Shown piece after piece: positions 1 through 64,000 of a DNA stretch of 64,000 nt (positions are counted from its first letter, which is position 1; every line of letters begins with the position of its first letter). Both the position numbers and the translations under genes were made by a program. Under the pieces are notes generated by a model. The model was given only the letters and a program-made list of their open reading frames with translations, did no database searches and had not been told where the DNA came from. The stretch lies in the NCBI RefSeq assembly GCF_014205275.1, contig NZ_JACHND010000001.1, positions 806,001 to 870,000 on the forward strand. Reading direction: 5' to 3'. This DNA is from Sphaerisporangium siamense (GTDB lineage Bacteria; Actinomycetota; Actinomycetes; Streptosporangiales; Streptosporangiaceae).

Positions 1-1169
1 AACAGGAGGCCGCTGACAAGGTGGTCCGGCTCGGACCGGGGGTGGACGCGTGTCTGTTCGCCAGCCCCGTCCCCTACGAGCTGGCCAGACGTTCGGGGGT
101 GCTGACGATCCCCGCGACGTACGTGCAGCTCGGAGGTCCGGCGCTCACCGCGGCGCTGGCGCGGGCCGCACTGGACGAGCGCATCGACCCGCGCAGGGTC
201 AGCGTCGACCTGCTCACCCGCTCGGACGTCGAGGAGGCCTACGCCGACCTCGGCCTGCCGACGGCGGGAGTGCAGACACGTGAGGAGCCGGGTGCGACGG
301 GAACCGTCGCGGCCTACCACGAGCGCCTGATCAGGCAGGGCAGCACGACCGGTGCGCTCACCTGCCTGCCCGCGGTGGCCGACCGGCTGACCGCGGCGGG
401 CGTCCCGACCGTAAGGGTGCGACCCACCTCCGCGGCGATCCGCTCGGCGCTGCACACCGCGGCGCTGCTCGGCGCGCACCACCGGCTGGAGGAGTCGCAG
501 CTCACGGTCGTGCTCATCGAGGTGCCGACGTTACGCGAGCCCGTACGGCGGGCCGCACCCAGGTACTGGCGTGACGAGCTGAGGCTTTCTCTGCACCGTC
601 TGCTGGTGCAGGAGGCCAATCGCATGAACGCCGCCGTATGGGCGATCGACGATCACAGCTATCTGGTCACGGCGACGCGCGGCTCGATGGCCGCCGCCAC
701 CGACGGCTTCCGTGTCCTTCCCTTCGCCGCGCGCATCCGCGACGAGCTCGGCCTCGCGGTCGAGGTGGGCGTGGGCATGGGCCGGACGACCCACGACGCG
801 GAGACCCACGCGAGGGCCGCCCTGGCCCGCACACAGGCGGGCAAGCAGCCTCAGGGCTTCGCGGTGGACAGAGAGGGCCGCACGCTCGTGCCGGCGCCCC
901 GGATGCCTCCTCAGGCGCCGGGACAGGGCAGGCCGAAGGGCGTGGAGGTCCTCGCACGGCTGGCCGCCAAGCTGGAGGGCGGCGACACGATCGTGGACGC
1001 GGAGAGCGCCGGGCGCATGCTCGGAGTGACTCCCCGCACGGCCCGGCGGCTGCTGCGCACGTTGGTCGACGAGGGACTCGCGTGGCCGCTACCGCCGAAT
1101 CGCACACCGCAGCCGGGGCGCCCGCGCCAGCTCTACCGGCTGATCGTGGAGAAGCTCGGCCCGCGCTAG
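1..1169 (+). CDS. Transcriptional regulator, 5'-truncated by window edge
   Basis: The frame is open to the first base, and the first possible start (GTG at 21) falls inside what reads as folded protein (LGPGVDACLFASPVPYELAR), so the true start is probably outside the window. The central part, roughly residues 155-280 of the visible 382, looks like a degenerate nucleotide-cyclase or GGDEF-like fold (VEVGVGMGRTTHDAETHA). The last 60 residues form a winged-helix domain (AGRMLGVTPRTARRLLRTL). This two-part arrangement suggests a ligand-sensing DNA-binding regulator; the ligand and targets are not visible. The name is a family-level inference. Confidence 0.6.
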   Translation, partial: QEAADKVVRLGPGVDACLFASPVPYELARRSGVLTIPATYVQLGGPALTAALARAALDERIDPRRVSVDLLTRSDVEEAYADLGLPTAGVQTREEPGATGTVAAYHERLIRQGSTTGALTCLPAVADRLTAAGVPTVRVRPTSAAIRSALHTAALLGAHHRLEESQLTVVLIEVPTLREPVRRAAPRYWRDELRLSLHRLLVQEANRMNAAVWAIDDHSYLVTATRGSMAAATDGFRVLPFAARIRDELGLAVEVGVGMGRTTHDAETHARAALARTQAGKQPQGFAVDREGRTLVPAPRMPPQAPGQGRPKGVEVLARLAAKLEGGDTIVDAESAGRMLGVTPRTARRLLRTLVDEGLAWPLPPNRTPQPGRPRQLYRLIVEKLGPR

Positions 1170-1350
1170 CCTCCGGCGGGTCATCCGTGTGGGGCGGATG
1201 ACCCGTGAGGGGCCCTTCGCCAGGGGGACGGCGGGCCGCTCGGCACGAAGGCGAGTGTGACCCGTCCCTGTGGGGGCGGGTGACGAGCTGGTCCAAGGCC
1301 GCCCGGGCACGGGCCGCGCCGGCGCGGGCGCGGTCCGTGCCCAGGGTTCC

Positions 1351-1445
1351 CGCGCGCCCGTGTCAGGGGCCGGGTACGGCCGCGCGCCCGTGTCATGTCC
1401 GGCGTTCGCGCGCCCTCGTCGCGGTACGTGTCCGGCGTTCGCGCG
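1351..1445. repeat. Two pairs of short direct repeats in intergenic DNA
   Basis: CGCGCGCCCGTGTCA occurs at 1351-1365 and 1381-1395 (30 bp apart). TGTCCGGCGTTCGCGCG occurs at 1396-1412 and 1429-1445 (33 bp apart). They lie in the 565-base region 1170-1734, which has no convincing gene. The near three-turn spacing puts each pair on the same helix face, but function is unknown. Confidence 0.6.
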
Positions 1446-1541
1446 TCCGCGGCATGGCCGTTTCGGTCGCGATTTCGAAAGTATTGACGGTATCCCGGCC
1501 CGACCTGCCCGGGAGCCGGCGAGGACGGCCGGCCCACAGGC

Positions 1542-1650
1542 TGTGGATAACTTGGCGCGAGGCCGCACACGCCGCATTCCTCTACCTAGATGCGAAAATG
1601 TAATGTTCAGGTGTCGTGACGAAGCCGGTTATCCACATCCATGTGGACAA
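1542..1650. promoter_or_regulatory. Cluster of three perfect DnaA boxes
   Basis: TGTGGATAA at 1542-1550 is the reverse complement of the classical DnaA box TTATCCACA. TTATCCACA itself is at 1629-1637, and TGTGGACAA (reverse complement of the Streptomyces-preferred TTGTCCACA) is at 1642-1650. The last two form an inverted pair with a 4-bp spacer. No dnaA, dnaN or rpmH gene is nearby, so this is probably a DnaA-binding cluster outside oriC. It could titrate DnaA or regulate the downstream EamA gene. Confidence 0.6.
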
Positions 1651-1734
1651 ACCTGTGGTACTACGACGCGCCTCCTACACCTGGTCCGAAACCCGCATGA
1701 ATCCAAGCAGGGTGGGCCGATATCGTCATGAGTC

Positions 1735-2673
1735 ATGGGGCAGAACACTCGTGACGTCAGAGTCTGGGCCGCGCTGGGGATCGTCTACGTCGTGTGGGGC
1801 TCGACCTACCTCGGCATCCGGATCACGATCGAGACCATTCCCCCGATGCTGAGCGGCGGCGTCCGCTTCGTGCTGTCCGGCGTCATCCTCGGCCTCCTGC
1901 TGGCGCTCCGCCGGGGCCGCGGCGTCTTCCGCATGACGCGCGCGGAGTTCCTCGGCACGTCCGTGGTCGGCGTCCTCCTGCTGACGGCCGGCAACGGCAT
2001 GGTGTCGGTGGCCGAGCAGTACATCTCCTCGGGCCTGGCGGCCCTCCTGGTGGCCTCCGTGCCGCTGTGGCTGGTCATCTTCCGCGTGGTGGCCCGCGAC
2101 CGCCCACACGCGCTCACGGTGACCGGGGTGCTCATCGGGTTCTGCGGCGTCGCCGGCCTCTCGCTGACCGGCGGCGGCTCCGGCAGCGCCGCCGGCGTCG
2201 TGATCATCCTCTGCGGCGCGCTGGCCTGGGCGGTCGGCTCGTTCCTGTCCGGCCGCCTCCCCATGCCCAAGGACCCCTTCGCCGCGAGCACGGTCGAGAT
2301 GCTCGTGGGCGGCGTGGTGATGCTCGCCGTCAGCCCCGTGCTCGGCGAGCACGTCGACGTCGGCGCCGTCGGCACCGGCTCGTGGGTGGCGCTCGCCTAC
2401 CTGGTGCTCGTCGGCTCGCTGGCCGGCTTCACCTCGTACGTGTGGCTGCTCGGCAACGCGCCCATCTCGCTGGTCGCGACCTACGCGTACGTCAACCCGG
2501 TCGTGGCGGTGGTCCTGGGCGTGGTGGTGCTCGACGAGAGCGTGACGGCGCAGATGTTCGCCGCGGGCGCCGTGATCGTTCTCGGCGTGGCCCTGGTGGT
2601 GTCGACGGAGCGGCGCGGCCGGCGCGCGGGGAACGCGGCGCCGGCCGGGGAGGCCGAGCTCAGCCGGCCCTGA
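1735..2673 (+). CDS. EamA/DMT-family exporter
   Basis: This 312-residue protein has about ten hydrophobic segments arranged as two EamA repeats. The first repeat opens with [18 protein letters not shown], the signature entry of drug/metabolite transporters. Length is normal for the family (about 300). Such proteins move metabolites or amino acids across the inner membrane; the substrate cannot be read from the sequence. The ATG at 1735 is preceded by only a weak purine stretch (AGGGTGGG about 18 bases upstream). Its 3' end overlaps the convergent aminotransferase by 14 bases. The upstream DNA holds the DnaA-box cluster. Confidence 0.85.
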
Positions 2674-3718
2674 ACCGCGCGGCGGCGTCGAGGAAGGCGT
2701 CGTTGGCCTCGGGAGAGCCGACGGAGACGCGCGCCCCCTCGCCCAGCGGGCGCACGGCGACGCCGTCCACCGCGCAGTGCTCGGCGAACTCCGCGGTGCG
2801 CTCGCCGAGGCGCAGCCACACGAAGTTGGCCTCGGTGGGCGGCACCGCCCAGCCCTGGCCGAGCAGGGCCTCGCGCACGCGGGTGCGCTCCTTCACCACG
2901 GTCTCGACGCGTTCGAGCAGTTCGTCCTCGGCGGCCAGCGAGGCGATCGCCGCCGCCTGCGCGATGCTGTTGACCGCGAACGGCACCGTCGTCTTGCGCA
3001 CGGCCGAGGCGACCGGCTCCTGCGCGACCAGGTAGCCCACGCGCAGGCCCGCGAGCCCGTACGCCTTGGAGAACGTGCGCAGCACCGCGACGTTCGGCCG
3101 GTCGCCGTACAGGCCGAGACCGTCGGGCACGTCGGCGTCGCGCACGTACTCGCGGTAGGCCTCGTCCAGGACGACGAGGACGTCCTCGGGCACCCGGTCG
3201 AGGAACGCCGTCAGCTCGGCGGTCCGGTTGACCGTACCGGTGGGGTTGTTGGGGTTGCACACGAAGATCATGCGGGTGGCCGGGGTGACGGCGGCGGCCA
3301 TCGCCTCCAGGTCGTGGGTCTCCTCGACCAGGGGGACCCGGACCGACGTGACGCCCGCCAGGTCGGCGAGCAGCGGATACGCCTCGAAGGAGCGCCAGGC
3401 GTAGATCACCTCGGCGCCCGGCTCCCCCACCGTCTCGAAGAGCTGCTGGGCGACCGTGACCGATCCCGCGCCGAGCGCGATGTGCTCCTGCGGCACGCCG
3501 AGACGCGCCGACAGCGCCTCGGTCAGGCCCACGCAGGCCGGGTCGGGATAGCGGTGGATCTCGCGCGCCGCGGCGGCGACGGCCTCGACCACCGAGGGCA
3601 ACGGGTCGTAGGGCGACTCGTTGGACGACAGCTTGAAGGACCGGCCGTCGGCGGAGACCACGGCCTTCCCCGCCCGGTAGGCGGGCAACGCATCGAGAAT
3701 CGGGCGGAAACGCGGCAT
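2660..3718 (-). CDS. HisC/Pat-type PLP aminotransferase
   Basis: A 352-residue fold-type I aminotransferase of the histidinol-phosphate / aromatic amino acid group. Visible features are the substrate-side motif [12 protein letters not shown], the cofactor-binding NPNNPTGT, the DEAY aspartate/tyrosine pair, and the PLP lysine in [11 protein letters not shown]. These enzymes swap amino groups between histidinol phosphate or aromatic amino acids and 2-oxoglutarate. No his or aro genes are adjacent, so the stand-alone Pat role (phenylalanine/tyrosine) is more likely than histidine synthesis, but this is inference. The ATG start leads directly into the expected N-terminus ([18 protein letters not shown]). 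Confidence 0.85.
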
Positions 3719-3796
3719 GGCTTTACCCTACGACGAGCGGCCGGGACGGCGAACGGCCCGCCCCCGCCCGACATTTCGGCCGTCAGCCACCCAGGG

Positions 3797-4468
3797 TCAG
3801 CCCGCCAGCCGCAGCATCGGCGGGTGCAGCAGCTCGGCCGGGCCCCGCCGGTACAGCATCGCCGGACGGCCACCGTCTCGGGTGGTGGTGCGCCCCGTGG
3901 GCACCAGGAAGCCGTCGGCCTTGGTGACCTTGCGGTGGAAGTTGCGCGGGTCCAGGGCGCGCCCCCAGACGATCTCATAGACCCGGCGCAGGTCGGCCAC
4001 CGTGAACTCCGCGGGGCAGAACGCCGCGCCGAGCGAGGTGTACTCCAGCTTGGCCCCGGCGCGCTCGATGCCGTCCAGGACGATCCTGCGGTGGTCGAAG
4101 GCCATGGTCTGCAGCGAGGACACCGGCTGCCAGCTCATGTGGGCCTCGGTCGGGGCCGGCAGGTCCGGCGCGAGGCCCAGGTAGGCGACGCTGACGACGC
4201 GCTGGCGCGGGTCGCGGTCGGGGTAGCCGTAGGTGCGGAGCTGCTCCAGGTGGACGGGCGCGCCGGGCAGCCCGGCCCGCTCGGCGAGCACGCGCGCCGC
4301 GGCGGCCGGCAGGTCCTCCTCCAGCTGGATGAACCCGCCGGACAGCGCCCAGCGGCCTTCGTAGGGAGGGCGGTCACGCCGCCAGACCAGAGCGCTCAGC
4401 TGCTGGCAGCGCACGGTGAGGACGACGAGATCCACGCTGACGGGTATGCGCGGGACCATGGCAGGCAC
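3797..4468 (-). CDS. NrtR-like Nudix transcriptional regulator
   Basis: The 223-residue protein joins an N-terminal Nudix domain to a C-terminal winged helix (about residues 150-215, with FTVADLRRVYEIVWG and NFHRKVTKADGFL), the NrtR architecture. The Nudix box should read G-x5-E-x7-R-E-U-x-E-E-x-G-U. Here it is GFIQLEEDLPAAAARVLAER followed by AGL, so the second and last glutamates are Val and Arg. Loss of catalytic acids fits the NrtR family, where the domain senses ADP-ribose-type ligands to control NAD metabolism genes. No NAD gene is in the window. Translation may start at GTG 4468 or ATG 4459; neither has a strong ribosome site. Confidence 0.75.
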   Translation of the reverse strand: MPAMVPRIPVSVDLVVLTVRCQQLSALVWRRDRPPYEGRWALSGGFIQLEEDLPAAAARVLAERAGLPGAPVHLEQLRTYGYPDRDPRQRVVSVAYLGLAPDLPAPTEAHMSWQPVSSLQTMAFDHRRIVLDGIERAGAKLEYTSLGAAFCPAEFTVADLRRVYEIVWGRALDPRNFHRKVTKADGFLVPTGRTTTRDGGRPAMLYRRGPAELLHPPMLRLAG

Positions 4469-4498
4469 GTTACACCGAGACCCGGGGTGCCGGAGCCG

Positions 4499-6307
4499 TC
4501 ACGGCTCGCGGTTGAGGTACACCGGCGCGTTGCTCTGCCGTCCGTCCTCGGATGTCACGTCGACGCGGATCCACGCCCCCGAGGGCACGGACTCCCAGTC
4601 GACCGGCACCCACAGCCGCTGGACGCCGGCGGGCAGTCCGGGGATCGGGGTGCGGTCGGACCAGCCGGCCTCCGCGGAGTCCACCGTGCGCGACTCCTCG
4701 GCGCCGAACCAGCTCAACGTCACCGTCCCCTCGGCGAGGTTGTAGCCGCGTATCTCGATCCCGCCCTGGATGCCCCGCGACCCCGGCACCACCTGGATGG
4801 GGATCGGCCGGTCCCAGTCGCGCTCCACCTGCTCGGCCAGGGTGGGCGAGCCGCAGGTGAAGAAGCTGCTCCACTTGTAGGAGATGATCTTCGAGACGTA
4901 CGGCCCGGCGAACGCCACGGCCGCGTCCAGGCGCTTCTTGTCGGTGACGCCCCGCTTGCCGCCCGCCTCGCAGGCGCCGTCCCCCTCGGGCTCGAACGCC
5001 TCCACGTTGGCCCAGAGCTGCACCTCGTCCCCCTCGGTGCGCAGCTCGGCCAGCGCCTCGGACATCGCGCGATAGTAGTCGCGGGTGGAGCCGTGGTAGG
5101 CGTCGCCGTAGGAGGTGTCGCCCACGACCGGCTTGAGGCGGTCGTCCACGGCCTGCCCCTTGAGGTTGGGCCAGTACAGGCCGACCTTGCCGGTGCCCCG
5201 GCTGTCCTGCGGGGCGATGATGCCGACGCCCGTGCGGGCCAGCGCCTTGAACCCCTCCTTGACCTGGGCGGGCGTGGCGGTGAACCCCTTGCCTTTGCGC
5301 GCGTCGAGGTACGGGCTGATCAGGATCGGCTTGCCGGGCAGCTCCTGCTGGACGATGTCGTGCTGCTGGGCGTACACCTGCAGCGTCGGCACCTTGGCCG
5401 GGTCCGGCCATTCCCTGAGCTGCAGCTCGAAGGGCTGGTACACCCCGCCGAGGGAGGCGCGGTCCCGGAAGCGGTCGCCGTAGTCCTGCACGATGCGCCG
5501 GGTCAGCGTGGTCAGCGTCCCGATGTGCCGGGGGTCGGCCTTGGTGCTCGCCAGGCGGTCGCGCGGGGCCACCGGCAGGGCGGGGAAGACCTTCATGGCG
5601 AAGCGGTCGGCCAGGTCGAGGATCTCGGTGAGGCTGTCCTGCGCGGCGGCCTCGATCAGCACGAGGTGGTAGCCGCGCCCCCGGGAGGTGAAATCGCAGG
5701 TCGGGTCGTCCGAGCCGTCGTCGGGGGCGATCATCCGGTAGTACACCTGGTCGCCGATCGGGATCGTGTGCTCCATCTGCGGGCAGCGGAACAGCCCGGG
5801 GCCGTACGCCTCGTCGGTGCGGTAGACGTACGTCCAGGTGATGCGGTTGCCGGGGTTGGCGGCCTTGAGCGCCGACTCGGCGGCCTGCACGCAGGTCATG
5901 CCGTTCTCCACGCAGGGGGTGTAGCGCGGGTCGGGCTCGGTGCCGTCCACGGTCATCACGCGGCCGTCCTGGTCCACCGGGCGCGGCGACAGCCCGTACC
6001 CCAGGCGCACGACGGTGTCGCCGCCGACGCGGTGGATGGCCTGGAGCTGGCTGCGCCACGTGCAGTGGTCGGAGGTCGGCACCAGCCAGTAGCCGGTGAC
6101 GGCGTACGGGGTGGGGCTGGTCGTGTCGAACGTGCCGCAGGGGTCGCTGAAGACGCTGGTGGACGGCGTGGGGCTGCCCGAGGGCGAGCCCGTGGCGGCG
6201 GTGCGCACGCCGCTCGACGGCTCACGGGAGGAGTCGGGGATGACGAGGATCATTGCCGCGACGGCGGTCAGCAGAACCGCTCCCAGGAGCAGAAAGAGGC
6301 CGCGCAC
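4499..6307 (-). CDS. Exported or membrane-anchored DUF4434 protein
   Basis: A 602-residue protein with an N-terminal signal anchor (hydrophobic residues about 4-25), a Ser/Thr/Pro-rich spacer, then a large domain resembling DUF4434, a TIM-barrel domain related to glycoside hydrolases. Phrases such as DFTSRGRGYHLVLIEAAAQD and KPILISPYL match this family. About residues 500-602 form a beta-rich tail. It is the last gene of the leftward polysaccharide unit, 43 bases after the GT4 gene, which suggests that it trims or handles the exported polymer outside the membrane. The catalytic residues are not certain and the role is inferred from context. Confidence 0.65.
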   Translation of the reverse strand: MRGLFLLLGAVLLTAVAAMILVIPDSSREPSSGVRTAATGSPSGSPTPSTSVFSDPCGTFDTTSPTPYAVTGYWLVPTSDHCTWRSQLQAIHRVGGDTVVRLGYGLSPRPVDQDGRVMTVDGTEPDPRYTPCVENGMTCVQAAESALKAANPGNRITWTYVYRTDEAYGPGLFRCPQMEHTIPIGDQVYYRMIAPDDGSDDPTCDFTSRGRGYHLVLIEAAAQDSLTEILDLADRFAMKVFPALPVAPRDRLASTKADPRHIGTLTTLTRRIVQDYGDRFRDRASLGGVYQPFELQLREWPDPAKVPTLQVYAQQHDIVQQELPGKPILISPYLDARKGKGFTATPAQVKEGFKALARTGVGIIAPQDSRGTGKVGLYWPNLKGQAVDDRLKPVVGDTSYGDAYHGSTRDYYRAMSEALAELRTEGDEVQLWANVEAFEPEGDGACEAGGKRGVTDKKRLDAAVAFAGPYVSKIISYKWSSFFTCGSPTLAEQVERDWDRPIPIQVVPGSRGIQGGIEIRGYNLAEGTVTLSWFGAEESRTVDSAEAGWSDRTPIPGLPAGVQRLWVPVDWESVPSGAWIRVDVTSEDGRQSNAPVYLNREP

Positions 6308-6349
6308 CTTCAGGACATTACCGTTTCTTTAATGTGGCCCGGATAAAGA

Positions 6350-7444
6350 TCACGACCGGGTCGCGGCCCCCGCCCACGCTTCGAGCTGGGTGACGAACCG
6401 GCGGGCGGAGTTCGGCCAGTGGTGGTTGGCACGGGCGGCGGCGTACCCGCGCGCCCCCGCGGCCCGCCGGGCGGCCGGGTCGTTGCGCAGCTTCAGGATG
6501 GCCCGCACGACGGCCTCGGGATCGCGCCAGGGCACGACCAGGCCGCTCTGGTACCGCTCCACCAGCTCGACGGCCCGGGGCGACGGCGTGGTGATCACCG
6601 GGATGCCGTGCGCCATGTACTCGACGATCTTGGTCGGCATGGAGTGGCGGTAGTTGGGCTCGTCGTGCAGCAGCGACAGCCCGGCGAGCGCGCCGTCCAG
6701 CCGCTTCAGCGCCTCGTCGTTCGGCATGAAGTCGCGCCACTCCAGCACGCCCTCGGCCACGGCCTTGTTCAGGATGGGCCGGCTCTGCGGGTCGGCGTAC
6801 CCGATCAGCTCGACCGCGACGCGGTGCTCCTGGAGCAGCCGCCCCACCTCGACGGCCTCCCGCACGCCCCGGGCCTCCGACAGCCAGCCCAGGTACACGA
6901 CACGATCGTCGGACGGCTCGCTGACGTGGTCGGGCACCCAGGTCTCGTTCGGCACGACCAGGTGCGCCTGGTGGAACCGGCCCGCGTACGCGGTCTCGGC
7001 CAGCAGCAGGTGCAGGTGACGCTCGGCGGTGCCTTCGAGCAGCCGCGCGAGGAACCGCACCGGGGGACGCAGGAACGACGGCAGCCACGGCTTGAGCGAC
7101 AGCGTGGCGGGGGTGTCCTCGTGGACGTCCCACACCACGGGCGGGCGCTTGCGCACGCCCGCCACCGCGAGCAGCAGCTCCGGGTCGTGGATCAGCGCCA
7201 GGTCGACCTTTCCGCGCAGGCTCTTGAACAGCTTGCGCGCGGCCCGCACGGCCGCCAGGCGCTTGCGCTCGGCGGCCCTCGGCAGGTCCACCCCGGTCAC
7301 CCACGACCTCGGTACGACGCCGCGCGCGGAGTACGGCGCGGCGTACGTGACGTCATGTCCGGCGTCCACGAGCGCGCGGATCTGCCTGTGCAGGATCCGG
7401 GCGTCCTCAGGGTGGTGGACCACCGTCATGACAAGCACGTGCAC
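6350..7444 (-). CDS. GT4-family glycosyltransferase
   Basis: The start is fixed by GGAGGG seven bases before the GTG at 7444, giving 364 residues (MHVLVMTVVHHPEDARI). The two-domain GT-B pattern is visible: an N-terminal acceptor half, then a C-terminal donor half with the nucleotide-sugar region (PTKIVEYMAHGIPVITT), in which the GT4-type acidic residue of E-x7-E is partly kept. The family transfers sugars from UDP or GDP donors to lipid-linked or polymer acceptors at the inner face of the membrane. It follows the UDP-sugar dehydrogenase by only 17 bases and precedes the DUF4434 gene, so it should add a residue to the same polysaccharide. Confidence 0.82.
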   Translation of the reverse strand: MHVLVMTVVHHPEDARILHRQIRALVDAGHDVTYAAPYSARGVVPRSWVTGVDLPRAAERKRLAAVRAARKLFKSLRGKVDLALIHDPELLLAVAGVRKRPPVVWDVHEDTPATLSLKPWLPSFLRPPVRFLARLLEGTAERHLHLLLAETAYAGRFHQAHLVVPNETWVPDHVSEPSDDRVVYLGWLSEARGVREAVEVGRLLQEHRVAVELIGYADPQSRPILNKAVAEGVLEWRDFMPNDEALKRLDGALAGLSLLHDEPNYRHSMPTKIVEYMAHGIPVITTPSPRAVELVERYQSGLVVPWRDPEAVVRAILKLRNDPAARRAAGARGYAAARANHHWPNSARRFVTQLEAWAGAATRS

Positions 7445-7461
7445 GCGCCGACCCTCCGTCG

Positions 7462-8727
7462 TCAGAGCCGCTCGACGCGATCGCCCTCGGAGAGGACGCC
7501 CCGGGTGTCGAGAAGTAGAAGCGCTCGTTTCTCCACCATTTCCAGGTCGAACGCGGAGTGCTGCTGCAGCAGGACCGTGACGTCGGCGTTCTCGACGCCC
7601 TCCGCGAGGTCCTCGACGCGCGGGACCTCGACCCCGTCGACCGCCCACTGCTTGACGTAGGGGTCGGCGAAGACGAGCTCGGCGCCGAGCTCGCGGAGCA
7701 CCCGGGCGACCGGCACGGCGGGCGTCTCGCGCTCGTCGGCGATGTCGGGCTTGTAGGTGACGCCCATCAGCAGCACACGCGAGCCGTTGACGGCCTTCTT
7801 GGCACGATTCAGGAGGCGCGTCACGCGGGCCGCCACGTACTGCGGCATGCGCTCGTTGATCTCCTGCGCCAGCTCGACGAACCGGAACGGGTAGCCGAGC
7901 TTGCGCACCGCGTGGGACAGGTAGGACGGGTCCACCGGGATGCAGTGGCCGCCGACCCCCGGGCCCGGCAGGAACTTCTGGAAGCCGAACGGCTTGGTCG
8001 CCGCCGCCTCGATGGACTCCCAGAGGTTGACGCCCAGCTCGTCGCAGAAGATCGCCATCTCGTTGACGAGGGCGATGTTGACGTGCCGGTAGGTGTTCTC
8101 CAGCAGCTTGGCCATCTCGGCCTCGCGGGTGCCGCTGACGGTCACGACCTGCTCGATGAACCGGGCGTAGAACCCGGCCGCGCGGTCGCGGCACTCCGGC
8201 GTGTAGCCGCCCACGACCTTCGGCGTGTTGCGCAGGCCGTACTTGGCGTTGCCCGGGTCGATGCGCTCCGGCGAGAAGGCCAGGTGGAAGTCCGCGCCGG
8301 CGCTCAGGCCGGAGGCGTCCTCCAGGATCGGCCGGACCACCTCGTCGGTGGTGCCGGGGTAGGTGGTGGACTCCAGCACGACCAGGGTGCCCCGCTGGAG
8401 GTACCGGCCGACGGATCCGACGGCGCCGCGCACGGCCGACAGGTCCGGCCGGTGGTCCTCGTCGAGGGGCGTCGGGACGCAGATGACGACGGTGTGGCTG
8501 GCTGCCAGCACCGCCTGGTCCAGCGTGGCGGTGAAACCGGCCGCCAGCATGGAGTCCAGGTCGTGGTCGCTCAGGTCATCGATGTAGGAGTGGCCGGAGT
8601 TGAGCGCGTCGACCTTGCGCTGGTCGACGTCCAGGCCGACCACGCGCAGACCGGCCGCCGTGGCCTCCTTGGCCAAGGGCATGCCGACGTATCCCAGGCC
8701 GATGACCGCGAGATCGTATGCGCTCAC
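7462..8727 (-). CDS. wecC: UDP-HexNAc 6-dehydrogenase (WecC/WbpA type)
   Basis: The enzyme oxidises C6 of UDP-ManNAc or UDP-GlcNAc to the uronic acid using two NAD+. Seen here are the Rossmann motif GLGYVGM, the NAD-domain SPERIDPGNA, and the catalytic cysteine in GPGVGGHCIPVDPSYL, typical of the WecC/WbpA/TviB group. GTG 8727 (421 residues) is preferred over the in-frame TTG 8754: an AGGG lies six bases upstream, and the GTG overlaps the TGA of a possible 40-codon frame. The 2-epimerase gene in the same locus favours UDP-ManNAc as substrate. The choice between ManNAcA and GlcNAcA is not settled by sequence alone. Confidence 0.85.
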   Translation of the reverse strand: MSAYDLAVIGLGYVGMPLAKEATAAGLRVVGLDVDQRKVDALNSGHSYIDDLSDHDLDSMLAAGFTATLDQAVLAASHTVVICVPTPLDEDHRPDLSAVRGAVGSVGRYLQRGTLVVLESTTYPGTTDEVVRPILEDASGLSAGADFHLAFSPERIDPGNAKYGLRNTPKVVGGYTPECRDRAAGFYARFIEQVVTVSGTREAEMAKLLENTYRHVNIALVNEMAIFCDELGVNLWESIEAAATKPFGFQKFLPGPGVGGHCIPVDPSYLSHAVRKLGYPFRFVELAQEINERMPQYVAARVTRLLNRAKKAVNGSRVLLMGVTYKPDIADERETPAVPVARVLRELGAELVFADPYVKQWAVDGVEVPRVEDLAEGVENADVTVLLQQHSAFDLEMVEKRALLLLDTRGVLSEGDRVERL

Positions 8728-8846
8728 GACACGCCCTGAGGAAGTCCGAAACAACGCTGCATGGTGGCAAAGGCTATCTCAAGTCCACGCAGATCACGTC
8801 TAATGCGCTTGAACGCATGGCGAAGTGCCACTTTCCGATCGTTCAT
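8724..8846 (-). CDS. Possible 40-residue basic peptide
   Basis: The frame starts at ATG 8846, ten bases after the stop of the upstream GT4 gene. It ends in a TGA that overlaps the GTG of the dehydrogenase (GTGA), as in translational coupling. The product would be a basic, amphipathic peptide (KVALRHAFKRIRRDLRGLE) with one Cys. Against it: there is no good ribosome site, and only about half of the third codon positions are G or C, unlike neighbouring genes. It may be a foreign or young small gene, or chance in a lower-GC spacer. Confidence 0.3.
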   Translation of the reverse strand: MNDRKVALRHAFKRIRRDLRGLEIAFATMQRCFGLPQGVS

Positions 8847-8856
8847 GACAAGGAGT

Positions 8857-10518
8857 TCACCGCGCAAGCGTTCGATAGAGGTCCCGGTAGGTCTCCGCCA
8901 CCCGGCCCCACGTACGCTTCGCGGCCACCTCGGCCCGGCCCGCCTCGCCCATCTCGGCCCGCCGCGCGGGGTCCTCCCGCAGCCCGGCCAGAGCCTTGGC
9001 GAGCTGCGCCGGATCACCCGGCGGCACGAGCAGTCCCGCGCCGTCCGAGCCGACCAGTTCGGCCAGCGCGGGCAGGTCGCTGAGCACGACCGGCTTGCCG
9101 AGCGCCATGGCCTCCACCGGCTTCAGCGGGGTGACCAGCCGGGTCACGCGCAGGTCGTCGCGCGGGCAGACGAAGATGTCGATGGCCGCCTGCGCCTGGA
9201 GCGCCTCCTCGGGGCCGACCCTGCCGGGCAGCACGGCCAGGTCGCCGAGACGCAGCTTCTCCGCCTGCGCCAGCAGCGCGGGCCGCTCGGCGCCGTCGCC
9301 CACGATCAGGACCCGCAGGGGCGTGCCCCCGTCGCGCAGCAGCGCGGCGGCCGAGAGCAGCGTCGCGAACCCCTCGTAGCCGACGATGCTGGACACCGAC
9401 CCGACGACGATCTCACCCGGCGCGATGCCGTACGCGGCGCGGAAGGCGGCGCCGTCGTAGTCGGCGGTCAGCAGCGTGTCGTCCACGGCGTTCGGGGCGA
9501 GGAAGATGCGCTCCCTCGGCACGCCGCGCTCGACGATCTCGGCGGCCATGGTCTCGGCCAGCGTCACCACCGCGTCCGCCGAGCGCATGATGTGCGCCTC
9601 GCGCTCGCGCTGCAGCAGGTGCCGCTCGCTGCCGACCCTGGCGGCGTCGCGCGAGGCCCAGGTCTCCTCCAGGAACCCGCGCACCTCGTAGACCACCGGC
9701 GTGCCCGTGCGCTCGCGCGCGGCCAGCGCCACCGAGCCGTTGCGGTGGTCGGTCGCGGCGTGCAGCACCTGGGGCCGCAGCGTCCTGACCAGCTCGGTCA
9801 CCTCGCCGGCGCCGCGGATCATGCGGCCGCGGCTCTCGAAGGGGACCTCGCCACTCGGCAGCAGGCGGTGGTAGGGGACGCCGTCGATCTCCTCGTACGA
9901 CTCGGCGTCGGCGTGCCCCTGCAGCATGGGCCAGCCCCAGCTCGTCACCACGTGCGGGTCGAGGCCCGCGGCGCGCTGGGCGGTGACGATGCGGTGGGTG
10001 CGGACGGTGTACCCGGCCTGGGTGTAGGGCAGCGCGTTGGTGACGCAGTGCAGCACGCGGCCCTCGACGCGCTCGCCCACGATCGCCTTGGACTTGGGCG
10101 GGATCGGGTTCGGGCCGATCGCGGCCTTCTCACCCTCGTAGTAGGCGATGCGGCGGCGGATGAACGGCCAGCGGGCGTGCGGGCGCAGGACCTCGACGGC
10201 CTTGGTCATGCGGCCCTTCTCGAACTCCTCCTTGGCCGCCTCCAGCGGGCCGTCCGCCATGCGGCGCGCGATCTTGCGGGCCGTGACCTTGACGACGCGG
10301 GCCACCGGCCAGGCGACCCGGCCGACGGCGGGGCGCAGACGCGGCGGCATGGCGTCGGCCGCGGCCTGGGCCACGCGCATGGGGTCGGACTTGACCCTGG
10401 TGACCAGGACGCGGGAGACGATGACCGGATTGCGGACGAAGCCCTTGAGGAAGCCGCGCAGGCCGGCGCGAGCCGACTTGGGGGATACCTTCTCGGGCCG
10501 GCTGGCCTCGGAAACCAC
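8857..10518 (-). CDS. GT4 glycosyltransferase with basic N-terminal extension
   Basis: A 553-residue protein. Residues 1-150 are a basic alpha-helical extension rich in Arg/Lys/Ala. A GT-B glycosyltransferase follows: EGRVLHCVTNALPYTQAGYT opens the acceptor domain, LAPNAVDDTLL joins the halves, and RLVTPLKPVEAMALGKPVV carries the donor-binding glutamate. The motif VTNALPYTQAGYTVRT is usual for transferases of actinobacterial capsule or exopolysaccharide loci. It starts the leftward unit, back-to-back with the 2-epimerase; only 75 bases separate the two starts, so the promoters must face each other. GTG 10518 is the first start, with a poor ribosome site. Confidence 0.8.
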   Translation of the reverse strand: MVSEASRPEKVSPKSARAGLRGFLKGFVRNPVIVSRVLVTRVKSDPMRVAQAAADAMPPRLRPAVGRVAWPVARVVKVTARKIARRMADGPLEAAKEEFEKGRMTKAVEVLRPHARWPFIRRRIAYYEGEKAAIGPNPIPPKSKAIVGERVEGRVLHCVTNALPYTQAGYTVRTHRIVTAQRAAGLDPHVVTSWGWPMLQGHADAESYEEIDGVPYHRLLPSGEVPFESRGRMIRGAGEVTELVRTLRPQVLHAATDHRNGSVALAARERTGTPVVYEVRGFLEETWASRDAARVGSERHLLQREREAHIMRSADAVVTLAETMAAEIVERGVPRERIFLAPNAVDDTLLTADYDGAAFRAAYGIAPGEIVVGSVSSIVGYEGFATLLSAAALLRDGGTPLRVLIVGDGAERPALLAQAEKLRLGDLAVLPGRVGPEEALQAQAAIDIFVCPRDDLRVTRLVTPLKPVEAMALGKPVVLSDLPALAELVGSDGAGLLVPPGDPAQLAKALAGLREDPARRAEMGEAGRAEVAAKRTWGRVAETYRDLYRTLAR

Positions 10519-10593
10519 GCGGCGACCGTACCATAGGCAACGCTTGGCCCACCTGGGCGTAGTTGACCTGTATCCGGCTGAAAGGCGAGGTCA

Positions 10594-11730
10594 ATGAGGG
10601 AAAATCCCCTCGTTTTGCATGTGCTGGGCGCTCGTCCCAACTTCGTCAAAGCGGCGCCCGTCGTGCGCGGCCTCACCGACCTCGGGATCCGGCAGGGCAT
10701 CGTCCACACCGGTCAGCACTACGACGCCCTGATGTCGGACGTGTTCTTCGCCGACCTCGGCCTGCCCGAGCCGATCGCGAACCTCGGCGTCGGCTCCGGC
10801 AGCCACGCGCGCCAGACGGCCGCCCTGCTCGTCGGCCTGGAGGAGGTCGTGCTGGAGCACTCCCCCGACCTGGTCGTGGTGTACGGGGACGTCAACTCCA
10901 CGCTGGCGGCGATCCTGGTCTGCGCCAAGCTGCACGTGCCCACGGCGCACGTCGAGGCGGGGCTGCGGTCCTTCGACCGCGAGATGCCCGAGGAGGTCAA
11001 CAGGGTCGTCACCGACGCGCTCGCCGACATCCTGCTGGTGACAAGCCCGGACGGGCTCTCCCACCTCGCCCACGAGGGCGTCGCGCCGGGCAGGGCGCAC
11101 CTGGTGGGCAACCCCATGATCGACAGCCTCTTCTCGGCGCTGCCGCTGCTGGACCCGGCGCCGGTGAAGGCGCGCCTCGGCCTGCCCGAGCGGTACGCCG
11201 TCGCCACCCTGCACCGCCCGGCCAACGTGGACGACCCGGAGGCGGCCCGCGAGCTGGTCGAGGCCGTCCTCGCGGTGGGCGAGCAGGTGCCGATCGTGGT
11301 GCCCCTGCACCCGCGCGGGCGCACCCGCCTGGCCCAGGCGGGCCTGGTGACCGGCGACAACCTCACGATCATCGACCCGCTCGGGTACGTCGAGTTCCTC
11401 TCGCTGGTGCGCGGCGCGGCGCTGGTCGTCACCGACTCCGGCGGCGTGCAGGAGGAGACGACCATGCTGGGCGTCCCCTGCCTGACCGTCCGCGCGAACA
11501 CCGAGCGGCCCATCACGATCACGCACGGCACCAACCGCCTGGTCACCCCGGCCACGCTGCCCGCGGCGGCGTCCAAGGCCCTCGCCGACGGCGCGGCGAC
11601 CCCGAGCGGCGACCTGCCGCCGCTGTGGGACGGCAAGGCGGGGCCGCGCATCGCCCGCGTGATCGAGGCGTGGCTGCGCGGCGACAACCTCTCGCCCGCC
11701 TCCCAGGGCGTCCCTCCCACCGCGTCCTGA
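10594..11730 (+). CDS. wecB: UDP-N-acetylglucosamine 2-epimerase (non-hydrolysing)
   Basis: The 378-residue protein interconverts UDP-GlcNAc and UDP-ManNAc in the cytoplasm. It has the N-terminal GARPNFVKAAPVVRGL, the active-site segment HVEAGLRSFDREMPEEVNR, HRPANVDD, and the nucleotide-binding TDSGGVQEETTMLGVP. All are family hallmarks and the length is usual. Ribosome site GGCGAGG lies four bases before ATG 10594. With the divergent dehydrogenase it would supply UDP-ManNAcA for the locus. Confidence 0.92.
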   Translation: MRENPLVLHVLGARPNFVKAAPVVRGLTDLGIRQGIVHTGQHYDALMSDVFFADLGLPEPIANLGVGSGSHARQTAALLVGLEEVVLEHSPDLVVVYGDVNSTLAAILVCAKLHVPTAHVEAGLRSFDREMPEEVNRVVTDALADILLVTSPDGLSHLAHEGVAPGRAHLVGNPMIDSLFSALPLLDPAPVKARLGLPERYAVATLHRPANVDDPEAARELVEAVLAVGEQVPIVVPLHPRGRTRLAQAGLVTGDNLTIIDPLGYVEFLSLVRGAALVVTDSGGVQEETTMLGVPCLTVRANTERPITITHGTNRLVTPATLPAAASKALADGAATPSGDLPPLWDGKAGPRIARVIEAWLRGDNLSPASQGVPPTAS

Positions 11731-11862
11731 TCGGGGCATTCGACCGGAGACAACCATTTCCCCGCGGCGAACGTCGTACGATCGGACATTCCCGGGCACT
11801 TGCCAACGGACCGCGAGGCCCGGGAATGACGCGGAGTTCGGACCGAGGGGGCAAGTCAGGCC

Positions 11863-13941
11863 ATGGCCGAGAGTGACCAGGTGAACCCGGACGAGCCGCG
11901 TTTCCACCGCCTCGGGGCGGCCAACTGGCTGCCGGAGGAGCGCAAGGTCGTCGAACGGTACGAGGAGCGCATCCGCGACCTGGAGCGCAGGCTCGCCACG
12001 GCGGAGGCGCGGGCCGAGTACGCCCAGTGGCAGCTCTCGGCGACCAAGGCGCAGCGCCCGTACCGCGTGAGCACGGCCCTGGCCGGCGCCAAGCGCCCCG
12101 CCAAGCTCGTCAAGCTCCCCCGCGACCTCTCCAAAGCGCTGAAGCCCAAGAAGGCGCCCAAGCCCCCGGCGACCGTCACCGCGAGCGCCGCGGCCATCGA
12201 CGCCGCGCTCGCGCACGCCCCCGAGGTCAAGATCCCGAACCTGGCCTGGCCGGACGGCCCGGTGACCCGGCCGGACCTGAAGGTGGCCGTCATCCTGGAC
12301 GACTTCTCCCGGATGGCGTTCAAGTACGAGTGGGACCAGATCGAGTTCGGTCTCAAGGACTGGCCGGAAATCTTCGCGGCCAAGCGCCCGGACATCCTGT
12401 TCTGCGAGTCGGCCTGGCACGGCAACCAGGGCCGCTGGCGCTACCAGATGACCGGGACCAACGCCCCCAAGCAGGAGCTTCGCGACCTCGTCGCCTGGTG
12501 CAAGGAGCAGGGCATCCCCACGGTCTTCTGGAACAAGGAGGACCCGCCCAACTTCGACTTCTTCATCGACACGGCCAAGCTGTTCGACCTCGTCTACACG
12601 TGCGACGGCGACATGCTGGCGAAGTATCGCGAAATATTGGGACACGACCGGGTGGACGTGCTGCAGTTCGCGGCGCAGCCGCGCGTGCACAACCCCGTCC
12701 AGACCAAGCAGGGCCGTCCCTACGACGTGGTGTTCGCCGGCATGTACTTCCGCGACAAGCACCCCGAGCGGCGCGAGCAGATGGAGACCGTGATCGCCCC
12801 GACGCGGGAGCTCGGCCTGCACATCTTCGCCCGCAACGAGAAGGCCGGCGACAAGTACGCCTGGCCCGACGAGTACCGCCCGCACATCGTCGGCGAGCTG
12901 CCGTACGAGCAGATGCTGGCCGCGTACAAGATGTACAAGGTCTTCCTGAACGTCAACTCCGTCATCGACTCGCCCACCATGTGCGCCCGGCGGGTGTTCG
13001 AGCTGTCCGCCTGCTCCACCACCGTGCTGTCGGGCTGGTCGCGCGCCATCGAGGAGACCTTCGGGCCGCTGATCCCCATCGCGCACACCCAGGAAGAGGC
13101 CTACAACCAGGCCCTCTACCTCATCAACAGCCCCGAGCTGCGGGCGCGGCAGAGCCACCTCGCCATGCGCGAGGTCTTCGACAAGCACCTCTTCTCCCAC
13201 CGCGTCGACCAGATCCTCGGCGCGCTCGGCCGTCCGGTGCCGGCCCGGTCCCGGAGCGTCTCGGTCGTGCTGCCCACCAACCGCGCGGGCCAGCTCGAAC
13301 ACGCCATCGCGCAGGTCGCCCGCCAGCGGCACCGCGACCTGGAGCTGATCCTCGTCCTGCACGGCCTGGACATCGACCCCGCCGTGGTCCGCGACAAGGC
13401 GCTGGCCGCCGGGGTGCCCGCCGTCAAGGTGCTCACCGCCGCGTCCTCGCTCACGCTCGGCGAGGTGCTGAACGTCGGCATCGCCCAGGCCGAGGGCGAC
13501 TACATCGCCAAGATGGACGACGACAACCTCTACGGCGCCCACTACCTGTCGGACCTGCTGCGCGCGTTCGACTACGCCGACGCCGAAATGGTGGGCAAGG
13601 GCGCCCACTACACCTATTTCCCCGCGACCAACACGACAGTGATGCGCCTGCCCGGCCTGGAGCACCGCTACGCCCACCTCGTGCAGGGCGCGACGATCCT
13701 CGCCACGGCGGCCCTGCTGCGGACCTACGCCTTCGAAGCGGTCAACGCGGGCGAGGACACGCGGCTGGTGCGGCGCCTGAAGGAGGACGGCGTCCGCATC
13801 TACTCGGCGGACCGCTTCAACTTCGTCTACATGCGCGGCGCCGACGCCTCGGCCCACACCTGGAAGGCGCAGGACTACAAGCTCACCAGAAACGCCCAGT
13901 TCTCCTTCGTCGGCCACCCCGATGCGCACGTGATGATCTAG
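11863..13941 (+). CDS. Three-part glycosyltransferase: coiled coil, CgeB-like, GT2
   Basis: A 692-residue protein. Residues about 20-55 are a coiled coil (YEERIRDLERRLATAEARAE). Residues about 130-440 resemble CgeB/DUF3880-type GT-B transferases (VFWNKEDPPNFDFFID, VVFAGMYFRDKHPERR). The end, from about 465, is a GT2-like GT-A domain with SVVLPTNRAGQLEHAI and the metal-binding acidic run KMDDDNLYG. Two transferase folds in one chain suggest that it adds two sugars or makes a repeating disaccharide (inference). It lies 132 bases after the epimerase in the same direction. The ATG 11863 has an upstream G-rich stretch as ribosome site. Confidence 0.78.
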   Translation: MAESDQVNPDEPRFHRLGAANWLPEERKVVERYEERIRDLERRLATAEARAEYAQWQLSATKAQRPYRVSTALAGAKRPAKLVKLPRDLSKALKPKKAPKPPATVTASAAAIDAALAHAPEVKIPNLAWPDGPVTRPDLKVAVILDDFSRMAFKYEWDQIEFGLKDWPEIFAAKRPDILFCESAWHGNQGRWRYQMTGTNAPKQELRDLVAWCKEQGIPTVFWNKEDPPNFDFFIDTAKLFDLVYTCDGDMLAKYREILGHDRVDVLQFAAQPRVHNPVQTKQGRPYDVVFAGMYFRDKHPERREQMETVIAPTRELGLHIFARNEKAGDKYAWPDEYRPHIVGELPYEQMLAAYKMYKVFLNVNSVIDSPTMCARRVFELSACSTTVLSGWSRAIEETFGPLIPIAHTQEEAYNQALYLINSPELRARQSHLAMREVFDKHLFSHRVDQILGALGRPVPARSRSVSVVLPTNRAGQLEHAIAQVARQRHRDLELILVLHGLDIDPAVVRDKALAAGVPAVKVLTAASSLTLGEVLNVGIAQAEGDYIAKMDDDNLYGAHYLSDLLRAFDYADAEMVGKGAHYTYFPATNTTVMRLPGLEHRYAHLVQGATILATAALLRTYAFEAVNAGEDTRLVRRLKEDGVRIYSADRFNFVYMRGADASAHTWKAQDYKLTRNAQFSFVGHPDAHVMI

Positions 13942-14038
13942 GGCGGTCCCGCACCGGCCACGTCGACCATTGATGTCTCTTTGCCGGAACTTGACGTTCG
14001 TCAGATGATCCGGTTGATTTGCCTCAGTCCTGCGATCG

Positions 14039-14114
14039 ATACCTCGGCAAAGGAGGTATGGGGGGTCTGACGCGGGATCAGTCCTGTTCTCATCTGCGCG
14101 GCCCATCGCCGCGC
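14039..14114 (+). promoter_or_regulatory. Two hairpins upstream of the chitinase
   Basis: ATACCTC (14039-14045) and GAGGTAT (14053-14059) form a perfect 7-bp inverted repeat with a 7-base loop. GCGCGG (14096-14101) and CCGCGC (14109-14114) form a second hairpin ending just before the ribosome site. TCAGTCCTG is also repeated at 14024 and 14078. No DasR-type site was seen. These may be operator or mRNA structures controlling chitinase expression. Confidence 0.4.
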
Positions 14115-14130
14115 ATGAAGGAGTGATCAA

Positions 14131-15240
14131 GTGTCGAGACTGCGCATCGTGGCGACTGTCGTCGCCCTGGCGGTGGCGGGGGTGCTGGCAGTGATCCTGC
14201 CGACGTCCCCGGCGTCCGCGGCGGCGTGTGCCACACCCTGGTCGTCCTCGCAGGTGTACACCGGCGGGATGATCGCGTCCTACAACAGCCACAACTGGCA
14301 GGCCAAGTGGTGGACGCAGAACGAGACGCCCGGCAACGCGGCCGTATGGGCCGACCAGGGCACCTGCACGGGCGGTGGCAACCCCACCCCGACGCCTTCG
14401 CCGACCGGTCCTACCGATTCGTGCCTGTTCCCGAACTGGGTCGCGGGCCGCAGCTACGTCACCGGCGACATCGTCAGGTACACCAACGGCCGGAACTACC
14501 GGGCCACGCACGACAACCCGGGCTACGACCCGACGATCAGCACCTGGTACTGGGCGCCCTACACCTGCACGGGTCCCACCCCGACGGCTACGCCGACGCC
14601 GACCCCGACCGGGCCCGCCGGAGCGTTCGTGGTCACCGAGGCCCAGTTCAACCAGATGTTCCCGAGCCGGAACTCGTTCTACACCTACAACGGGCTCGTG
14701 GCGGCGCTGCGCGCCTACCCCGCCTTCGCCAACACGGGAAGTGACACGGTCAAGAAGCAGGAGGCGGCCGCCTTCCTGGCCAACGTCAACCACGAGACCG
14801 GCGGGCTGGTCTACATCGTCGAGCAGAACACGGCGAACTACCCGCACTACTGCGACGCCACCCAGCCGTACGGGTGCCCGGCCGGTCAGGCCGCGTACTA
14901 CGGCCGCGGCCCGATCCAGCTGAGCTGGAACTTCAACTACAAGGCCGCGGGCGACGCGCTCGGCATCGACCTGCTCCGCAACCCCAACCTGGTGCAGACC
15001 GACGCCTCCATCGCCTGGCAGACCGGCATCTGGTACTGGATGACGCAGAACGGCCCCGGCACCATGACCGCGCACAACGCGATGGTCAACGGCGCGGGCT
15101 TCGGCGAGACGATCCGCAGCATCAACGGCGCCCTGGAGTGCAACGGCGGGAACCCCGCCCAGGTCCAGAGCCGGATCAACGCCTACACCCGCTTCGCGGG
15201 CATCCTCGGCGTCACCCCCGGCAACAACCTGAGCTGCTGA
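14131..15240 (+). CDS. Secreted GH19 chitinase with two chitin-binding modules
   Basis: A 369-residue exported enzyme that cuts chitin by inversion. A Sec signal peptide ends near PASAAA (about residue 31). Two CBM5/12-like modules follow (about 32-78 and 93-148, each with paired Cys and WxxxxxY motifs), joined by Pro/Thr linkers. The GH19 domain (about 168-369) carries both catalytic acids in NHETGGLVYIVEQN, nine residues apart as in Streptomyces GH19 enzymes. GYGPIQLSWN-like segment GRGPIQLSWNFNY is present. Start GTG 14131 follows AAGGAG at good spacing. The gene stands alone and ends in a strong terminator. Confidence 0.93.
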   Translation: MSRLRIVATVVALAVAGVLAVILPTSPASAAACATPWSSSQVYTGGMIASYNSHNWQAKWWTQNETPGNAAVWADQGTCTGGGNPTPTPSPTGPTDSCLFPNWVAGRSYVTGDIVRYTNGRNYRATHDNPGYDPTISTWYWAPYTCTGPTPTATPTPTPTGPAGAFVVTEAQFNQMFPSRNSFYTYNGLVAALRAYPAFANTGSDTVKKQEAAAFLANVNHETGGLVYIVEQNTANYPHYCDATQPYGCPAGQAAYYGRGPIQLSWNFNYKAAGDALGIDLLRNPNLVQTDASIAWQTGIWYWMTQNGPGTMTAHNAMVNGAGFGETIRSINGALECNGGNPAQVQSRINAYTRFAGILGVTPGNNLSC

Positions 15241-15287
15241 ACCGTCCGGCACGACGGCCCCTGACGGACGCCGGCGCGCCATGACGT

Positions 15288-15316
15288 GAAGGGCACGGCC
15301 CCCGGCCGTGCCCTTC
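15288..15316 (+). terminator. Terminator of the chitinase gene
   Basis: GAAGGGCACGGCC (15288-15300) and its exact complement GGCCGTGCCCTTC (15304-15316) form a 13-bp perfect stem with a 3-base loop, followed by a modest T-rich stretch. It lies 47 bases after the chitinase stop. Confidence 0.85.
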
Positions 15317-15340
15317 GTCGTTTCCCGGCCCCGTGCCGGT

Positions 15341-15357
15341 TATCGCATCATGCGATA
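15341..15357. promoter_or_regulatory. Operator-like palindrome upstream of DHA2 exporter
   Basis: TATCGCATCATGCGATA is a perfect inverted repeat with 7-base arms and a 3-base centre, about 120 bases before the MFS start. Size and symmetry suit a TetR- or MarR-family repressor. No regulator gene is adjacent, so the controlling protein would be encoded elsewhere. Confidence 0.55.
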
Positions 15358-15476
15358 GTCGGACAGATGGGAATGTAAGTGGCGGAACGGCGGTTCGCTG
15401 TAACCGGTGGGGTCTGCGCAGCGCCGGGACGTGCCCGCCCTGATGACGACGCCGAGCGGGTTGGGGGATTCAGACC

Positions 15477-16997
15477 GTGACGACCACCACGACATCCCGG
15501 AGCGTCGGCCTCAGATCCGAGCGCGGGCCCGTGCTCGCCGCGATCATGCTGTGCACCGGGCTCGTCGCGATCGACAGCACGATCATCGCCACGGCGGTGC
15601 CGTCCGTGGTCAGCGACCTCGGCGGGTTCTCCCAGTTCCCGTGGCTGTTCTCGATCTACCTGCTCACCCAGGCCGTCACCGTGCCGCTGTACGGCAAGCT
15701 CGCCGACACCTTCGGGCGCAAGCCGGTGATGTTCTTCGGCATCGCGGCCTTCCTGGTCGGGTCGGCGCTGTGCGGGTTCGCCTGGAGCATGCCCGCGCTC
15801 ATCGCGTTCCGCGCCCTCCAGGGCATCGGCGCGGGCGCCATCCAGCCGATGAGCGTCACCATGGTCGGCGACCTGTACTCGCTGGAGGAGCGCGCCCGCG
15901 TGCAGGGCTACGTGGCCAGCGTCTGGGGCATCTCCGCGGTGGTCGGCCCCACGCTCGGCGGCGTGTTCTCCGAGTACGTGAACTGGCGCTGGATCTTCTT
16001 CATCAACCTGCCGCTCGGCGCCGTCGCCGTCTGGGCGCTCGCCACCCGCTTCAAGGAGCGCGTCGAGCGCAGCAGCCACCGCGTCGACTACCTCGGCGCC
16101 ACGCTGCTCACCGCCGGGTCGTCCCTGCTGATCCTGGGCCTACTGGAAGGCGGCGTCGCCTGGGGCTGGGCCTCGGCCCCGAGCCTCGTCATCTTCGCGG
16201 CGGGGATCCTCTTCATCGTCGTGTTCCCGCTGGTCGAACGCCGGGCCGCGGAGCCGATCCTGCCGCTGTGGGTGTTCCGCCGGCGCACGCTGGTCGGCGG
16301 CAACCTCGTCGGCCTGTGCATCGGCGCCCTGATGATCGGCCTCAGCTCGTACGTGCCGACCTTCGCCCAGGGCGTCCTCGGCACCGGCGCGCTGGTCGCC
16401 GGGTTCGTGCTGGCCGCGCTGAGCGTCGGCTGGCCCCTGGCCGCGACGTTCTCCGGACGCCTCTACATGCGCATCGGCTTCCGCGACACCGCGTTCATCG
16501 GCGGCGGGCTCGCCCTCGCGGGCGCGGTCCTGTGCGCCCTGCTCGGCCCGCGGGCGCCGCTGTGGCAGGTCGCGGCGGCCTGCTTCATCGTCGGCGCCGG
16601 CCTCGGCCTGCTCTCCAGCCCGGCCATCGTCGCCGTCCAGTCGTCGGTCGGATGGGAGCGCCGCGGCGTCGTCACCGCGACCAACATGTTCTGCCGCTCC
16701 ATCGGCAGCTCGGTCGGCGCGGCCGTCCTCGGCGCGATCTCCAACGCCACCCTGAACGACCGCTTCGCCCACCCGCCCGCCGCCCTCGCGGGCGAGATGC
16801 CGAAGAGCCTGGACGCGACGGCCCTCGTGCTCGGCAGCCAGGGCTCGGGCACGAGCCCCGGCGCCGCGGCCTACGTGCGCCAGGCCCTGTACGACGCCTC
16901 CCACCACGTCTTCCTCGCCGTGGTCGTGGTCGCCGTCCTCGCCGTCGGCGCCCTGCTCCTCCTCCCCCGCCGCCCCGACCAACTCAGCTTCGACTGA
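15477..16997 (+). CDS. DHA2-family MFS efflux transporter
   Basis: A 506-residue membrane protein with about 14 hydrophobic segments, the size and layout of DHA2 drug/proton antiporters (EmrB/QacA type). TM1 carries LVAIDSTIIATAVPSVV, the DHA2 motif with the acidic residue for proton coupling. Motif A-like GKLADTFGRKPVM and motif C-like VVGPTLGGVFSEYVNWRW follow. GTG 15477 has GGGGGA as ribosome site. The upstream palindrome suggests repression relieved by a toxic ligand; the drug is unknown. Confidence 0.88.
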   Translation: MTTTTTSRSVGLRSERGPVLAAIMLCTGLVAIDSTIIATAVPSVVSDLGGFSQFPWLFSIYLLTQAVTVPLYGKLADTFGRKPVMFFGIAAFLVGSALCGFAWSMPALIAFRALQGIGAGAIQPMSVTMVGDLYSLEERARVQGYVASVWGISAVVGPTLGGVFSEYVNWRWIFFINLPLGAVAVWALATRFKERVERSSHRVDYLGATLLTAGSSLLILGLLEGGVAWGWASAPSLVIFAAGILFIVVFPLVERRAAEPILPLWVFRRRTLVGGNLVGLCIGALMIGLSSYVPTFAQGVLGTGALVAGFVLAALSVGWPLAATFSGRLYMRIGFRDTAFIGGGLALAGAVLCALLGPRAPLWQVAAACFIVGAGLGLLSSPAIVAVQSSVGWERRGVVTATNMFCRSIGSSVGAAVLGAISNATLNDRFAHPPAALAGEMPKSLDATALVLGSQGSGTSPGAAAYVRQALYDASHHVFLAVVVVAVLAVGALLLLPRRPDQLSFD

Positions 16998-17113
16998 GCC
17001 TCCCCGCGACCGTCAGCCGTCCCAGCCCCCAGGCGGGCCGACCCTCGGCCAAAACCGTCCACAGACTTCCCCGGCGCCCGCACCTGCGGCCGGGAACGGG
17101 GAACGGTCATCGC

Positions 17114-18049
17114 ATGGAGCTGTTTCCGGTGATGCCGTTGGAGGAGTGGCGGGCCACCAAGGAGACCCTGCATCGGTTCGCGCAGGTCGTGGGCAAGGTG
17201 CGGCTGGCGGCGGGGGTGCGGCGCAACCACTGGTGGAACGCGCCCTTCCATGTGACGGGGCGAGGGCTGACCACGCGGCCCATGGGACAGGTGGACGGGA
17301 ACCCGATCTTCACCATCGACTTCGACTTCGTGGGCCACCAGCTGCGGGTGGCGGCCGTGGACGGCCGGGAGGTCTCGTTCCCGCTGTACGGGAAGTCGGT
17401 GGCGGCGTTCTACGCCGAGACCATGCGGACGCTTGAAGAGCTGGGCGTGCACGTCGAGATCGAGATCCCCCATCCGTTCGACCTGCCGGACGGGGAGCGG
17501 CCGTTCGCCGAGGACGTCGAGCACGCGACCTACGACCCGGTCATGGCGACCCGGTACTGGCAGGTGCTGAGCCAGGTGAACCTGGTGCTGGAGGAGTTCG
17601 CCGCGGACTTCTCCGGCAAGATCAGCCCGGTCCACCACTTCTGGCACACCTTCGACATCGCCTGCACGCGGTTCTCCGAACGGGAGATCGACCAGGGGCC
17701 CGAGACCGACCCGGTGACCCGCGAGGCGTACTCGCGGGAGGTCATCAGCACGGGATTCTGGTTCGGCGACGACTCCTTCCCCGAGCCCGCGTTCTACTCC
17801 TACACGGCCCCCGAGCCGGAGGGGCTGGCGGAGGAGCCGCTGCGCCCGGACGCGGCGCGGTGGGTGGAGCGGCGCGGCAGCCACCTCGCCGTCCTGCGCT
17901 ACGCCGACGCCCGCGCCGCGCCGTACCCGCGCGTGGCCGTGCTGGAGTTCTACGAGAGCGCCTACCGGGCCGGGGCGCGGCGAGCCGGGTGGGACGCCGG
18001 CCGGCTGGCCTGCCCCGGCGGCGTCACCGACCCGGTGCTGAGCGCCTGA
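17114..18049 (+). CDS. DUF5996 family protein
   Basis: A 311-residue soluble protein matching DUF5996 by content: an N-terminal EEWRATKETLHRFAQVVGKV, then TGRGLTTRPM, DFDFVGHQL and the His-rich HHFWHTFDIACTRFS. The domain has no assigned biochemical role. The ATG at 17114 gives the conserved N-terminus; the reading frame continues upstream but only as a shadow of the MFS gene. It ends at a bidirectional terminator shared with the convergent exported protein. Confidence 0.7.
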   Translation: MELFPVMPLEEWRATKETLHRFAQVVGKVRLAAGVRRNHWWNAPFHVTGRGLTTRPMGQVDGNPIFTIDFDFVGHQLRVAAVDGREVSFPLYGKSVAAFYAETMRTLEELGVHVEIEIPHPFDLPDGERPFAEDVEHATYDPVMATRYWQVLSQVNLVLEEFAADFSGKISPVHHFWHTFDIACTRFSEREIDQGPETDPVTREAYSREVISTGFWFGDDSFPEPAFYSYTAPEPEGLAEEPLRPDAARWVERRGSHLAVLRYADARAAPYPRVAVLEFYESAYRAGARRAGWDAGRLACPGGVTDPVLSA

Positions 18050-18060
18050 CGCACGGCCGC

Positions 18061-18085
18061 GCCCTCTCCCTGGCCGGGAGAGGGC
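18061..18085. terminator. Bidirectional terminator between convergent genes
   Basis: GCCCTCTCCC (18061-18070) and GGGAGAGGGC (18076-18085) form a perfect 10-bp stem with loop TGGCC. It sits between the ends of the DUF5996 gene (18049) and the leftward exported protein (18104). Confidence 0.85.
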
Positions 18086-18103
18086 GCCGGGATTCGCGGA
18101 GGG

Positions 18104-18577
18104 TCAGCCCGTGCGCTCGACGCGGCCTTCGAGCTCGACCGTGCCGGTGACGTCGATGGCGATGCGGGCCGCGCCGACCTCGCCGCGGTCGCAGCGCGGC
18201 TGGTCGAGCCGGACGTGGACGCCGGACCTGTCCCCGAAGGCGATGCCGGGCGCGCCGGAGTTGAAGCGGTAGGACTGCGGGGGCGCGGTCTTCCTGTCCA
18301 GCCGCAGGATGACCTCGGGGCCCTCGAAGGTGACGACGACCTCGGCCTCGCCGCCGTCCGAGGTCGCGTTCACCTTGCCCGCGTACCGGGCGTCCCCGCG
18401 GTCGATCCACGCGCGGAGGCGCTCGCCGCAGCGGGCGGAGGCGGCCTGGCCCGGCGCGGAGCCGTCGTGGGCCTGCGAGGTCGCGGCCATCGCCGCGGGC
18501 GTCAGGAACGGCGTCAGAGACATGGCGAGGACGCCGGCCACGGCGAGGACCGCCGTTCGTACGGGCATGCGGGACAT
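18104..18577 (-). CDS. Small exported protein of unknown function
   Basis: A 157-residue protein with a clear signal peptide (MSRMPVRTAVLAVAGVLAMS, cleavage near AMAA-TS). The mature part is a small beta-rich domain with two cysteines (SARCGERLRAWIDRG and LDQPRCDRG), plausibly one disulfide. No family was recognised. The ribosome site AAAGGAAC precedes ATG 18577 well. It is transcribed alone and ends at the shared terminator. Confidence 0.72.
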   Translation of the reverse strand: MSRMPVRTAVLAVAGVLAMSLTPFLTPAAMAATSQAHDGSAPGQAASARCGERLRAWIDRGDARYAGKVNATSDGGEAEVVVTFEGPEVILRLDRKTAPPQSYRFNSGAPGIAFGDRSGVHVRLDQPRCDRGEVGAARIAIDVTGTVELEGRVERTG

Positions 18578-18821
18578 CGGGTTCCTTTCTTCACGGGGAT
18601 GCTGCCCGTCCGTTCCCGGCCACGCCGCGGCCCGGCCGGGAACAGACGACGGAACCCAATCAAATCCAGTGCCCCGGAGTATTCAACGGCGACTCCGGGT
18701 TATGACTCCAGGTCTTTCCGTTCTTGGCCGGCGCGACCCGTGGAAATGGCCGTTCCATGACGCGAGGCCCGGGGACGGCACATGAATCCGTAAAAGCACC
18801 GGCGATGGAGAATATTGCGGG

Positions 18822-19700
18822 CTATCCCCGGACCGGAACCCGCGCGTGGGTGAGCAGCGGCAGGTTCTGGGGGCGCAGCTCGTCCGTCCGCTCCCAGAGC
18901 GCGGGGTCGATCGCGTCCCGCTGGAAGGCGTGCCCGGCCACCTCCAGGCCGTGCTCCGCCAGGAGGGCCGTGGCCTCGTCCGGGCCGAGGAAGGTCAGCC
19001 ACGGCTCGCCGCCCTGCGCCGCCGCCTGCGAGACCGCCTCGGCGTACGCCCGGCCCTCCTCGTCCCGCAGCGACTCGGGGAGCATCCACTCGACCACGAC
19101 CTCGGTGCCGGGGGCCAGGCCGGCGAGGACGGCCAGGGTCTGCCCGATGGCCTCGCGGGTGAGGTACATCGTGACGCCGAGCCAGCTCACCAGGGCGGGC
19201 ACGGCGGGGTCGAAGCCCGCGCCGGCGAGGCGTTCCGCCAGGTCGTCGCGCTCGAAGTCGACGGGGACGAAGGCGACAGTGCCGGGGTCGGGGACGCCCG
19301 CCACGTCGAGCGCGCGGCGCTTCCACCGCTGGGTCGCCGGGTGGTCCACCTCGAACACGCGCACCGGGCCGTCCTTCCCCGCGCGGTGAGCGTAGGAGTC
19401 CAGGCCCGCGCCGAGGATGACGTACTGGCCGATCCCGCGGCCCACGGCCTCGGCCAGGCGGTCCTCGGTGTAGCGGCTCCGGGTGAGGGCGGCCGTGCGG
19501 GCGCCTCTGAGGACGAGGTGCGCGCCGTGCGCGCGGTGGTAGCCGATCAGGTCGTCGGCCTGCTCGCCGAGCAGGGCGTACGCCAGCGTGTCCTCGAAGA
19601 TCGGGGGCCGGCCGTCGACGACCAGATGGGCCGCCCGGGCGGCGGCGGCCATGAGCGCGGTACGGCTGACTTCTTCATCGTTTTTCACGTTGAGAGACAC
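18822..19700 (-). CDS. SAM-dependent methyltransferase, TIGR00027/PPM1-like
   Basis: A 292-residue class I methyltransferase of the leucine-carboxyl-methyltransferase-like (TIGR00027) group common in actinobacteria. The SAM-binding motif is YVILGAGLDSYAHR, followed by the acidic partner VFEVDHPATQRWKR and the late motif WLGVTMYLTREAI. Substrates of this family are mostly unknown; some act in secondary metabolism. GTG 19700 is the longest start; GTG 19688 is possible. The upstream DNA (19701-19800) is unusually AT-rich for this genome, consistent with a promoter or foreign DNA. Confidence 0.82.
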   Translation of the reverse strand: MSLNVKNDEEVSRTALMAAAARAAHLVVDGRPPIFEDTLAYALLGEQADDLIGYHRAHGAHLVLRGARTAALTRSRYTEDRLAEAVGRGIGQYVILGAGLDSYAHRAGKDGPVRVFEVDHPATQRWKRRALDVAGVPDPGTVAFVPVDFERDDLAERLAGAGFDPAVPALVSWLGVTMYLTREAIGQTLAVLAGLAPGTEVVVEWMLPESLRDEEGRAYAEAVSQAAAQGGEPWLTFLGPDEATALLAEHGLEVAGHAFQRDAIDPALWERTDELRPQNLPLLTHARVPVRG

Positions 19701-19909
19701 TACCGGCCGTTTCTGACATCATATCACGAAATAAAATCTTTTCGCATGCCCAGGCAATCACGATCCGGCAACAATCATCGTGCCGCCGGGGGCCCAAAGG
19801 GGCTCGGCGATACCACATGAATGCCGATATCCGATCCATTCACCTTCGGCCCGCCATGTCAACGCCCCGCACCCGCGAGCCCCACCCCACGGCGCTCCCG
19901 CGGCGGACT

Positions 19910-19948
19910 CCGGTGCCCGGCGCGGTGACTTCTCGCGCCGGGCACCGG
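19910..19948 (-). terminator. Terminator of the formate dehydrogenase operon
   Basis: CCGGTGCCCGGCGCG (19910-19924) pairs perfectly with CGCGCCGGGCACCGG (19934-19948), a 15-bp stem with a 9-base loop. It starts 11 bases beyond the stop of the last operon gene in the direction of transcription. Confidence 0.85.
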
Positions 19949-19958
19949 CCGTCCGGCG

Positions 19959-20897
19959 CTAGGTCTTGCTCAGCCGCCCGGCGAGCCGCTCGCGCTGGGG
20001 GACGACGGTGTAGCGGGGGTCCTGGGTGGAGGCGACGCCCGCGGAGAAGACGCCGAGGCGGATGCACGCCGACGCCGCCATGAGCGCCGCGCCGGACAGG
20101 ACGGCCGCCGCCCGGCCGCCGCGCCCGGACAGCGCGGCGCCCGCGGCCCCGGCGAGCGCGAGCGCCTCGCCGGTCCGCATGAGGACGCCGGCCCGCCCGC
20201 GCTCGTACGCCTCGCCGACCATGCCCATGCGGTGGCGCATCAGGCGGCCCGCGGCGAGCTCCAGCGCGGTGCCGAGGACCGCGGCGCGGCGCGCGGGGCC
20301 GTTCTCGGCGGCGGGCGTGGCGATGAGCGCGCTGCCCGCGGCGGTCGCGGTGGCCGACCCGGCGAACAGGAACGGCATCTCGCGGTACCCCTCGTGCCAC
20401 GCGGGCACGGCCGTGTCGCTGATCAGCACGGCCGTGTACGTCGTCACCGCCGGGCCGAGCACCGCGGCGCCGTAGCAGGCCGCGCGCCCGGCCAGCGGGA
20501 ACCTGCCGGTGACGTCGGTGAACAGGCTGACGCCGACCAGGGGCGCGTAGGCGGCGAGCAGCCAGGAGCCGACGCTCATCGGCGAGGTGGGCTTGAAGGT
20601 CCTGAGCATGTGCAGGAAGCGGGCCGGGCGCCCGAGGTCCTCCACCAGCGCGGCCAGCGAGAGGCCGACGCCGACGAGCGCCGCCGCCTTGCCGGCGCGG
20701 GCCAGCCGCGGACGCCCGGTGAGCTGGCCGCCCGCCGCGAACACCGACGAGGCCCCCGCCAGCCCGCCGAGGTACAGGTATCCGCCGATGGTGGCGGCCT
20801 CCCAGGTCGGCGGCTTCAGGATGCGCCGCCCGTAGTAGGAGTCGAAGTGGTCCGCCTGGGCCGTCGCCCGGCCGTCGCCCCGGTCCCGCGTGGTCAT
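19959..20897 (-). CDS. Formate dehydrogenase membrane subunit, NrfD family
   Basis: A 312-residue integral membrane protein with about eight hydrophobic segments, of the NrfD/PsrC type that binds quinone and anchors molybdo-oxidoreductases. Typical parts are PPTWEAATIGGYLYLGGLAG near the start and LGRPARFLHMLRTFKPTSPM after the second helix. It passes electrons from the Fe-S subunit to menaquinone without haem (family knowledge). ATG 20897 has AACGGAGCG as ribosome site. It is separated from the Fe-S gene by 100 bases that contain an imperfect tandem repeat. Confidence 0.85.
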   Translation of the reverse strand: MTTRDRGDGRATAQADHFDSYYGRRILKPPTWEAATIGGYLYLGGLAGASSVFAAGGQLTGRPRLARAGKAAALVGVGLSLAALVEDLGRPARFLHMLRTFKPTSPMSVGSWLLAAYAPLVGVSLFTDVTGRFPLAGRAACYGAAVLGPAVTTYTAVLISDTAVPAWHEGYREMPFLFAGSATATAAGSALIATPAAENGPARRAAVLGTALELAAGRLMRHRMGMVGEAYERGRAGVLMRTGEALALAGAAGAALSGRGGRAAAVLSGAALMAASACIRLGVFSAGVASTQDPRYTVVPQRERLAGRLSKT

Positions 20898-20913
20898 TTC
20901 GCTCCGTTCCTCA

Positions 20914-20972
20914 CTGTGCCGAGACTGCGCCGAGGGTTGCGCCGAGGGGTGTGCCGAGTGGGGGCGCCGACT
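20914..20972. repeat. Imperfect 11-12 bp tandem repeat between fdh genes
   Basis: Five degenerate copies of a TGCGCCGAGG-like unit begin near 20914, 20925, 20937, 20949 and 20962. They fill most of the gap between the Fe-S and membrane subunit genes of the formate dehydrogenase operon. Such repeats could be slippage products or could set the mRNA structure between the cistrons. Confidence 0.6.
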
Positions 20973-20997
20973 GGACGCGCCGCCGCGCGCACGCCCG

Positions 20998-21852
20998 TCA
21001 CCGTCCCGCGGCGAAGGCGGTGATGATGCCCGCCGCGACGGTCAGGGCCGCCAGGGCCATGTGGCGCCACATCGCGGGCAGGTCGCGGGTGGTGTCCATG
21101 GGAGCCGGGGGCAGGCCGTACACCTCGGGCTCGTCCAGCAGCAGGAAGAACGCGCCGTTCCCGCGCACGCCGTCGTCCGGGTCGTGGCCGTAGAGGCGGG
21201 CGTCGGTGACCCCCTCTCGCTGGAGGGTCTCTACGCGGGCGGTGGCGCGGTCGAGGAGCTCGCTCAGCTCCCCGTACTGGATGGACTCGGTCGGGCACGC
21301 CTTGGCGCACGCCGGGACCATCCCCTCGCCGATGCGGTCGTAGCAGAGCGTGCACTTCCAGGCCAGCCCGTCGCTCTCCCGCTTGTCGATCACCCCGTAC
21401 GGGCAGGCGGACACGCAGTAGCCGCACCCGTTGCAGATGTCGGCCTGCACGACGACCGTGCCGAACTCGGTGCGGAACAGCGAGCCGGTGGGGCAGACGT
21501 CCAGGCAGGCGGCGTCGGTGCAGTGCTTGCACACGTCGGACGCCATGAGCCAGCGCTGGTCGCTGGTCTGCTCCCCGCCGGACGGCTCGCGCACCGGTTT
21601 GCGCTGTTCGATGAACGCGACATGCCGCCACGTGGACGCCGAGAGCTGCTCGGTGTTGTCGAAGGACAGGCCGGTGAGCTGGAAGGGCGGGTCGGGCGGG
21701 AGCCGGTTCCACTCCTTGCAGGCCACCTCGCACGCCTTGCAGCCGATGCAGACGGAGGTGTCGGTGAAGAAGCCCATCCGCGGCGGATGCTCGGAGTATC
21801 CGGTCTCCTCCTGGACCTCGGGCAGCCGCGGAGCCGCCGATCGCACGCTCAC
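20998..21852 (-). CDS. Formate dehydrogenase iron-sulfur subunit
   Basis: A 284-residue ferredoxin-type electron carrier (FdnH/HybA group) linking the molybdenum subunit to the membrane subunit. Four Cys clusters for [4Fe-4S] centres are visible: CIGCKACEVACKEWN, CKHCTDAACLDVCP, CNGCGYCVSACP and CTLCYDRIGEGMVPACAKACP-like with spacing typical of the family. A C-terminal hydrophobic helix (MALAALTVAAGIITAFA) anchors it. The gene follows the catalytic subunit by 30 bases. The start GTG/ATG region at 21852 gives a short N-terminal tail before PPRMGFFTDTSVCIGC. Confidence 0.9.
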   Translation of the reverse strand: MSVRSAAPRLPEVQEETGYSEHPPRMGFFTDTSVCIGCKACEVACKEWNRLPPDPPFQLTGLSFDNTEQLSASTWRHVAFIEQRKPVREPSGGEQTSDQRWLMASDVCKHCTDAACLDVCPTGSLFRTEFGTVVVQADICNGCGYCVSACPYGVIDKRESDGLAWKCTLCYDRIGEGMVPACAKACPTESIQYGELSELLDRATARVETLQREGVTDARLYGHDPDDGVRGNGAFFLLLDEPEVYGLPPAPMDTTRDLPAMWRHMALAALTVAAGIITAFAAGR

Positions 21853-21882
21853 GCGGGACCTCCCTCGGGTGGTGGCGCCATG

Positions 21883-24800
21883 TCAGACCTCCTGATGGGT
21901 CGGCTCGGCGATGCCCGCCCGCCGGCGGAACGTGTCCACCAACCGGTTCAGGCCGGGTCCGCGCGGCCGGCGCCCCGGCTGGATGTCGGCGGTGCACGCC
22001 TTGGTCTCCTGGATGTCGGAGTTCGGGTCGAGGACGATCGCCGTCAGCTCGTTGGCCGGATCGCCGATGGCGCACCCGGCCGGGCCCCAGTGGTAGGGCA
22101 GGCCGATCTGGTGGAGGACGCGGCCGTTGAGCCGCAGCGGCGGCATCCGGTCGGTCACCAGCACCCTCGCCTCGATGGCGCCCCGCGCGGTGATGATCGT
22201 GGCCCACCCGCCGTGCTCCAGCAGGCGCTCCTCGGCCAGCTCGGGCGACACCTCGCAGAACATGTCCGGCTGCAGCTCCGAGAGGTACGGCAGCCAGCGG
22301 CTCATGCCCCCGGCGGTGAAGTGCTCGGTGAGCCGGTAGGTGGTGACCACGTACGGGTAGACCGGGCTGCCGACGGGGTGGTAGCGGTTGCCCGGGCGCT
22401 CGTAGGTCAGCCGGACCGGGTTGTGCGGCCGGTTCGGGTACAGCAGGTTGTGGACCGGCGTGTCCTGCGGCTCGTAGTGCGTCGGCAGCGGCCCGTCCAT
22501 GAGCCCGGCCGGCGCGTGCAACCAGCCCTTGCCGTCCCCTTGCATGATGAACGGGTCGATGCCGGAGAGCGCGGCCACGCCGCGGGCGTCCTCGGGCGGC
22601 CGGTAGCCCGGCGGGACGTCCTCGGGGAAGTCCGGGACGTCGTGCCCGGTCCACTTGCCGAGGCTCTCGTCCCACCAGACCAGGGCCTTGCGCGGGCTCC
22701 ACGGGGTGCCGTCCGGCGCCGCGGATGCGCGGTTGTAGAGCTCGCGCCGGTTCAGCGGCCACGCCCAGCCCCATTCGGGCGACACCCAGCTCTGCTCGGT
22801 GTGCGGCTTGCGGCGGGCCGCCTGGTTCACCTCGTCGGCGAACACCCCGCAGTAGATCCAGCAGCCGCACGAGGTCGAGCCGTCGTCGCGCAGCTCGGTG
22901 TAGGTCGACAGCATGCGCCCGTCGGGGCCGTGCCCGTTGACCTCCCGCAGCACGGCCTCCGCGCTCGGCTCCCGCAGGGGGCCCTCGACCGGGTAGTCCC
23001 ATTTCAGGTCGAGCAGCGCGCGGTCCGCCGGGTCGGTGGAGCCGGCCAGCCGCTCCTTGATCATTCGGCCGAGGTGGTACATGAACCACAGGTCGCTGCG
23101 GCGGTCGCCGCTCGGCTCGACCGCCGCGTCGTGCCACTGCAGCAGGCGGTTGGTGTTGGTGAACGTGCCGCTCTTCTCGGTGTGGGCGGCCGCGGGGAAG
23201 AAGAACACCTCGGTGGGGATCTCGGCGGTGCGCAGCTCCCCGGTCTGGATCTCGCGCCCGTCCTTCCACCAGGTGGCCGACTCGATCAGCGAGAAGTCCC
23301 GGACCACGAGCCAGTCGAGCTTGGCCATGCCGAGCCGCTGCAGCCGGGCGTTGGCCGATCCGACCGCGGGGTTCTGCCCGAACAGGAAGTATCCGCGGCA
23401 GATGCCGTCGAGCTGGGTCATCACCGTGTCGTAGGTGCTGTGGGAGCCGGTCAGCCGGGGCAGGTGCCCGAAGCAGTAGTCGTTGTCCGCGGTGGCCGCG
23501 TCGCCGTAGTACGCCTTCAGCAGGCTGACGATGTAGCTACGGGCCTCGCTCCAGAATCCCTTCTCGGTCGACACGATCTCGATGAACGACTCCAGCGACT
23601 CGTCGGTGTGCATGTACGGCATGGGGATGTAGCCGGGCAGCAGGTTGTAGAGGGTGGGGATGTCGCTGGAGCCCTGGATGCTGGCGTGGCCGCGCATGGC
23701 CATGATCCCGCCGCCGGGCCGTCCGATGTTGCCGAGCAGGAGCTGCAGGATGCTCGCGCAGCGGATGTACTGGGTGGCCACCGTGTGCTGCGTCCAGCCG
23801 ACCGCGTAGGCGAACGCGCTGGTGCGGTCGGGGCCCGAGTTGGAGGTCAGCGTGTCGCAGATCCAGGCGAAGGTGTCGCGCGGGATGCCGCACACCTCTT
23901 CCACGACCTCGGGCGTGTAGCGGGAGAAGTGCCGCTTGAGGATCTGGTAGACGCAGCGCGGATGGTTCAGTGTCTCGTCGCGCTCCGGGTGCGCCATGAC
24001 GGGCGCGCCGCCGGAGCCGTGCGCCTCGCTCCTGCCCGGCACGTGGTACTCGGTGTGGTGGATCCGGCGGCCGACGGCGGCCTGCATCGGCGACCCCTTG
24101 TAGTGCCAGCTGCTGACGTCGTAGGACCGCTTCTCGGGGTCCCAGCCGGAGAAGACGCCGTCCAGATCCTCGGTGTCCTGGAACTCGTCGGACACGATCG
24201 TGGCGGCGTTGGTGTAGTTCAGGACGTACTCGCGGAAGTCCTTGCCCTCCGTGAGCACGTGGTTGATGATCGCGCCGAGGAAGGCGATGTCGCTGCCCGG
24301 CCGGATCGGGACGTGCTTGTCGGCCAGGGCGCTGGTGCGGCTGAAGTGCGGGTCCACGTGGATCACCGTGGCGCCGCGCAGCTTGGCCTCCATCACCCAC
24401 TGGAAGCCCACCGGGTGCGACTCGGCGAAGTTGGAGCCCTCGATGATGATGCAGTCGGAGTGCTGCAGGTCCTGCATGTAGGTGGTCGAGCCGCCCCGGC
24501 CGAAGGAGGTGCCGAGCCCGGTGACCGTGGAGCTGTGGCAGACCCGGGCCTGGTTCTCCACCTGGACGACGCCGAGCCCGGTCAGCAGCTTCTTGATGAG
24601 GTAGTTCTCCTCGTTGTCGAGCGTCGCGCCGCCGAGGCTCGCGATGCCCATCGTCCTCGCCACGCGCCGGCCGTCGTGGTACTCCTGCCAGGTCTCGCGG
24701 CGGGTCCGCACGACCCGGTCGGCGACCATCTCCATGGCCGTGGCCAGGTCGAGCCGTTCCCACTCGGTGCCGTACGGGCGGCGGTACAGGACGGAGTGCT

Positions 24801-25104
24801 CGCGGGCGGGGCCGGTGGTGAGCTGGAGCGAGGCCGAGCCCTTGGGGCACAGACGGCCCCTGCTGATCGGCGAGTCGACGTCGCCCTCGATCTGGACGAC
24901 CTTCTCGTCCTTGACGTACACCTTCTGGGCGCACCCGACGGCGCAGTAGGGGCAGACGGAGTTCACCACGCGGTCGGCGGTGGCGATGCGGGAGCGCAGC
25001 TCGTCGGTCTCGCGGGAGCGCACGGCCGTGCCGAGCCCGCAGCGGTCGGGGCCGGTGAGCTGCCGCAGCACCGGCCATCTGCCCACGAACTCGAAGATGC
25101 CCAT
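21883..25104 (-). CDS. Formate dehydrogenase catalytic (molybdopterin) subunit, Cys form
   Basis: A 1073-residue molybdopterin-guanine-dinucleotide enzyme oxidising formate to CO2. The N-terminal cluster CPYCAVGCAQKVYVKD and later RGRLCPKGSA bind [4Fe-4S]. The Mo ligand is the Cys in NQARVCHSSTVTGLGTSFGR, coded by TGC, where the E. coli enzyme has selenocysteine. No twin-arginine leader is present (MGIFEFVGRWPVLRQLTGPD), which matches other actinobacterial homologues and suggests a cytoplasm-facing active site, unlike FdnG. It is the first gene of a three-gene operon with Fe-S and NrfD subunits. FdhD and cofactor genes are not in the window. Confidence 0.93.
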   Translation of the reverse strand: MGIFEFVGRWPVLRQLTGPDRCGLGTAVRSRETDELRSRIATADRVVNSVCPYCAVGCAQKVYVKDEKVVQIEGDVDSPISRGRLCPKGSASLQLTTGPAREHSVLYRRPYGTEWERLDLATAMEMVADRVVRTRRETWQEYHDGRRVARTMGIASLGGATLDNEENYLIKKLLTGLGVVQVENQARVCHSSTVTGLGTSFGRGGSTTYMQDLQHSDCIIIEGSNFAESHPVGFQWVMEAKLRGATVIHVDPHFSRTSALADKHVPIRPGSDIAFLGAIINHVLTEGKDFREYVLNYTNAATIVSDEFQDTEDLDGVFSGWDPEKRSYDVSSWHYKGSPMQAAVGRRIHHTEYHVPGRSEAHGSGGAPVMAHPERDETLNHPRCVYQILKRHFSRYTPEVVEEVCGIPRDTFAWICDTLTSNSGPDRTSAFAYAVGWTQHTVATQYIRCASILQLLLGNIGRPGGGIMAMRGHASIQGSSDIPTLYNLLPGYIPMPYMHTDESLESFIEIVSTEKGFWSEARSYIVSLLKAYYGDAATADNDYCFGHLPRLTGSHSTYDTVMTQLDGICRGYFLFGQNPAVGSANARLQRLGMAKLDWLVVRDFSLIESATWWKDGREIQTGELRTAEIPTEVFFFPAAAHTEKSGTFTNTNRLLQWHDAAVEPSGDRRSDLWFMYHLGRMIKERLAGSTDPADRALLDLKWDYPVEGPLREPSAEAVLREVNGHGPDGRMLSTYTELRDDGSTSCGCWIYCGVFADEVNQAARRKPHTEQSWVSPEWGWAWPLNRRELYNRASAAPDGTPWSPRKALVWWDESLGKWTGHDVPDFPEDVPPGYRPPEDARGVAALSGIDPFIMQGDGKGWLHAPAGLMDGPLPTHYEPQDTPVHNLLYPNRPHNPVRLTYERPGNRYHPVGSPVYPYVVTTYRLTEHFTAGGMSRWLPYLSELQPDMFCEVSPELAEERLLEHGGWATIITARGAIEARVLVTDRMPPLRLNGRVLHQIGLPYHWGPAGCAIGDPANELTAIVLDPNSDIQETKACTADIQPGRRPRGPGLNRLVDTFRRRAGIAEPTHQEV

Positions 25105-25158
25105 GTCGCCCCCGTCGGGTACTCCGTGGGGGGCGTACTTCTTCCTGCCCGTACCTCC

Positions 25159-25199
25159 CCGTCCGGGAAGGACTCCAATCGCGGATCCTTCCCGGACGG
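25159..25199 (-). terminator. Terminator of the PEP-mutase family gene
   Basis: CCGTCCGGGAAGGA (25159-25172) pairs with TCCTTCCCGGACGG (25186-25199), a perfect 14-bp stem with a 13-base loop. It starts 11 bases after the stop of the leftward gene ending at 25210 and isolates it from the formate dehydrogenase operon. No T-tract is present. Confidence 0.82.
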
Positions 25200-25209
25200 C
25201 GCGGCCGGC

Positions 25210-26028
25210 CTATCCGCGCGGCGCCCCGTAGGGGTCGGCGCCGTCGGCGATGGCGGACACCAGCGTGGCCAGGTGCGCCTGCGCGGCCGCGTGCAGGCCG
25301 CCGCCGAAGCTCACCCGGGCCACCCCCAGCGACGCCAGCTCGGCGATCGAGGGCACGCCCGGCCGGTACAGGATGTTGACCGGGCCGCCGACGCCGGTCA
25401 CCAGCGCCCGGATCGTCTCGGTGTCCGAGACCAGGATCGGGTACACGCAGTCGGCCCCGGCCTCCAGGTACGCGCGCCCGCGCGCCACCGCGTCGGCCAG
25501 CCGTTCCTCCGGCGTCCCCGTGCCGTGGACGAAGCTGTCGACCCTGGCGTTGATCACCAGGCCGGTCCCGGCGGCGCGGACGGCGGCGAGGAAGCGGATC
25601 TGCTCGGCCACCTCCACCATCGCGCCGGTACGCGGGTCGGAGTCCTCCAGGTTCACCCCGGCCACGCCCGCGGCGGCGATCCGCTCGGCGAACTCCGCCG
25701 GGGCGAACCCGTACCCGCGCTCCATGTCGGCGGTCACCGGCAGCGGCACCGCCGCGGCGACGCGGGCCACCTGGGCCAGCGCCTCGGCGGCGGGCGTCGC
25801 CTCGCCGTCCTCGTACCCGAGGACGGCGGCCACCGCCGCGCTGCTGGTGGCCACGGCGGGGAACCCCGCCGCCGCGACCGTGCGCGCGGAGGCGGCGTCC
25901 CAGATGTTCGGCAGTACCAGCGGGCGCCCGGGAACGTGCAGTTCCCTGAGCCTCGCCCTCTTGGCGGCGATCGCGCCGTCGCTCCCGTCCACGGCCCGCG
26001 CCGGGTCGCCGTCGTGCTGCTGAGCCAT
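25210..26028 (-). CDS. Isocitrate lyase/PEP mutase superfamily enzyme
   Basis: A 272-residue (beta/alpha)8-barrel enzyme of the ICL/PEPM group. Seen are PLVLPNIWDAASARTVAAAG at the front, the metal-binding region VTADMERGYG and GVNLEDSDP, and NARVDSF. The KKCGH motif of true isocitrate lyase is absent, so a C-C or P-C bond lyase on an oxaloacetate- or methylisocitrate-like substrate is more likely; the exact substrate is open. ATG 26028 is chosen because GGGAGGGC precedes it; ATG 26049 would add seven residues. Confidence 0.82.
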   Translation of the reverse strand: MAQQHDGDPARAVDGSDGAIAAKRARLRELHVPGRPLVLPNIWDAASARTVAAAGFPAVATSSAAVAAVLGYEDGEATPAAEALAQVARVAAAVPLPVTADMERGYGFAPAEFAERIAAAGVAGVNLEDSDPRTGAMVEVAEQIRFLAAVRAAGTGLVINARVDSFVHGTGTPEERLADAVARGRAYLEAGADCVYPILVSDTETIRALVTGVGGPVNILYRPGVPSIAELASLGVARVSFGGGLHAAAQAHLATLVSAIADGADPYGAPRG

Positions 26029-26073
26029 CACGCCCTCCCCCTCGTCCATGCGTGCCCGCCCCCGTGGCGGCCG

Positions 26074-26565
26074 TCAGGCGTCCGGCTTGTACTCGCCGGG
26101 GACCAGGCGCGAGGTCACGCCGATGCGGTTCCACGCGTTGATCACCGTGATCGCCCAGATCAGTTTGCCCAGTTCCTCCTCGGTGAATTGCTCGGCCGCG
26201 CGGGCGAACACCTCGTCGTCCACCCCGCCGCCGGGCAGCCGGGTCGCCGCCTCGGTCAGGTCCAGTGCGGCGCGCTCGCGCGGCGTGAAGAACGGCGTCT
26301 CACGCCACACCGCCAACGCGTGGAGGCGCTGCTCGCGCTCGCCGCCGGCGCGGGCGTCCAAAGTGTGCATGTCGACGCAGTAGGCGCAGCCGTTGATCTG
26401 GGAGGCGCGGATCCTCACCAGTTCGAGCAGCGGGCGCTCCAGGCCCGAGCGGGCGACGGCGCCGTCCAGGGCGATCATCGCCCGGTAGATGTCCGGGGTC
26501 AGGTCGCTCAGGGAGATGCGCGGGGCGGGCATAGGGGTCGCGGTCTGGCCGCTGGTCGTCGTCAT
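26074..26565 (-). CDS. AhpD-like carboxymuconolactone decarboxylase family protein
   Basis: A 163-residue all-helical protein of the AhpD/CMD family. The redox motif is GCAYCVDMHTLDA, with the two Cys and the distal His of AhpD-type alkylhydroperoxidases. These remove organic peroxides using thiol electrons, though many paralogues are uncharacterised. ATG 26565 gives a Thr-rich tail before APRISLSDLTPDIYRAMIAL. It is divergent from a MocR regulator with 48 bases between starts, which usually means direct control by that regulator. Confidence 0.85.
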   Translation of the reverse strand: MTTTSGQTATPMPAPRISLSDLTPDIYRAMIALDGAVARSGLERPLLELVRIRASQINGCAYCVDMHTLDARAGGEREQRLHALAVWRETPFFTPRERAALDLTEAATRLPGGGVDDEVFARAAEQFTEEELGKLIWAITVINAWNRIGVTSRLVPGEYKPDA

Positions 26566-26576
26566 GTAGCCCAATG

Positions 26577-26614
26577 TTAGGAACGTACTGGCCCGGCGGT
26601 AAGGTCCAGTCTCG
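26577..26614 (+). promoter_or_regulatory. Leaderless-type promoter of the MocR gene
   Basis: TTAGGA (26577-26582) and TAAGGT (26600-26605) are spaced by 17 bases, and the -10 box ends eight bases before GTG 26614. There is no ribosome site. This spacing puts transcription start at or near the first codon, the usual arrangement for leaderless actinobacterial mRNAs. Confidence 0.45.
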
Positions 26615-27984
26615 TGTCGAGATTTCGGGCCACTTTGGGACTCGATCTTCACGTCGAGATCGACCCGGCGGCCGGCCGCCGCAGCGGGCTCGAACACGCG
26701 CTGCGCGCCGCGATCCGCGAAGGGCGGCTCGCCCCGCGCACCCGCCTGCCGTCCACCCGGGCCCTGGCCGCCGAGGCCGGGCTGTCGCGCAACACGGTCA
26801 GCGCCGCCTACGACCAGCTCATCGCCGAGGGGTACCTCACCGCGCGCCGGGGCTCCGGCACCTCGGTCGCCGACGTCGGCACGCGCGCTCCCGATGCGCC
26901 GGGCCGGGCCGGCGCGGCGGCCGTGCCCGCGCACGACCTGCGGCCGGGGCGGCCGGACGTGACGACGTTCCCCGCCGCGGCGTGGATACGGGCCACGCGC
27001 CGGGTGCTGAACCGCGTCTCCCCCTCGGCCTACGGCTACGGCGACCCGCGCGGCGCGCCCGAGCTGCGCGCCGCCCTGGCCGACTACCTCGGCCGCACCC
27101 GGGGCGTGCAGGCCACGTCCGAGCGGATCGTCGTCACCGCGGGCGCGGTCCAGGCGCTCGCGCTGCTGGCGCGGGTGCTCGGCACGGCGGTCGCGATGGA
27201 GGACCCCGGGCTGCCGTTCCACCGCGAGGTCGTGCGCAGGGCCGGGGCCCGGGTGCTGCCGCTGCCGGTGGACGCCCGCGGGGCGCGCACCGACCTGATC
27301 GGCACGGAGGCGGGCGCGGTCGTCGTCACGCCCGCCCACCAGTACCCCACGGGCGTCACGCTGCACCCGGCGCGGCGGCACGCGCTCGTGGAGTGGGCGC
27401 GCGGCGGCGGGCTGGTGATCGAGGACGACTACGACGGCGAGTTCCGCTACGACCGTCAGCCGGTCGGCGCCCTGCAGGGCATGGCGCCCGATCACGTCGC
27501 CTACCTCGGCACCGCGTCCAAGACCCTGGCCCCCGGGCTGCGCCTCGCCTGGCTGGTGCTGCCGCCGCACCTGGTCGGGCCGGTCGTGGAGGCCAAGCTC
27601 CACGCCGACCACCACACCGAGACGCTCGGCCAGCTCGTCCTCGCCGACCTGGTGACCGGGCACGTCTATGACCGGCACGTCCGCGCCTGCCGGCTGCGCT
27701 ACCGCCGCCGCCGCGACCTGCTCGTGGCGCGCCTGGGGCCCTCCGCCGTCCACGGGGTGGCGGCCGGGCTGCACGCGCTGATCATCCCGGGACACGAGGA
27801 CGAGGACGAGACGCTGGCCCGGTGCGCGGCGCACGGCGTGGCCGTCGAAGCGCTCGGCCCGCACTGGCATGACGCCGCTCCGCGCGAGGGCCGCCCGCAC
27901 GGCGTCATCGCCGGGTACGGCACCCCGCCCGAGCACGCCTACCCGGCCGCTCTGGACGCGCTCGCCGCCGCCCTGCGCCCGTGA
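26614..27984 (+). CDS. MocR/PdxR-family GntR regulator with aminotransferase domain
   Basis: A 456-residue fusion. An N-terminal GntR winged helix (about residues 20-90, with TRLPSTRALAAEAGLSRNTV) precedes a fold-type I aminotransferase-like domain. The PLP lysine is kept in GTASKTLAPGLRLAW, and the DYDGEFRYDRQP segment is typical of MocR. These proteins use PLP or an aminated ligand as effector. Its divergent neighbour, the AhpD-like gene, is the likely target. GTG 26614 lacks a ribosome site and looks leaderless. Confidence 0.85.
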   Translation: MSRFRATLGLDLHVEIDPAAGRRSGLEHALRAAIREGRLAPRTRLPSTRALAAEAGLSRNTVSAAYDQLIAEGYLTARRGSGTSVADVGTRAPDAPGRAGAAAVPAHDLRPGRPDVTTFPAAAWIRATRRVLNRVSPSAYGYGDPRGAPELRAALADYLGRTRGVQATSERIVVTAGAVQALALLARVLGTAVAMEDPGLPFHREVVRRAGARVLPLPVDARGARTDLIGTEAGAVVVTPAHQYPTGVTLHPARRHALVEWARGGGLVIEDDYDGEFRYDRQPVGALQGMAPDHVAYLGTASKTLAPGLRLAWLVLPPHLVGPVVEAKLHADHHTETLGQLVLADLVTGHVYDRHVRACRLRYRRRRDLLVARLGPSAVHGVAAGLHALIIPGHEDEDETLARCAAHGVAVEALGPHWHDAAPREGRPHGVIAGYGTPPEHAYPAALDALAAALRP

Positions 27985-28063
27985 GACGCCCGCCGTGGAC
28001 GATCTACGGCCGTGCGCCGTGCTCCCGGACGCCACGGCCGCGCGCCGTGCCGTGGACGTGGGA

Positions 28064-28097
28064 CGCTCCGGGACCCCGCGACCTGGGCCCCGGAGCG
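28064..28097. terminator. Terminator between convergent mocR and flotillin genes
   Basis: CGCTCCGGGACCC (28064-28076) pairs with GGGCCCCGGAGCG (28085-28097) apart from one A-C mismatch; the loop is eight bases. It lies between the stops at 27984 and 28111 and can serve both genes. Confidence 0.7.
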
Positions 28098-28110
28098 CGT
28101 TCCCCGCGGG

Positions 28111-29613
28111 TCAGCCGACGTCGAGCTTCTGCGGCGCCGAGGGCTCGGCGCCGTTCACGTTGCCGTTCACGTTCGGCGGGGTGGCCCCCGACAGCAGGGA
28201 GCGGGCCAGGCCGAGGCCCGTGCCGCCGAGCGTCAGCGCCTTGGCCAGCATCTCCTCGATGCCCTGCGCGCCGTTGAGCACCACCATGTGGTCGACGTTC
28301 CCGAACGCCTTGGACCCGGCCTCGACGATCGCGGGCCAGTTCTCGGCGAGCTGCTGGGCGATGACGGCCTCCTGGTTCTCGGAGAGGGCCTGTGAGCGGG
28401 CCCGGATCGCCTCCGCCTCGGCGAGACCCTTGGCCTTCGCCGCCTCGGCCTCGGCGAGACCCCTCGCCTTGGCGGCCTCGGCCTCCGCCAGACCGCGGGC
28501 CTGGGCCGCCGCGGCCTCGCCCTCACCGGTGGCACGGGAGGCCGCGCCCGCCGCCTCTGCGCGCAGCCGGACCGACTCGGCGTCGGCGGCGGCGGCCTGC
28601 TTGACCTGGGACGCCTGCGCGGCGGCGCGCAGCTCGGTCTCCTTGGCGTCGGCCTCGGCCTGGGCGATGCGCGCGTCGCGCTCGGCCTGCGACAGCGTCA
28701 CCGTCTCGTACGCCTTGGCGTCGGCGGGCTTGCGGACCTGCGACTGCAGCCGCTGCTCGGAGAGCTGGGCCTCCAGCTCGGCGGCGCGGGTCTCCTGGAC
28801 GACGACCTCCTGGCGCGCGGTGGCCTCCGACAGCGGCCCTGCCTGGCGGGCCTTGGCGGCGGCCTGGTCGACCTCGGCCTGGTAGCCGGCCTGCTGGATC
28901 TGCGACTCGCGGACGGCGGCGGCCTTCTTGGCGGCGGCGACCTGCTCGGCCTCGGTGGCCTCCTGGTCGCGCTGGGCCTCGGCGATGCGGGCGGCGGCGG
29001 CGACCTTGGCGGCGTGCGGCTTGCCCAGGTTGAGGATGTAGCCGGTCTCGTCGTCGATCTCCTGGATCTGGAGGGAGTCGACGACCAGGCCGAGCTTGCT
29101 CATCTCGTCGGCGGCGCTGCTGCGGGTCTCACCGGTGAGGCGCTCGCGGTTGAGGATGAGGTCCTCGACGGTGAGGTTGCCGATGATCGAGCGCAGGTGG
29201 CCGGTGAACAGCTCGTGGATCGCGCCGTTCATGCTGTCCTGCTGGTCGAGGAAGCGGCGCGCGGCGTTGGCGATCGAGGTGAAGTCGTCGCCGACCTTGT
29301 AGATGATGACGCCGCGCACCTGCACCGGGATGCCCTGCTGGGTGACGCAGCTGACCTGCAGGTTGGTGGCGCGGCTGTCCAGCCGGAGCCGCCGCGCGGT
29401 CTGGAATCCCGGCAGGACGGCGGTGCCCTTGCCCGTGATGATCTTGAAGCCGAGGCTCTCGGCCAGCTCGTTCCTGGAACGGGCGCCGAGACCCGAGATG
29501 ATCAGCGCCTCGTTGGGCTCGGCCACCCTCCAGACGGCCTTGAACAGCAGGACGACGACGAAGAACAGAACCAGGATTCCGCCGGCCCAGACGGCCAGCT
29601 CCGTGGTGGTCAA
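28111..29613 (-). CDS. Flotillin-like SPFH domain protein
   Basis: A 500-residue membrane scaffold protein. A single N-terminal helix (about residues 7-28) precedes the SPFH domain (about 30-190) and a long Ala/Glu-rich coiled coil. In the coiled coil GLAEAEAAKA-type units repeat in tandem near residues 390-425. Flotillins organise membrane microdomains and fluidity. The start is TTG 29613, fixed by GGAGG five bases upstream; no ATG or GTG fits better. An NfeD-like partner lies 30 bases upstream in the same operon, the usual pairing. Confidence 0.88.
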   Translation of the reverse strand: MTTTELAVWAGGILVLFFVVVLLFKAVWRVAEPNEALIISGLGARSRNELAESLGFKIITGKGTAVLPGFQTARRLRLDSRATNLQVSCVTQQGIPVQVRGVIIYKVGDDFTSIANAARRFLDQQDSMNGAIHELFTGHLRSIIGNLTVEDLILNRERLTGETRSSAADEMSKLGLVVDSLQIQEIDDETGYILNLGKPHAAKVAAAARIAEAQRDQEATEAEQVAAAKKAAAVRESQIQQAGYQAEVDQAAAKARQAGPLSEATARQEVVVQETRAAELEAQLSEQRLQSQVRKPADAKAYETVTLSQAERDARIAQAEADAKETELRAAAQASQVKQAAAADAESVRLRAEAAGAASRATGEGEAAAAQARGLAEAEAAKARGLAEAEAAKAKGLAEAEAIRARSQALSENQEAVIAQQLAENWPAIVEAGSKAFGNVDHMVVLNGAQGIEEMLAKALTLGGTGLGLARSLLSGATPPNVNGNVNGAEPSAPQKLDVG

Positions 29614-29643
29614 TGAGACCTCCGAGATGAGGGGGGAGAGAAG

Positions 29644-29844
29644 TCAGACGATCGCGCGAGCCACGTAGACCGTGCGTGGCGGCGAATATTCGACGACGAC
29701 GATGATCGTCCCCACCGGGATCTCCTCGCCGGGAACCGATGGGTGCGCGTAGAAAGCCTCAACGCCCCCGCGTATCGGCACGAGAACCTCGCCCACGAGC
29801 CCCGGCCCGATCTTGCCGGTCACCCTGCCTTGTTTCCCGACCAC
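29644..29844 (-). CDS. Short NfeD-like OB-fold protein
   Basis: A 66-residue protein that matches only the C-terminal OB-like domain of NfeD (GKQGRVTGKIGPGLVGEVLV, then GTIIVVVEYSPPRTVYVARA). No membrane helix is present, unlike full NfeD/YuaF. It is the first gene of the flotillin operon, and NfeD proteins bind flotillins, so it is probably a soluble flotillin partner. GTG 29844 follows a GCAGGG ribosome site. Confidence 0.7.
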   Translation of the reverse strand: MVGKQGRVTGKIGPGLVGEVLVPIRGGVEAFYAHPSVPGEEIPVGTIIVVVEYSPPRTVYVARAIV

Positions 29845-30252
29845 CCCTGCACCCCGTCGCCTGCTATAGGCCGCGAACGCGAACGTTACCCCGTTTGCCC
29901 CGTCACATCAGCAGCCGACGAAGACTTGTTATCGTTCGTCGTCACGTCTCTGATGTCCACACGCTTCGCCATCATCCCGGCCAACGACCGGACCGCGCAC
30001 CGCGTTCCCCACATCCCGCCCGAATCCCAACGAACCATCGGCCCGGGGAACCGGGGGCCGCGCGGGGCTCCGGGCGTACGGCCCCGCCGCGCCGGGATGG
30101 CATGGGCGATCCCCCGTCGGCGCGCGAAGTCAATCGGTCGGCGCCGGATGCGAATGACTCCCCCGCGCCTCCCGTCCCAGCATTTATCTCGGGACGCCGG
30201 CCGCGAAAAGCGCGGCGAAACGGCGAAAGCCCATCAATGACGGGAGAGAGAA
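29845..30252. other. Non-coding divergent promoter region
   Basis: This 408-base region separates the leftward flotillin operon from the rightward exported protein. A frame from 29953 is open for about 95 codons, but it has no ribosome site and no domain, and its composition is not gene-like. I see no convincing gene; it should hold the two divergent promoters. Confidence 0.5.
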
Positions 30253-30717
30253 ATGCGCGCATCAGTGAAGGCGGCGATCGCCGTCGCGGCGACGGCCCTG
30301 GGCGTGACGATGCTGACCACTTTGGCACCGGCCGCGTCCGCCGCGCCGGCCGGGAATGCCGGCCCCGTGGCGGCGCCCACGTTCACGCCGAAAGGGGACT
30401 GGGCCGGCGACCGGGTGACCGAGAACGCCGCGCCGCTCAACGAGACACCGCTTCCGGTCGCCTGCTGGAACGAGACGGCCCGCTGGTGGTGCGTCAACGC
30501 CTACGGGGCGCCGGTCTACCTTCCGGGGACCGCCTACCCGACCGCCTCCTTGACCACCACCAAGACGGCGTTCGTCTGCCGGGTGGAGGGAAGCAGGAAC
30601 AACACCGGCCGCCACCCGTACCGCTGGGAATGGACCCAGGCGAGCAACGGCCTGTGGGGATGGGTGCGGGACGGCGACATCGCCAGCGAGACCGACACAC
30701 TGCCCGTCTGCCGGTGA
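30253..30717 (+). CDS. Small exported SH3-like protein, unknown function
   Basis: A 154-residue protein with a signal peptide ending near ASA-APAG (about residue 35). The mature domain has four Cys (VACWNETARWWCVNAYG, FVCRVEGSRN, LPVCR) and many aromatic residues (YRWEWTQASNGLWGWVRDGD), which look like a bacterial SH3 or similar cell-wall or peptide-binding fold. ATG 30253 has GGAGAGAG as ribosome site. It is monocistronic, with a terminator 64 bases after the stop. Confidence 0.72.
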   Translation: MRASVKAAIAVAATALGVTMLTTLAPAASAAPAGNAGPVAAPTFTPKGDWAGDRVTENAAPLNETPLPVACWNETARWWCVNAYGAPVYLPGTAYPTASLTTTKTAFVCRVEGSRNNTGRHPYRWEWTQASNGLWGWVRDGDIASETDTLPVCR

Positions 30718-30780
30718 GAACGACGTCCCGGCGCGCGCCCGCCCGTCGAGGGCACGGACGGACCCGCCGGCGACGATCCG

Positions 30781-30813
30781 CCGGGCGGCGCCCCTGACGG
30801 GGGTGCCGCCCGG
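30781..30813 (+). terminator. Terminator after the exported SH3-like protein
   Basis: CCGGGCGGCGCCCC (30781-30794) pairs with GGGGTGCCGCCCGG (30800-30813) using one G-U pair; the loop is TGACG. Confidence 0.8.
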
Positions 30814-31000
30814 CGCGACCCGGTGAACCCCGCTTGAATAACGCGAGACGAAAGGATTCGGATTCGGCGCGCGCCGCCCGCCACGGCCGGGCGTCGGTTA
30901 TCGTGAAATCACCCCCGGCCATGAAAGGGATTCTCTTTCCGGCGACCCGATAACTCGGGCGACTCGCGCCGGAACATGATGACCGAAAGGGGGGCTCACG

Positions 31001-31984
31001 GTGCGCACATTACTGACCACGTACGACGTTCCGGTCGCCGACCGGGTCGATTCCTTCCGCGCGGCGATCCTGAGCGAATCGGCGCCCGCGGAGTTGTACA
31101 CGGAAAACGACAGCGATTTCTGGGGGCGCATCGACCGTGGTTCCCTGGGCTCGCTCCTCTTGACGCGAATCAACAGCGGGGGCGCGGAAGGCCGCCGGGG
31201 ACTGCGCCGCGACGCGCGGCTGATCCGCCGCGCCGATCCTTCCCATTACCAGTTCCTGTTCCTCCAGCAGGGGGTCACATCGCTGTCGCACAACGGCCGC
31301 GACGTGCGGCTCTTCCCCGGCGACATGACGCTGATCGACACCTCTCGCCCGTACGACGGCTGGCACGAGGCGGGCGCCGGCCGATATCTGGGCGTCCAGT
31401 TCCCGCGGGACCTGCTCCCCGCGCCGAAGGCCGCCGACCGGCTCGTCGGAGGGCGGCTGCGCGGGCAGACCGGCATGGGGGCGCTCGTGTTCACCTTCGC
31501 GACCCGGGCGGCCCGGGAGGTGGACCGCTACAGCCCGGCCGACACCGCCCGCGTCACCACCACGCTGCTCGACCTGCTCGGCGGCCTCATCTCGCACGAG
31601 CTGGAGGCCGGCGACGTCCTGCCCGGCGGGCCCCACCGGCGGGTCCTCTTCCAGACGATCCAGGCGTACATCGTGCGGCACCTGGGCGACCAGAACCTGA
31701 CGCCGGCCGCGATCGCGCGGGCGCACCACATCTCCACGCGGACGTTGCACCGGCTGTTCGAGGGCCACGGCCAGGGCGTCGCGGCGTGGATCCGCGCGCT
31801 GCGCCTGGAGCACTGCCGCCGCGATCTGGCGAACAGCGCCCACGACGGCCGTCCCATCCACGCCGTCGCCGCCCGCTGGGGTTTCCACGCGCCCGCCCAC
31901 TTCACCCGGGCCTTCCGCGGCGCCTTCGGCGTGAGCCCCCTGGAGTTCCGCCGCGAGGTCGCCGCGTCGGCGCCGTCCCCATGA
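31001..31984 (+). CDS. AraC-family transcriptional regulator
   Basis: A 327-residue regulator. Residues about 10-190 match the AraC-binding-like sensor domain (FWGRIDRGSLGSLLLTRINS, LFPGDMTLIDTSRPYDGWHE). The C-terminal 100 residues hold two helix-turn-helix motifs (LTPAAIARAHHISTRTLHRL and AVAARWGFHAPAHFTRAFRG). GTG 31001 has a GGGGGG ribosome site. The flavoprotein gene 105 bases downstream in the same direction may be its target. The inducer is unknown. Confidence 0.88.
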   Translation: MRTLLTTYDVPVADRVDSFRAAILSESAPAELYTENDSDFWGRIDRGSLGSLLLTRINSGGAEGRRGLRRDARLIRRADPSHYQFLFLQQGVTSLSHNGRDVRLFPGDMTLIDTSRPYDGWHEAGAGRYLGVQFPRDLLPAPKAADRLVGGRLRGQTGMGALVFTFATRAAREVDRYSPADTARVTTTLLDLLGGLISHELEAGDVLPGGPHRRVLFQTIQAYIVRHLGDQNLTPAAIARAHHISTRTLHRLFEGHGQGVAAWIRALRLEHCRRDLANSAHDGRPIHAVAARWGFHAPAHFTRAFRGAFGVSPLEFRREVAASAPSP

Positions 31985-32088
31985 GCCCGCCGCCGCCCCG
32001 GCCAGCGGGCCGCCAATAAGGGCAAAAGATTCGGCCCGAGCTGCGCGACACGGCCCAGCCCGATTTCCCCGCGGGTGATGATCGCGGA

Positions 32089-34206
32089 ATGATGGCTCAT
32101 TTCCCGCGTGACGTGCCCGGAAGGCGGGCCCGTGACCCCGTCCCCGGGGACGACGCCGGCGAACACGGGGCCGCGCGCCCGGACGACCGCCCGCCCGAAC
32201 CTGGGCGCCTCGGCATGGACCGGCGGATCAGCAGGCGTCACTTCATCGACGGCGTGGCGGTGGCCGCCGCCGGGGCGGCCCTCGGACCCCGGCACGCCGT
32301 CCCCCCGGCCACCGGCCAGGCCGCCACGCCCGACCGCGCCGCGTCATCCGGGCGCGCCGTCCCGCACGCCGTCCCCCACGCCGGACACGTCCCCTCCGCC
32401 CGGCACGCCGCGAGCCGGGCGCGGCGGCCGTCCCGCGCCAGGAACCTCCAAGGGGACACCCCTGACGCGGTGGGCGTGCCGCACGCGCTGCGCGATGGCA
32501 GGTTCTGGGAGCGGGTGGGCGCGCCGCGCACCACCGGGGAGACCTACGACCTGGTGGTCGTCGGCGCGGGGATCAGCGGCGTCACCGCCGCCTACGCCTG
32601 GGCCGAGCGCCACCCCGGGGCCCGCGTCCTGGTCCTGGACAACTACGACGACATCGGCGGCCACGCGCGCCGCAACGAGTTCCGCCCCGCCGGGCGGCCG
32701 GGTCCGCTGGTCGGGCACGGCGGCGCCCGCTCGCTGTACGCGCCGTCGGCGTGGTCGGCCGAGGGCAGGGGGCTGCTCGCCTCGCTCGGCGTCGAGGTCC
32801 GCGGGCGGCGGCCCGACCTCTACCGGTCGCTCGGCATGCGCGAGGGCGTCTTCTGCGACCGGGAGAGCTTCTCCGCCGACCGGCTCGTGGTGCCGGACGG
32901 TCCGGCGCGGCGGTGGGCGGCGGAGCTGCCCGTCGCCGCGCCGGCGCGCGAGGACCTGGTCCGGCTGTTCGAGAACCCTCCCGACTGGTTCCCCGGCCTC
33001 ACCGACGCGCGCAAGAAGGAGATGCTCGCCGGGCTCACCTACGCGGGGTTCCTGCGCGAGGTGTGCCGGGCCCACCCCGACGTCATCGCCTTCTGCCGGA
33101 CGATGCCCAGCGCCGCCTGGGGGTACGGCGCCGACGCGCTCGGCGCGCTGGACGCCTGGGCGGAGTCGGGGCCGTACGCCTATCCCGGATTCGCGGGCCT
33201 GCGCCTGGACCGGTCGCGGCCCTCGCCGTACAACGCGGCGCGGGTGGCCAGGCGGTGGGCGGCCGAGGACGGCGACGTGCCGTGCTTTCCCGAGGGCAAC
33301 CAGGCGCTGGTGCGGATGATGGTCGCGCGGCTGGTGCCCGGGTTCGCCGGGTCCGCCGCCGCCGAGGACGTCACGACCACGTGGTTCGACTACGGCGCGC
33401 TGGACCGGCCCGCCAACCGGGTGCGGATCCGCCTGTCCAGCCCGGTGGTGCTCGTGCGCAACGACGGGCCCGCGGAGACGGCGTCGTCCGCGACCGTGGG
33501 CTACTACGACGGCGGGCGGGTGCGGACGGTGCGGGCGGGCGCGGTGGTCATGGCGTGCTGGAACATGGTCATCCCCTACCTGCTGGAGGACCTGCCCGCC
33601 GAGCAGAAGCAGGCGATGCGGCAGGCGGTGAAGATGCCCCTGGTCCACGCGACGGCGCAGCTCCGCGGCTGGCGCGCGTTCCGCGAGGCGGGCGTCCACC
33701 GGGTGCGGTTCACGGGGGCGTACTGGGTGACCGCCGAGCTGGCGCCCCCGGTCAGCGCCGGGTCGTACCGATGTCCGAGCCACCCGGACGAGCCGATCGC
33801 CGTCCACCTGCTGCACACCCCGGCGCGGCGGGGGCTCGCGCCGCGGGAGGCGGCGGTCGCGGGCCGGCGCGAGCTGCTCCGCACGCCGTACGCGCCGCTG
33901 GAGTTCGGCGTCAGGGAACAGCTCACGCGGCTTCTCGGGCCGTTCGGGTTCGACCCGGCGCGGGACATCGAGGGGCTGACGATCAACCGCTGGGGCCACG
34001 GGTACGCCCCCGAGTACGTGCGCCCGTGGGACGCCTTCCATCCGGGCGGGCCGTTCCCCGCCGAGCTCGCGCGGCGCCGGTTCGGGCGCGTCGCGATCGC
34101 CAACTCCGACTCGGTTCCCGGGGCGGACGTCGACTCGGCCGTCCGGGCGGCCTACCGCGCGGTGGGTGAGCTGGCGCCGCTCAGCGAGCCCCCCGGGGCC
34201 GCCTGA
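32089..34206 (+). CDS. Tat-exported FAD-dependent amine oxidase (spermidine dehydrogenase-like)
   Basis: A flavoprotein of up to 705 residues. A twin-arginine signal (ISRRHFIDGVAVAAAGAALG) lies about 45 residues after the longest start, ATG 32089. The dinucleotide-binding motif is VVVGAGISGVTAAYAWAE, followed by LDNYDDIGGHARRNEF, as in bacterial spermidine-dehydrogenase-like proteins. ATG 32215 would place the Tat motif at the N-terminus, but the LGMDR that precedes it is, as I recall, part of the conserved leader in this family, so an upstream start (32089, 32092 or GTG 32113) is kept. It probably oxidises a polyamine or similar substrate outside the membrane. Its end overlaps the convergent acyltransferase by 26 bases. 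Confidence 0.75.
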   Translation: MMAHFPRDVPGRRARDPVPGDDAGEHGAARPDDRPPEPGRLGMDRRISRRHFIDGVAVAAAGAALGPRHAVPPATGQAATPDRAASSGRAVPHAVPHAGHVPSARHAASRARRPSRARNLQGDTPDAVGVPHALRDGRFWERVGAPRTTGETYDLVVVGAGISGVTAAYAWAERHPGARVLVLDNYDDIGGHARRNEFRPAGRPGPLVGHGGARSLYAPSAWSAEGRGLLASLGVEVRGRRPDLYRSLGMREGVFCDRESFSADRLVVPDGPARRWAAELPVAAPAREDLVRLFENPPDWFPGLTDARKKEMLAGLTYAGFLREVCRAHPDVIAFCRTMPSAAWGYGADALGALDAWAESGPYAYPGFAGLRLDRSRPSPYNAARVARRWAAEDGDVPCFPEGNQALVRMMVARLVPGFAGSAAAEDVTTTWFDYGALDRPANRVRIRLSSPVVLVRNDGPAETASSATVGYYDGGRVRTVRAGAVVMACWNMVIPYLLEDLPAEQKQAMRQAVKMPLVHATAQLRGWRAFREAGVHRVRFTGAYWVTAELAPPVSAGSYRCPSHPDEPIAVHLLHTPARRGLAPREAAVAGRRELLRTPYAPLEFGVREQLTRLLGPFGFDPARDIEGLTINRWGHGYAPEYVRPWDAFHPGGPFPAELARRRFGRVAIANSDSVPGADVDSAVRAAYRAVGELAPLSEPPGAA

Positions 34207-35311
34207 TCAGCGTGAACGCCCACGAGGTGTCGGGTTCGACGGCCCAGCGGAACAGCCGCCGTACCGGCGGCGTGCAGAGCACGGTCGCGAGGACCACGCC
34301 GAGCAGCGACATCAGCGTTACGCCCAGCGGGGTGGCGAGCTCACGGCCGAAGGGTTCGAAGATCTTCACCACGAAGCCGTGCAGCAGGTAGGCGTACATG
34401 GTCGCCATGCCGAGGCCGGAGTACCAGGTGCGGCGGGAGGGCGTCACGGCGACGAAGGCGGCCACCAGCACGGCCCCGGCGGCCAGCATGCCGAGGCGGA
34501 TCAGGCTGCCGGCGAGGTCGCCCACGCCGATCTTCGCGTTGCTGTGCCGCCAGCGGATCCACTCGGTCGCGATGTCGGTGTGGAAGGCGAGCGCGGCGGC
34601 CAGGCCGGCGACGAGGGCCGCCGCGCCGGCGACACGCAGCCACGGCCGCTTGAGGAGTTCGAAGTGCTCGGGGCGCAGCAGCAGGCCGAGGACGTAGAAC
34701 GGCAGCAGGCCGAGCGTGCGGTTCATCGACAGCTCGTCGGGCAGGTCGCTCATGCCGGATATCAGCGACAGGCCGACCGCGACGGCGAGCGGCCACCGGA
34801 GCTGCTGCCAGACCGGGGTGGACAGCCGCCACATGAACAGCGACATGAGGAACCACGTCAGGTAGTACGGGTCCAGCAGGCTGATGTCGAGCTTGCCGTA
34901 CAGCACCAGGCGCGGCAGCGAGTACGCCAGCTCGAAGATCACGTACGGCATGGCGAGCCCGCTGATCAGCTTCCTGGCCTTGCCCGGCGAGAAGGTGAAG
35001 TTCCGCGACAGATAGCCGCTCAGCGTGATGAACAGCGGCATGTGGAACGTGTAGACGTAGAAGTACGCGGCGTGCGCGAACGGGACGTCCCGCAGCCCCT
35101 CGATGAGGTGTCCAGACACCACCATGATGATCGCCAGGAACTTGGCGTTGTCCAGGTACGGATCCCGTTCCGTAGACCTCGGCTTGGCCGCCCGTGCGCC
35201 GACGGCCCCGTCCCTCGGGTGCGGAGCCGCTTGGACGGCGGCGGTCTCGTAGGAGGCGGGGGTGTCGAAACCGGGAATGAAGGACGGATCCGGGCGGGAG
35301 GCGGCGGTCAC
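34181..35311 (-). CDS. Membrane acyltransferase (acyltransferase 3 / NolL group)
   Basis: A 376-residue polytopic protein with about ten membrane segments. After a 50-residue polar tail, it carries DPYLDNAKFLAIIMVVSGHL, the first-helix motif of acyltransferase-3/NolL O-acetylases with the key His, then FHMPLFITLSGYLSRNF. These proteins transfer acetyl or acyl groups to sugars of surface glycans or to small metabolites. GTG 35311 is the start; it overlaps the stop of a doubtful 59-codon frame. No sugar gene is adjacent, so the acceptor is unknown. Confidence 0.83.
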   Translation of the reverse strand: MTAASRPDPSFIPGFDTPASYETAAVQAAPHPRDGAVGARAAKPRSTERDPYLDNAKFLAIIMVVSGHLIEGLRDVPFAHAAYFYVYTFHMPLFITLSGYLSRNFTFSPGKARKLISGLAMPYVIFELAYSLPRLVLYGKLDISLLDPYYLTWFLMSLFMWRLSTPVWQQLRWPLAVAVGLSLISGMSDLPDELSMNRTLGLLPFYVLGLLLRPEHFELLKRPWLRVAGAAALVAGLAAALAFHTDIATEWIRWRHSNAKIGVGDLAGSLIRLGMLAAGAVLVAAFVAVTPSRRTWYSGLGMATMYAYLLHGFVVKIFEPFGRELATPLGVTLMSLLGVVLATVLCTPPVRRLFRWAVEPDTSWAFTLIRRPRGAR

Positions 35312-35615
35312 ATCCCCCGGACCCTAGCCACGTCCCCTGGGAACCGGGGGAACGCCGGATGGCCTCCAGACGAACACCACCCGGCCGTGACCTGAAGCAC
35401 GGCTGTCCGGAGGCGCTCCCGTCCCACCCCCAGCTCCATTCCGGAATTCACGCGGCAAATCACGGCGAAGGATGAGATGAACGACATGCAGGACGCCCTT
35501 CCGCCACGTTCCCGCGTGTTTCGGTGAATCGCCGGCCGCGCCTCGCCGCGCATATCGGCGCGGGGGAAAGACCCCCCGGCCGATCCGCCGTCCGCGCGCC
35601 GCCGATATGGAGGGC
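35312..35615. other. Intergenic region without a supported gene
   Basis: A leftward frame from ATG 35487 to 35308 (59 residues) has a fair ribosome site and ends in GTGA overlapping the acyltransferase start. About a fifth of its third codon positions are A or T, and it resembles nothing known. Otherwise only spacer and the acyltransferase promoter are expected here. Confidence 0.45.
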
Positions 35616-36440
35616 CTAGGACATCTCGTCGGCGGACAGGCCGGTCACCGCCAGGCTCACGTCCCAGAGGGCGGCGGCGAGGGAGACGTCGGTCATGCGG
35701 GGCGAGGCCGAGGCGGGCAGCCCGTTGGCGAAGTAGCGCCCGGTGTGCTTGGCGCCGTCCGGCGTGGTGGCCAGGTGGACGAGCGTGCCCGCGCCCTGCT
35801 CCGGGGAGCGCGCGACGCCGGGGATCGCCATCAGCAGCTTCATGTAGAGGCTGTCGGGCGCGAACCCCGTCCTGACGATGCCCGGGTGGAAGCACGTGGC
35901 CGCGACCCCGCGCCGCGCCAGCGCGACCGTGAACAGGGCGTTGGCCTGCTTGGTGTCGCCGTACTGCAGCCAGGCGCTCCAGCGGCGCCGCGCGCGGCTC
36001 AGATCGGCGGGGTCCAGGCGGCCGGACTTGGCCGCGCCCGAGGACGTGGTCACGACCCTGCCCCCCGAGGCGGTGACCCGGGGCAGCAGCAGGTTCGTGA
36101 GCAGGAACGGCGACAGGTGGTTGACCTGCATCATCAGCTCGTGCCCGTCACGGGTGAGCCGCCGCTCCGCGGCCATGACGCCGGCGTTGTTGGCGAGCAC
36201 GTCGATGCGCTGGTAGCGGTCGAGCAGGTCGGCGGCGAGCCGGGTGACCTCCTCGAACGAGGCGAAGTCGGCGACGGCGGTGTCGGGACGGCGGCCGGCG
36301 GCCTGGGTGACCTGGGCGGCCACGGAGGTGAGGCGGGCGCGGGAGCGGCCGACGAGGACGACGTCGTGCCCGGCGCGTGCGAGGGCCTCGGCGGCGGCGG
36401 CCCCGATGCCGGCGCTGGCCCCGGTGATCACACTAATCAT
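35616..36440 (-). CDS. SDR-family oxidoreductase
   Basis: A 274-residue short-chain dehydrogenase. The NAD(P)-binding TGASAGIG starts at residue 6, NNAG at about 88, and the catalytic Ser and Tyr-Lys pair in VVTTSSGAAKSG and YGDTKQAN. The last 60 residues resemble retinol-dehydrogenase-like SDRs, including GRYFANG. GGAGG lies five bases before ATG 36440. It is divergent from the first conservon (109 bases between starts), and no biochemical link is visible. Confidence 0.88.
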   Translation of the reverse strand: MISVITGASAGIGAAAAEALARAGHDVVLVGRSRARLTSVAAQVTQAAGRRPDTAVADFASFEEVTRLAADLLDRYQRIDVLANNAGVMAAERRLTRDGHELMMQVNHLSPFLLTNLLLPRVTASGGRVVTTSSGAAKSGRLDPADLSRARRRWSAWLQYGDTKQANALFTVALARRGVAATCFHPGIVRTGFAPDSLYMKLLMAIPGVARSPEQGAGTLVHLATTPDGAKHTGRYFANGLPASASPRMTDVSLAAALWDVSLAVTGLSADEMS

Positions 36441-36548
36441 CTCAGCCTCCCGTACGCCGGAACTCTATCGGTGCTAGCCTTCTGACCGATCTTCCGGAGG
36501 TGCATTTCCCCATAAAACGGCAACCCTCCGAGGCAAGCAGGAGTGACC

Positions 36549-39092
36549 ATGGGTTCTGGAAAGCGGTCCATCCGCTTCAAGATCTTTTCATTGCTGCTGC
36601 TTACCCTGCTGTCACTCAGCGCTTTATGGGGATTCGTCCTTAATCTGACGATGGGGGACGGCGTCTCGCTGGCCCGGGCCAACACCGTCTACCAGAGCAT
36701 CGGCGTCACCTCCACCGACCTCGGGCTCCAGATCCAGGCCGAGCGCCACCTCTCGGTGGCCAAGCTCAGCGGCGCCTCCGGGAACGCCGACCGGCTCGCC
36801 GCCCAGCGCCACGCCACCGACCTGTCACTGGCCAAGTTCCAGGCCGAGACCGTCGCCGACTCCGGGGACGCCTCCGACGCGATGCGGTCGGCGCTGGTCA
36901 GCCTCAGGGACGAACTGCGGCAGCTCCCCTCGATCCGCGCCGGCGTCGACACCGGGCGCACCACCCGCCTGGAGATCGTCCAGTCGTACGACCGGCTCAT
37001 GGACGTGCTGTTCCACCTGTACGACCGCATGGTGTCCGTGCCCGACCTCGCCATCTACGAGCAGGCCGGCGCGATGCAGGCCATGGGCAACGCGCGCGAG
37101 TACATCGCGCGCGAGAACGCGCTGATCAGCGGGGCACTGGTCACCGGACGCCTGTCCGACACCGAATACGTCGCCTTCGCCGACTGGGCCGCCAACCGCC
37201 GCGCGCAGTTCGCCAAGGGCATGGTCTCGCTGGACCCCGAGCTGCGCACGCCGTACCAGGAGGTCGCCGCCTCCCCCACCTACAAGCGCTACGTCACCAT
37301 GGAGCAGGAGGTCGTCCTGCGGGCGCGCTCCGGCGCCCCCCTGCCGTCCTCGCTGAGCCAGTGGCGGGCGATCACCGACAACCTGTCGGCGATGCTCGAC
37401 CAGGTCGGCGTCAAGGCGTCCCACACCCTCGCCGACCGCGCCGGCGACGTCGCGACCGGCATCCTCATCCGCATCGCGATCGCCGGCGGATTCGGCCTGA
37501 TCGCCCTGATGGCGTCCGTCGCCTTCTCGGTGCGCTTCGGCCGCGGCCTCGTCCGCGAACTGGCCGTGCTGCGCAACTCCGCCCGCGAGCTCGCCGACGT
37601 GCGCCTGCCGCAGGTCGTCGACCGCCTGCGCCGCGGCGAGGAGGTCGACGTCGAGGCCGAGGCGCCCGGCATCGAGGAAGGCGACTCCGCCGAGGTCTCC
37701 GACGTCGCGCGCGCGTTCGGCTCGGTGCGGCGCACCGCCGTCGAGGCCGCGGTCGAGCAGGCCAACCTGCGCCGCGGCGTCAGCCAGGTCTTCCTCAACC
37801 TCGCCCGACGCAAGCAGGGGCTGCTGCACCGCCAGCTCACCCTGCTGGACGCCATGCAGCGCCGCGCCACCGAACCCGAGGCCCTGGCCGACCTGTTCCA
37901 CCTCGACCACCTCACCACCCGCATGCGCCGCCACGCCGAGAGCCTCATCATCCTGTCCGGCGCGGCGCCCGGCCGCGCGTGGCGCAAGCCCGTCCCCGTC
38001 ATGGACGTCGTACGCGCCGCCGTCTCCGAGGTCGAGGACTACACGCGGGTCACCATCATGGCCCTCCCCGGCACCCACGTCAGCGGCACCGCGGTCGCCG
38101 ACCTCATCCACCTGATCGCCGAGCTCATCGAGAACGCGACGATCTTCTCGCCGCCGCAGACGCGGGTGCTGGTGCGCGGCGAGGCGGTGGCCAACGGCTT
38201 CGCCATCGAGATCGAGGACCGGGGCCTCGGGCTCAGCCTCACGGAGTACGACGCGGTCAACGAACGGCTCGCCCACCCGCCGGAGTTCGACCTGGCCGAC
38301 AGCGACCGGCTCGGCCTGTTCGTGGTCGGGCAGCTCGCGGCGCGCCACGGCGTCAGCGTGACGCTGCGCGCCTCGCCGTACGGCGGCACGACGGCCATCG
38401 TGCTCCTGCCCAAGTCGCTGGTCGCCGACGAGGGCACACCGATGCCCATCCCCGGCGCCGAGATCGTCGCCGAGCCCGTCGCCCTCGACGCGCCGCCGCG
38501 CCACGCCGCCCCGGCCCTGGCCGCGGCCCCCGAGCCGCCGCCGTCCCCGTTCTTCACCGCGCCCACCTCCCGCGGCTCCGAACCTCCCCTTGCCGAGCCG
38601 ACCCTCGCCGGACCGGCCGTCCCCGCGCCCTCGCCGGCCGTGCAGGACGAGAAGCCCGGCGCCCGCGCGTCCGTCGCCACGGGTACCCACCGGGGCCTGC
38701 CGCGCCGGGTGCGCCAGGCCAACATGGCGCCCCAGCTCCGCCAGGACACCGGCCCACTGTCCGCGCCCACCCCCGCCGACGTGACCCCGCCGTCCCCCGG
38801 ACCGGGAGAGCGCTCACCCGAGCAGGCCCGCGCCCTGTTCTCCGCCTTCCAGCAGGGCGGCCGCCGCGGACGCCTCGAAGCCGAAGACGACGGTCCCGAC
38901 GCCACGCGCACCCGCCGTCCGGGAGACGAGCCGCTGAGCAGCGACGACGCCGCCAAGCCCCTGCCCGGCAGGAGTTCCGGGCACGACGCACCCGTCAGCA
39001 TCCGACCGGACGAGCGTGACCAACGGCGCGACCTGCGCGACCATAGTGATGGTTACGTACACCAGACGACTGGCGAGAAGGGCGACGAATGA
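36549..39092 (+). CDS. cvnA: Conservon sensor kinase-like protein CvnA
   Basis: An 847-residue membrane sensor. TM1 (about 10-30) and TM2 (about 300-322) flank a helical nitrate/nitrite-sensing-like NIT domain. A HAMP-like linker, a helical dimer region and a HATPase domain follow (N box IAELIENATIF, G1 EIEDRGLGL, G2 RLGLFVVGQLAARHG). The last 200 residues are a disordered Pro/Ala tail. In Streptomyces conservons, CvnA recruits CvnB-D at the membrane in a GPCR-like complex that controls development and antibiotic production. ATG 36549 is chosen over GTG 36543 because AGGAG is five bases upstream. It overlaps cvnB by four bases (ATGA). Confidence 0.9.
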   Translation: MGSGKRSIRFKIFSLLLLTLLSLSALWGFVLNLTMGDGVSLARANTVYQSIGVTSTDLGLQIQAERHLSVAKLSGASGNADRLAAQRHATDLSLAKFQAETVADSGDASDAMRSALVSLRDELRQLPSIRAGVDTGRTTRLEIVQSYDRLMDVLFHLYDRMVSVPDLAIYEQAGAMQAMGNAREYIARENALISGALVTGRLSDTEYVAFADWAANRRAQFAKGMVSLDPELRTPYQEVAASPTYKRYVTMEQEVVLRARSGAPLPSSLSQWRAITDNLSAMLDQVGVKASHTLADRAGDVATGILIRIAIAGGFGLIALMASVAFSVRFGRGLVRELAVLRNSARELADVRLPQVVDRLRRGEEVDVEAEAPGIEEGDSAEVSDVARAFGSVRRTAVEAAVEQANLRRGVSQVFLNLARRKQGLLHRQLTLLDAMQRRATEPEALADLFHLDHLTTRMRRHAESLIILSGAAPGRAWRKPVPVMDVVRAAVSEVEDYTRVTIMALPGTHVSGTAVADLIHLIAELIENATIFSPPQTRVLVRGEAVANGFAIEIEDRGLGLSLTEYDAVNERLAHPPEFDLADSDRLGLFVVGQLAARHGVSVTLRASPYGGTTAIVLLPKSLVADEGTPMPIPGAEIVAEPVALDAPPRHAAPALAAAPEPPPSPFFTAPTSRGSEPPLAEPTLAGPAVPAPSPAVQDEKPGARASVATGTHRGLPRRVRQANMAPQLRQDTGPLSAPTPADVTPPSPGPGERSPEQARALFSAFQQGGRRGRLEAEDDGPDATRTRRPGDEPLSSDDAAKPLPGRSSGHDAPVSIRPDERDQRRDLRDHSDGYVHQTTGEKGDE

Positions 39093-39496
39093 CCGGCAAA
39101 GTATCGTCGAATGGCGAACTCAACTGGCTCCTCGACGATCTGATCAGCAGGGTCGCGGCCGTGCGCCAGGCGGTCATCCTCTCCACCGACGGCCTCGTCG
39201 TGGGCGCCTCCTCCGGCTTCAGCCGCGAGGACGCGGAGCACCTGTCGGCGGTCGCGTCCGGCTTCCAGAGCCTCGCCCGGGGGGCGGGCCGCCATTTCGG
39301 CGGCGGCGACGTACGCCAGACCATCGTCGAGATGGAGTCGGCCTTCCTGTTCGTCACCGCCGCCGGCACCGGCACCTGCCTCGCCGTGCTGAGCAGCTCC
39401 GACGCCGACGTGGGCCACATCGCCTACGAGATGGCCATGCTCGTCAAGCGCGTCGGCCAGCACATCTCCACCAATCCCCGGCGGACGTTGTCATGA
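39089..39496 (+). CDS. cvnB: Conservon roadblock/LC7 protein CvnB
   Basis: A 135-residue roadblock/LC7 domain protein. It opens with NGELNWLLDDLISRVAAVRQ, followed by VILSTDGLVVGASSGF and the central RQTIVEMESAFLFVTAA, the conserved pattern of CvnB. It dimerises and is thought to link CvnA to the small GTPase CvnD (MglB-like role). Both ends overlap neighbours by four bases, so the operon is translationally coupled. Confidence 0.92.
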   Translation: MTGKVSSNGELNWLLDDLISRVAAVRQAVILSTDGLVVGASSGFSREDAEHLSAVASGFQSLARGAGRHFGGGDVRQTIVEMESAFLFVTAAGTGTCLAVLSSSDADVGHIAYEMAMLVKRVGQHISTNPRRTLS

Positions 39497-39867
39497 CGAC
39501 GCGGGGAGAGCAATGGCTCGACGAGGAGGCCGGGCCGATCGTCCGGCCCTACGCGCTCATCCGCGGGCGCACGCGGTCCTCCGCGGACAATCTCGACCTG
39601 ATCGCTATGGTCACCGCGACCGGCGCTCCGTACACTGGCGAGACCGCTCTGGGCCCCGAGGAGACCCGCATCCTCGAACTGGCCGAGCGGCCGATGTCGG
39701 TGGCGGACATCGCCTCCGAGATCGACCTGCCGCTCGGTGTGGTCCGCGTCCTCCTCGGCGACCTGCACGACCAGGACCTGATCAGCGTACGGGCCCCCGC
39801 CCAAAAGGGACCGCGCCCCAACGAGCGCATTCTCAAGGAAGTGATCAATGGCCTACGAGCCCTCTGA
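39493..39867 (+). CDS. cvnC: Conservon DUF742 protein CvnC
   Basis: A 124-residue DUF742 protein. Conserved parts are IVRPYALIRGRTRSSADNLD at the front and a winged-helix-like C-terminal half (MSVADIASEIDLPLGVVRVL, then LHDQDLISVRAP). CvnC is the third conservon partner, with no known catalytic role. ATG 39493 overlaps the cvnB stop (ATGA), and its end overlaps cvnD by 20 bases. Confidence 0.9.
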   Translation: MTTRGEQWLDEEAGPIVRPYALIRGRTRSSADNLDLIAMVTATGAPYTGETALGPEETRILELAERPMSVADIASEIDLPLGVVRVLLGDLHDQDLISVRAPAQKGPRPNERILKEVINGLRAL

Positions 39868-40423
39868 GGAGCCGGTCGCCCTCAAGATCCTGGTGGCGGG
39901 CGGGTTCGGCGTGGGCAAGACCACGCTGGTCGGGGCGATCAGCGAGATCCGCCCGCTGCGCACCGAAGAGGTCCTGTCCGACCGCGGCATCGGCGTGGAC
40001 GACCTCGACGGCGTCGAAGGCAAGACGACCACCACGGTCGCCATGGACTTCGGGCGCATCACCATCCGCGAGGGCCTGGTCGTCTACCTGTTCGGCACGC
40101 CCGGCCAGGAGCGTTTCTGGTTCATGTGGGATGAACTGTCCTACGGCGCGCTCGGCGCCGTCGTCCTGGCCGACACACGCCGCCTCACCGACTGCTTCCC
40201 CTCGATCGACTACTTCGAGCAGCGGGGCACGCCGTTCATCGTCGCGGTCAACTGCTTCGACGGCGCCGAACGCCACGAGGCCGAGGACGTCCGCATCGCC
40301 CTCGACCTCGACCCGGACATCCCCGTCATCATGTGCGACGTCCGCCGCCGCGCCTCAGCAAAGGTCGTCCTGGTCACCTTGGTCGAACACGCCCTCCGCA
40401 CACTAACCCCCGCCGCCGGATAA
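39848..40423 (+). CDS. cvnD: Conservon small GTPase CvnD
   Basis: A 191-residue MglA-like GTP-binding protein. The P-loop is GGFGVGKTT, switch II is GTPGQERFWFMWDEL, and the base-recognition motif is VNCFDG, in place of NKxD. It cycles between GTP and GDP states and is the output switch of the conservon. Its presence makes this conservon complete. A terminator follows the stop. Confidence 0.93.
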   Translation: MAYEPSEEPVALKILVAGGFGVGKTTLVGAISEIRPLRTEEVLSDRGIGVDDLDGVEGKTTTTVAMDFGRITIREGLVVYLFGTPGQERFWFMWDELSYGALGAVVLADTRRLTDCFPSIDYFEQRGTPFIVAVNCFDGAERHEAEDVRIALDLDPDIPVIMCDVRRRASAKVVLVTLVEHALRTLTPAAG

Positions 40424-40437
40424 CGCCCAAACGCGAC

Positions 40438-40471
40438 ACGGCCCTCCCGAAACCACCTCCGAGAGGGCCGT
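40438..40471 (+). terminator. Terminator of the complete conservon
   Basis: ACGGCCCTC (40438-40446) and GAGGGCCGT (40463-40471) form a perfect 9-bp stem 15 bases after cvnD. The 16-base loop can pair a little further. Confidence 0.75.
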
Positions 40472-40514
40472 ACGTTATGCGCGCGGCGCCCTCCGGTGCT
40501 GTGGCTCCGTGAGG

Positions 40515-40601
40515 TTCCGCGTGGCTCCCGTGAGTGGTTCCGCGTGGTTCCGTGAGCTGTTCCGCGTGGTTCCGTGAGTGGTTCCGTGTGGTTCCCGATT
40601 G
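40515..40601. repeat. 22-bp tandem repeat, about four copies
   Basis: A 10-base half (TTCCGCGTGG) alternates with a 12-base half (TTCCGTGAGTGG). Copies run 40515-40537, 40538-40559, 40560-40581, and a degenerate one 40582-40601. It lies directly before the larger repeat copies and has no coding sense. Confidence 0.8.
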
Positions 40602-41034
40602 TTCCGTTCGAGGTCGCGTAGTTCTGGGGTGGGCTAACGGCGCGCAACCACGACGGAGCCGCACGGGTGGGCTCAACACACCTCAACCACGGCTACGAAT
40701 ACGGGTTTGCCGTGGCGGACCGCCCAGTGCACATCGCTGGAGTCGGCGGTTTTGGGACTGGGAGAAGTCTGAGAGCCCACCCGTGCGGGTCCGTCGTGGT
40801 CAGCCGCCGTTAGCCCACCCAGAAGTACGCACCAATAGAACGCCGACAGAACACACCGATGTTCCGTTCGATGGTCGCGCAGCTCTGGGGTGGGCTAACG
40901 GCGCGCAACCACGACGGACCCGCACGGGTGGGCTCAACACACCTCAACCACGTCAACCTTCAACACCACGGCTACGAATACGGGTTTACTGTGGCGGACC
41001 GCTGTCAGCCCACCCATTAATGCGCATCGCTGGA
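40601..41034. repeat. Composite repeat: two direct long copies and one inverted core
   Basis: Copy A (40601-40741) and copy B (40861-41034) start with GTTCCGTTCG and are near-identical, except that B has about 18 extra bases near 40950 and a different patch near 41003. A 52-bp core (A about 40622-40673, B about 40884-40935) is present a third time in inverted orientation at 40773-40824. The motif GTGGGCT or its complement appears seven times in all. A and the inverted core could fold into a very long hairpin. No gene is seen in 40424-41099. Confidence 0.85.
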
Positions 41035-41099
41035 ATGTCGGGAGACCCACCGATCGGCCGAATGCAGAGGCGGGCGGTGTCGGGTGGCCCTGGGGGTCG

Positions 41100-41489
41100 T
41101 CACACGACGGCGACGGCGTCGACTTCGACGAGGAAGCCCGGGCCCAGGCCGGCCACCACGTGGACCGTGATGGCCGGGGGTGGATCGGCGCGGTTCCATA
41201 CCTCCTGGAAGGCTGCCACGCCCTCGTCGAACGTGTGGCCCTCCACGACGGCGATGCGCCAGTGGACGATGTTCGCCAGGGTCCCGCCCTCGCTTTCCAG
41301 GATGGTCGCGAGGTTGCGGAACACCTGCCGGGCCTGCTCCCCGACCGTGGGGCCGACGACCCTGCCGTCGGGGCCGACGCCGTTCTGCCCCCCGATGTAG
41401 ATCGTCTTGGCCGGCTGTTCGACCACGACGGCCTGGCTGAAGGCCGGGCTGCGGTGCATCCCCGGAGGGTTGATGTGTCGGACGCCCAT
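41100..41489 (-). CDS. RidA-family protein lacking the catalytic arginine
   Basis: A 129-residue YjgF/YER057c/UK114-fold protein (SQAVVVEQPAKTIYIGGQNG, GEQARQVFRNLATILESEGG). In active RidA the C-terminal PAR motif supplies the arginine that binds the 2-aminoacrylate carboxylate. Here the sequence reads DPPPAITVHVVAGLGPGFLV, with Ile at that place. It is therefore probably not a classical imine deaminase but belongs to another Rid subgroup. GAGGAG precedes ATG 41489. It is divergent from a CGNR regulator and shares three palindromes with it. Confidence 0.82.
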   Translation of the reverse strand: MGVRHINPPGMHRSPAFSQAVVVEQPAKTIYIGGQNGVGPDGRVVGPTVGEQARQVFRNLATILESEGGTLANIVHWRIAVVEGHTFDEGVAAFQEVWNRADPPPAITVHVVAGLGPGFLVEVDAVAVV

Positions 41490-41510
41490 CCGTGACTCTC
41501 CTCTGACGAA

Positions 41511-41590
41511 GACACCGGCATAACCGGTGTCAGACCTAACACAGACACCAGTTATACAGGTGTCGCTGGAACACCAGTTATAGTGGTGTC
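41511..41590. promoter_or_regulatory. Three 21-bp palindromic operators between ridA-like and CGNR genes
   Basis: Sites at 41511-41531, 41544-41564 and 41570-41590 share the form ACACC(A/G)GTTATA-like core with GGTGT on the far side; the first reads in the opposite direction. Centres are 33 and 26 bases apart. The third ends at the base before ATG 41591 and contains TATAGT (41579-41584), six bases from the start codon, so the site would cover a leaderless promoter. Autoregulation by the CGNR protein is the simplest reading. Confidence 0.8.
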
Positions 41591-42193
41591 ATGCGCGCGA
41601 AGGCAACCGGACGGACGCTGCACGACCCCAAGGGAGGGTCGTTCTGGTTCGACGCCGGCGCCGCCTGCCTCGACTTCGCCCACAGCGGCGGCGAAGGCCC
41701 CTACGCGGTGTTCGAAACCCTCCACAAGCCAGCGGACCTGGCCGAATGGCTGACCAAGCCGCCGATCGCCGCCATCATGACCGTCCCCGTAACGGCCCGC
41801 GAGCTGTCCGCCGCCAAGGCCCTCCGCCAGGCGATCTGGGACACGGCGCACGCCCAGGCCGCACGCCGCCCCCTCTCCGCCGAAGCGATCGCCACCATCA
41901 ACCGGGCCTCCGCCGCGGCACCGTTGGCCCCCCAGCTGGCCCCCGACGGCACCACGGCGGAATGGGCGCCACCGGTACGGGCCGCACAAGCGCTGTCGAC
42001 GCTGGCGCGGGAGATGATCGAGCTGCTGTCCGGGCCGCTCTCCGGCCGTATCCGCGAATGCGCGAGCGACAACTGCCCCCTGGTCTTCGTCGACACGTCC
42101 CGCCCCGGCGCCCGCCGCTGGTGCGCGATGGAACGCTGCGGCAACCGCCACAAACTCCGAGCCCTCCGCGCCCGCCGAGCCGGCGACCCATGA
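41591..42193 (+). CDS. ABATE/CGNR zinc-finger regulator
   Basis: A 200-residue protein with an N-terminal ABATE-type ligand or enzyme-like domain (GGSFWFDAGAACLDFAHS) and a C-terminal CGNR zinc finger (ECASDNCPLVFVD, WCAMERCGNRHKLRALRARR). The family is believed to be transcriptional regulators that sense a small ligand. ATG 41591 directly abuts a palindrome, has no ribosome site, and has a -10-like TATAGT six bases upstream, so the mRNA is probably leaderless. Its likely targets are itself and the divergent Rid gene. Confidence 0.85.
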   Translation: MRAKATGRTLHDPKGGSFWFDAGAACLDFAHSGGEGPYAVFETLHKPADLAEWLTKPPIAAIMTVPVTARELSAAKALRQAIWDTAHAQAARRPLSAEAIATINRASAAAPLAPQLAPDGTTAEWAPPVRAAQALSTLAREMIELLSGPLSGRIRECASDNCPLVFVDTSRPGARRWCAMERCGNRHKLRALRARRAGDP

Positions 42194-42313
42194 CGCGCCC
42201 GAGCATGGCGCACCGCATCTGTTCGGATCGACCGCGCCGGCCCCCTGACCGAAGGCCGGTGATCCGCTCGGTACCGCCCCTCGCATCGGCCACAACGCCC
42301 TCGCGACCGTACG

Positions 42314-42820
42314 CTACGCGATCCCGGCGGGGCCGGACTTCAGGTAGGCCTCGGAGATCGACGGCCACGGTATGCCCGGAGCGTCGCGGCTGCCGTCCAC
42401 CAGTCCTTTGAAAAGGGAGATCTCTCCCTGTGCGACCGGAAGCTCGTGAATGGACCACAGCGGCTCCCGCATGTCCAGCCGCTCCAACCGTGCGATCTCA
42501 TGACCGTACGCGTACCAGCCCGCCGCGAAGATCTCCGGCATGTCCACCCACAGGCCATAGTGACAGAGGCCGACGGCCAGACCACGGCGTCCGAAATGGC
42601 ACTGCAAGAAGCCGAACTTGAGATAGTCGAATTCGTCCGAGCGTCCCGATCGTTCGAGGTCGCTGATGCATATGCGCGCGATGTACTCCGCCAGGTCACC
42701 GTCTGACGCCTCACGGTGCGCCGCCACGGAGTACGAGTAGAGCTTCACTCTCCACCCGAACTCGCGCACCTCGCACAGGCCCATATATCGCGCCGGCCGG
42801 GGACGGAGGGCCTCATTCAT
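42314..42820 (-). CDS. Unknown protein, last gene of low-GC operon
   Basis: A 168-residue protein with no family I recognise. It is mixed alpha/beta with many aromatic residues (CHYGLWVDMPEIFAAGWYAY) and a conserved-looking front (RYMGLCEVREFGWRVKLYSY). No signal peptide or membrane helix is seen. ATG 42820 follows GGAGGGGG and overlaps the upstream SDR stop by eight bases, so it is translationally coupled and part of the same operon. Its base composition is lower in GC than the core genome. Confidence 0.75.
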   Translation of the reverse strand: MNEALRPRPARYMGLCEVREFGWRVKLYSYSVAAHREASDGDLAEYIARICISDLERSGRSDEFDYLKFGFLQCHFGRRGLAVGLCHYGLWVDMPEIFAAGWYAYGHEIARLERLDMREPLWSIHELPVAQGEISLFKGLVDGSRDAPGIPWPSISEAYLKSGPAGIA

Positions 42821-43529
42821 GAATGTCCCCCTCCATCGGACGCACGATGATCTCCTCCACCACCGCCTGCTCGCTGAGGTCCAGGCAGGCGGACAGGAGC
42901 GTGCCGATGTCACTGGGCCGAAGGAGGCGGTCCGGGGGAAGCTCCTCGCCCTCCCACATGTCCGTGAGCGTTCCTCCGGGCGAGATGAAGGTCACGCCGA
43001 TTCTCTCGGCGGCGAGTTCCCGGCGCAGATTGACGGCCAGGCCGCGAAGCCCCACCTTCGCGACTCCGTAGCTCGGCACCATCGGGTAGGGCTCGTACGC
43101 GGCGGTCGAGCCCGTCATGAATATTCTGGGCCGCTTCCCTCGCCGAAGACACGGAATCAGCTCGCGGGCCGCCACCAGGTAAGAGTTCAGGTTGACATTG
43201 AGATCGTGAATGTAGTCGACGACCTTGATCTCCAGCAGGGATCCATCGGTGTAGGTGCCGGCGTTCAACACCAGCACATCGAGTGCGCGACCGCCGGCCG
43301 CCGAATCCCTCCATACGGAGAGCTTGTCGGCCAAGCCCTGCAGATCAGCCAGATCATGGGCGATCGCGTCGAACCTGCATTGGGGGTACCGGCCGACGAC
43401 GAATCGCGACAGTTCACGAATATGTGAGCCATGCGCGGCGAGCACGGTGAGCTCATCCAAGCGGGGCAGGATCGCCTCGACGATGGCTCTTCCGATACCA
43501 CGGGTCCCACCCGTGACAAATGCCCTCAT
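42813..43529 (-). CDS. SDR-family oxidoreductase in low-GC operon
   Basis: A 238-residue short-chain dehydrogenase resembling 3-oxoacyl-ACP reductases. It has TGGTRGIG at residue 6, LNAG, and the active site TGSTAAYEPYPMVPSYGVAK with Ser and Tyr-Lys. PSYGVAKVGLRGLAVNLRRE is intact, so activity is likely; the substrate is unknown. ATG 43529 is preferred because it places the Rossmann motif at the N-terminus as usual, with a weak GGGAACGG upstream. ATG 43547 and 43571 are alternatives. One sampled 60-base line (43201-43260) has 33 G+C, far below the flanking genes. Confidence 0.85.
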   Translation of the reverse strand: MRAFVTGGTRGIGRAIVEAILPRLDELTVLAAHGSHIRELSRFVVGRYPQCRFDAIAHDLADLQGLADKLSVWRDSAAGGRALDVLVLNAGTYTDGSLLEIKVVDYIHDLNVNLNSYLVAARELIPCLRRGKRPRIFMTGSTAAYEPYPMVPSYGVAKVGLRGLAVNLRRELAAERIGVTFISPGGTLTDMWEGEELPPDRLLRPSDIGTLLSACLDLSEQAVVEEIIVRPMEGDIHE

Positions 43530-43583
43530 CGCCACCGTTCCCGTCATCTGATAACCGCGCCGCGACATCATCGGGTGACGATG

Positions 43584-44123
43584 CTACGACGACCCCATTA
43601 ATCCATGGATCCGCCGCCGAATGAACGGGGCCGACCATTGGACAAGATGTGGATGACGCTCGAACAGCCGCCAGTCCTGACCTGTGACACGTCGGCGGCA
43701 CCGCGCGGACTCGCAGTCGCACGCGTTCTTCATCACGTACCCCGGATCGGCCTCCCAGTAGGCGTAGTCGACCGTCAGCTCCTCACCCGTGGCGATATCG
43801 CACAACGTCACCAGATTGACGGCGTCGGTCATCCCGAGATTGGGTGAACACGAGTGGTTGAGGTAGTCGGACAAGTCTTTGCCGACCATCGGGTGCCCGC
43901 CGAGCAGCACGAACTCCGCGACACCCACCGCGGAGCCCGGTTGCACGGCGTCCACGTCATAGCGGGCCGACAACGGGAAAAGGTGGCCGCCGAACCTGAT
44001 GACGGCATGACCTGCCGGTATCGGCCCCACCGTGAAGACGCCGTGTCCGTGTATCGCCGACGCCGCGATCGTCAAGTCCGCGTGGATCCAGCTATTCAGA
44101 TCCGGAGGGGCCGACCTCAGCAT
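43584..44123 (-). CDS. Bacterial SET-domain lysine methyltransferase-like protein
   Basis: A 179-residue SET domain. Seen are the N-terminal SAIHGHGVFTVGPIPAGHAV (the GxG of SET), the core LSDYLNHSCSPNLGM with the knot-forming NHSCxPN, GEELTVDYAYWEADP with the catalytic Tyr, and a post-SET Cys cluster (NACDCESARCRRR) that would bind zinc. SET proteins methylate lysine with SAM; bacterial ones are scattered and few have known targets. The start is uncertain; ATG 44123 overlaps the previous gene by 32 bases, and ATG 44165 or 44174 would add residues. Confidence 0.82.
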   Translation of the reverse strand: MLRSAPPDLNSWIHADLTIAASAIHGHGVFTVGPIPAGHAVIRFGGHLFPLSARYDVDAVQPGSAVGVAEFVLLGGHPMVGKDLSDYLNHSCSPNLGMTDAVNLVTLCDIATGEELTVDYAYWEADPGYVMKNACDCESARCRRRVTGQDWRLFERHPHLVQWSAPFIRRRIHGLMGSS

Positions 44124-44994
44124 AAGATCTGACTCTCTCGTAGAGGTCTGATATGTACGAGACATAGCCACCATGTATTCCGAGATCCAAGAACGTTCTC
44201 AGATAGATGTCGTAGTATATGGACTCGACAAGCCGGAGATAGTCCTTAGTGGACATGACGGATATCACGTCGGGAGTGGAGATCACGAACAGATCCGCAG
44301 GAGTTTCCGTGGCCCTGCCCAACGATTCCATTTCCATATCCGGCTGAACGTACGATATGGGAGCCCTCCGCACGGCCAGGCCACGTACACGGGCGTACTC
44401 GACGAACAGGCGGGCCTTGGCACGCGACCTGCCCGAGCCGGAAAGGGGCGGAGCTATCTCGAATACCGTGGTGAACGGATCACGCAGCACATGCCCGAGC
44501 TGCCTGCGGGCGGCCTCTATGAGGCTGTGGCTCACGCTCCCCGGCGGGGTGTCGGCGCGGTTGGCGGCACCGAGGTAGGCGATGAACGCGTAATTCCGAT
44601 GCCGGCTGACGAGCATGCTGAGAAACCCGACGACCGCACCGCCGCGTACCGCGAGATAGAGCCGATAGGCGACAGGATGCATGGTCGCCTGTGATCCGCC
44701 GTCACGGACCAGCCGGCCGGACCGCCAGGCCCCCCTCCGCGCCGCATGCCGGAGAATGATATTCGGTGCGATCTGCTGATCTTCGGGAATGAGTCCGCAA
44801 TAGAGCGCACAGAACTGGTCCGCGTACTTCTGGCTCGTCCGGCCTCCGTACGTCACGACCCGCAGTCGCCCGCTCGGCGACATCCGCCTGCGGATGACAT
44901 ACGCGGCGACGGCCAGAGTGACACCCCCCGCCACCTCGGCATAGTAGCTCGACAGCACAGCGTCGATAATTGCAGAGTGGACAGGAAGGAGCAT
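44092..44994 (-). CDS. Membrane-anchored GNAT-like protein, first gene of low-GC operon
   Basis: A 300-residue protein with one N-terminal membrane helix (about residues 17-36, EVAGGVTLAVAAYVIRRRM) and a cytoplasmic domain that looks like an acyltransferase of the GNAT fold: VAYRLYLAVRGGAVVGFLSM could be strands 3-4, and SHSLIEAARRQLGHVL the acetyl-CoA-side helix. The match is weak and no certain motif A is seen. GAGGAGGT five bases before ATG 44994 is an ideal ribosome site. Sampled lines have about 55 percent G+C (33 of 60 at 44221-44280), against 47 of 60 at 46561-46620 in the neighbouring conservon. Confidence 0.6.
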   Translation of the reverse strand: MLLPVHSAIIDAVLSSYYAEVAGGVTLAVAAYVIRRRMSPSGRLRVVTYGGRTSQKYADQFCALYCGLIPEDQQIAPNIILRHAARRGAWRSGRLVRDGGSQATMHPVAYRLYLAVRGGAVVGFLSMLVSRHRNYAFIAYLGAANRADTPPGSVSHSLIEAARRQLGHVLRDPFTTVFEIAPPLSGSGRSRAKARLFVEYARVRGLAVRRAPISYVQPDMEMESLGRATETPADLFVISTPDVISVMSTKDYLRLVESIYYDIYLRTFLDLGIHGGYVSYISDLYERVRSYAEVGPSGSE

Positions 44995-45009
44995 CGAAGA
45001 CCTCCTCGA

Positions 45010-45023
45010 ATACTCCCGAGTAT
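45010..45023. promoter_or_regulatory. Palindrome in the leader of the low-GC operon
   Basis: ATACTC (45010-45015) and GAGTAT (45018-45023) form a perfect palindrome with a 2-base centre. It sits just upstream of the ribosome site of the first operon gene, where a bound repressor or an mRNA hairpin would block expression. Confidence 0.5.
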
Positions 45024-45165
45024 GGCGCGTCCGGCGGTTATCTGGCTACCTAGCGCAAGTGGGAATGCCCGATTATGTCCTATCAATCCCGCGCGATATC
45101 GGTTCAGGCCTGCCCTTTAGCCTGGAAAGCTCCCACGGGCGCGGTCGGGATCTGTCCCGAGGGCG

Positions 45166-45621
45166 TCACAGGGCCTGGAGGCCCTTGAGTACCTCGTGGA
45201 GGAGGGAAGGGTCGTGGGTCAGAGGGGCGGGGGCCGGGGGGTGGACGGTGAGGAGGTCGCGGGCGTGGAGGTCGGAGAGGAGGAGGCGGACGACGCCGAG
45301 GGGGAGGGTCACCTCGGCGGCCAGTTCGACCAGGCGTCTCGGCCTTCGGGCGAGGTCAAGGATGCGGTGGTGCTCCGGGCCGAGCCCGGTCGGCAGGAAG
45401 ACGTCGGCCGACGGGCGGCCCGCGGCGCGGGTCGCGGGCTCCTCGGGCCAGGCCGCGGCGGCGGTCGTGGTGACGATCGCGAGGAGGTCGAAGTCGGCGG
45501 CGGGGGGCGGTGTCCTGCCTCCGGTGAGGGCGTACGGGCGCAGGACCGGGCCGTCGTCGATCCAGTCCATCTCGTCGTCCATGACGATCCGTCCCTTGAG
45601 CGCCGGATACTGCCCGTCCAT
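45166..45621 (-). CDS. cvnC: DUF742 protein of second conservon
   Basis: A 151-residue DUF742 protein with GPVLRPYALTGGRTPPPAAD and the winged-helix-like LVELAAEVTLPLGVVRLLL. It is longer than the first CvnC because of a Pro/Ala-rich insertion in the middle. ATG 45621 shares one base with the cvnB stop (TGATG), so it is coupled; GTG 45624 is possible. It is the last gene of this conservon: no cvnD follows, and the next gene in this direction is the low-GC operon. Confidence 0.88.
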   Translation of the reverse strand: MDGQYPALKGRIVMDDEMDWIDDGPVLRPYALTGGRTPPPAADFDLLAIVTTTAAAAWPEEPATRAAGRPSADVFLPTGLGPEHHRILDLARRPRRLVELAAEVTLPLGVVRLLLSDLHARDLLTVHPPAPAPLTHDPSLLHEVLKGLQAL

Positions 45622-46007
45622 CACGTCATGCCCCTTGGGTGGGTGGTGAGGTGGCGGCCCATGCGGGCGACGAGGTGGGCCATCTCGTAGGCGATGAGGC
45701 CGGCGTCCGCCCGCATTCCGCTGAGGACGGCCAGGCAGCTCCCGTCGCCGGCCGCGGAGACGAACAGCAGCGCCGCCTCCATCTCCACGATGGTCTGGCG
45801 GACGGCGCCGCCCTCGAAGCGCATGGCGGTGCCTTTGGCGAGGCTCTGGAAGGCGGCCGCGACGGCCGAGAGATGCTCGGCGTCCTCCCGTAGCAGTCCC
45901 CCCGAGGCGGCCACGCGCAGGCCGTCGTTGGACAGGATGATCGCGTGGCGCACGTCCGTCACCCGCGCCACGAAGTCGTCCAGCAGCCAGTTGAGCTCTG
46001 TCGACAT
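45621..46007 (-). CDS. cvnB: Roadblock/LC7 protein of second conservon
   Basis: A 128-residue roadblock protein very similar in layout to the first CvnB: ELNWLLDDFVARVTDVRHAI, LSNDGLRVAASGG, RQTIVEMEAALLFVSAAGDG. It starts one base after the cvnA stop (ATG 46007) and overlaps cvnC, so coupling is expected. Confidence 0.92.
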   Translation of the reverse strand: MSTELNWLLDDFVARVTDVRHAIILSNDGLRVAASGGLLREDAEHLSAVAAAFQSLAKGTAMRFEGGAVRQTIVEMEAALLFVSAAGDGSCLAVLSGMRADAGLIAYEMAHLVARMGRHLTTHPRGMT

Positions 46008-46008
46008 C

Positions 46009-48240
46009 TCACACCTCCTCGCCGTCTCGTTCGCCGTCGGCGCGTCCGCGCCGCCAGCCGGATTGCAGGGAACTCAGCAACGCCCTGGCTTCCTCGGGGG
46101 TTCGCTCCTCCGGCGCCCGGGGCCGCTCCTGCCGGGACTGAGCCGCGGGGCTCTTCTTACGGACCCGCCGGGGCAGCCCCCCGCCCGGGGAACCCGAGGA
46201 ACCTGAGGAACCCGGCGCATCCGAGGAGTTCGAGGAATCCGCAGAGGAGAAGGCGGGGTCCGGGACCGCGTCGCCGGGGTCGGGCCCCGTCCCGGGAAGC
46301 CGGGTGGGGACGGGGGTGAGGGCGCGGGGGCGGGTGGGGGGGTCGGCGGCGTGGTGGACGGTGATCAAGGGATCGGGGAGGAGGACGATCGCCGTGGTGC
46401 CGCCGTACGCGGAGCCGCGCAGCTCGACACGGATGTCGTGCCGGGACGCCAGGCGGGCGACGACGTGCAGGCCGAGCCGGTCGGTCTCGGTGGGGTCGAA
46501 CTCGGGCGGGCTGGAGAGCTTGGCGTTCAGCGCGCGCTGCTCCTCGTCGGTGAGGCCGAGCCCGCGGTCCTCGATCTCCACCGCCAGGCCGCGCGCGACC
46601 AGCTCGCCGCGCACGGTGACGTCGGTGGCGGCCGGGGAGAACCTGGTGGCGTTCTCGACCAGTTCGGCGCACAGGTGGATGACGTCGGCGGCGGCGGCGC
46701 GCGCGATCGTGACGTTCGGCATGGGCAGCACGCGCACCCGCGTGTAGTCCTCGACCTCGGCCACGGCGGCGCGCAGGGCGTCGATGGCGGCCACGTCCTC
46801 GCGGTAGGTGCGCCCGGGGTTGCCGCCGGCGAGGACGACGAGGCCCTCGGCGTGCCGGCGCATGCGCGTGGTGAGGTGGTCGACGCGGAACAGGTCGCGC
46901 AGGACGTCGGGGTCCTCGACCGTGCGTTGCAGGCTGTCGAGCACCTTGAGCTGGGCCTGGAGCAGCGTCTGGTTGCGCCGCGCGAGGTTGCGCAGGACCT
47001 TGCCGGAGGTGTCGCGGACGCGGGCCTGCTCGGCGGCGCTGTGGACGGCGGTGCGCTGGACGGTGCCGAACGCCGTGCCGACGTCGCGCACCTCGGTGGT
47101 GGTGGAGCGCACGGTGATCGTCGGCGCCTCGGCGTCGGCGTCGACCTGTTCGCCGCGCCGCAGGCGCGCGATGAGGCGCGGCAGCCGTACGGCGGCCAGG
47201 TCGGCGGCCGAGTTCCTCAGCTCGGTGAGCTCCCTGCTCAGGCCGCTGCCCACGCGGACGGCGACGATGAGCGAGGTGACGACGGCGAGCAGCCCGAGCA
47301 CGCCGGCGATCCCGGCGCGGAGGAAGGCGCCGACGGCCATCGGCCGGGCGGCGGCGACGAGGGCCTCGCCCGCCTGGGTGAGCGTCCGCTGGTAGGAGCC
47401 GTCCACCTCGTCGGTGACCGACCGCAACAGCGCGTGGGAGTATTCGAGGCCGGCCCCGGTCACCAGCGCGTCCTCCATCGCGGCGAGCCGGTGGAAGGAC
47501 GCGGAGGCCGCCAGCGCGTCGAAGGGTTCGCGGACGCCGGCCGGCAGCTCGGTGAGGGCCTGTTCGAACAGGAAGCGGCGGGTGGTGACGAGGCGGGCGA
47601 ACAGCCGCTGCTCGGCGGGGAGCATCGCCCGGCCGGAGATCAGGGCCCCGGCGGCGAGCGCGCGTTCCCGGGTGAGGAACTCCTTGGAGTAGGCCATCGA
47701 GATGAGGCCGCGCGAGCGCTGGTGGATCGACACGTCGTTGACGACGCTCATGCTGGTGACGAGCCGGTGCATGGCGTCGGAGAACTTGGCGAAGTCGCGG
47801 GTGAGCGAGGGCAGGTCCACCGAGCCGACGTCGACGGCGGAGCGGGTGGCGTCGATCCGGTCCATCGCGGCCATCGCGTCGGCGAAGCCGGTCCGCATGG
47901 CGGGGGTGGAGAGGGCGTCCTGGGCGTCGGGGCCGAGGGCGAGCCGCCGCATGCGCTCGCGGTACTCGTCGGTGCGCTGCCGCTGCTCGATCAGCGCGTC
48001 ACGGTTGCGCTGGGAGCGGGCGCCGAGGTACTCGGCGGAGAGCACGTGCTCGTGCTGGAGGGCGACGGTGAGGTCCTCGGCGGGCCTGCCGACGTTGTCG
48101 TAGAGGGCTGAGACCGAGAGCAGGTTGGTGGACTCCCGCGTCGTGACCGCGGCCCCGAAGATCCACAGGGCGGCGAGGGAGAGGAGCGGGATCACGAGAA
48201 GGGCGGTGATCTTGAATCGGATGGACCTGCTCGATGCCAT
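46009..48240 (-). CDS. cvnA: CvnA sensor of second conservon
   Basis: A 743-residue membrane sensor with the same order as the first CvnA: TM1 (about 10-28), NIT-like helical sensor, TM2 (about 300-325, AGIAGVLGLLAVVTSLIVAV), HAMP-like linker, and HATPase (CAELVENATRFSP, EIEDRGLGL, DRLGLHVVARLASRHD). A Pro-rich tail of about 120 residues follows. The ribosome site GAGG is five bases before ATG 48240. The two conservons are inverted relative to each other and may be diverged paralogues. The CvnD partner must come from elsewhere or be missing. Confidence 0.9.
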   Translation of the reverse strand: MASSRSIRFKITALLVIPLLSLAALWIFGAAVTTRESTNLLSVSALYDNVGRPAEDLTVALQHEHVLSAEYLGARSQRNRDALIEQRQRTDEYRERMRRLALGPDAQDALSTPAMRTGFADAMAAMDRIDATRSAVDVGSVDLPSLTRDFAKFSDAMHRLVTSMSVVNDVSIHQRSRGLISMAYSKEFLTRERALAAGALISGRAMLPAEQRLFARLVTTRRFLFEQALTELPAGVREPFDALAASASFHRLAAMEDALVTGAGLEYSHALLRSVTDEVDGSYQRTLTQAGEALVAAARPMAVGAFLRAGIAGVLGLLAVVTSLIVAVRVGSGLSRELTELRNSAADLAAVRLPRLIARLRRGEQVDADAEAPTITVRSTTTEVRDVGTAFGTVQRTAVHSAAEQARVRDTSGKVLRNLARRNQTLLQAQLKVLDSLQRTVEDPDVLRDLFRVDHLTTRMRRHAEGLVVLAGGNPGRTYREDVAAIDALRAAVAEVEDYTRVRVLPMPNVTIARAAAADVIHLCAELVENATRFSPAATDVTVRGELVARGLAVEIEDRGLGLTDEEQRALNAKLSSPPEFDPTETDRLGLHVVARLASRHDIRVELRGSAYGGTTAIVLLPDPLITVHHAADPPTRPRALTPVPTRLPGTGPDPGDAVPDPAFSSADSSNSSDAPGSSGSSGSPGGGLPRRVRKKSPAAQSRQERPRAPEERTPEEARALLSSLQSGWRRGRADGERDGEEV

Positions 48241-48308
48241 GACACCTCATCGGTCGGCGGGGTGCCGTAACGGACCGGCAGCCGAGGGTGAAGATCGCCG
48301 ATGAGACT

Positions 48309-48326
48309 AGCACCGTGACGGGTGCT
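48309..48326. promoter_or_regulatory. Small hairpin in the AT-rich spacer before cvnA
   Basis: AGCACC (48309-48314) and GGTGCT (48321-48326) form a 6-bp stem. The spacer 48327-48372 is AT-rich for this genome. It may end the DUF998 transcript or be an operator of the second conservon. Confidence 0.35.
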
Positions 48327-48372
48327 CTTCTTGATGAATTTGTGATATTTGGTGAATTTATCCCTTCGGGGG

Positions 48373-49068
48373 CTAGTGTCGGCTTAGGACCGCTGTCGCA
48401 CTTCCTGCGCCCCTTGCGGCATTTTCCAGACCGGCCCTGGCGCCGCTCACCGACTCCAGCCAGACCATCCGCACGAGCCACACCAGCGGGACCGCGACGA
48501 CCGCGATGTCCACCGTGAACAGCGCCCACTGCACGAGCCCCACCATGCCCTGGTGGCCCGGCAGCGTCACGTAGATCAACGCCGCGAGACCGCCGCCCGC
48601 GCCGAGCGCCAGCCACTCCAGCGGCCGGGCCGCCGCCGTCCAGCGCGCGTCCTCGCCGAAGCGGCGCACCATCAGCGCCGAGGCCCCGGCCATGCACATC
48701 AGGGCCACCGCCACCAGCACGTCCGTCGCGACGGTGCCGGGCAGCACGGCGGCGCCGGTCAGCGCGCCCGCCCAGCCGAGCATCAGGCGCTCGGGCCACC
48801 CCGAGACGGGCGCCCGCACGGCCCGCAGGCCCGCCAGCAACGGCAGGACCGACAACCCGAACAGGGCCAGCGCGATCGCGGTGTACCCGTCGTGCTCCAG
48901 CGCCGCGTACCGGCCGATCGTCAGGTCGACGCGGTCGTACGGGGCGTCGAGCTGGCCGGCCGCGAGCATGGCCGCCCCGGCCAGCATGCCGGAGGCGGCG
49001 ATCAAGGGGTAAAGCCTTCTGAGGGGCAGCATGTGATCCAGACTGCCCCGAAACGGCGCCGCGAACAT
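48373..49068 (-). CDS. DUF998-like membrane protein
   Basis: A 231-residue protein with about six hydrophobic helices and short loops, resembling DUF998 membrane proteins. There is no catalytic motif. ATG 49068 has AGGGG nine bases upstream; ATG 49032 is possible. It lies 41 bases after the xylulokinase gene in the same direction, so the two may be co-transcribed, although no functional link is known. Confidence 0.7.
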   Translation of the reverse strand: MFAAPFRGSLDHMLPLRRLYPLIAASGMLAGAAMLAAGQLDAPYDRVDLTIGRYAALEHDGYTAIALALFGLSVLPLLAGLRAVRAPVSGWPERLMLGWAGALTGAAVLPGTVATDVLVAVALMCMAGASALMVRRFGEDARWTAAARPLEWLALGAGGGLAALIYVTLPGHQGMVGLVQWALFTVDIAVVAVPLVWLVRMVWLESVSGARAGLENAARGAGSATAVLSRH

Positions 49069-49109
49069 CAGGTGCCGCCCCTGATCCGACCCCTGAGAAC
49101 GCCTCAGGG

Positions 49110-50552
49110 TCACTCGGGGACGCACCCCCGGGCCGCCTCGGCGTACCGCGCCCTGACCTCGGGCCGGGGGTCGGCCTCGTACGTCCGGGTCGCCCCCGTC
49201 GCCCAGGCCGGCGGCTCCGCCGACCCCGCGAGCAGCCAGGCCGCCTGCCGCGCGGCCCCGTCGGCGACGTACTCCCCCGGCTCCGGCACCAGCACGGGGC
49301 GCCCGAACACCGACGGCGCGACGCGGCGCACCGCCTCGGACCTGGCGCCGCCACCGATGAGCAGCACCCGGGCCGGGTCGAGGCCGAGCGCGTCCAGCGC
49401 GTCGGCGAGCCCGCAGAGCATGCCCTCCACCGCCGCGCGGGCGAAGTGGGCGGAGGTGGAGTTGGCCATCCGCAGCCCGTGCACCGAGCCGGTGGCCCCG
49501 GGCCGGTTCGGCGTCCGTTCGCCCTCCAGGTACGGCACCAGGACCAGGCCGTCCGCACCGGGCGGCGCCTGGAGCGCCAGGTCGGACAGCCCCGCGGCGG
49601 TGACGCCGAGGACGCCGGCCGCCGCGTCCAGCACGCGGGCGGCGTTGAGGGTGGCGACCAGGGGGAGGAAGCGGCCGGTCGCGTCCGCGAAGCCGGCCAC
49701 GGCGCCGGACTCGTCCGACGACGGCTCGCCGGCGACCGCGAACACCGTCCCCGAGGTGCCGATGGAGACGACCACGTCTCCGGGACGGGCGCCGACGCCG
49801 AGCGCGGCGGCCATGTTGTCCCCGGTGCCCGCCGCGAGCCGTACGCCCTCGGCGGCGCCCGCCGTGAGCGTCGCGCCCCGGCCCGCCTCGCCCGCCGGTC
49901 CCAGCACGCGGGGCACGTGCGCGCGGTGGCCGAGTGCCCGTTCCAGCAGGTCGAAGCGGTAGAAGCCGGTGGCGGGCGACCAGTAGCCCGTGCCGGAGGC
50001 GTCGCCGCGGTCGGTGGTGAGGGCCTCGACGCCGGGCGCTCCGGCGAGGCGCCAGGTCAGCCAGTCGTGGGGCAGGCACACGGCCGCCGTGCGGGCCGCG
50101 TTGCCGGGTTCGTGCTCGGCCAGCCAGCGCAGCTTGGTCACGGTGAACGACGCCAGGGGCACGCTGCCCACGGCCTCGGCCCACGCCCGGGGCCCGCCCA
50201 GTTCGGTGACCAGGTCGCGGGCGGCGCGGGCGGACCGGGTGTCGTTCCAGAGCAGCGCGTCCCTGACGACCTCGCCGCGTTCGTCCAGGCAGACCATGCC
50301 GTGCTGCTGGGCTCCCACGGCGAGCGCGGCCACGTCGCCGAGGCCGCCCGCGTCCTCGATCGCCCGGCCCAGCGCGGTCCACCAGTGGCCGGGATCGACC
50401 TCGGTGCCGGGCGGGTGCGGGGCGCGGCCCTCGCGGACCAGGGCCCCGGTCTCTGCGTCCCTGACGACGACCTTGCAGCTCTGCGTCGAGGAGTCGACTC
50501 CCGCGACGCGGGTCACCCCTGTGGCTTCCTTCTTGGGTGCGTACGCGTCCAC
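49110..50552 (-). CDS. xylB: Xylulokinase, FGGY family
   Basis: A 480-residue sugar kinase phosphorylating D-xylulose with ATP. N-terminal [15 protein letters not shown] binds phosphate, [16 protein letters not shown] and LLWNDTRS are xylulokinase marks, and [20 protein letters not shown] with GTSGTVF form the ATP and catalytic region. The FGGY C-terminal segment [19 protein letters not shown] is intact. Xylose isomerase and transporters are not adjacent. ATG 50552 gives about 15 residues before the first motif. Confidence 0.9.
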
Positions 50553-50617
50553 GTCCGGCCCTCCCGAGTCAGTTCATGGTACGGACGGCCGGCGTCGGCC
50601 ACCTCGCCACCGGGATA

Positions 50618-50663
50618 GTTGAACTCTCAAATGACTGGGGCTAGAATTAGTTGAGAGTTCAAC
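50618..50663 (+). promoter_or_regulatory. Promoter inside a 13-bp inverted repeat before VOC gene
   Basis: GTTGAACTCTCAA (50618-50630) and its exact complement TTGAGAGTTCAAC (50651-50663) flank a spacer of 20 bases. A -35 TTGAAC (50619-50624) and -10 TAGAAT (50642-50647) are 17 bases apart, so the first arm covers the -35 box and the second covers the start region. Each arm is itself a TTGA-N4-TCAA palindrome. This is a strong repressor-controlled promoter, perhaps MarR-type. Confidence 0.8.
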
Positions 50664-50679
50664 AATGGGGGAGACCGCC

Positions 50680-51189
50680 ATGCCCGTCCACCGCCTCAAC
50701 CACGCCGTCCTGTACGTGCGCGACGTCGAGCGCAGCGTCGCCTTCTACGAGCGGGCCCTCGGCTTCCGCGTCGTCATGGGCTTCCCCGGCGCCGCCTTCC
50801 TTCAGGCCCCCGGGTCCACCAACGACCACGACCTCGGCCTCTTCCAGCTCGGCAAGGGCGCGGGCCCCTCGCAGGCGGGCAGCGCCACCGTCGGCCTCTA
50901 CCACCTGGCCTGGGAGGTCGACACGCTGGAGGACCTGGAGCAGACCGCCGTACGGCTGCGCGAGATGGGCGCGCTGGTCGGCGCCTCGGACCACTCCACC
51001 ACCAAGGCCCTGTACGCCAAGGACCCCGACGGGCTGGAGTTCGAGGTCTCCTGGCTGGTCCCCGCGTCCCTGATCACCGAGGAGACGATCGCCGGGCGCT
51101 CCAGCATCCAGCCGCTGGACATCGCCCGCGAGAAGCAGCGCTACGGCGCGACCACCCGGGGCGGGGTCGGCGTCTCGATCGCCGGCTGA
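50680..51189 (+). CDS. VOC-family metalloprotein (glyoxalase/extradiol type)
   Basis: A 169-residue vicinal-oxygen-chelate protein with two beta-alpha-beta-beta-beta units. Likely metal ligands are His in RLNHAVLYVRDVERS, His in LYHLAWEVD, and Glu in GLEFEVSWLV. Members include glyoxalases, extradiol dioxygenases and quinone-detoxifying enzymes. GGGGGAG before ATG 50680 sets the start over GTG 50665. The operator-rich promoter suggests induction by a toxic aromatic or quinone (inference from MhqR-type systems). Confidence 0.85.
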   Translation: MPVHRLNHAVLYVRDVERSVAFYERALGFRVVMGFPGAAFLQAPGSTNDHDLGLFQLGKGAGPSQAGSATVGLYHLAWEVDTLEDLEQTAVRLREMGALVGASDHSTTKALYAKDPDGLEFEVSWLVPASLITEETIAGRSSIQPLDIAREKQRYGATTRGGVGVSIAG

Positions 51190-51197
51190 CCCGCCCG

Positions 51198-51572
51198 TCA
51201 GGGCTCGCAGAGTTCCTTGACGGCCTGCTCGACCGTCTCGCGCGACTGCAGGTGACGCTCCAGGCCGCTGATCCGCATCCGCCGCCGCAGATGGGGAGGG
51301 ACGGCGGCCAGCAGGAGCCGTCCCTTGGCCGAGGTCACCTGGTTGAACGCGTAGACGAGCGCGCCGAGCCCCGCCGAGTCGCAGAAGCGCACCTCGTGGA
51401 GGTCGATGACGACACGGGGACCCTCCTGGTCAGAGGGCCATGCCCCGTCGATGTGGGCGTAGAACATCGGCGTGGCCTCGAAGTCGAACTCGCCCACGAC
51501 GCTGAGCACGGTGCAATGCTCCAGCCGCTCAACACGGATTTCCACATGAGGCCCGTGCTGTGACGCTGGCAT
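51198..51572 (-). CDS. STAS-domain anti-sigma factor antagonist
   Basis: A 124-residue SpoIIAA/RsbV-like protein. The phosphoacceptor serine is in VRFCDSAGLGALVYAF. It would be phosphorylated by an anti-sigma kinase and, when dephosphorylated, free a sigma factor. No kinase is adjacent. ATG 51572 is chosen for its N-terminus and an upstream AAGGGA; a longer basic extension from 51650 is possible but unlike the family. It is convergent with the VOC gene. Confidence 0.87.
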   Translation of the reverse strand: MPASQHGPHVEIRVERLEHCTVLSVVGEFDFEATPMFYAHIDGAWPSDQEGPRVVIDLHEVRFCDSAGLGALVYAFNQVTSAKGRLLLAAVPPHLRRRMRISGLERHLQSRETVEQAVKELCEP

Positions 51573-51660
51573 GGAGGTGCGTCCCTTCTTCCGACGTAGC
51601 TTTTCGGCGGATCTGTGCATGGTATGCCGCGATCCGGCCTGAATGGCCACTTAGAGATTC

Positions 51661-52926
51661 TCACACCTCGCCGGTCGCGGGTGAGCCCTCCTCGCTCAAG
51701 ACCTCTGCCCGGGATGCCAGCAGCGCGTCCACCGCCTCCGGGTCCCCCAGCAGCGCCCAGGCCCGCACCGGGTCACCGAACAGGTTGACGAAGTGGTCGG
51801 CCACGAACGGGTCCAGCGCCGCGGCGGCGAACAAGCGAAGCACGTGATCGCCCGGCGCGCCGAGGAACGCGTTCGTCCAGTCGGTCACCGGGCCCGCGAC
51901 CTTCCACATCTCCGTCGCCAGCGACCGGGCGAACCCCTCGTCGTACGGGCCGCCCCGGGCGATGGCGTCGGCGGTGACCCAGGCGCAGTGCGAGCCGAGG
52001 TTGGCGCCCTGCCCGGTGATCGGGTCGTTGGTGACCCACGCGTCCCCGATGGCCAGGGCGACCCGCCCGCTCGGCAGCGTCGCGAAGGGCCTGCGGACGA
52101 CCGGCGTCACCCCGCCCTGCAGCACGTCGTCCGGGCCCACCAGGTCGAACGCGCCGGGCTCGATCCGCTCGGCGAGGCGGGGGGCGTGCTCGGCCAGCGT
52201 CTTCTCCAGCAGGTGGAGGAACAGGCCGGGGTCATCGCGGTAGGACAGCTTGGTCACCGGCTCGATCGGGCCGCCCGGGATCGCCTCGACGAGGATCCCG
52301 GTGACCAGCCCGCCGTGCGCCACCATCGGCAGCGAGAACACCTCGCCGCCGCCGGGCGACACGTTGTAGCTGAAGAAGTCACCCGTCGTCATCCCCGCGT
52401 ACAGGCCAGCGAGCAGCGAGCGCTGCGGGCGGTCGTAGGGGGAGCGGCGCCCGTCGCGGGGGAACAGCTCGGCCACCGAGCGGCGGCCCGCCGCCACGAC
52501 CATCAGCTCGTGCCCGGCCGACCAGGCGTCCACCTCGCGCGCGCCCGGCGGCTCCGGCGTCACCACGACCCGCCCGCCGCGCGCGGTGTAGTCCTCGTAC
52601 AGGGCCGGCAGCAGGACGCGGAAGTCGGCCGCGTGGAAGGGATCGGCCAGCGTCCCGCGGAACTCCAGCGGCGGCGCGCCGCCGATGTGCAAGCGGGCGC
52701 CGCCGACCAGGCTGCCCTCCAGCCTGCCGTGGACGCTGCCGAGGATCTCCTCGCGCTCCTGGGCGCGCCGCATGCGCGCGACCGTGTTCGGCAGCCGGCC
52801 CGCGCGCATCTCGTCGGCCGTCTTCTCGGCGTACAAGGTCACCTCGACGCCGAGCTGCTGCAGGCGCAGGGCCAGCGTGAGCCCCGAGATCCCGGTGCCC
52901 ACGATGCCGATGCCACTGCTGGTCAT
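51661..52926 (-). CDS. StyA-like FAD monooxygenase (styrene/indole type)
   Basis: A 421-residue flavoprotein resembling the oxygenase component of two-component styrene or indole monooxygenases (group E). The FAD motif is GIGIVGTGISGLTLALRLQ, and the middle has DFFSYNVSPGGGEVFSLPM and AIGDAWVTNDPITGQGANLG, where FAD binds. These enzymes use FADH2 made by a separate reductase to epoxidise styrene or indole. No StyB-type reductase is adjacent. GGAGACGG precedes ATG 52926. The natural substrate is unknown. Confidence 0.85.
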   Translation of the reverse strand: MTSSGIGIVGTGISGLTLALRLQQLGVEVTLYAEKTADEMRAGRLPNTVARMRRAQEREEILGSVHGRLEGSLVGGARLHIGGAPPLEFRGTLADPFHAADFRVLLPALYEDYTARGGRVVVTPEPPGAREVDAWSAGHELMVVAAGRRSVAELFPRDGRRSPYDRPQRSLLAGLYAGMTTGDFFSYNVSPGGGEVFSLPMVAHGGLVTGILVEAIPGGPIEPVTKLSYRDDPGLFLHLLEKTLAEHAPRLAERIEPGAFDLVGPDDVLQGGVTPVVRRPFATLPSGRVALAIGDAWVTNDPITGQGANLGSHCAWVTADAIARGGPYDEGFARSLATEMWKVAGPVTDWTNAFLGAPGDHVLRLFAAAALDPFVADHFVNLFGDPVRAWALLGDPEAVDALLASRAEVLSEEGSPATGEV

Positions 52927-53176
52927 CTTCCGTCTCCTTCCTTTCCCGTCGATTCAGGAGCAGGTCTCTTGGCATGCGGTCAACGAAAACTTGGCGTACG
53001 GTCGGCGTCGCCATCGTGGCTGGTCGGCGCGTAACGGCCTGGCGTTTTCCCGCCGAACGGAACCCCCGGATCATGCCCGGCACACTTTGTTCGATCTTTG
53101 TGCCCGCGGGAGAACACCGAGGCCCGGACCGGTCGTTGTACTGGTGAGTGCCCCATAACGCCCGGGAAGGAATCGC

Positions 53177-53755
53177 ATGAGCATTCCCGACGGCCCGGAC
53201 GGTCCACCCGTCCCGGTACCCGCGGGCGCCACCAACACCGGGGACGGCATCGTCCACGGCGTCGGCCCCGTCACGGTGGACGCCTACATCGACTTCCAGT
53301 GCCCGTTCTGCAAGCAGTTCGCGCTCACCTCGGGCCCGACCCTGGACAAGCTGGTGGAGAGCCGCGCGATCACGCTGGTGTACCACCCGATGGCCTTCCT
53401 GGACGCCGCGTCCACCAACCGGTACTCGTCGCGGGCGGCCTCGGCCTCGGGGTGCGCCGCCGACCGCGGCGGGTTTGTGCCGTACCACTACGCGCTGTAC
53501 GTCGAGCAGCCCCCCGAGGGCGGCCCCGGCCTCAGCGACGACGAGCTGATCGCGCTCGGCCCGGCGGCCGGGGTCGAGGACCCGAGCTTCGTGGTGTGCG
53601 TGCGCGCGCACCGGTACGTGGACTGGGCGGCGGCGGTGACGGCGGCGGCCGCGCGGCGCGGGGTGAACGCGACGCCGACGGTCTTCGTCCAGGGCGTGTC
53701 CGTCCCGGCCAACCCCCAGATGATCGCTTCAGCGGTCGCCGCGGTCACCGCCTGA
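53177..53755 (+). CDS. DsbA-like thioredoxin-fold protein without signal peptide
   Basis: A 192-residue protein with the redox motif FQCPFCKQFA near residue 42 and the cis-proline loop NATPTVFVQGV. Between them is a helical insertion, so it is DsbA/DSBA-like. No signal peptide or membrane helix is seen, which suggests a cytoplasmic oxidoreductase or a member acting in thiol redox stress. GGGAAGGA before ATG 53177 is a good ribosome site. Confidence 0.83.
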   Translation: MSIPDGPDGPPVPVPAGATNTGDGIVHGVGPVTVDAYIDFQCPFCKQFALTSGPTLDKLVESRAITLVYHPMAFLDAASTNRYSSRAASASGCAADRGGFVPYHYALYVEQPPEGGPGLSDDELIALGPAAGVEDPSFVVCVRAHRYVDWAAAVTAAAARRGVNATPTVFVQGVSVPANPQMIASAVAAVTA

Positions 53756-53785
53756 CCGTCACCGCGGTACCGCCGTGCGGTGCGC

Positions 53786-54142
53786 TCACCCGTTGAGCAC
53801 CGCGTTCACCTCCGCCATGCGCTCGTAGTGGCGGGTCCAGTCCGGCTGGCCGGTCATGAGGACGGCCCGCTCGGCGCCCGCCGAGGACCGCGGGGACCCC
53901 GACCGTGACCACCGGCGCGGGCCCCCCTCTCGGCGGCCTCCGCGCGCAGCCGCGTGACCTCGCGGGCGAGCGTCCTCGGCGCGATCGCCGAGGGGAACCA
54001 GCGTCCCCGTACGCCAGCGCCCGCCGCCGCGCCACCTGCCCGTTCCCCCCGATCAGGATCGGCGGGACGGCGGTGGACGGCGTGAGCCTGGCCTCGGGGC
54101 GGCCGGGCTCGTGCGGCAGCACGGTGGGCTCGCTGGCCGGCT
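53786..54142 (-). pseudogene. Decayed luciferase-like (LLM) F420-type oxidoreductase fragment
   Basis: Only the last 115 or so residues of an LLM-family protein remain, spread over three frames: PPILIGGNGQVARRRALAYG, then WFPSAIAPRTLAREVTRLRA, then APVVTVGVPAVLGG, then AERAVLMTGQPDWTRHYERM to a TGA at 53788-53786. Frame changes fall near 53996-54006, in a G/C run at 53917-53933, and near 53874-53886. The N-terminal two thirds is absent. Sequencing error cannot explain the missing front. Confidence 0.8.
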
Positions 54143-54159
54143 CCGATGTGGAGGGACAT

Positions 54160-55152
54160 TCAGCGCTCCTTCGGCACGGACTCGGGCACGGTCAGCAGGG
54201 TCTTGCCGAGCGTGGCGCGCGCCTCGATGGCGGCGTGGGCGTCGGCGGCCTTCTCCAGCGGGAACGTCTGCCCGATGACGGGCCGCAGGCGTCCGGCGAC
54301 GGCCTCGTCCAGCGCGGCGGCGGCCATGGCCGTGATGTCGGCGGGCGAGGCGAACAGCTGCCAGCCGGTGATCAGGGTGAGGCTGCGCGCGAACACCTCG
54401 GCGACCGTCGCGTGCGTCACCGTCCCGCCCGCCGCGCCGTACAGCACGAAGCGCCCGCGCGGGGGCAGCAGCTCGAACGCGGCCCGCCCGACGGCCCCGC
54501 CGACGCCGTCGAACACGACCTGGACCCCGGCGTCGCCGACGGCCTCGCTTACCCGGACGTCCCAGCCGTCCTCGGCGTAGTTCACGGTGACCTCGGCGCC
54601 CAGTTCGGCGGCGAGGTCGAGCTTGCGCGCCGAGCCGGCCGCGGCGACCACCCGGGCTCCGGCGTTGACGGCGAGCTGGACGAGCAGGCTTCCGACCCCG
54701 CCGCCCGCCGACTCGACCAGCGCCCACTCGCCGGGCCTGAGCGCCGCCGCCCGGGCGAGACCCATCGCGGTGCGGCCGTCCGCCAGCAGGGCGACGGCCT
54801 GGGCGAGCTCCAGCCCCGGCGGCACGGGGATCAGGCCGTCCACGCCCGCCGCGACCCGCTCGGCGTAGCCGCCCGAGCCGCCGAGCGAGGTCACCACGCG
54901 CGTCCCCACGAGCCCCGGGTCGGCGCCTGGCCCCACCGCCACGACCGTGCCGCCCACCCCGTTGCCCGGGATGATCGGCAGCCGGGGCAGCGGCACCGGC
55001 GCCGACCCCGATCTGACCTGGGTCTCGATGAACGGGATGCCGATCACGGCCACCTCGATCACCACCTGTCCCGGGCCGGGGATCGGCTCGGGGGCCTCCC
55101 CCGGCACGAGCACCTCTGGGCCGCCGAACTCCCGTAGCCATACCGCACGCAT
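54160..55152 (-). CDS. Zinc-independent quinone reductase-like MDR protein
   Basis: A 330-residue medium-chain dehydrogenase/reductase of the quinone-oxidoreductase group. The front MRAVWLREFGGPEVL is typical, IPGNGVGGTVVAVGPGADPG is the catalytic-domain mark, and VESAGGGVGSLLVQLA binds NADPH. Zinc-binding Cys/His are absent. GGAG before ATG 55152 fixes the start. It is divergent from a TetR regulator, with twin operators between them, and is the obvious regulated gene. It likely reduces a quinone or enone. Confidence 0.87.
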   Translation of the reverse strand: MRAVWLREFGGPEVLVPGEAPEPIPGPGQVVIEVAVIGIPFIETQVRSGSAPVPLPRLPIIPGNGVGGTVVAVGPGADPGLVGTRVVTSLGGSGGYAERVAAGVDGLIPVPPGLELAQAVALLADGRTAMGLARAAALRPGEWALVESAGGGVGSLLVQLAVNAGARVVAAAGSARKLDLAAELGAEVTVNYAEDGWDVRVSEAVGDAGVQVVFDGVGGAVGRAAFELLPPRGRFVLYGAAGGTVTHATVAEVFARSLTLITGWQLFASPADITAMAAAALDEAVAGRLRPVIGQTFPLEKAADAHAAIEARATLGKTLLTVPESVPKER

Positions 55153-55180
55153 GACCGCTCCTCTCCTTGGAATCATCTAT

Positions 55181-55224
55181 CGGAGTGAATCGCTCCGACT
55201 AACATAACGGAGCAATTCACTCCG
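55181..55224. promoter_or_regulatory. Twin TetR operators
   Basis: CGGAGTGAATCGCTCCG (55181-55197) and CGGAGCAATTCACTCCG (55208-55224) are the same site in opposite orientation apart from one base, each with palindromic CGGAG/CTCCG ends. Centres are 27 bases apart. They lie between a TetR gene and its divergent neighbour, so binding by the TetR protein is likely. Confidence 0.85.
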
Positions 55225-55241
55225 TTCGCTAGAATCTCCGG

Positions 55242-55901
55242 GTGAGCGCGACGAGACAGCCGGAGCCGTCCCGGCGGCGGTGGGGCCGCCAGGCCGAGGC
55301 GGAGCGCAACGACCACCTCGTGCTGGAGGCCGCGCGCACCGTCTTCGCCGAACAGGGCGCGGGCGCCCCCATGGCCGCGCTCGCCGAGGAGGCCGGCGTC
55401 GGCATCGCGACCTTCTACCGCAGGTACGGCAGCAAGGAGGAACTCCTGCAGCGGCTGTGCCTGCTGTCCATGCGCGAGTCGATCGCCGCCGCCCGCGAGG
55501 CGCTCGCCGGCGACGGCGATGGATGGTCGGCCATCGCCCACTACGTCCGCAGATGCGTCGCCGCCCGCGTCGGCGCGCTCGCCCCCGCCGCCGGCACGAT
55601 CGCCGTCACCGACGAGATGACGGCCGCCGCCGAGCTCGGCCGCGAGCTGATCGAGGAGCTCGCCGCGCGGGGCCGCGCGGACGGCAGCGTGCGCGGCGAC
55701 CTCGCCCCGCTGGACGTGTCGTATCTGGTCGAGCACCTCAGCAGGATCCCCCGCCGCGCCCCCGAGCAGGCCGGCGTCTGCGACCGTCTGCTCGCCATCG
55801 CCCTCGACGGGCTGCGCGCCCCCGCCCGGGTTTCCGACCTGCCCGGAACCCCTCCGACCTGGGAGAACTACGGCGCCCGCTGGTACGAGCGCGCGGAGTA
55901 G
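55242..55901 (+). CDS. TetR/AcrR-family regulator
   Basis: A 219-residue regulator. The N-terminal DNA-binding domain (VLEAARTVFAEQGAGAPMAA and VGIATFYRRYGSKEELL) is intact; the rest is a helical ligand domain. GTG 55242 has no clear ribosome site but has TAGAAT (55230-55235) six bases upstream, so it is probably leaderless. It should repress itself and the divergent quinone reductase through the twin operators. Confidence 0.9.
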   Translation: MSATRQPEPSRRRWGRQAEAERNDHLVLEAARTVFAEQGAGAPMAALAEEAGVGIATFYRRYGSKEELLQRLCLLSMRESIAAAREALAGDGDGWSAIAHYVRRCVAARVGALAPAAGTIAVTDEMTAAAELGRELIEELAARGRADGSVRGDLAPLDVSYLVEHLSRIPRRAPEQAGVCDRLLAIALDGLRAPARVSDLPGTPPTWENYGARWYERAE

Positions 55902-56020
55902 CGACCCCTGCCGATCACCCCGGCGTTATGGCGCACCGGTATGACCACCGCCATTGATCGATCTGACTCGCCTTGTCATGCTCTGTATGACCCCAAACGA
56001 TCAGCTGAGGGAAGCGCATC

Positions 56021-57619
56021 ATGAAGCCTAAGTACGGGCTGAGCGCGCTCGTGGCACTCGCGTTGCTCGGCATGATGACTCCAACGCAGGCGGCGTCCCG
56101 CTCCGCCCCCGCCTGCGCCCCCGGCACAACGGTCGCCACCGACACCGGACAGGTGTGCGGGACGACCGGCGACGGCGTACGTTCCTGGCTCGGCGTCCCC
56201 TACGCCGAACCCCCCGTGGGCGACCTGCGCTGGTCACCCGCCAAGCGGCACGCGCCGTGGACCGACGTCCTGCAGGCCACCGAGCGCGGCAGCGCCTGTC
56301 CCCAGGCGGGCGTGCTCGGCCAGCCCTCGGAGAACGAGGACTGCCTCAAGCTCAACATCGCCACACCGGCCGACACCGGCGCGGGAGGGCTCCCCGTCAT
56401 GGTCGAGTTCCACGGCGGCGGCTTCCGCTTCGGCTCCCCGGGCCCCGGCGCCTACCTGGCCCAGGCCGGGAACGTCGTCCACGTCGGCGTCGGCTACCGG
56501 CTCGGCATCTTCGGCTTCCTGTCGCACAAGGCGCTCGGCCCCAACGCGGGCAACTACGCGCTGAGCGACCAGCAGGAGGCCCTGCGCTGGGTGCGCCACA
56601 ACATCGCCCGCTTCGGCGGCGACCCGCGCAACGTCACGATCTTCGGAGCCAGCGCGGGCGGGTCGAGCGTCTGCGCGCACACCGCCTCGCCCACCGCGGC
56701 CGGGCTGTTCCAGAAGGGCATCGTACAGAGCGGCGAGTACAACTCGCTGCGCGGCGGCGACACCACCTGGCAGACGCAGGACTGCAAGTCCGCCCTGCCC
56801 ACGCAGGCCGAGGCCCAGGCCCAGGGCGCGCGCTTCGCCACCGCGCTCAAGTGCGAGCAGACCGCCGACGTGGCCGCCTGCCTGCGCGCGCTGCCCGTCA
56901 AGACTCTGCTCGACCAGTCCTCCGACGGCCTCGCGCCCGACCGCGGGACCCTCGCCCCCATCGTGGACGGCAGGATCCTGACCATGTCCCCCGCGGAGGC
57001 GTTCGCGAAGGGCAAGGTCAACAGGGTCGCGCTGATGCACGGGGTGGGACGCGACGAGGTGCAGCTCGCGCCGGCCACGACCCCCGAGCAGTACGAGGCG
57101 CTGGTGAAGCAGCAGTACGGGTCCCTCGCGCCCGAGGTGTTCGCCCGCTACCCGCTGAACAGGTTCCCCGAGCCCGCGGCGTTCATCGCCTACCGGACGA
57201 TCGTGGCGGACAGCAACTCGGTCTGCCCGGCGCTGCTCAACGACGAGCGGCTGTCGCGGCGGATCCCGGTGTACGCGTTCGAGGTCGACAACGCCGACCC
57301 GCCGCCGCTGTTCTTCCTCGACCAGACCAAGCCGAACGGCGCCTACCACATCAGCGAGGTCCCGTTCCTGTACGGCCCGCCCCGCTCCGACATCAGCGCC
57401 AACCAGCGCACCTTCGGAAACCAGATCGTCGCGCAGTGGACGGGTTTCGCCCGCACCGGCAACCCGACCGTGGACGGCACACCGCTGTGGCCCCGGTACA
57501 CCCACGGGGACCCGGCCGTCATGTCACTGGTCCCCGCCGGTGACAGCGCGGCCACGCGCGAGATCGCCAGGCAGCACAACTGCGCGTTCTGGAACAGGCA
57601 CGCGCCCTACGTCGACTAG
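56021..57619 (+). CDS. Secreted type-B carboxylesterase
   Basis: A 532-residue alpha/beta-hydrolase. A signal peptide ends near TQAAS (about residue 25). VMVEFHGGGFRFGSPG gives the oxyanion hole, TIFGASAGGSS carries the nucleophile Ser, GRDEVQL holds the acid, and YHISEVPFLYG the His. Cysteines suggest disulfides. It cuts esters outside the cell. GAGGGAAG precedes ATG 56021. The PQQ-type dehydrogenase gene starts eight bases after its stop, so the two are one operon and may act on the same polymer or alcohol-ester substrate. Confidence 0.9.
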   Translation: MKPKYGLSALVALALLGMMTPTQAASRSAPACAPGTTVATDTGQVCGTTGDGVRSWLGVPYAEPPVGDLRWSPAKRHAPWTDVLQATERGSACPQAGVLGQPSENEDCLKLNIATPADTGAGGLPVMVEFHGGGFRFGSPGPGAYLAQAGNVVHVGVGYRLGIFGFLSHKALGPNAGNYALSDQQEALRWVRHNIARFGGDPRNVTIFGASAGGSSVCAHTASPTAAGLFQKGIVQSGEYNSLRGGDTTWQTQDCKSALPTQAEAQAQGARFATALKCEQTADVAACLRALPVKTLLDQSSDGLAPDRGTLAPIVDGRILTMSPAEAFAKGKVNRVALMHGVGRDEVQLAPATTPEQYEALVKQQYGSLAPEVFARYPLNRFPEPAAFIAYRTIVADSNSVCPALLNDERLSRRIPVYAFEVDNADPPPLFFLDQTKPNGAYHISEVPFLYGPPRSDISANQRTFGNQIVAQWTGFARTGNPTVDGTPLWPRYTHGDPAVMSLVPAGDSAATREIARQHNCAFWNRHAPYVD

Positions 57620-57627
57620 GAGGGGAC

Positions 57628-59271
57628 ATGAACCGCAGACGGCTCTCCCGCGCGGGAGTGGCGCTCGTCGCGCTCTGTCTCACCGTGTTAAGCGCACCAT
57701 CCGCGACCGGGTCGGTGACGGCCCCGGCGCCACCGTCCGACACGGCGTCCGACACGGCGTCCGAGTTCGGGCACGGCGGTCGCGGCGACTGGCCGATGTG
57801 GCAGAAGGACCCCCGCGGCCTGCGCCACAACCCCGACGAGCGCAAGATCACCCCGCAGAACGTGAGCGGCCTCGAACTGAAGTGGGCGTTCGCCTACCCC
57901 AGGGCGGCGGGCTTCCCCCGCAGCCAGCCCGCCGTCGTCGGCGACACCGTGTACTTCGGCTCGCCCGACGGCAAGCTGTACGCCCGCGACGCCGCCACCG
58001 GCGCGGCCAGGTGGGAGTTCGACCTGACCACCGTCGGCGAGGGCCGCACCTCGGTGCAGGACGGCCCGGCCGTGGCCAGGGGCAAGGTGTACTTCGGCGA
58101 CAGCCGCGGCTACTTCTACGCCGTCGACCAGCACACCGGCAAGCTGGCCTGGTCGCAGCGGCTCGACGACACCATCACGGCCATCGTGACCAGCTCCCCG
58201 CTGGTCCACGGCAACCGGGTGTACGTCGGGGTGTCCAGCGGCGAGAACATCCTCGGCAAGGAGCACGCCTGCTGCACCTTCCGCGGCCACCTCAACGCCC
58301 TGGACGCCGACACCGGCAAGCAGATCTGGCGCTTCTACACCACGCCCAAGGCCGAGCAGGACGGCACGTGGCCGAACGGCCAGCCGAAGTACGGGCCGTC
58401 CGGGGCCGGGGTGTGGAGCTCGCCCGCCATCGACCCGGTCACCCGCACCGTCTACGTCGGCACCGGCCAGAACTACACCGGCAGCGCCGGGCACTACGAC
58501 TCGGTGCTCGCCATCAACGCCGACACCGGCCGTCCCCGCTGGACGCGCAAGATGACCGACGTGGACACCTGGCGCATCGAGTGCTCGCTGCCCACGCCCG
58601 AGGACCGCCAGTACTGCCCGAACTTCCCCGACGGCACCGCGCTGGACTTCGACCTCGGCGCCTCGCCGAACATCATCAGGGCCCACGGCCGCACGCTGAT
58701 CGGCATCGGCCAGAAGGCCGGCGTCTTCCACGTTCTCGACGCCCGCACCGGCAAGATCATCTGGCAGCGGCAGCTCTCCACGCCGATGCCCGGCGGCGGC
58801 CTGTCCGGCGTGCAGTGGGGCACCAGCTTCGACGGCGAGCGGCTGTACGTCTCGACGTACATGGCCAACCCCGGCACCCTGTTCGCGCTGGACCCGCTGA
58901 CCGGCCACCTGCTGTGGCAGACCCCGAACCCGTCCGACGGCTGCACCACCGGCGGCGCGGCGCAGTTCCCGAACGTCTGCCGCCTCGGCCACGGCCCGGC
59001 CGTGAGCACCACGCCCGGCCTGGTCTGGCTCGGCAGCATGGACGGCAAGCTGCGCGCCTACTCCGCGCGCACCGGCGAGGTGCTGTGGGCCTACGACACC
59101 ATCCAGAAGGTCCAGGGCGTCAACGGGCTGCCCGGACGCGGCGGCGCGGTGTCGGGCGGCGGCGGCGCCGTGGTCTCGCACGGCATGGTGTACGTCCAGT
59201 CCGGCTACTTCTTCACCCCCTACCCGAACCCGGACGGCTCGGTCTTCCTCGCCTTCGGCCTGAAGTCCTGA
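57628..59271 (+). CDS. Exported PQQ-binding beta-propeller dehydrogenase
   Basis: A 547-residue exported quinoprotein. After a signal peptide (cleavage near SAPSATG) come repeated propeller blades with the PQQ motif forms AVVGDTVYFGSPDGKLYARD, DTGKQIWRFYTT and RTGKIIWQRQL. The vicinal pair in KEHACCTFRGHL matches the Cys-Cys disulfide of PQQ alcohol dehydrogenases. It resembles polyvinyl-alcohol dehydrogenases, but no cytochrome c domain is fused. TAGGAGGGG before ATG 57628 is a strong ribosome site. The adjacent esterase suggests joint use of an ester-bearing alcohol or polymer. Confidence 0.83.
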   Translation: MNRRRLSRAGVALVALCLTVLSAPSATGSVTAPAPPSDTASDTASEFGHGGRGDWPMWQKDPRGLRHNPDERKITPQNVSGLELKWAFAYPRAAGFPRSQPAVVGDTVYFGSPDGKLYARDAATGAARWEFDLTTVGEGRTSVQDGPAVARGKVYFGDSRGYFYAVDQHTGKLAWSQRLDDTITAIVTSSPLVHGNRVYVGVSSGENILGKEHACCTFRGHLNALDADTGKQIWRFYTTPKAEQDGTWPNGQPKYGPSGAGVWSSPAIDPVTRTVYVGTGQNYTGSAGHYDSVLAINADTGRPRWTRKMTDVDTWRIECSLPTPEDRQYCPNFPDGTALDFDLGASPNIIRAHGRTLIGIGQKAGVFHVLDARTGKIIWQRQLSTPMPGGGLSGVQWGTSFDGERLYVSTYMANPGTLFALDPLTGHLLWQTPNPSDGCTTGGAAQFPNVCRLGHGPAVSTTPGLVWLGSMDGKLRAYSARTGEVLWAYDTIQKVQGVNGLPGRGGAVSGGGGAVVSHGMVYVQSGYFFTPYPNPDGSVFLAFGLKS

Positions 59272-59284
59272 CGTTCTGAGGTCC

Positions 59285-59302
59285 CGAAGTCCTGAGACTT
59301 CG
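59285..59302 (+). terminator. Hairpin after the PQQ dehydrogenase gene
   Basis: CGAAGTC (59285-59291) and GACTTCG (59296-59302) form a 7-bp stem with loop CTGA, 13 bases after the stop. It is short for a terminator, but well placed. Confidence 0.5.
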
Positions 59303-59355
59303 AGGGCCGGAGCGGTTCCGCGGTGCCCCGCGGGCCGGGCGCGCCGTGACCGTCG

Positions 59356-60585
59356 TCACCGGGTGCGCCCGGCCCAGCGCGCGAGCGCGGGCACGGGCAG
59401 CGAGACCGCCACGAAGACGGCCGCCACCAGCAGCCACCCGCCCGCCGCGAACGTCGTCAGCGCCAGCGTGAACACCGCCGGCGCGAACATCTGCACCGTG
59501 GCCGTGGCCGCCTCCGACGCCCCCTGGTAGGCGCCCCGCGCGTCCTCTCTCATCAGGGCCACCGACAGGCCCCAGCTCCCCCCGACGTAGCCCAGCTCGC
59601 CGGCCAGGTGGAACAGCGCCGCGGCCATCACCACCGCGATCCCCCACGCGCCCGAGCCCCCGCCCGTGGTGGCGAGCAGGACGCAGCTCACGGCGAGGAA
59701 GACGCCCGCCCAGACGACGGTGCGGGCCGCGCGGGCGACCGTCTCGGTGAACCGGGTCACGAAGATCTGCAGCGCGGCGATCCCCGCCGAGCCGGCGAAC
59801 ACCACCGCGCCGCTGAGCCAGAGCGGCAGCCGTGTGGACCCGGCGATCCACAGCGGCAGCCCGGTCGAGACCATGGCCCAGCACAGCGACAGCAGCGACG
59901 TCACGCCCATGACGGCCAGGTAGGGACGGTCGCGCAGCACCAGCCCGGCCCGCGGGCGGCTCTCCCGCGCCGGGCGCGCGGGCGTGGCGGGGACCGCGAG
60001 CGTCAGCGTGGCGAGCACCGCGAAGCTCGCGGCGTTCGCCACGACGGCCACGACGTATGCCGAGGCGTCGTCGGCCGCCAGCACCACCGAGCCCGCCGCG
60101 GCCCCGAGCGCGTACCCCACGTGCTGGGCGACGCGCTGCCGCGCCAGCGCCGCCACGCGCGCCTCGGTCCCGGGCACCAGGGCGGCGACCAGCGCGGTGC
60201 GCACGGCGGTCGCGCCGTTGGCCGGGCCCACGAACACGGCGGTGACCAGCACGAACACCCACATGTCCGCGGGAAGCGCGTAACAGGCCATCGCCACGCC
60301 GCGCACGACCGTGACCGACACCAGGACCAGGCGGGCGTCGAACCGGTCGGCCAGGGCGCCGAGCGGGATCGCCATGGCGAGGCCGAGCCCGCCCGCGACC
60401 GCCATGGCCGCGCCGACCGCGACGGGCGGCATGTGCAGGACGCGGGTGAAGTACAGCGCCCAGATGGTGAACCACAGGCCGTCCCCGAGCGCGGAGACGC
60501 CCCGCCCCCACAGCAGGCGCCGCAGCCCCGCCGCCGTGCGGGCCTCGTCCCGGCGCTCGTCCCCCCGGCTCGGCGCGACGACCAT
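59356..60585 (-). CDS. MFS transporter, 12-helix type
   Basis: A 409-residue major-facilitator protein with about 12 hydrophobic helices (MVVAPSRGDERRDEART then LLWGRGVSALGDGLWFTIWA). Motif A-like ALADRFDARLVLV lies after helix 2. It resembles drug or metabolite exporters of actinobacteria. ATG 60585 follows AGGTGG. The divergent ArsR-type regulator probably controls it. The substrate is unknown. Confidence 0.87.
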   Translation of the reverse strand: MVVAPSRGDERRDEARTAAGLRRLLWGRGVSALGDGLWFTIWALYFTRVLHMPPVAVGAAMAVAGGLGLAMAIPLGALADRFDARLVLVSVTVVRGVAMACYALPADMWVFVLVTAVFVGPANGATAVRTALVAALVPGTEARVAALARQRVAQHVGYALGAAAGSVVLAADDASAYVVAVVANAASFAVLATLTLAVPATPARPARESRPRAGLVLRDRPYLAVMGVTSLLSLCWAMVSTGLPLWIAGSTRLPLWLSGAVVFAGSAGIAALQIFVTRFTETVARAARTVVWAGVFLAVSCVLLATTGGGSGAWGIAVVMAAALFHLAGELGYVGGSWGLSVALMREDARGAYQGASEAATATVQMFAPAVFTLALTTFAAGGWLLVAAVFVAVSLPVPALARWAGRTR

Positions 60586-60602
60586 GGCACATCCACCTTT
60601 CA

Positions 60603-60672
60603 GGTTTACGTTAAAGATGAACGTAACCGTCGACCTGCCCGTCAAACAGCCATCCTTCAGGATTTCGTGAAG
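60603..60672. promoter_or_regulatory. Inverted repeats between MFS and ArsR genes
   Basis: GGTTTACGTT (60603-60612) and AACGTAACC (60620-60628) form an imperfect inverted repeat. CTTCA (60655-60659) and TGAAG (60668-60672) form a second. Both lie in the divergent promoter region and may be regulator sites. Confidence 0.5.
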
Positions 60673-60708
60673 CTTGATAGGCTGAGGCATGAGAGGAGGG
60701 GGTGTGCG

Positions 60709-61425
60709 ATGAGCGGATGGGTCGACTCGCGCGAGCCCGTCCTCGCGTCCGTCATCGCCCTGACCCGCGAGCTGGCCGACCCCGTGCGCCTCACCGCGCT
60801 CCAGCTCCTGTCCGCGGAAGGGCCGCACACGCTCACCCAGCTCGCCGACGCGCTCGGCGTGTCCGCGCCGCGCCTCGGCAATCATCTCGCGCGGCTGCGC
60901 GAGAGCGGGCTGGTCACGGCCGTGCGCACCGGCAGGCACGCCGTCTACCAGGTGGCCTCCCCCGGCCTCGCCGACGTGCTCGCCGCCCTGGCCAGGTACG
61001 CGCACACCGACCTCGCCGCGACCGCCGGGTGGCGGGCGACCGCGCGCGACCTCGCCCACACCTGCTACGACCACGCGGCCGGGCTGCTCGGCGTCACCCT
61101 GTTCGCCACGCTCGTCGAGCGGGGCGCCCTGCAGCCGCCCGACGGCCGCGACAGCGCGCTCGCCCTCGGGCGCGACACGTCCCTGTTCGCCGCGCTGGGC
61201 GTGGACCTGGACGCGGTGCGCCCCGGGCGCCGCAAGCTCGCCACCGCCTGCCTGGACCGCACGCACCGCCTGCCCCATCTCGGCGGCGTCCTCGGCAAGG
61301 CCGTGCTCGACGCGTTCGTCGCGCGCGGGCTGGTGACGCCGGCGGAGGGCGCGCGCGAGCTCACCGTCACCCCGCGCGGCGCGGCCGAGCTGCCGTCCCT
61401 GCTGCCCGGTTTCACCGCGCCGTGA
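60709..61425 (+). CDS. ArsR-like winged-helix regulator
   Basis: A 238-residue regulator with an N-terminal ArsR-type winged helix (LADPVRLTALQLLSAEGPHT, LADALGVSAPRLGNHLARLR) and a C-terminal region holding CYDHAAGLLGVTLFATLVER, a motif seen in many ArsR proteins with an added C-terminal domain. No metal-binding CxC is in the recognition helix, so the effector is probably not arsenic. GAGGAGGGGG before ATG 60709 is strong. It is likely to regulate the divergent exporter. Confidence 0.85.
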   Translation: MSGWVDSREPVLASVIALTRELADPVRLTALQLLSAEGPHTLTQLADALGVSAPRLGNHLARLRESGLVTAVRTGRHAVYQVASPGLADVLAALARYAHTDLAATAGWRATARDLAHTCYDHAAGLLGVTLFATLVERGALQPPDGRDSALALGRDTSLFAALGVDLDAVRPGRRKLATACLDRTHRLPHLGGVLGKAVLDAFVARGLVTPAEGARELTVTPRGAAELPSLLPGFTAP

Positions 61426-61591
61426 CGCCCGCGGGCTTCCATCCGGTTATCCGTCTTTCACCGCATAACCGCCCATAACTCTATTTCCGGTTTTCAGCGC
61501 GGCGTCAGGGCCGCGAACCGCGCGGAAGTCAGGTAAACATGACCGGTGCCGGTCTATGTTGGCCGTTCAGGAATTCCGTACGGTCGAGGAG

Positions 61592-62050
61592 ATGAGGAAA
61601 GTCAGGGTCAGAGAGTATGTCCGCCGGTTGAGCAATGGCCGGCTGGTCACCGTCAGAGCCCATATCCGCCGGCTGCCCACCCGCACCGTCATCACCGCGG
61701 GTGCGGTCCTCACGGCGTTCGCCATAATCGTGCTGGTCATCTCCGCGCTGCTGCCCGACTCCACGCCCGAGCCGTCCGGCGTGGCCGCGCGGTCCCAGAC
61801 CACCGCCGCGCCCGCCCCGGTGACGCGCGCCTACCTGGCCGCCGAGCTGCGGCGCCTGCGCGAGGGCGCCGGGCTGTCCCTCGCCAACGCCGGGCGGCGC
61901 GCGGGCATCGACGAGCAGCGCGTCACCCGCATCGAGAGCGGCGGCGTCCGTCCCACCGCCCGCGACGTCTCCGCACTGTGCGAGGCGTACGAGCTGTCCG
62001 CCGAGGAGCGCAACCGGCTGATGTTCGTGCAGTACCAGCTCGACCGCTGA
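61592..62050 (+). CDS. Single-pass membrane protein with XRE-type HTH
   Basis: A 152-residue protein. An Arg-rich front (MRKVRVREYVRRLSNGRLV, VRAHIRRLPT) precedes one membrane helix (TVITAGAVLTAFAIIVLVIS), then a polar spacer and a C-terminal XRE helix-turn-helix (LRRLREGAGLSLANAGRRAG, RVTRIESGGVRPTARDV). ATG 61592 is chosen because the family-like N-terminus starts there; ATG 61556 would add 12 residues. The strongly positive N-side suggests it stays inside, which would place the HTH outside the membrane: an odd topology. Confidence 0.7.
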   Translation: MRKVRVREYVRRLSNGRLVTVRAHIRRLPTRTVITAGAVLTAFAIIVLVISALLPDSTPEPSGVAARSQTTAAPAPVTRAYLAAELRRLREGAGLSLANAGRRAGIDEQRVTRIESGGVRPTARDVSALCEAYELSAEERNRLMFVQYQLDR

Positions 62051-62397
62051 ACCACCCCGGCGATGCCGTGTCGTTGTCGGGGTCACTCCCGGGACGGCGG
62101 GGCGCAGGTGTCCCGGGCGGCCCGCCCGCGCGGCGCCGTCCGGGACACCGCTCACGCCGGCGGGCCCGTACGGCGAGTGGCCGGAGTAAGCCGGGTTCGG
62201 CTCATAAAAGTGGCGAATCCATCTCGAAGCACGGAGAAACCATCTAAGGTTTCCGAGTTCGGCACCCGCGCTTCGGGCCGGCCCCGCCGACTCGTCGGTG
62301 GCAGCCCGGGGGTTCACGGCGATCGTGACGGTTTGCGTAATCTCCGGACATATGGCGTGACATATCAATATTTCACCGGATCCTGGAGAGGGTAACC
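62051..62397. other. Intergenic region, promoter only
   Basis: This 347-base spacer holds no convincing gene. GACATAT is repeated close to the following start (near 62347 and 62360), and the last 70 bases are AT-rich, which suits the promoter of the DUF1707 gene. Confidence 0.5.
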
Positions 62398-63126
62398 ATG
62401 GTGCACGGCAACCCGAACCTTCGCGCCGACGACGCCGACCGCGACCAGGTCACCGCCCTCCTCAGCGAGGCGTACGGAACCGGCCGGCTCACCCGCGAAG
62501 AGCTGGACGACCGCCTCGAACGCACCCAGACCGCCCGCTACCGCGGCGACCTCCAGGACCTCGTCAGAGACCTCCAGGCCACCCCTTACCCGCCGTCCCA
62601 CCCCCAGCGACACACCCCCTGGCAGCAGACCCCGCACATGCCGGACCCCCGCTCCCAGGGCGCCTACGCGCCGGGGTCGTATCCACCGGGCTCCCCCTCG
62701 CCGGGGCCGTACTCTCAGGGGCCATACGAACCAGGAGGGTACGCACAGACGCCGTACTCCCAGGGGCCGTACGCGCAGGGACCGGTCTCCCCGCAGGGGT
62801 CCCACCTACCGCCCGTGGGCGACTCCGGATACCAGGGCGAGCCGCTGCCGCCGTACCAGTTGCAACAGATCCTCGACCAGCAGATCACCCAGCGCCTCGC
62901 CATGGGCTGGCGCCTGGAGAGCCGGCACGGCTGGCAGGCCGTCCTGACCTACGGCGAGCCGCTCAACCCCGGAGTCCACGTCGCCCACGCCGCGATCACC
63001 GTCTTGACGTGCCTCGTGTGGGCCATCGTCTGGGCCGTCCACGCCAGTAAGTCGGGCATCCAGCGCCGCGAGCTGATCTCCATAGACGCCTGCGGCAACA
63101 TCCACGTCCAACCCCTCCCCAAGTAA
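62398..63126 (+). CDS. DUF1707 protein with Pro/Gly/Tyr-rich linker and one membrane helix
   Basis: A 242-residue protein. Residues about 8-58 are a DUF1707 domain (NLRADDADRDQVTALLSEAY, GRLTREELDDRLERTQTARY). A low-complexity linker (about 65-140) repeats PYSQGPY/PGSY units. A folded C-terminal part has one membrane helix near residue 200 (VHVAHAAITVLTCLVWAIVW). DUF1707 occurs in many actinobacterial membrane or signalling proteins without known function. GGAGAGGG before ATG 62398 is a good ribosome site. Confidence 0.83.
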   Translation: MVHGNPNLRADDADRDQVTALLSEAYGTGRLTREELDDRLERTQTARYRGDLQDLVRDLQATPYPPSHPQRHTPWQQTPHMPDPRSQGAYAPGSYPPGSPSPGPYSQGPYEPGGYAQTPYSQGPYAQGPVSPQGSHLPPVGDSGYQGEPLPPYQLQQILDQQITQRLAMGWRLESRHGWQAVLTYGEPLNPGVHVAHAAITVLTCLVWAIVWAVHASKSGIQRRELISIDACGNIHVQPLPK

Positions 63127-63158
63127 GCGCCAGCGCCCCGGGGTCGTGTGTCGCGAGG

Positions 63159-63872
63159 TCAGTGCCGACCGGAGCGGGCCTCGGCGGCGGTCTTGAGGTC
63201 GGCCAACCACGCGTCCAGACCCGGTGCGAGGTAGCGGATGGCGGTGTCCGGGTCGGCCTCGATCTGGTCGCCGGTCCAGCTCTCCTCGGTGCGGACGACG
63301 ACGCCGCCCGTGACCTTGACGAAGTTCCAGACGTGGACGCCCCGGTCGATCCGCAGCCCCTCGCCGATCGCGGGCCCGGTCCAGCGGACGCACCTGTTCT
63401 GCTTGATCTGCTGGACGGTGGAGGTGATGACCAGGGTGGTGGCGGGCGTCGAGGGCGTGGCGGGCGCCGGAGTGGTCCACCGGAACCGCGACCCGTCCCG
63501 CAGCGGCCCCGGGTCCAGCCGCCTCATGCCGGTGACGGCCCCCTGCCACGAGGGCCAGCCCTCCACGTCGGTGTGCAACTTCCAGACGGTGCTCAGCGGC
63601 GCCTTGATGAAGGTCTCGGTCCGATGGCGCAGCTTCGCGGCCGGATCGATGCCCTCACCCCGACAGGTCAGCGAACCCGGGGCGACATGACCGGCCGTCG
63701 CCCTCTGACCGGCGGCGGCCGCACCGGCCGGTAGGGCGACGGCGCCAAGGAGCCCCGCGGCGACCAGCGGGATCGCGACGAGAGCGGAGCGCCGCGAGCC
63801 CCGGCGGAGGGATCGCGCGACGCCGGCCGGCGTCCGCCGGTTCGGCGCGGTGGAGGGGCTGGTGTCCATCAT
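63159..63872 (-). CDS. Exported SRPBCC/START-fold protein
   Basis: A 237-residue protein with an N-terminal signal (basic stretch, then SALVAIPLVAAGLLGAVALP) and a hydrophobic-cavity SRPBCC domain (LRHRTETFIKAPLSTVWKLH, WPSWQGAVTGMRRLDPGPLR, RTEESWTGDQI). Such folds bind lipids, polyketides or aromatic ligands. Export is unusual for this fold; the ligand is unknown. AGGAG seven bases before ATG 63872 fixes the start; 63869 is also possible. The upstream 113 bases to the window end hold only its promoter region. Confidence 0.85.
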   Translation of the reverse strand: MMDTSPSTAPNRRTPAGVARSLRRGSRRSALVAIPLVAAGLLGAVALPAGAAAAGQRATAGHVAPGSLTCRGEGIDPAAKLRHRTETFIKAPLSTVWKLHTDVEGWPSWQGAVTGMRRLDPGPLRDGSRFRWTTPAPATPSTPATTLVITSTVQQIKQNRCVRWTGPAIGEGLRIDRGVHVWNFVKVTGGVVVRTEESWTGDQIEADPDTAIRYLAPGLDAWLADLKTAAEARSGRH

Positions 63873-64000
63873 GACCGTTCTCCTCATTCCTTGGCTGACC
63901 CGAGGGGCGAGTTAGCACCACTCGCTTCAGTTAGAAGCTATAACACCCAGACCGCATGAGGCAACAGCGAAAGTGAGATGTTCTAACCGCGCCAGGTATC

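What the first reader, a model, noticed from the sequence alone, without database searches (positions are those of the whole stretch)
42314..44994. Low-GC four-gene operon (GNAT-like membrane protein, SET, SDR, unknown) of unknown purpose
Four tightly spaced or overlapping leftward genes have clearly lower GC than both sides: sampled 60-base lines have 33 G+C here and 47 in the neighbouring conservon. They combine a membrane-anchored acyltransferase-like protein, a SET-domain lysine methyltransferase with its post-SET Cys cluster, a reductase and a 168-residue protein of no known family. A strong ribosome site with a palindrome just upstream suggests controlled expression as one unit. I know of no described system with this gene set; a protein- or metabolite-modifying pathway gained by transfer is possible.
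Basis: partly seen in the sequence, partly recalled or inferred. Interest (0 to 1): 0.72.

Follow-up and report, generated by a model that had tools for sequence, protein, structure and literature searches.

The report
Strain-specific four-gene cargo, function unproven
A short block of four foreign-looking genes, possibly enzymes that modify a small molecule, sits in a changeable spot of this bacterium's chromosome, and the same set of four was not seen in the other genomes searched.

Summary
The four leftward genes are real and atypical in composition: 63.1% G+C against 71.1% in 400 kb of the same genome; A stands out most, D only mildly. The block (42202-45136) is missing from the nearest relative, whose flanks match at 79-96% and which has unrelated genes there. 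A, B and D have no match at E<=0.001 in 10 congeners; C has none at E<=1e-25. The spot lies between two tail-to-tail conservons; in 7 of 7 relatives read across it the gap holds no A-D and varies from about 0.19 to 11.6 kb.

A has a GNAT fold by a low-confidence model. B is a SET protein with the motifs of a ~175-residue family. C is a classical SDR. D has no detectable relative. The set was not seen together elsewhere: A occurs otherwise only in three Acrocarpospora, without B or D.

So transfer is well supported; a conserved four-gene system is not. Best guess (about 0.4): a small-metabolite tailoring cassette. Joint protein modification or chance assembly of cargo remain open. The palindrome is at chance level; the membrane anchor is weak and absent from the homologues' frames.

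The parts
42202..45136 (.). Strain-specific segment (A-D with leader and tail), replaced by unrelated genes in the nearest relative
   Evidence: blastn of window 39000-49000 against L033 aligns up to 42201 and again from 45137; nothing aligns between
44092..44994 (-). Gene A, 300 aa, GNAT-fold protein with a hydrophobic N-terminal extension; no Pfam family
   Evidence: No Pfam, PHROG, PADLOC or PDB sequence hit and only a chance NCBIfam hit; AF2 pLDDT 59.7, pTM 0.61; Foldseek top hits are acetyltransferases, best E 6e-5; homologues only in three Acrocarpospora
43584..44123 (-). Gene B, 179 aa, SET-domain methyltransferase with NHSC, GEELTVDY, CDCx4C and VTGxDW motifs
   Evidence: PF00856 E 2.4e-9; alignment with 24 relatives
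42813..43571 (-). Gene C, up to 252 aa, classical SDR with TGGTRGIG and YGVAK (the start could be an internal ATG)
   Evidence: PF00106 E 1.7e-28; motifs read from the sequence
42314..42820 (-). Gene D, 168 aa orphan, overlaps C by 8 nt, ribosome site GGAGGGGG read just before it
   Evidence: No significant hit in the family libraries, PDB sequences, plasmids, phages, viral contigs or 345 genomes of the order
45001..45007 (-). Strong ribosome-binding site (GAGGAGG) of A
   Evidence: sequence read
45010..45023 (.). 14-bp palindrome before A, not above chance
45166..48240 (-). Flanking right conservon, cvnA-cvnB-cvnC, without cvnD (context, not part of the unit)
   Evidence: Pfam NIT + HATPase_c, Robl_LC7 and DUF742; tblastn of relatives
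39848..40423 (+). cvnD-type GTPase, end of the left conservon, the other border of the variable spot
   Evidence: PF03029 E 1.4e-32; 96-99% identical in relatives

Best explanation
The block is a gained, strain-specific accessory cassette in a variable spot between two convergent conservons (well supported; about 0.9 by itself). Its most likely job (inferred) is to tailor a small amine-bearing metabolite or short peptide in the cytoplasm: the SDR C reduces or oxidises a carbonyl or hydroxyl with NAD(P)H, the SET enzyme B puts a methyl group from S-adenosylmethionine on an amine or thioether, the GNAT-fold enzyme A transfers an acyl group from an acyl-CoA or acyl carrier, and D is an accessory or unknown enzyme of the same step. 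The four are probably translated from one message because their frames overlap or nearly touch. The confidence given is for the whole statement, including the metabolic role.
For: - Boundaries against the nearest relative, with other genes in the place.
- No match for A, B or D at E<=0.001 in 10 of 10 congeners, and none for C at E<=1e-25.
- Low GC3 and codon score: of 237 control genes, 5, 14, 14 and 19 have lower GC3 than A, B, C and D.
- Overlapping frames A/B and C/D.
- GNAT fold of A. Intact SET motifs in B and SDR motifs in C.
- SET proteins do sit in metabolite-like operons elsewhere: 2 of the 4 plasmid contexts I opened (of 35 records with a match). In Streptomyces sp. SAT1 one lies with a PGM1 peptide ligase, lysine 2,3-aminomutase and SidA hydroxylase. 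In Paraburkholderia phenoliruptrix a HAD-SET fusion lies with two SDRs, an HMGL-like protein, an aminotransferase and a transporter.
- In one of the three Acrocarpospora (L008) the neighbour of A, 434 bp away on the other strand, is also an SDR, though only 23% like C.
- BurB shows that a SET enzyme can methylate free methionine (PMC12542666, parts 1-2 of 4 read).
Against: - The set was not seen together in any genome searched.
- A occurs without B and D in Acrocarpospora.
- No transporter, ligase, carrier protein or pathway regulator lies inside the segment.
- The other 2 of 4 plasmid contexts (Leptospira; Streptomyces NBC_01445) and the 5 actinobacterial neighbourhoods whose frames I printed (L095, L096, L097, L099, L100) show no evident pathway around the SET gene, by my reading of unannotated frames.
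- BurB carries LLHSC where B has NHSC, so the small-molecule precedent is remote.
- A lacks the usual R/Q of the GNAT pyrophosphate loop (seen; the motif rule is recalled).
- The fold of D is unknown (pLDDT 39.6).
Confidence: 0.4

Rival explanations
1. The four genes are unrelated pieces of cargo that happened to land one after another in a tolerant spot, with no joint function; A is a mobile lone gene of its own.
For: A occurs without B and D in three Acrocarpospora genomes and is low in GC there too: 0.597, 0.602 and 0.658 against 0.667, 0.697 and 0.710 for the surrounding loci. No genome searched has the set. The gap between the conservons has different contents in the 7 relatives read, apart from two genes shared with the nearest one.
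Against: Frames overlap A/B and C/D, all four are on one strand and have similar low GC, which suggests one import event and one message.
Confidence: 0.3
2. A protein-modifying pair: B methylates and A acylates lysines of one cellular target (for example a nucleoid or ribosomal protein), with C and D accessory.
For: B is nearest by sequence to KMT2-type histone lysine methyltransferases among solved structures (E 7e-8), and the Foldseek hits of A include protein acetyltransferases such as Naa60, GCN5 and PCAF.
Against: Those hits reflect fold, and also include other acetyltransferases such as a putative streptothricin acetyltransferase and PA4794 with chloramphenicol. An SDR has no evident place in such a pair. 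No target gene is in the segment.
Confidence: 0.17
3. A conflict or toxin-antitoxin-like cassette: A is a membrane-linked GNAT effector and D its partner or antidote.
For: Variable location, an orphan partner gene, a hydrophobic N-terminus in this copy of A. In one congener (G191) the same spot holds an AAA_21 ATPase with a 157-aa partner, which is defence-like.
Against: No PADLOC hit at E<=1 for any of the four. A homologues stand without D. An SDR and a SET protein are not usual parts (recalled).
Confidence: 0.1

Closest known systems
Small (~175 aa) actinobacterial SET proteins, named in records 'SET domain-containing protein-lysine N-methyltransferase'
   Same: B shares the N-terminal W, GxG, NHSCxP, GEExTxDY, CxC...CR and VTGxDW motifs
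   Different: B is at most 44% identical over most of its length to any found (46% over 88 residues in one), on a long branch, and sits in an operon with A, C and D
BurB/MSMT SET-domain methionine S-methyltransferase (DMSP pathway)
   Same: Short stand-alone SET enzyme with a post-SET CxC...C; shows that a SET fold can act on a small molecule (PMC12542666)
   Different: BurB has LLHSC, B has NHSC; none of the downstream DMSP enzymes named in the paper (by their abbreviations a decarboxylase, an aminotransferase and an aldehyde dehydrogenase) lies in the segment
GNAT superfamily N-acyltransferases
   Same: Order of strands and helices and Foldseek hits of A
   Different: No Pfam GNAT model matches A or its homologues; extra N-terminal segment and a long C-terminal helical part
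Classical SDR oxidoreductases (FabG/sepiapterin reductase type)
   Same: Cofactor and catalytic motifs of C; best solved relative is a sepiapterin reductase, E 4e-17
   Different: No close orthologue seen in the family (no hit at E<=1e-25 in 249 other genomes, ten top candidates scored in each listed)

Membership tests
SET-domain methyltransferases | SET Pfam domain above its curated cut-off | tested here: met
   38 bits against a cut-off of 22.4
SET-domain methyltransferases | NHSC, ExxxDY and post-SET CxCx4C motifs | tested here: met
   NHSCSPN, GEELTVDY and CDCESARC in B
SET-domain methyltransferases | Methyl transfer from S-adenosylmethionine | not testable with these tools
   needs an enzyme assay
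BurB/MSMT DMSP pathway | Neighbouring genes for the later DMSP steps (decarboxylase, aminotransferase, aldehyde dehydrogenase) | tested here: not met
   The segment holds only A-D; the rest of the genome was not searched for them
GNAT superfamily | GNAT fold | tested here: inconclusive
   46 Foldseek hits at E<=0.001; the 50 listed are acetyltransferase structures by title, but TM-scores by query length are only 0.29-0.42 and the model is low-confidence (pLDDT 59.7, 4 sequences)
GNAT superfamily | Sequence match to a GNAT family model | tested here: not met
   no Pfam family for A; for the 4 members of A1 only one chance hit, E 2.7
Classical SDR | TGxxxGxG cofactor motif and YxxxK catalytic motif | tested here: met
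   TGGTRGIG and YGVAK in C; PF00106 E 1.7e-28
Horizontally acquired cassette | Absent from close relatives at the same site | tested here: met
   G172 carries other genes in the place; no A-D hit in 7 of 7 congeners read across the spot
Horizontally acquired cassette | Mobility genes, target duplications or a tRNA site | tested here: inconclusive
   No mobility gene within 42202-45136; target duplications and tRNAs at the site were not searched for
Conserved four-gene system | Genes occur together in other genomes | tested here: not met
   (samples, not all genomes)

The most novel reading that the evidence does not exclude
A previously undescribed four-enzyme pathway in which a SET-domain enzyme works on a small molecule or peptide together with a new, membrane-tethered GNAT-fold family, an SDR and a new protein family (D), carried as a compact transferable cassette.
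Probability: 0.25. Interest if true: 0.55.

Novelty: new variant of a known kind. Interest (0 to 1): 0.3.

Why it matters
If the cassette is a joint pathway, it would be another case of a SET enzyme used for metabolism rather than chromatin, and would give a first setting for two protein families without names (A and D). More modestly, it documents a site between two convergent conservons where related species carry different cargo, so that site is a place to look for accessory genes. If the genes have no joint function, it is ordinary accessory DNA.

Tried and rejected
Idea that the unit had replaced a cvnD of the right conservon (my note): rejected. In the 7 relatives read across the spot tblastn finds one cvnD only, that of the left conservon (E<=1e-4), even where only about 190 bp separate the two conservons.

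Idea that A-D form a conserved system: rejected for the data held. A was sought in 250 genomes of the family (4 hits, own included), in genome contigs (one genome for each of 84,980 species) by two peptide patterns with tblastn confirmation (3 Acrocarpospora loci on contigs of the same lengths as the three above; the own record was not returned, and the tool says such records may be left out) and as a profile in 100 genomes of the phylum (own only). D was sought in 345 genomes of the order at E<=0.1; 21 genomes besides the own were listed, E 0.012 to 0.094, one of them a congener (G182, 35 residues). I looked at the frames around 10 of those places; those I could recognise were unrelated proteins or wrong-strand frames.

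Note that A in Acrocarpospora is not near an SDR: wrong for one of three. In L008 an SDR lies 434 bp from A, divergent, 23% like C over 152 residues, and another stretch 31% like C lies about 4.4 kb away. SDRs are common, so I give this little weight.

Fold of D: AlphaFold from one sequence gave pLDDT 39.6, and Foldseek found nothing at E<=0.001, so it is not used. I thought that I recalled a family with a GWRxKxY motif like that in D; a DNA pattern for it found only D itself in 21 genomes and nothing in 118 more, so the recollection is dropped.

Plasmids, phages and viral contigs: no relative of A in plasmids or viral contigs; none of D in plasmids, phages or viral contigs. A was not searched in phages.

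Regulation: the palindrome is at chance level. The scan found no sigma-70-like promoter on the - strand and no terminator in 42000-45700. One TTA codon in B is not telling, as 26 of 237 control genes have one.

Tree of SET proteins (25 sequences): B lies on a long branch beside a group of the Paraburkholderia fusion and six small-genome actinobacterial proteins, local support 0.74; it gives no firm placement and is not used as evidence of function.

Literature: one search for SET domain with biosynthetic gene cluster, GNAT and actinobacteria gave one fungal review (listing only). I claim no more than that about print.
Full report
What is there. On the - strand between 44994 and 42314 lie four open frames, A, B, C and D. 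A is 300 aa. B starts most plausibly at the ATG at 44123 (179 aa) and overlaps the end of A by 32 nt. C has several possible starts from 43571 on. D starts at 42820 and overlaps C by 8 nt. A and D have strong ribosome sites (read). All four show GC3>GC1>GC2.

Composition. From these I picked 237 frames of at least 150 aa by their GC-phase pattern. That choice favours genes with high GC3, so the ranks below may overstate how odd the unit is; all four would themselves pass the composition rule. The sample is 71.1% GC, and its gene GC3 is 0.917 on average (sd 0.067). The unit is 63.1%, with GC3 of 0.73 (A), 0.79 (B), 0.79 (C) and 0.81 (D). On a mean log codon-frequency score, 3 (A), 11 (B), 17 (C) and 30 (D) of the 237 control genes score lower. 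The flanking genes score within the bulk. So A is clearly atypical, B and C are in the lowest 8%, and D is only mildly so (lowest 13%).

Site. The window is G000:C1:806001-870000. Two conservons face each other tail to tail: the left one ends in a cvnD-type GTPase at 39848-40423, and the right one is cvnA-cvnB-cvnC (48240-45166; Pfam NIT + HATPase_c, Robl_LC7, DUF742) without a cvnD. I fetched this place from congeners. In the nearest relative (G172) the matching flanks are 89% identical just left of the segment and 79, 90 and 95% in successive pieces to its right. The stretch 42202-45136, which is A-D with 112 nt behind D and 142 nt before A, is replaced by an APH-type phosphotransferase, a DUF5753-HTH regulator and a HATPase. 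G172 shares with the window the RidA-like and ABATE genes beside the segment, but has other genes again between these and the left conservon. In 7 of 7 congeners where the two conservons bracket the spot on one fetched stretch (G172, G108, G162, G081, G197, G031, G191; in G191 the contig begins inside cvnA), the gap is about 11.0, 5.2, 2.8, 0.19, 11.6, 1.4 and 2.1 kb, measured between tblastn ends, and tblastn found none of A-D there. For G182 only the left conservon was in the fetched stretch; G129 and G148 were not fetched. Genome-wide, 0 of 10 congeners have A, D or B at E<=0.001. For C none reached E 1e-25, with ten candidates per listed genome scored. Gain in this lineage is the simplest reading; loss in all the others is not excluded.

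Do the four travel together? A: 4 of 250 family genomes, own included; the other three are one genus. A peptide-pattern scan of one genome for each of 84,980 species returned Acrocarpospora macrocephala, A. pleiomorpha and A. phusangensis, on contigs of the same lengths. Acrocarpospora is in Streptosporangiaceae. In the 19-kb stretches around these A genes tblastn found no B or D beyond chance. In one (L008) there are SDR genes: one 434 bp from A on the other strand, 23% like C, and a stretch 31% like C over 113 aa further off. Those A proteins are 50-55% identical to A, their open frames lack about 33-43 of its N-terminal residues (in L009 the DNA match runs some 18 codons further upstream across a stop), and the genes are lower in GC than their surroundings. 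B: 42 of 394 genomes of the class and 25 of 250 of the family have a match at E<=0.001, own included, at best 44% identity over most of the length (46% over 88 residues in one). In ten fetched actinobacterial neighbourhoods and three plasmid ones tblastn found no A or D beyond chance (lowest E 0.010); a C-like SDR at E<1e-5 was near in two plasmid ones, L043 and L045. D: no credible relative anywhere searched.

Gene A. No sequence family fits. A model from four sequences (pLDDT 59.7, pTM 0.61) has the strand and helix order of a GNAT enzyme (the order is recalled). Foldseek lists acetyltransferases, best E 6e-5, with modest TM-scores (0.29-0.42 by query length). The N-terminal hydrophobic stretch is short and scores 1.28, below the usual cut-off of about 1.6 (recalled), so a membrane anchor is possible, not shown. 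The strong ribosome site favours the long form.

Gene B. The core motifs are intact. Aligned with 24 relatives, B shares the motifs of a small SET family common in actinobacteria, including a C-terminal VTGxDW. In a FastTree it lies on a long branch with no firm placement. Of 35 plasmid records with a SET match I opened four. A Streptomyces sp. SAT1 gene lies among a PGM1-type ligase, lysine 2,3-aminomutase and a SidA-type hydroxylase. A Paraburkholderia HAD-SET fusion stands between two SDRs, an HMGL-like protein and an aminotransferase on one side and a DMT-family transporter on the other. The other two, in Leptospira and Streptomyces NBC_01445, show no such setting. BurB is a SET enzyme shown to methylate methionine (PMC12542666, parts 1 and 2 of 4 read). 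These are the reasons to prefer a metabolite over a protein target. The nearest solved relatives by sequence are, however, KMT2 histone methyltransferases, which leaves the protein reading open.

Gene C is a classical SDR with cofactor and catalytic motifs; gene D is unknown.

Mechanism and verdict. Shown: an atypical, strain-specific, co-directional block in a variable spot. Inferred: one message. Inferred with less confidence: reduction, methylation and acylation of a small amine-bearing molecule. The main rival is that the block is a chance assembly of cargo. Proximity to conservons is suggestive only: the cvn8 conservon of S. coelicolor regulates specialised metabolism, including an adjacent cluster (PMC8510531, abstract and outline seen), but nothing here ties the unit to them. 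I score interest 0.3: the transfer is well supported but common, the gene set is unusual, and the system claim did not hold.

Noticed in passing
window 45166-48240 and 39848-40423: A three-gene conservon (cvnABC, no cvnD found) stands tail to tail with a conservon that ends in cvnD; the same arrangement is seen in 7 of 7 congeners read across the spot. The pair may share one GTPase.
   Followed up: partly
window 40424-45165: The gap between the two conservons is a variable spot of the genus: about 0.19 to 11.6 kb with largely different contents in 7 congeners, a place to look for accessory genes.
   Followed up: partly
L040:1204-3026: In congener G191 the same spot holds an AAA_21 ATPase (Pfam: putative AbiEii toxin type) and a 157-aa partner without a Pfam hit, a defence-like pair.
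   Followed up: no
window 41511-41590: Three operator-like inverted repeats (GACACCGGCATAACCGGTGTC and two kin) between a RidA-like gene and an ABATE/CGNR regulator that are transcribed away from each other.
   Followed up: no
window 40501-40595: Tandem repeat of a 22-bp unit, 4.4 copies (GTGGTTCCGTGAGTGGTTCCGC), just after the left cvnD.
   Followed up: no
L043:3868-10637: A HAD-SET fusion gene on a Paraburkholderia plasmid (pSYMBR3459) stands among SDR, HMGL-like, aminotransferase and transporter genes: a possible small-molecule SET pathway.
   Followed up: partly
L042:3470-14775: A SET gene on a Streptomyces sp. SAT1 plasmid lies among PGM1 ligase, lysine 2,3-aminomutase, SidA hydroxylase and tRNA-ligase-like genes: looks like a natural-product cluster.
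   Followed up: partly
window 29743-30240: Another low-GC3 frame (0.745, 165 aa, + strand) with no Pfam hit at E<=0.001.
   Followed up: no
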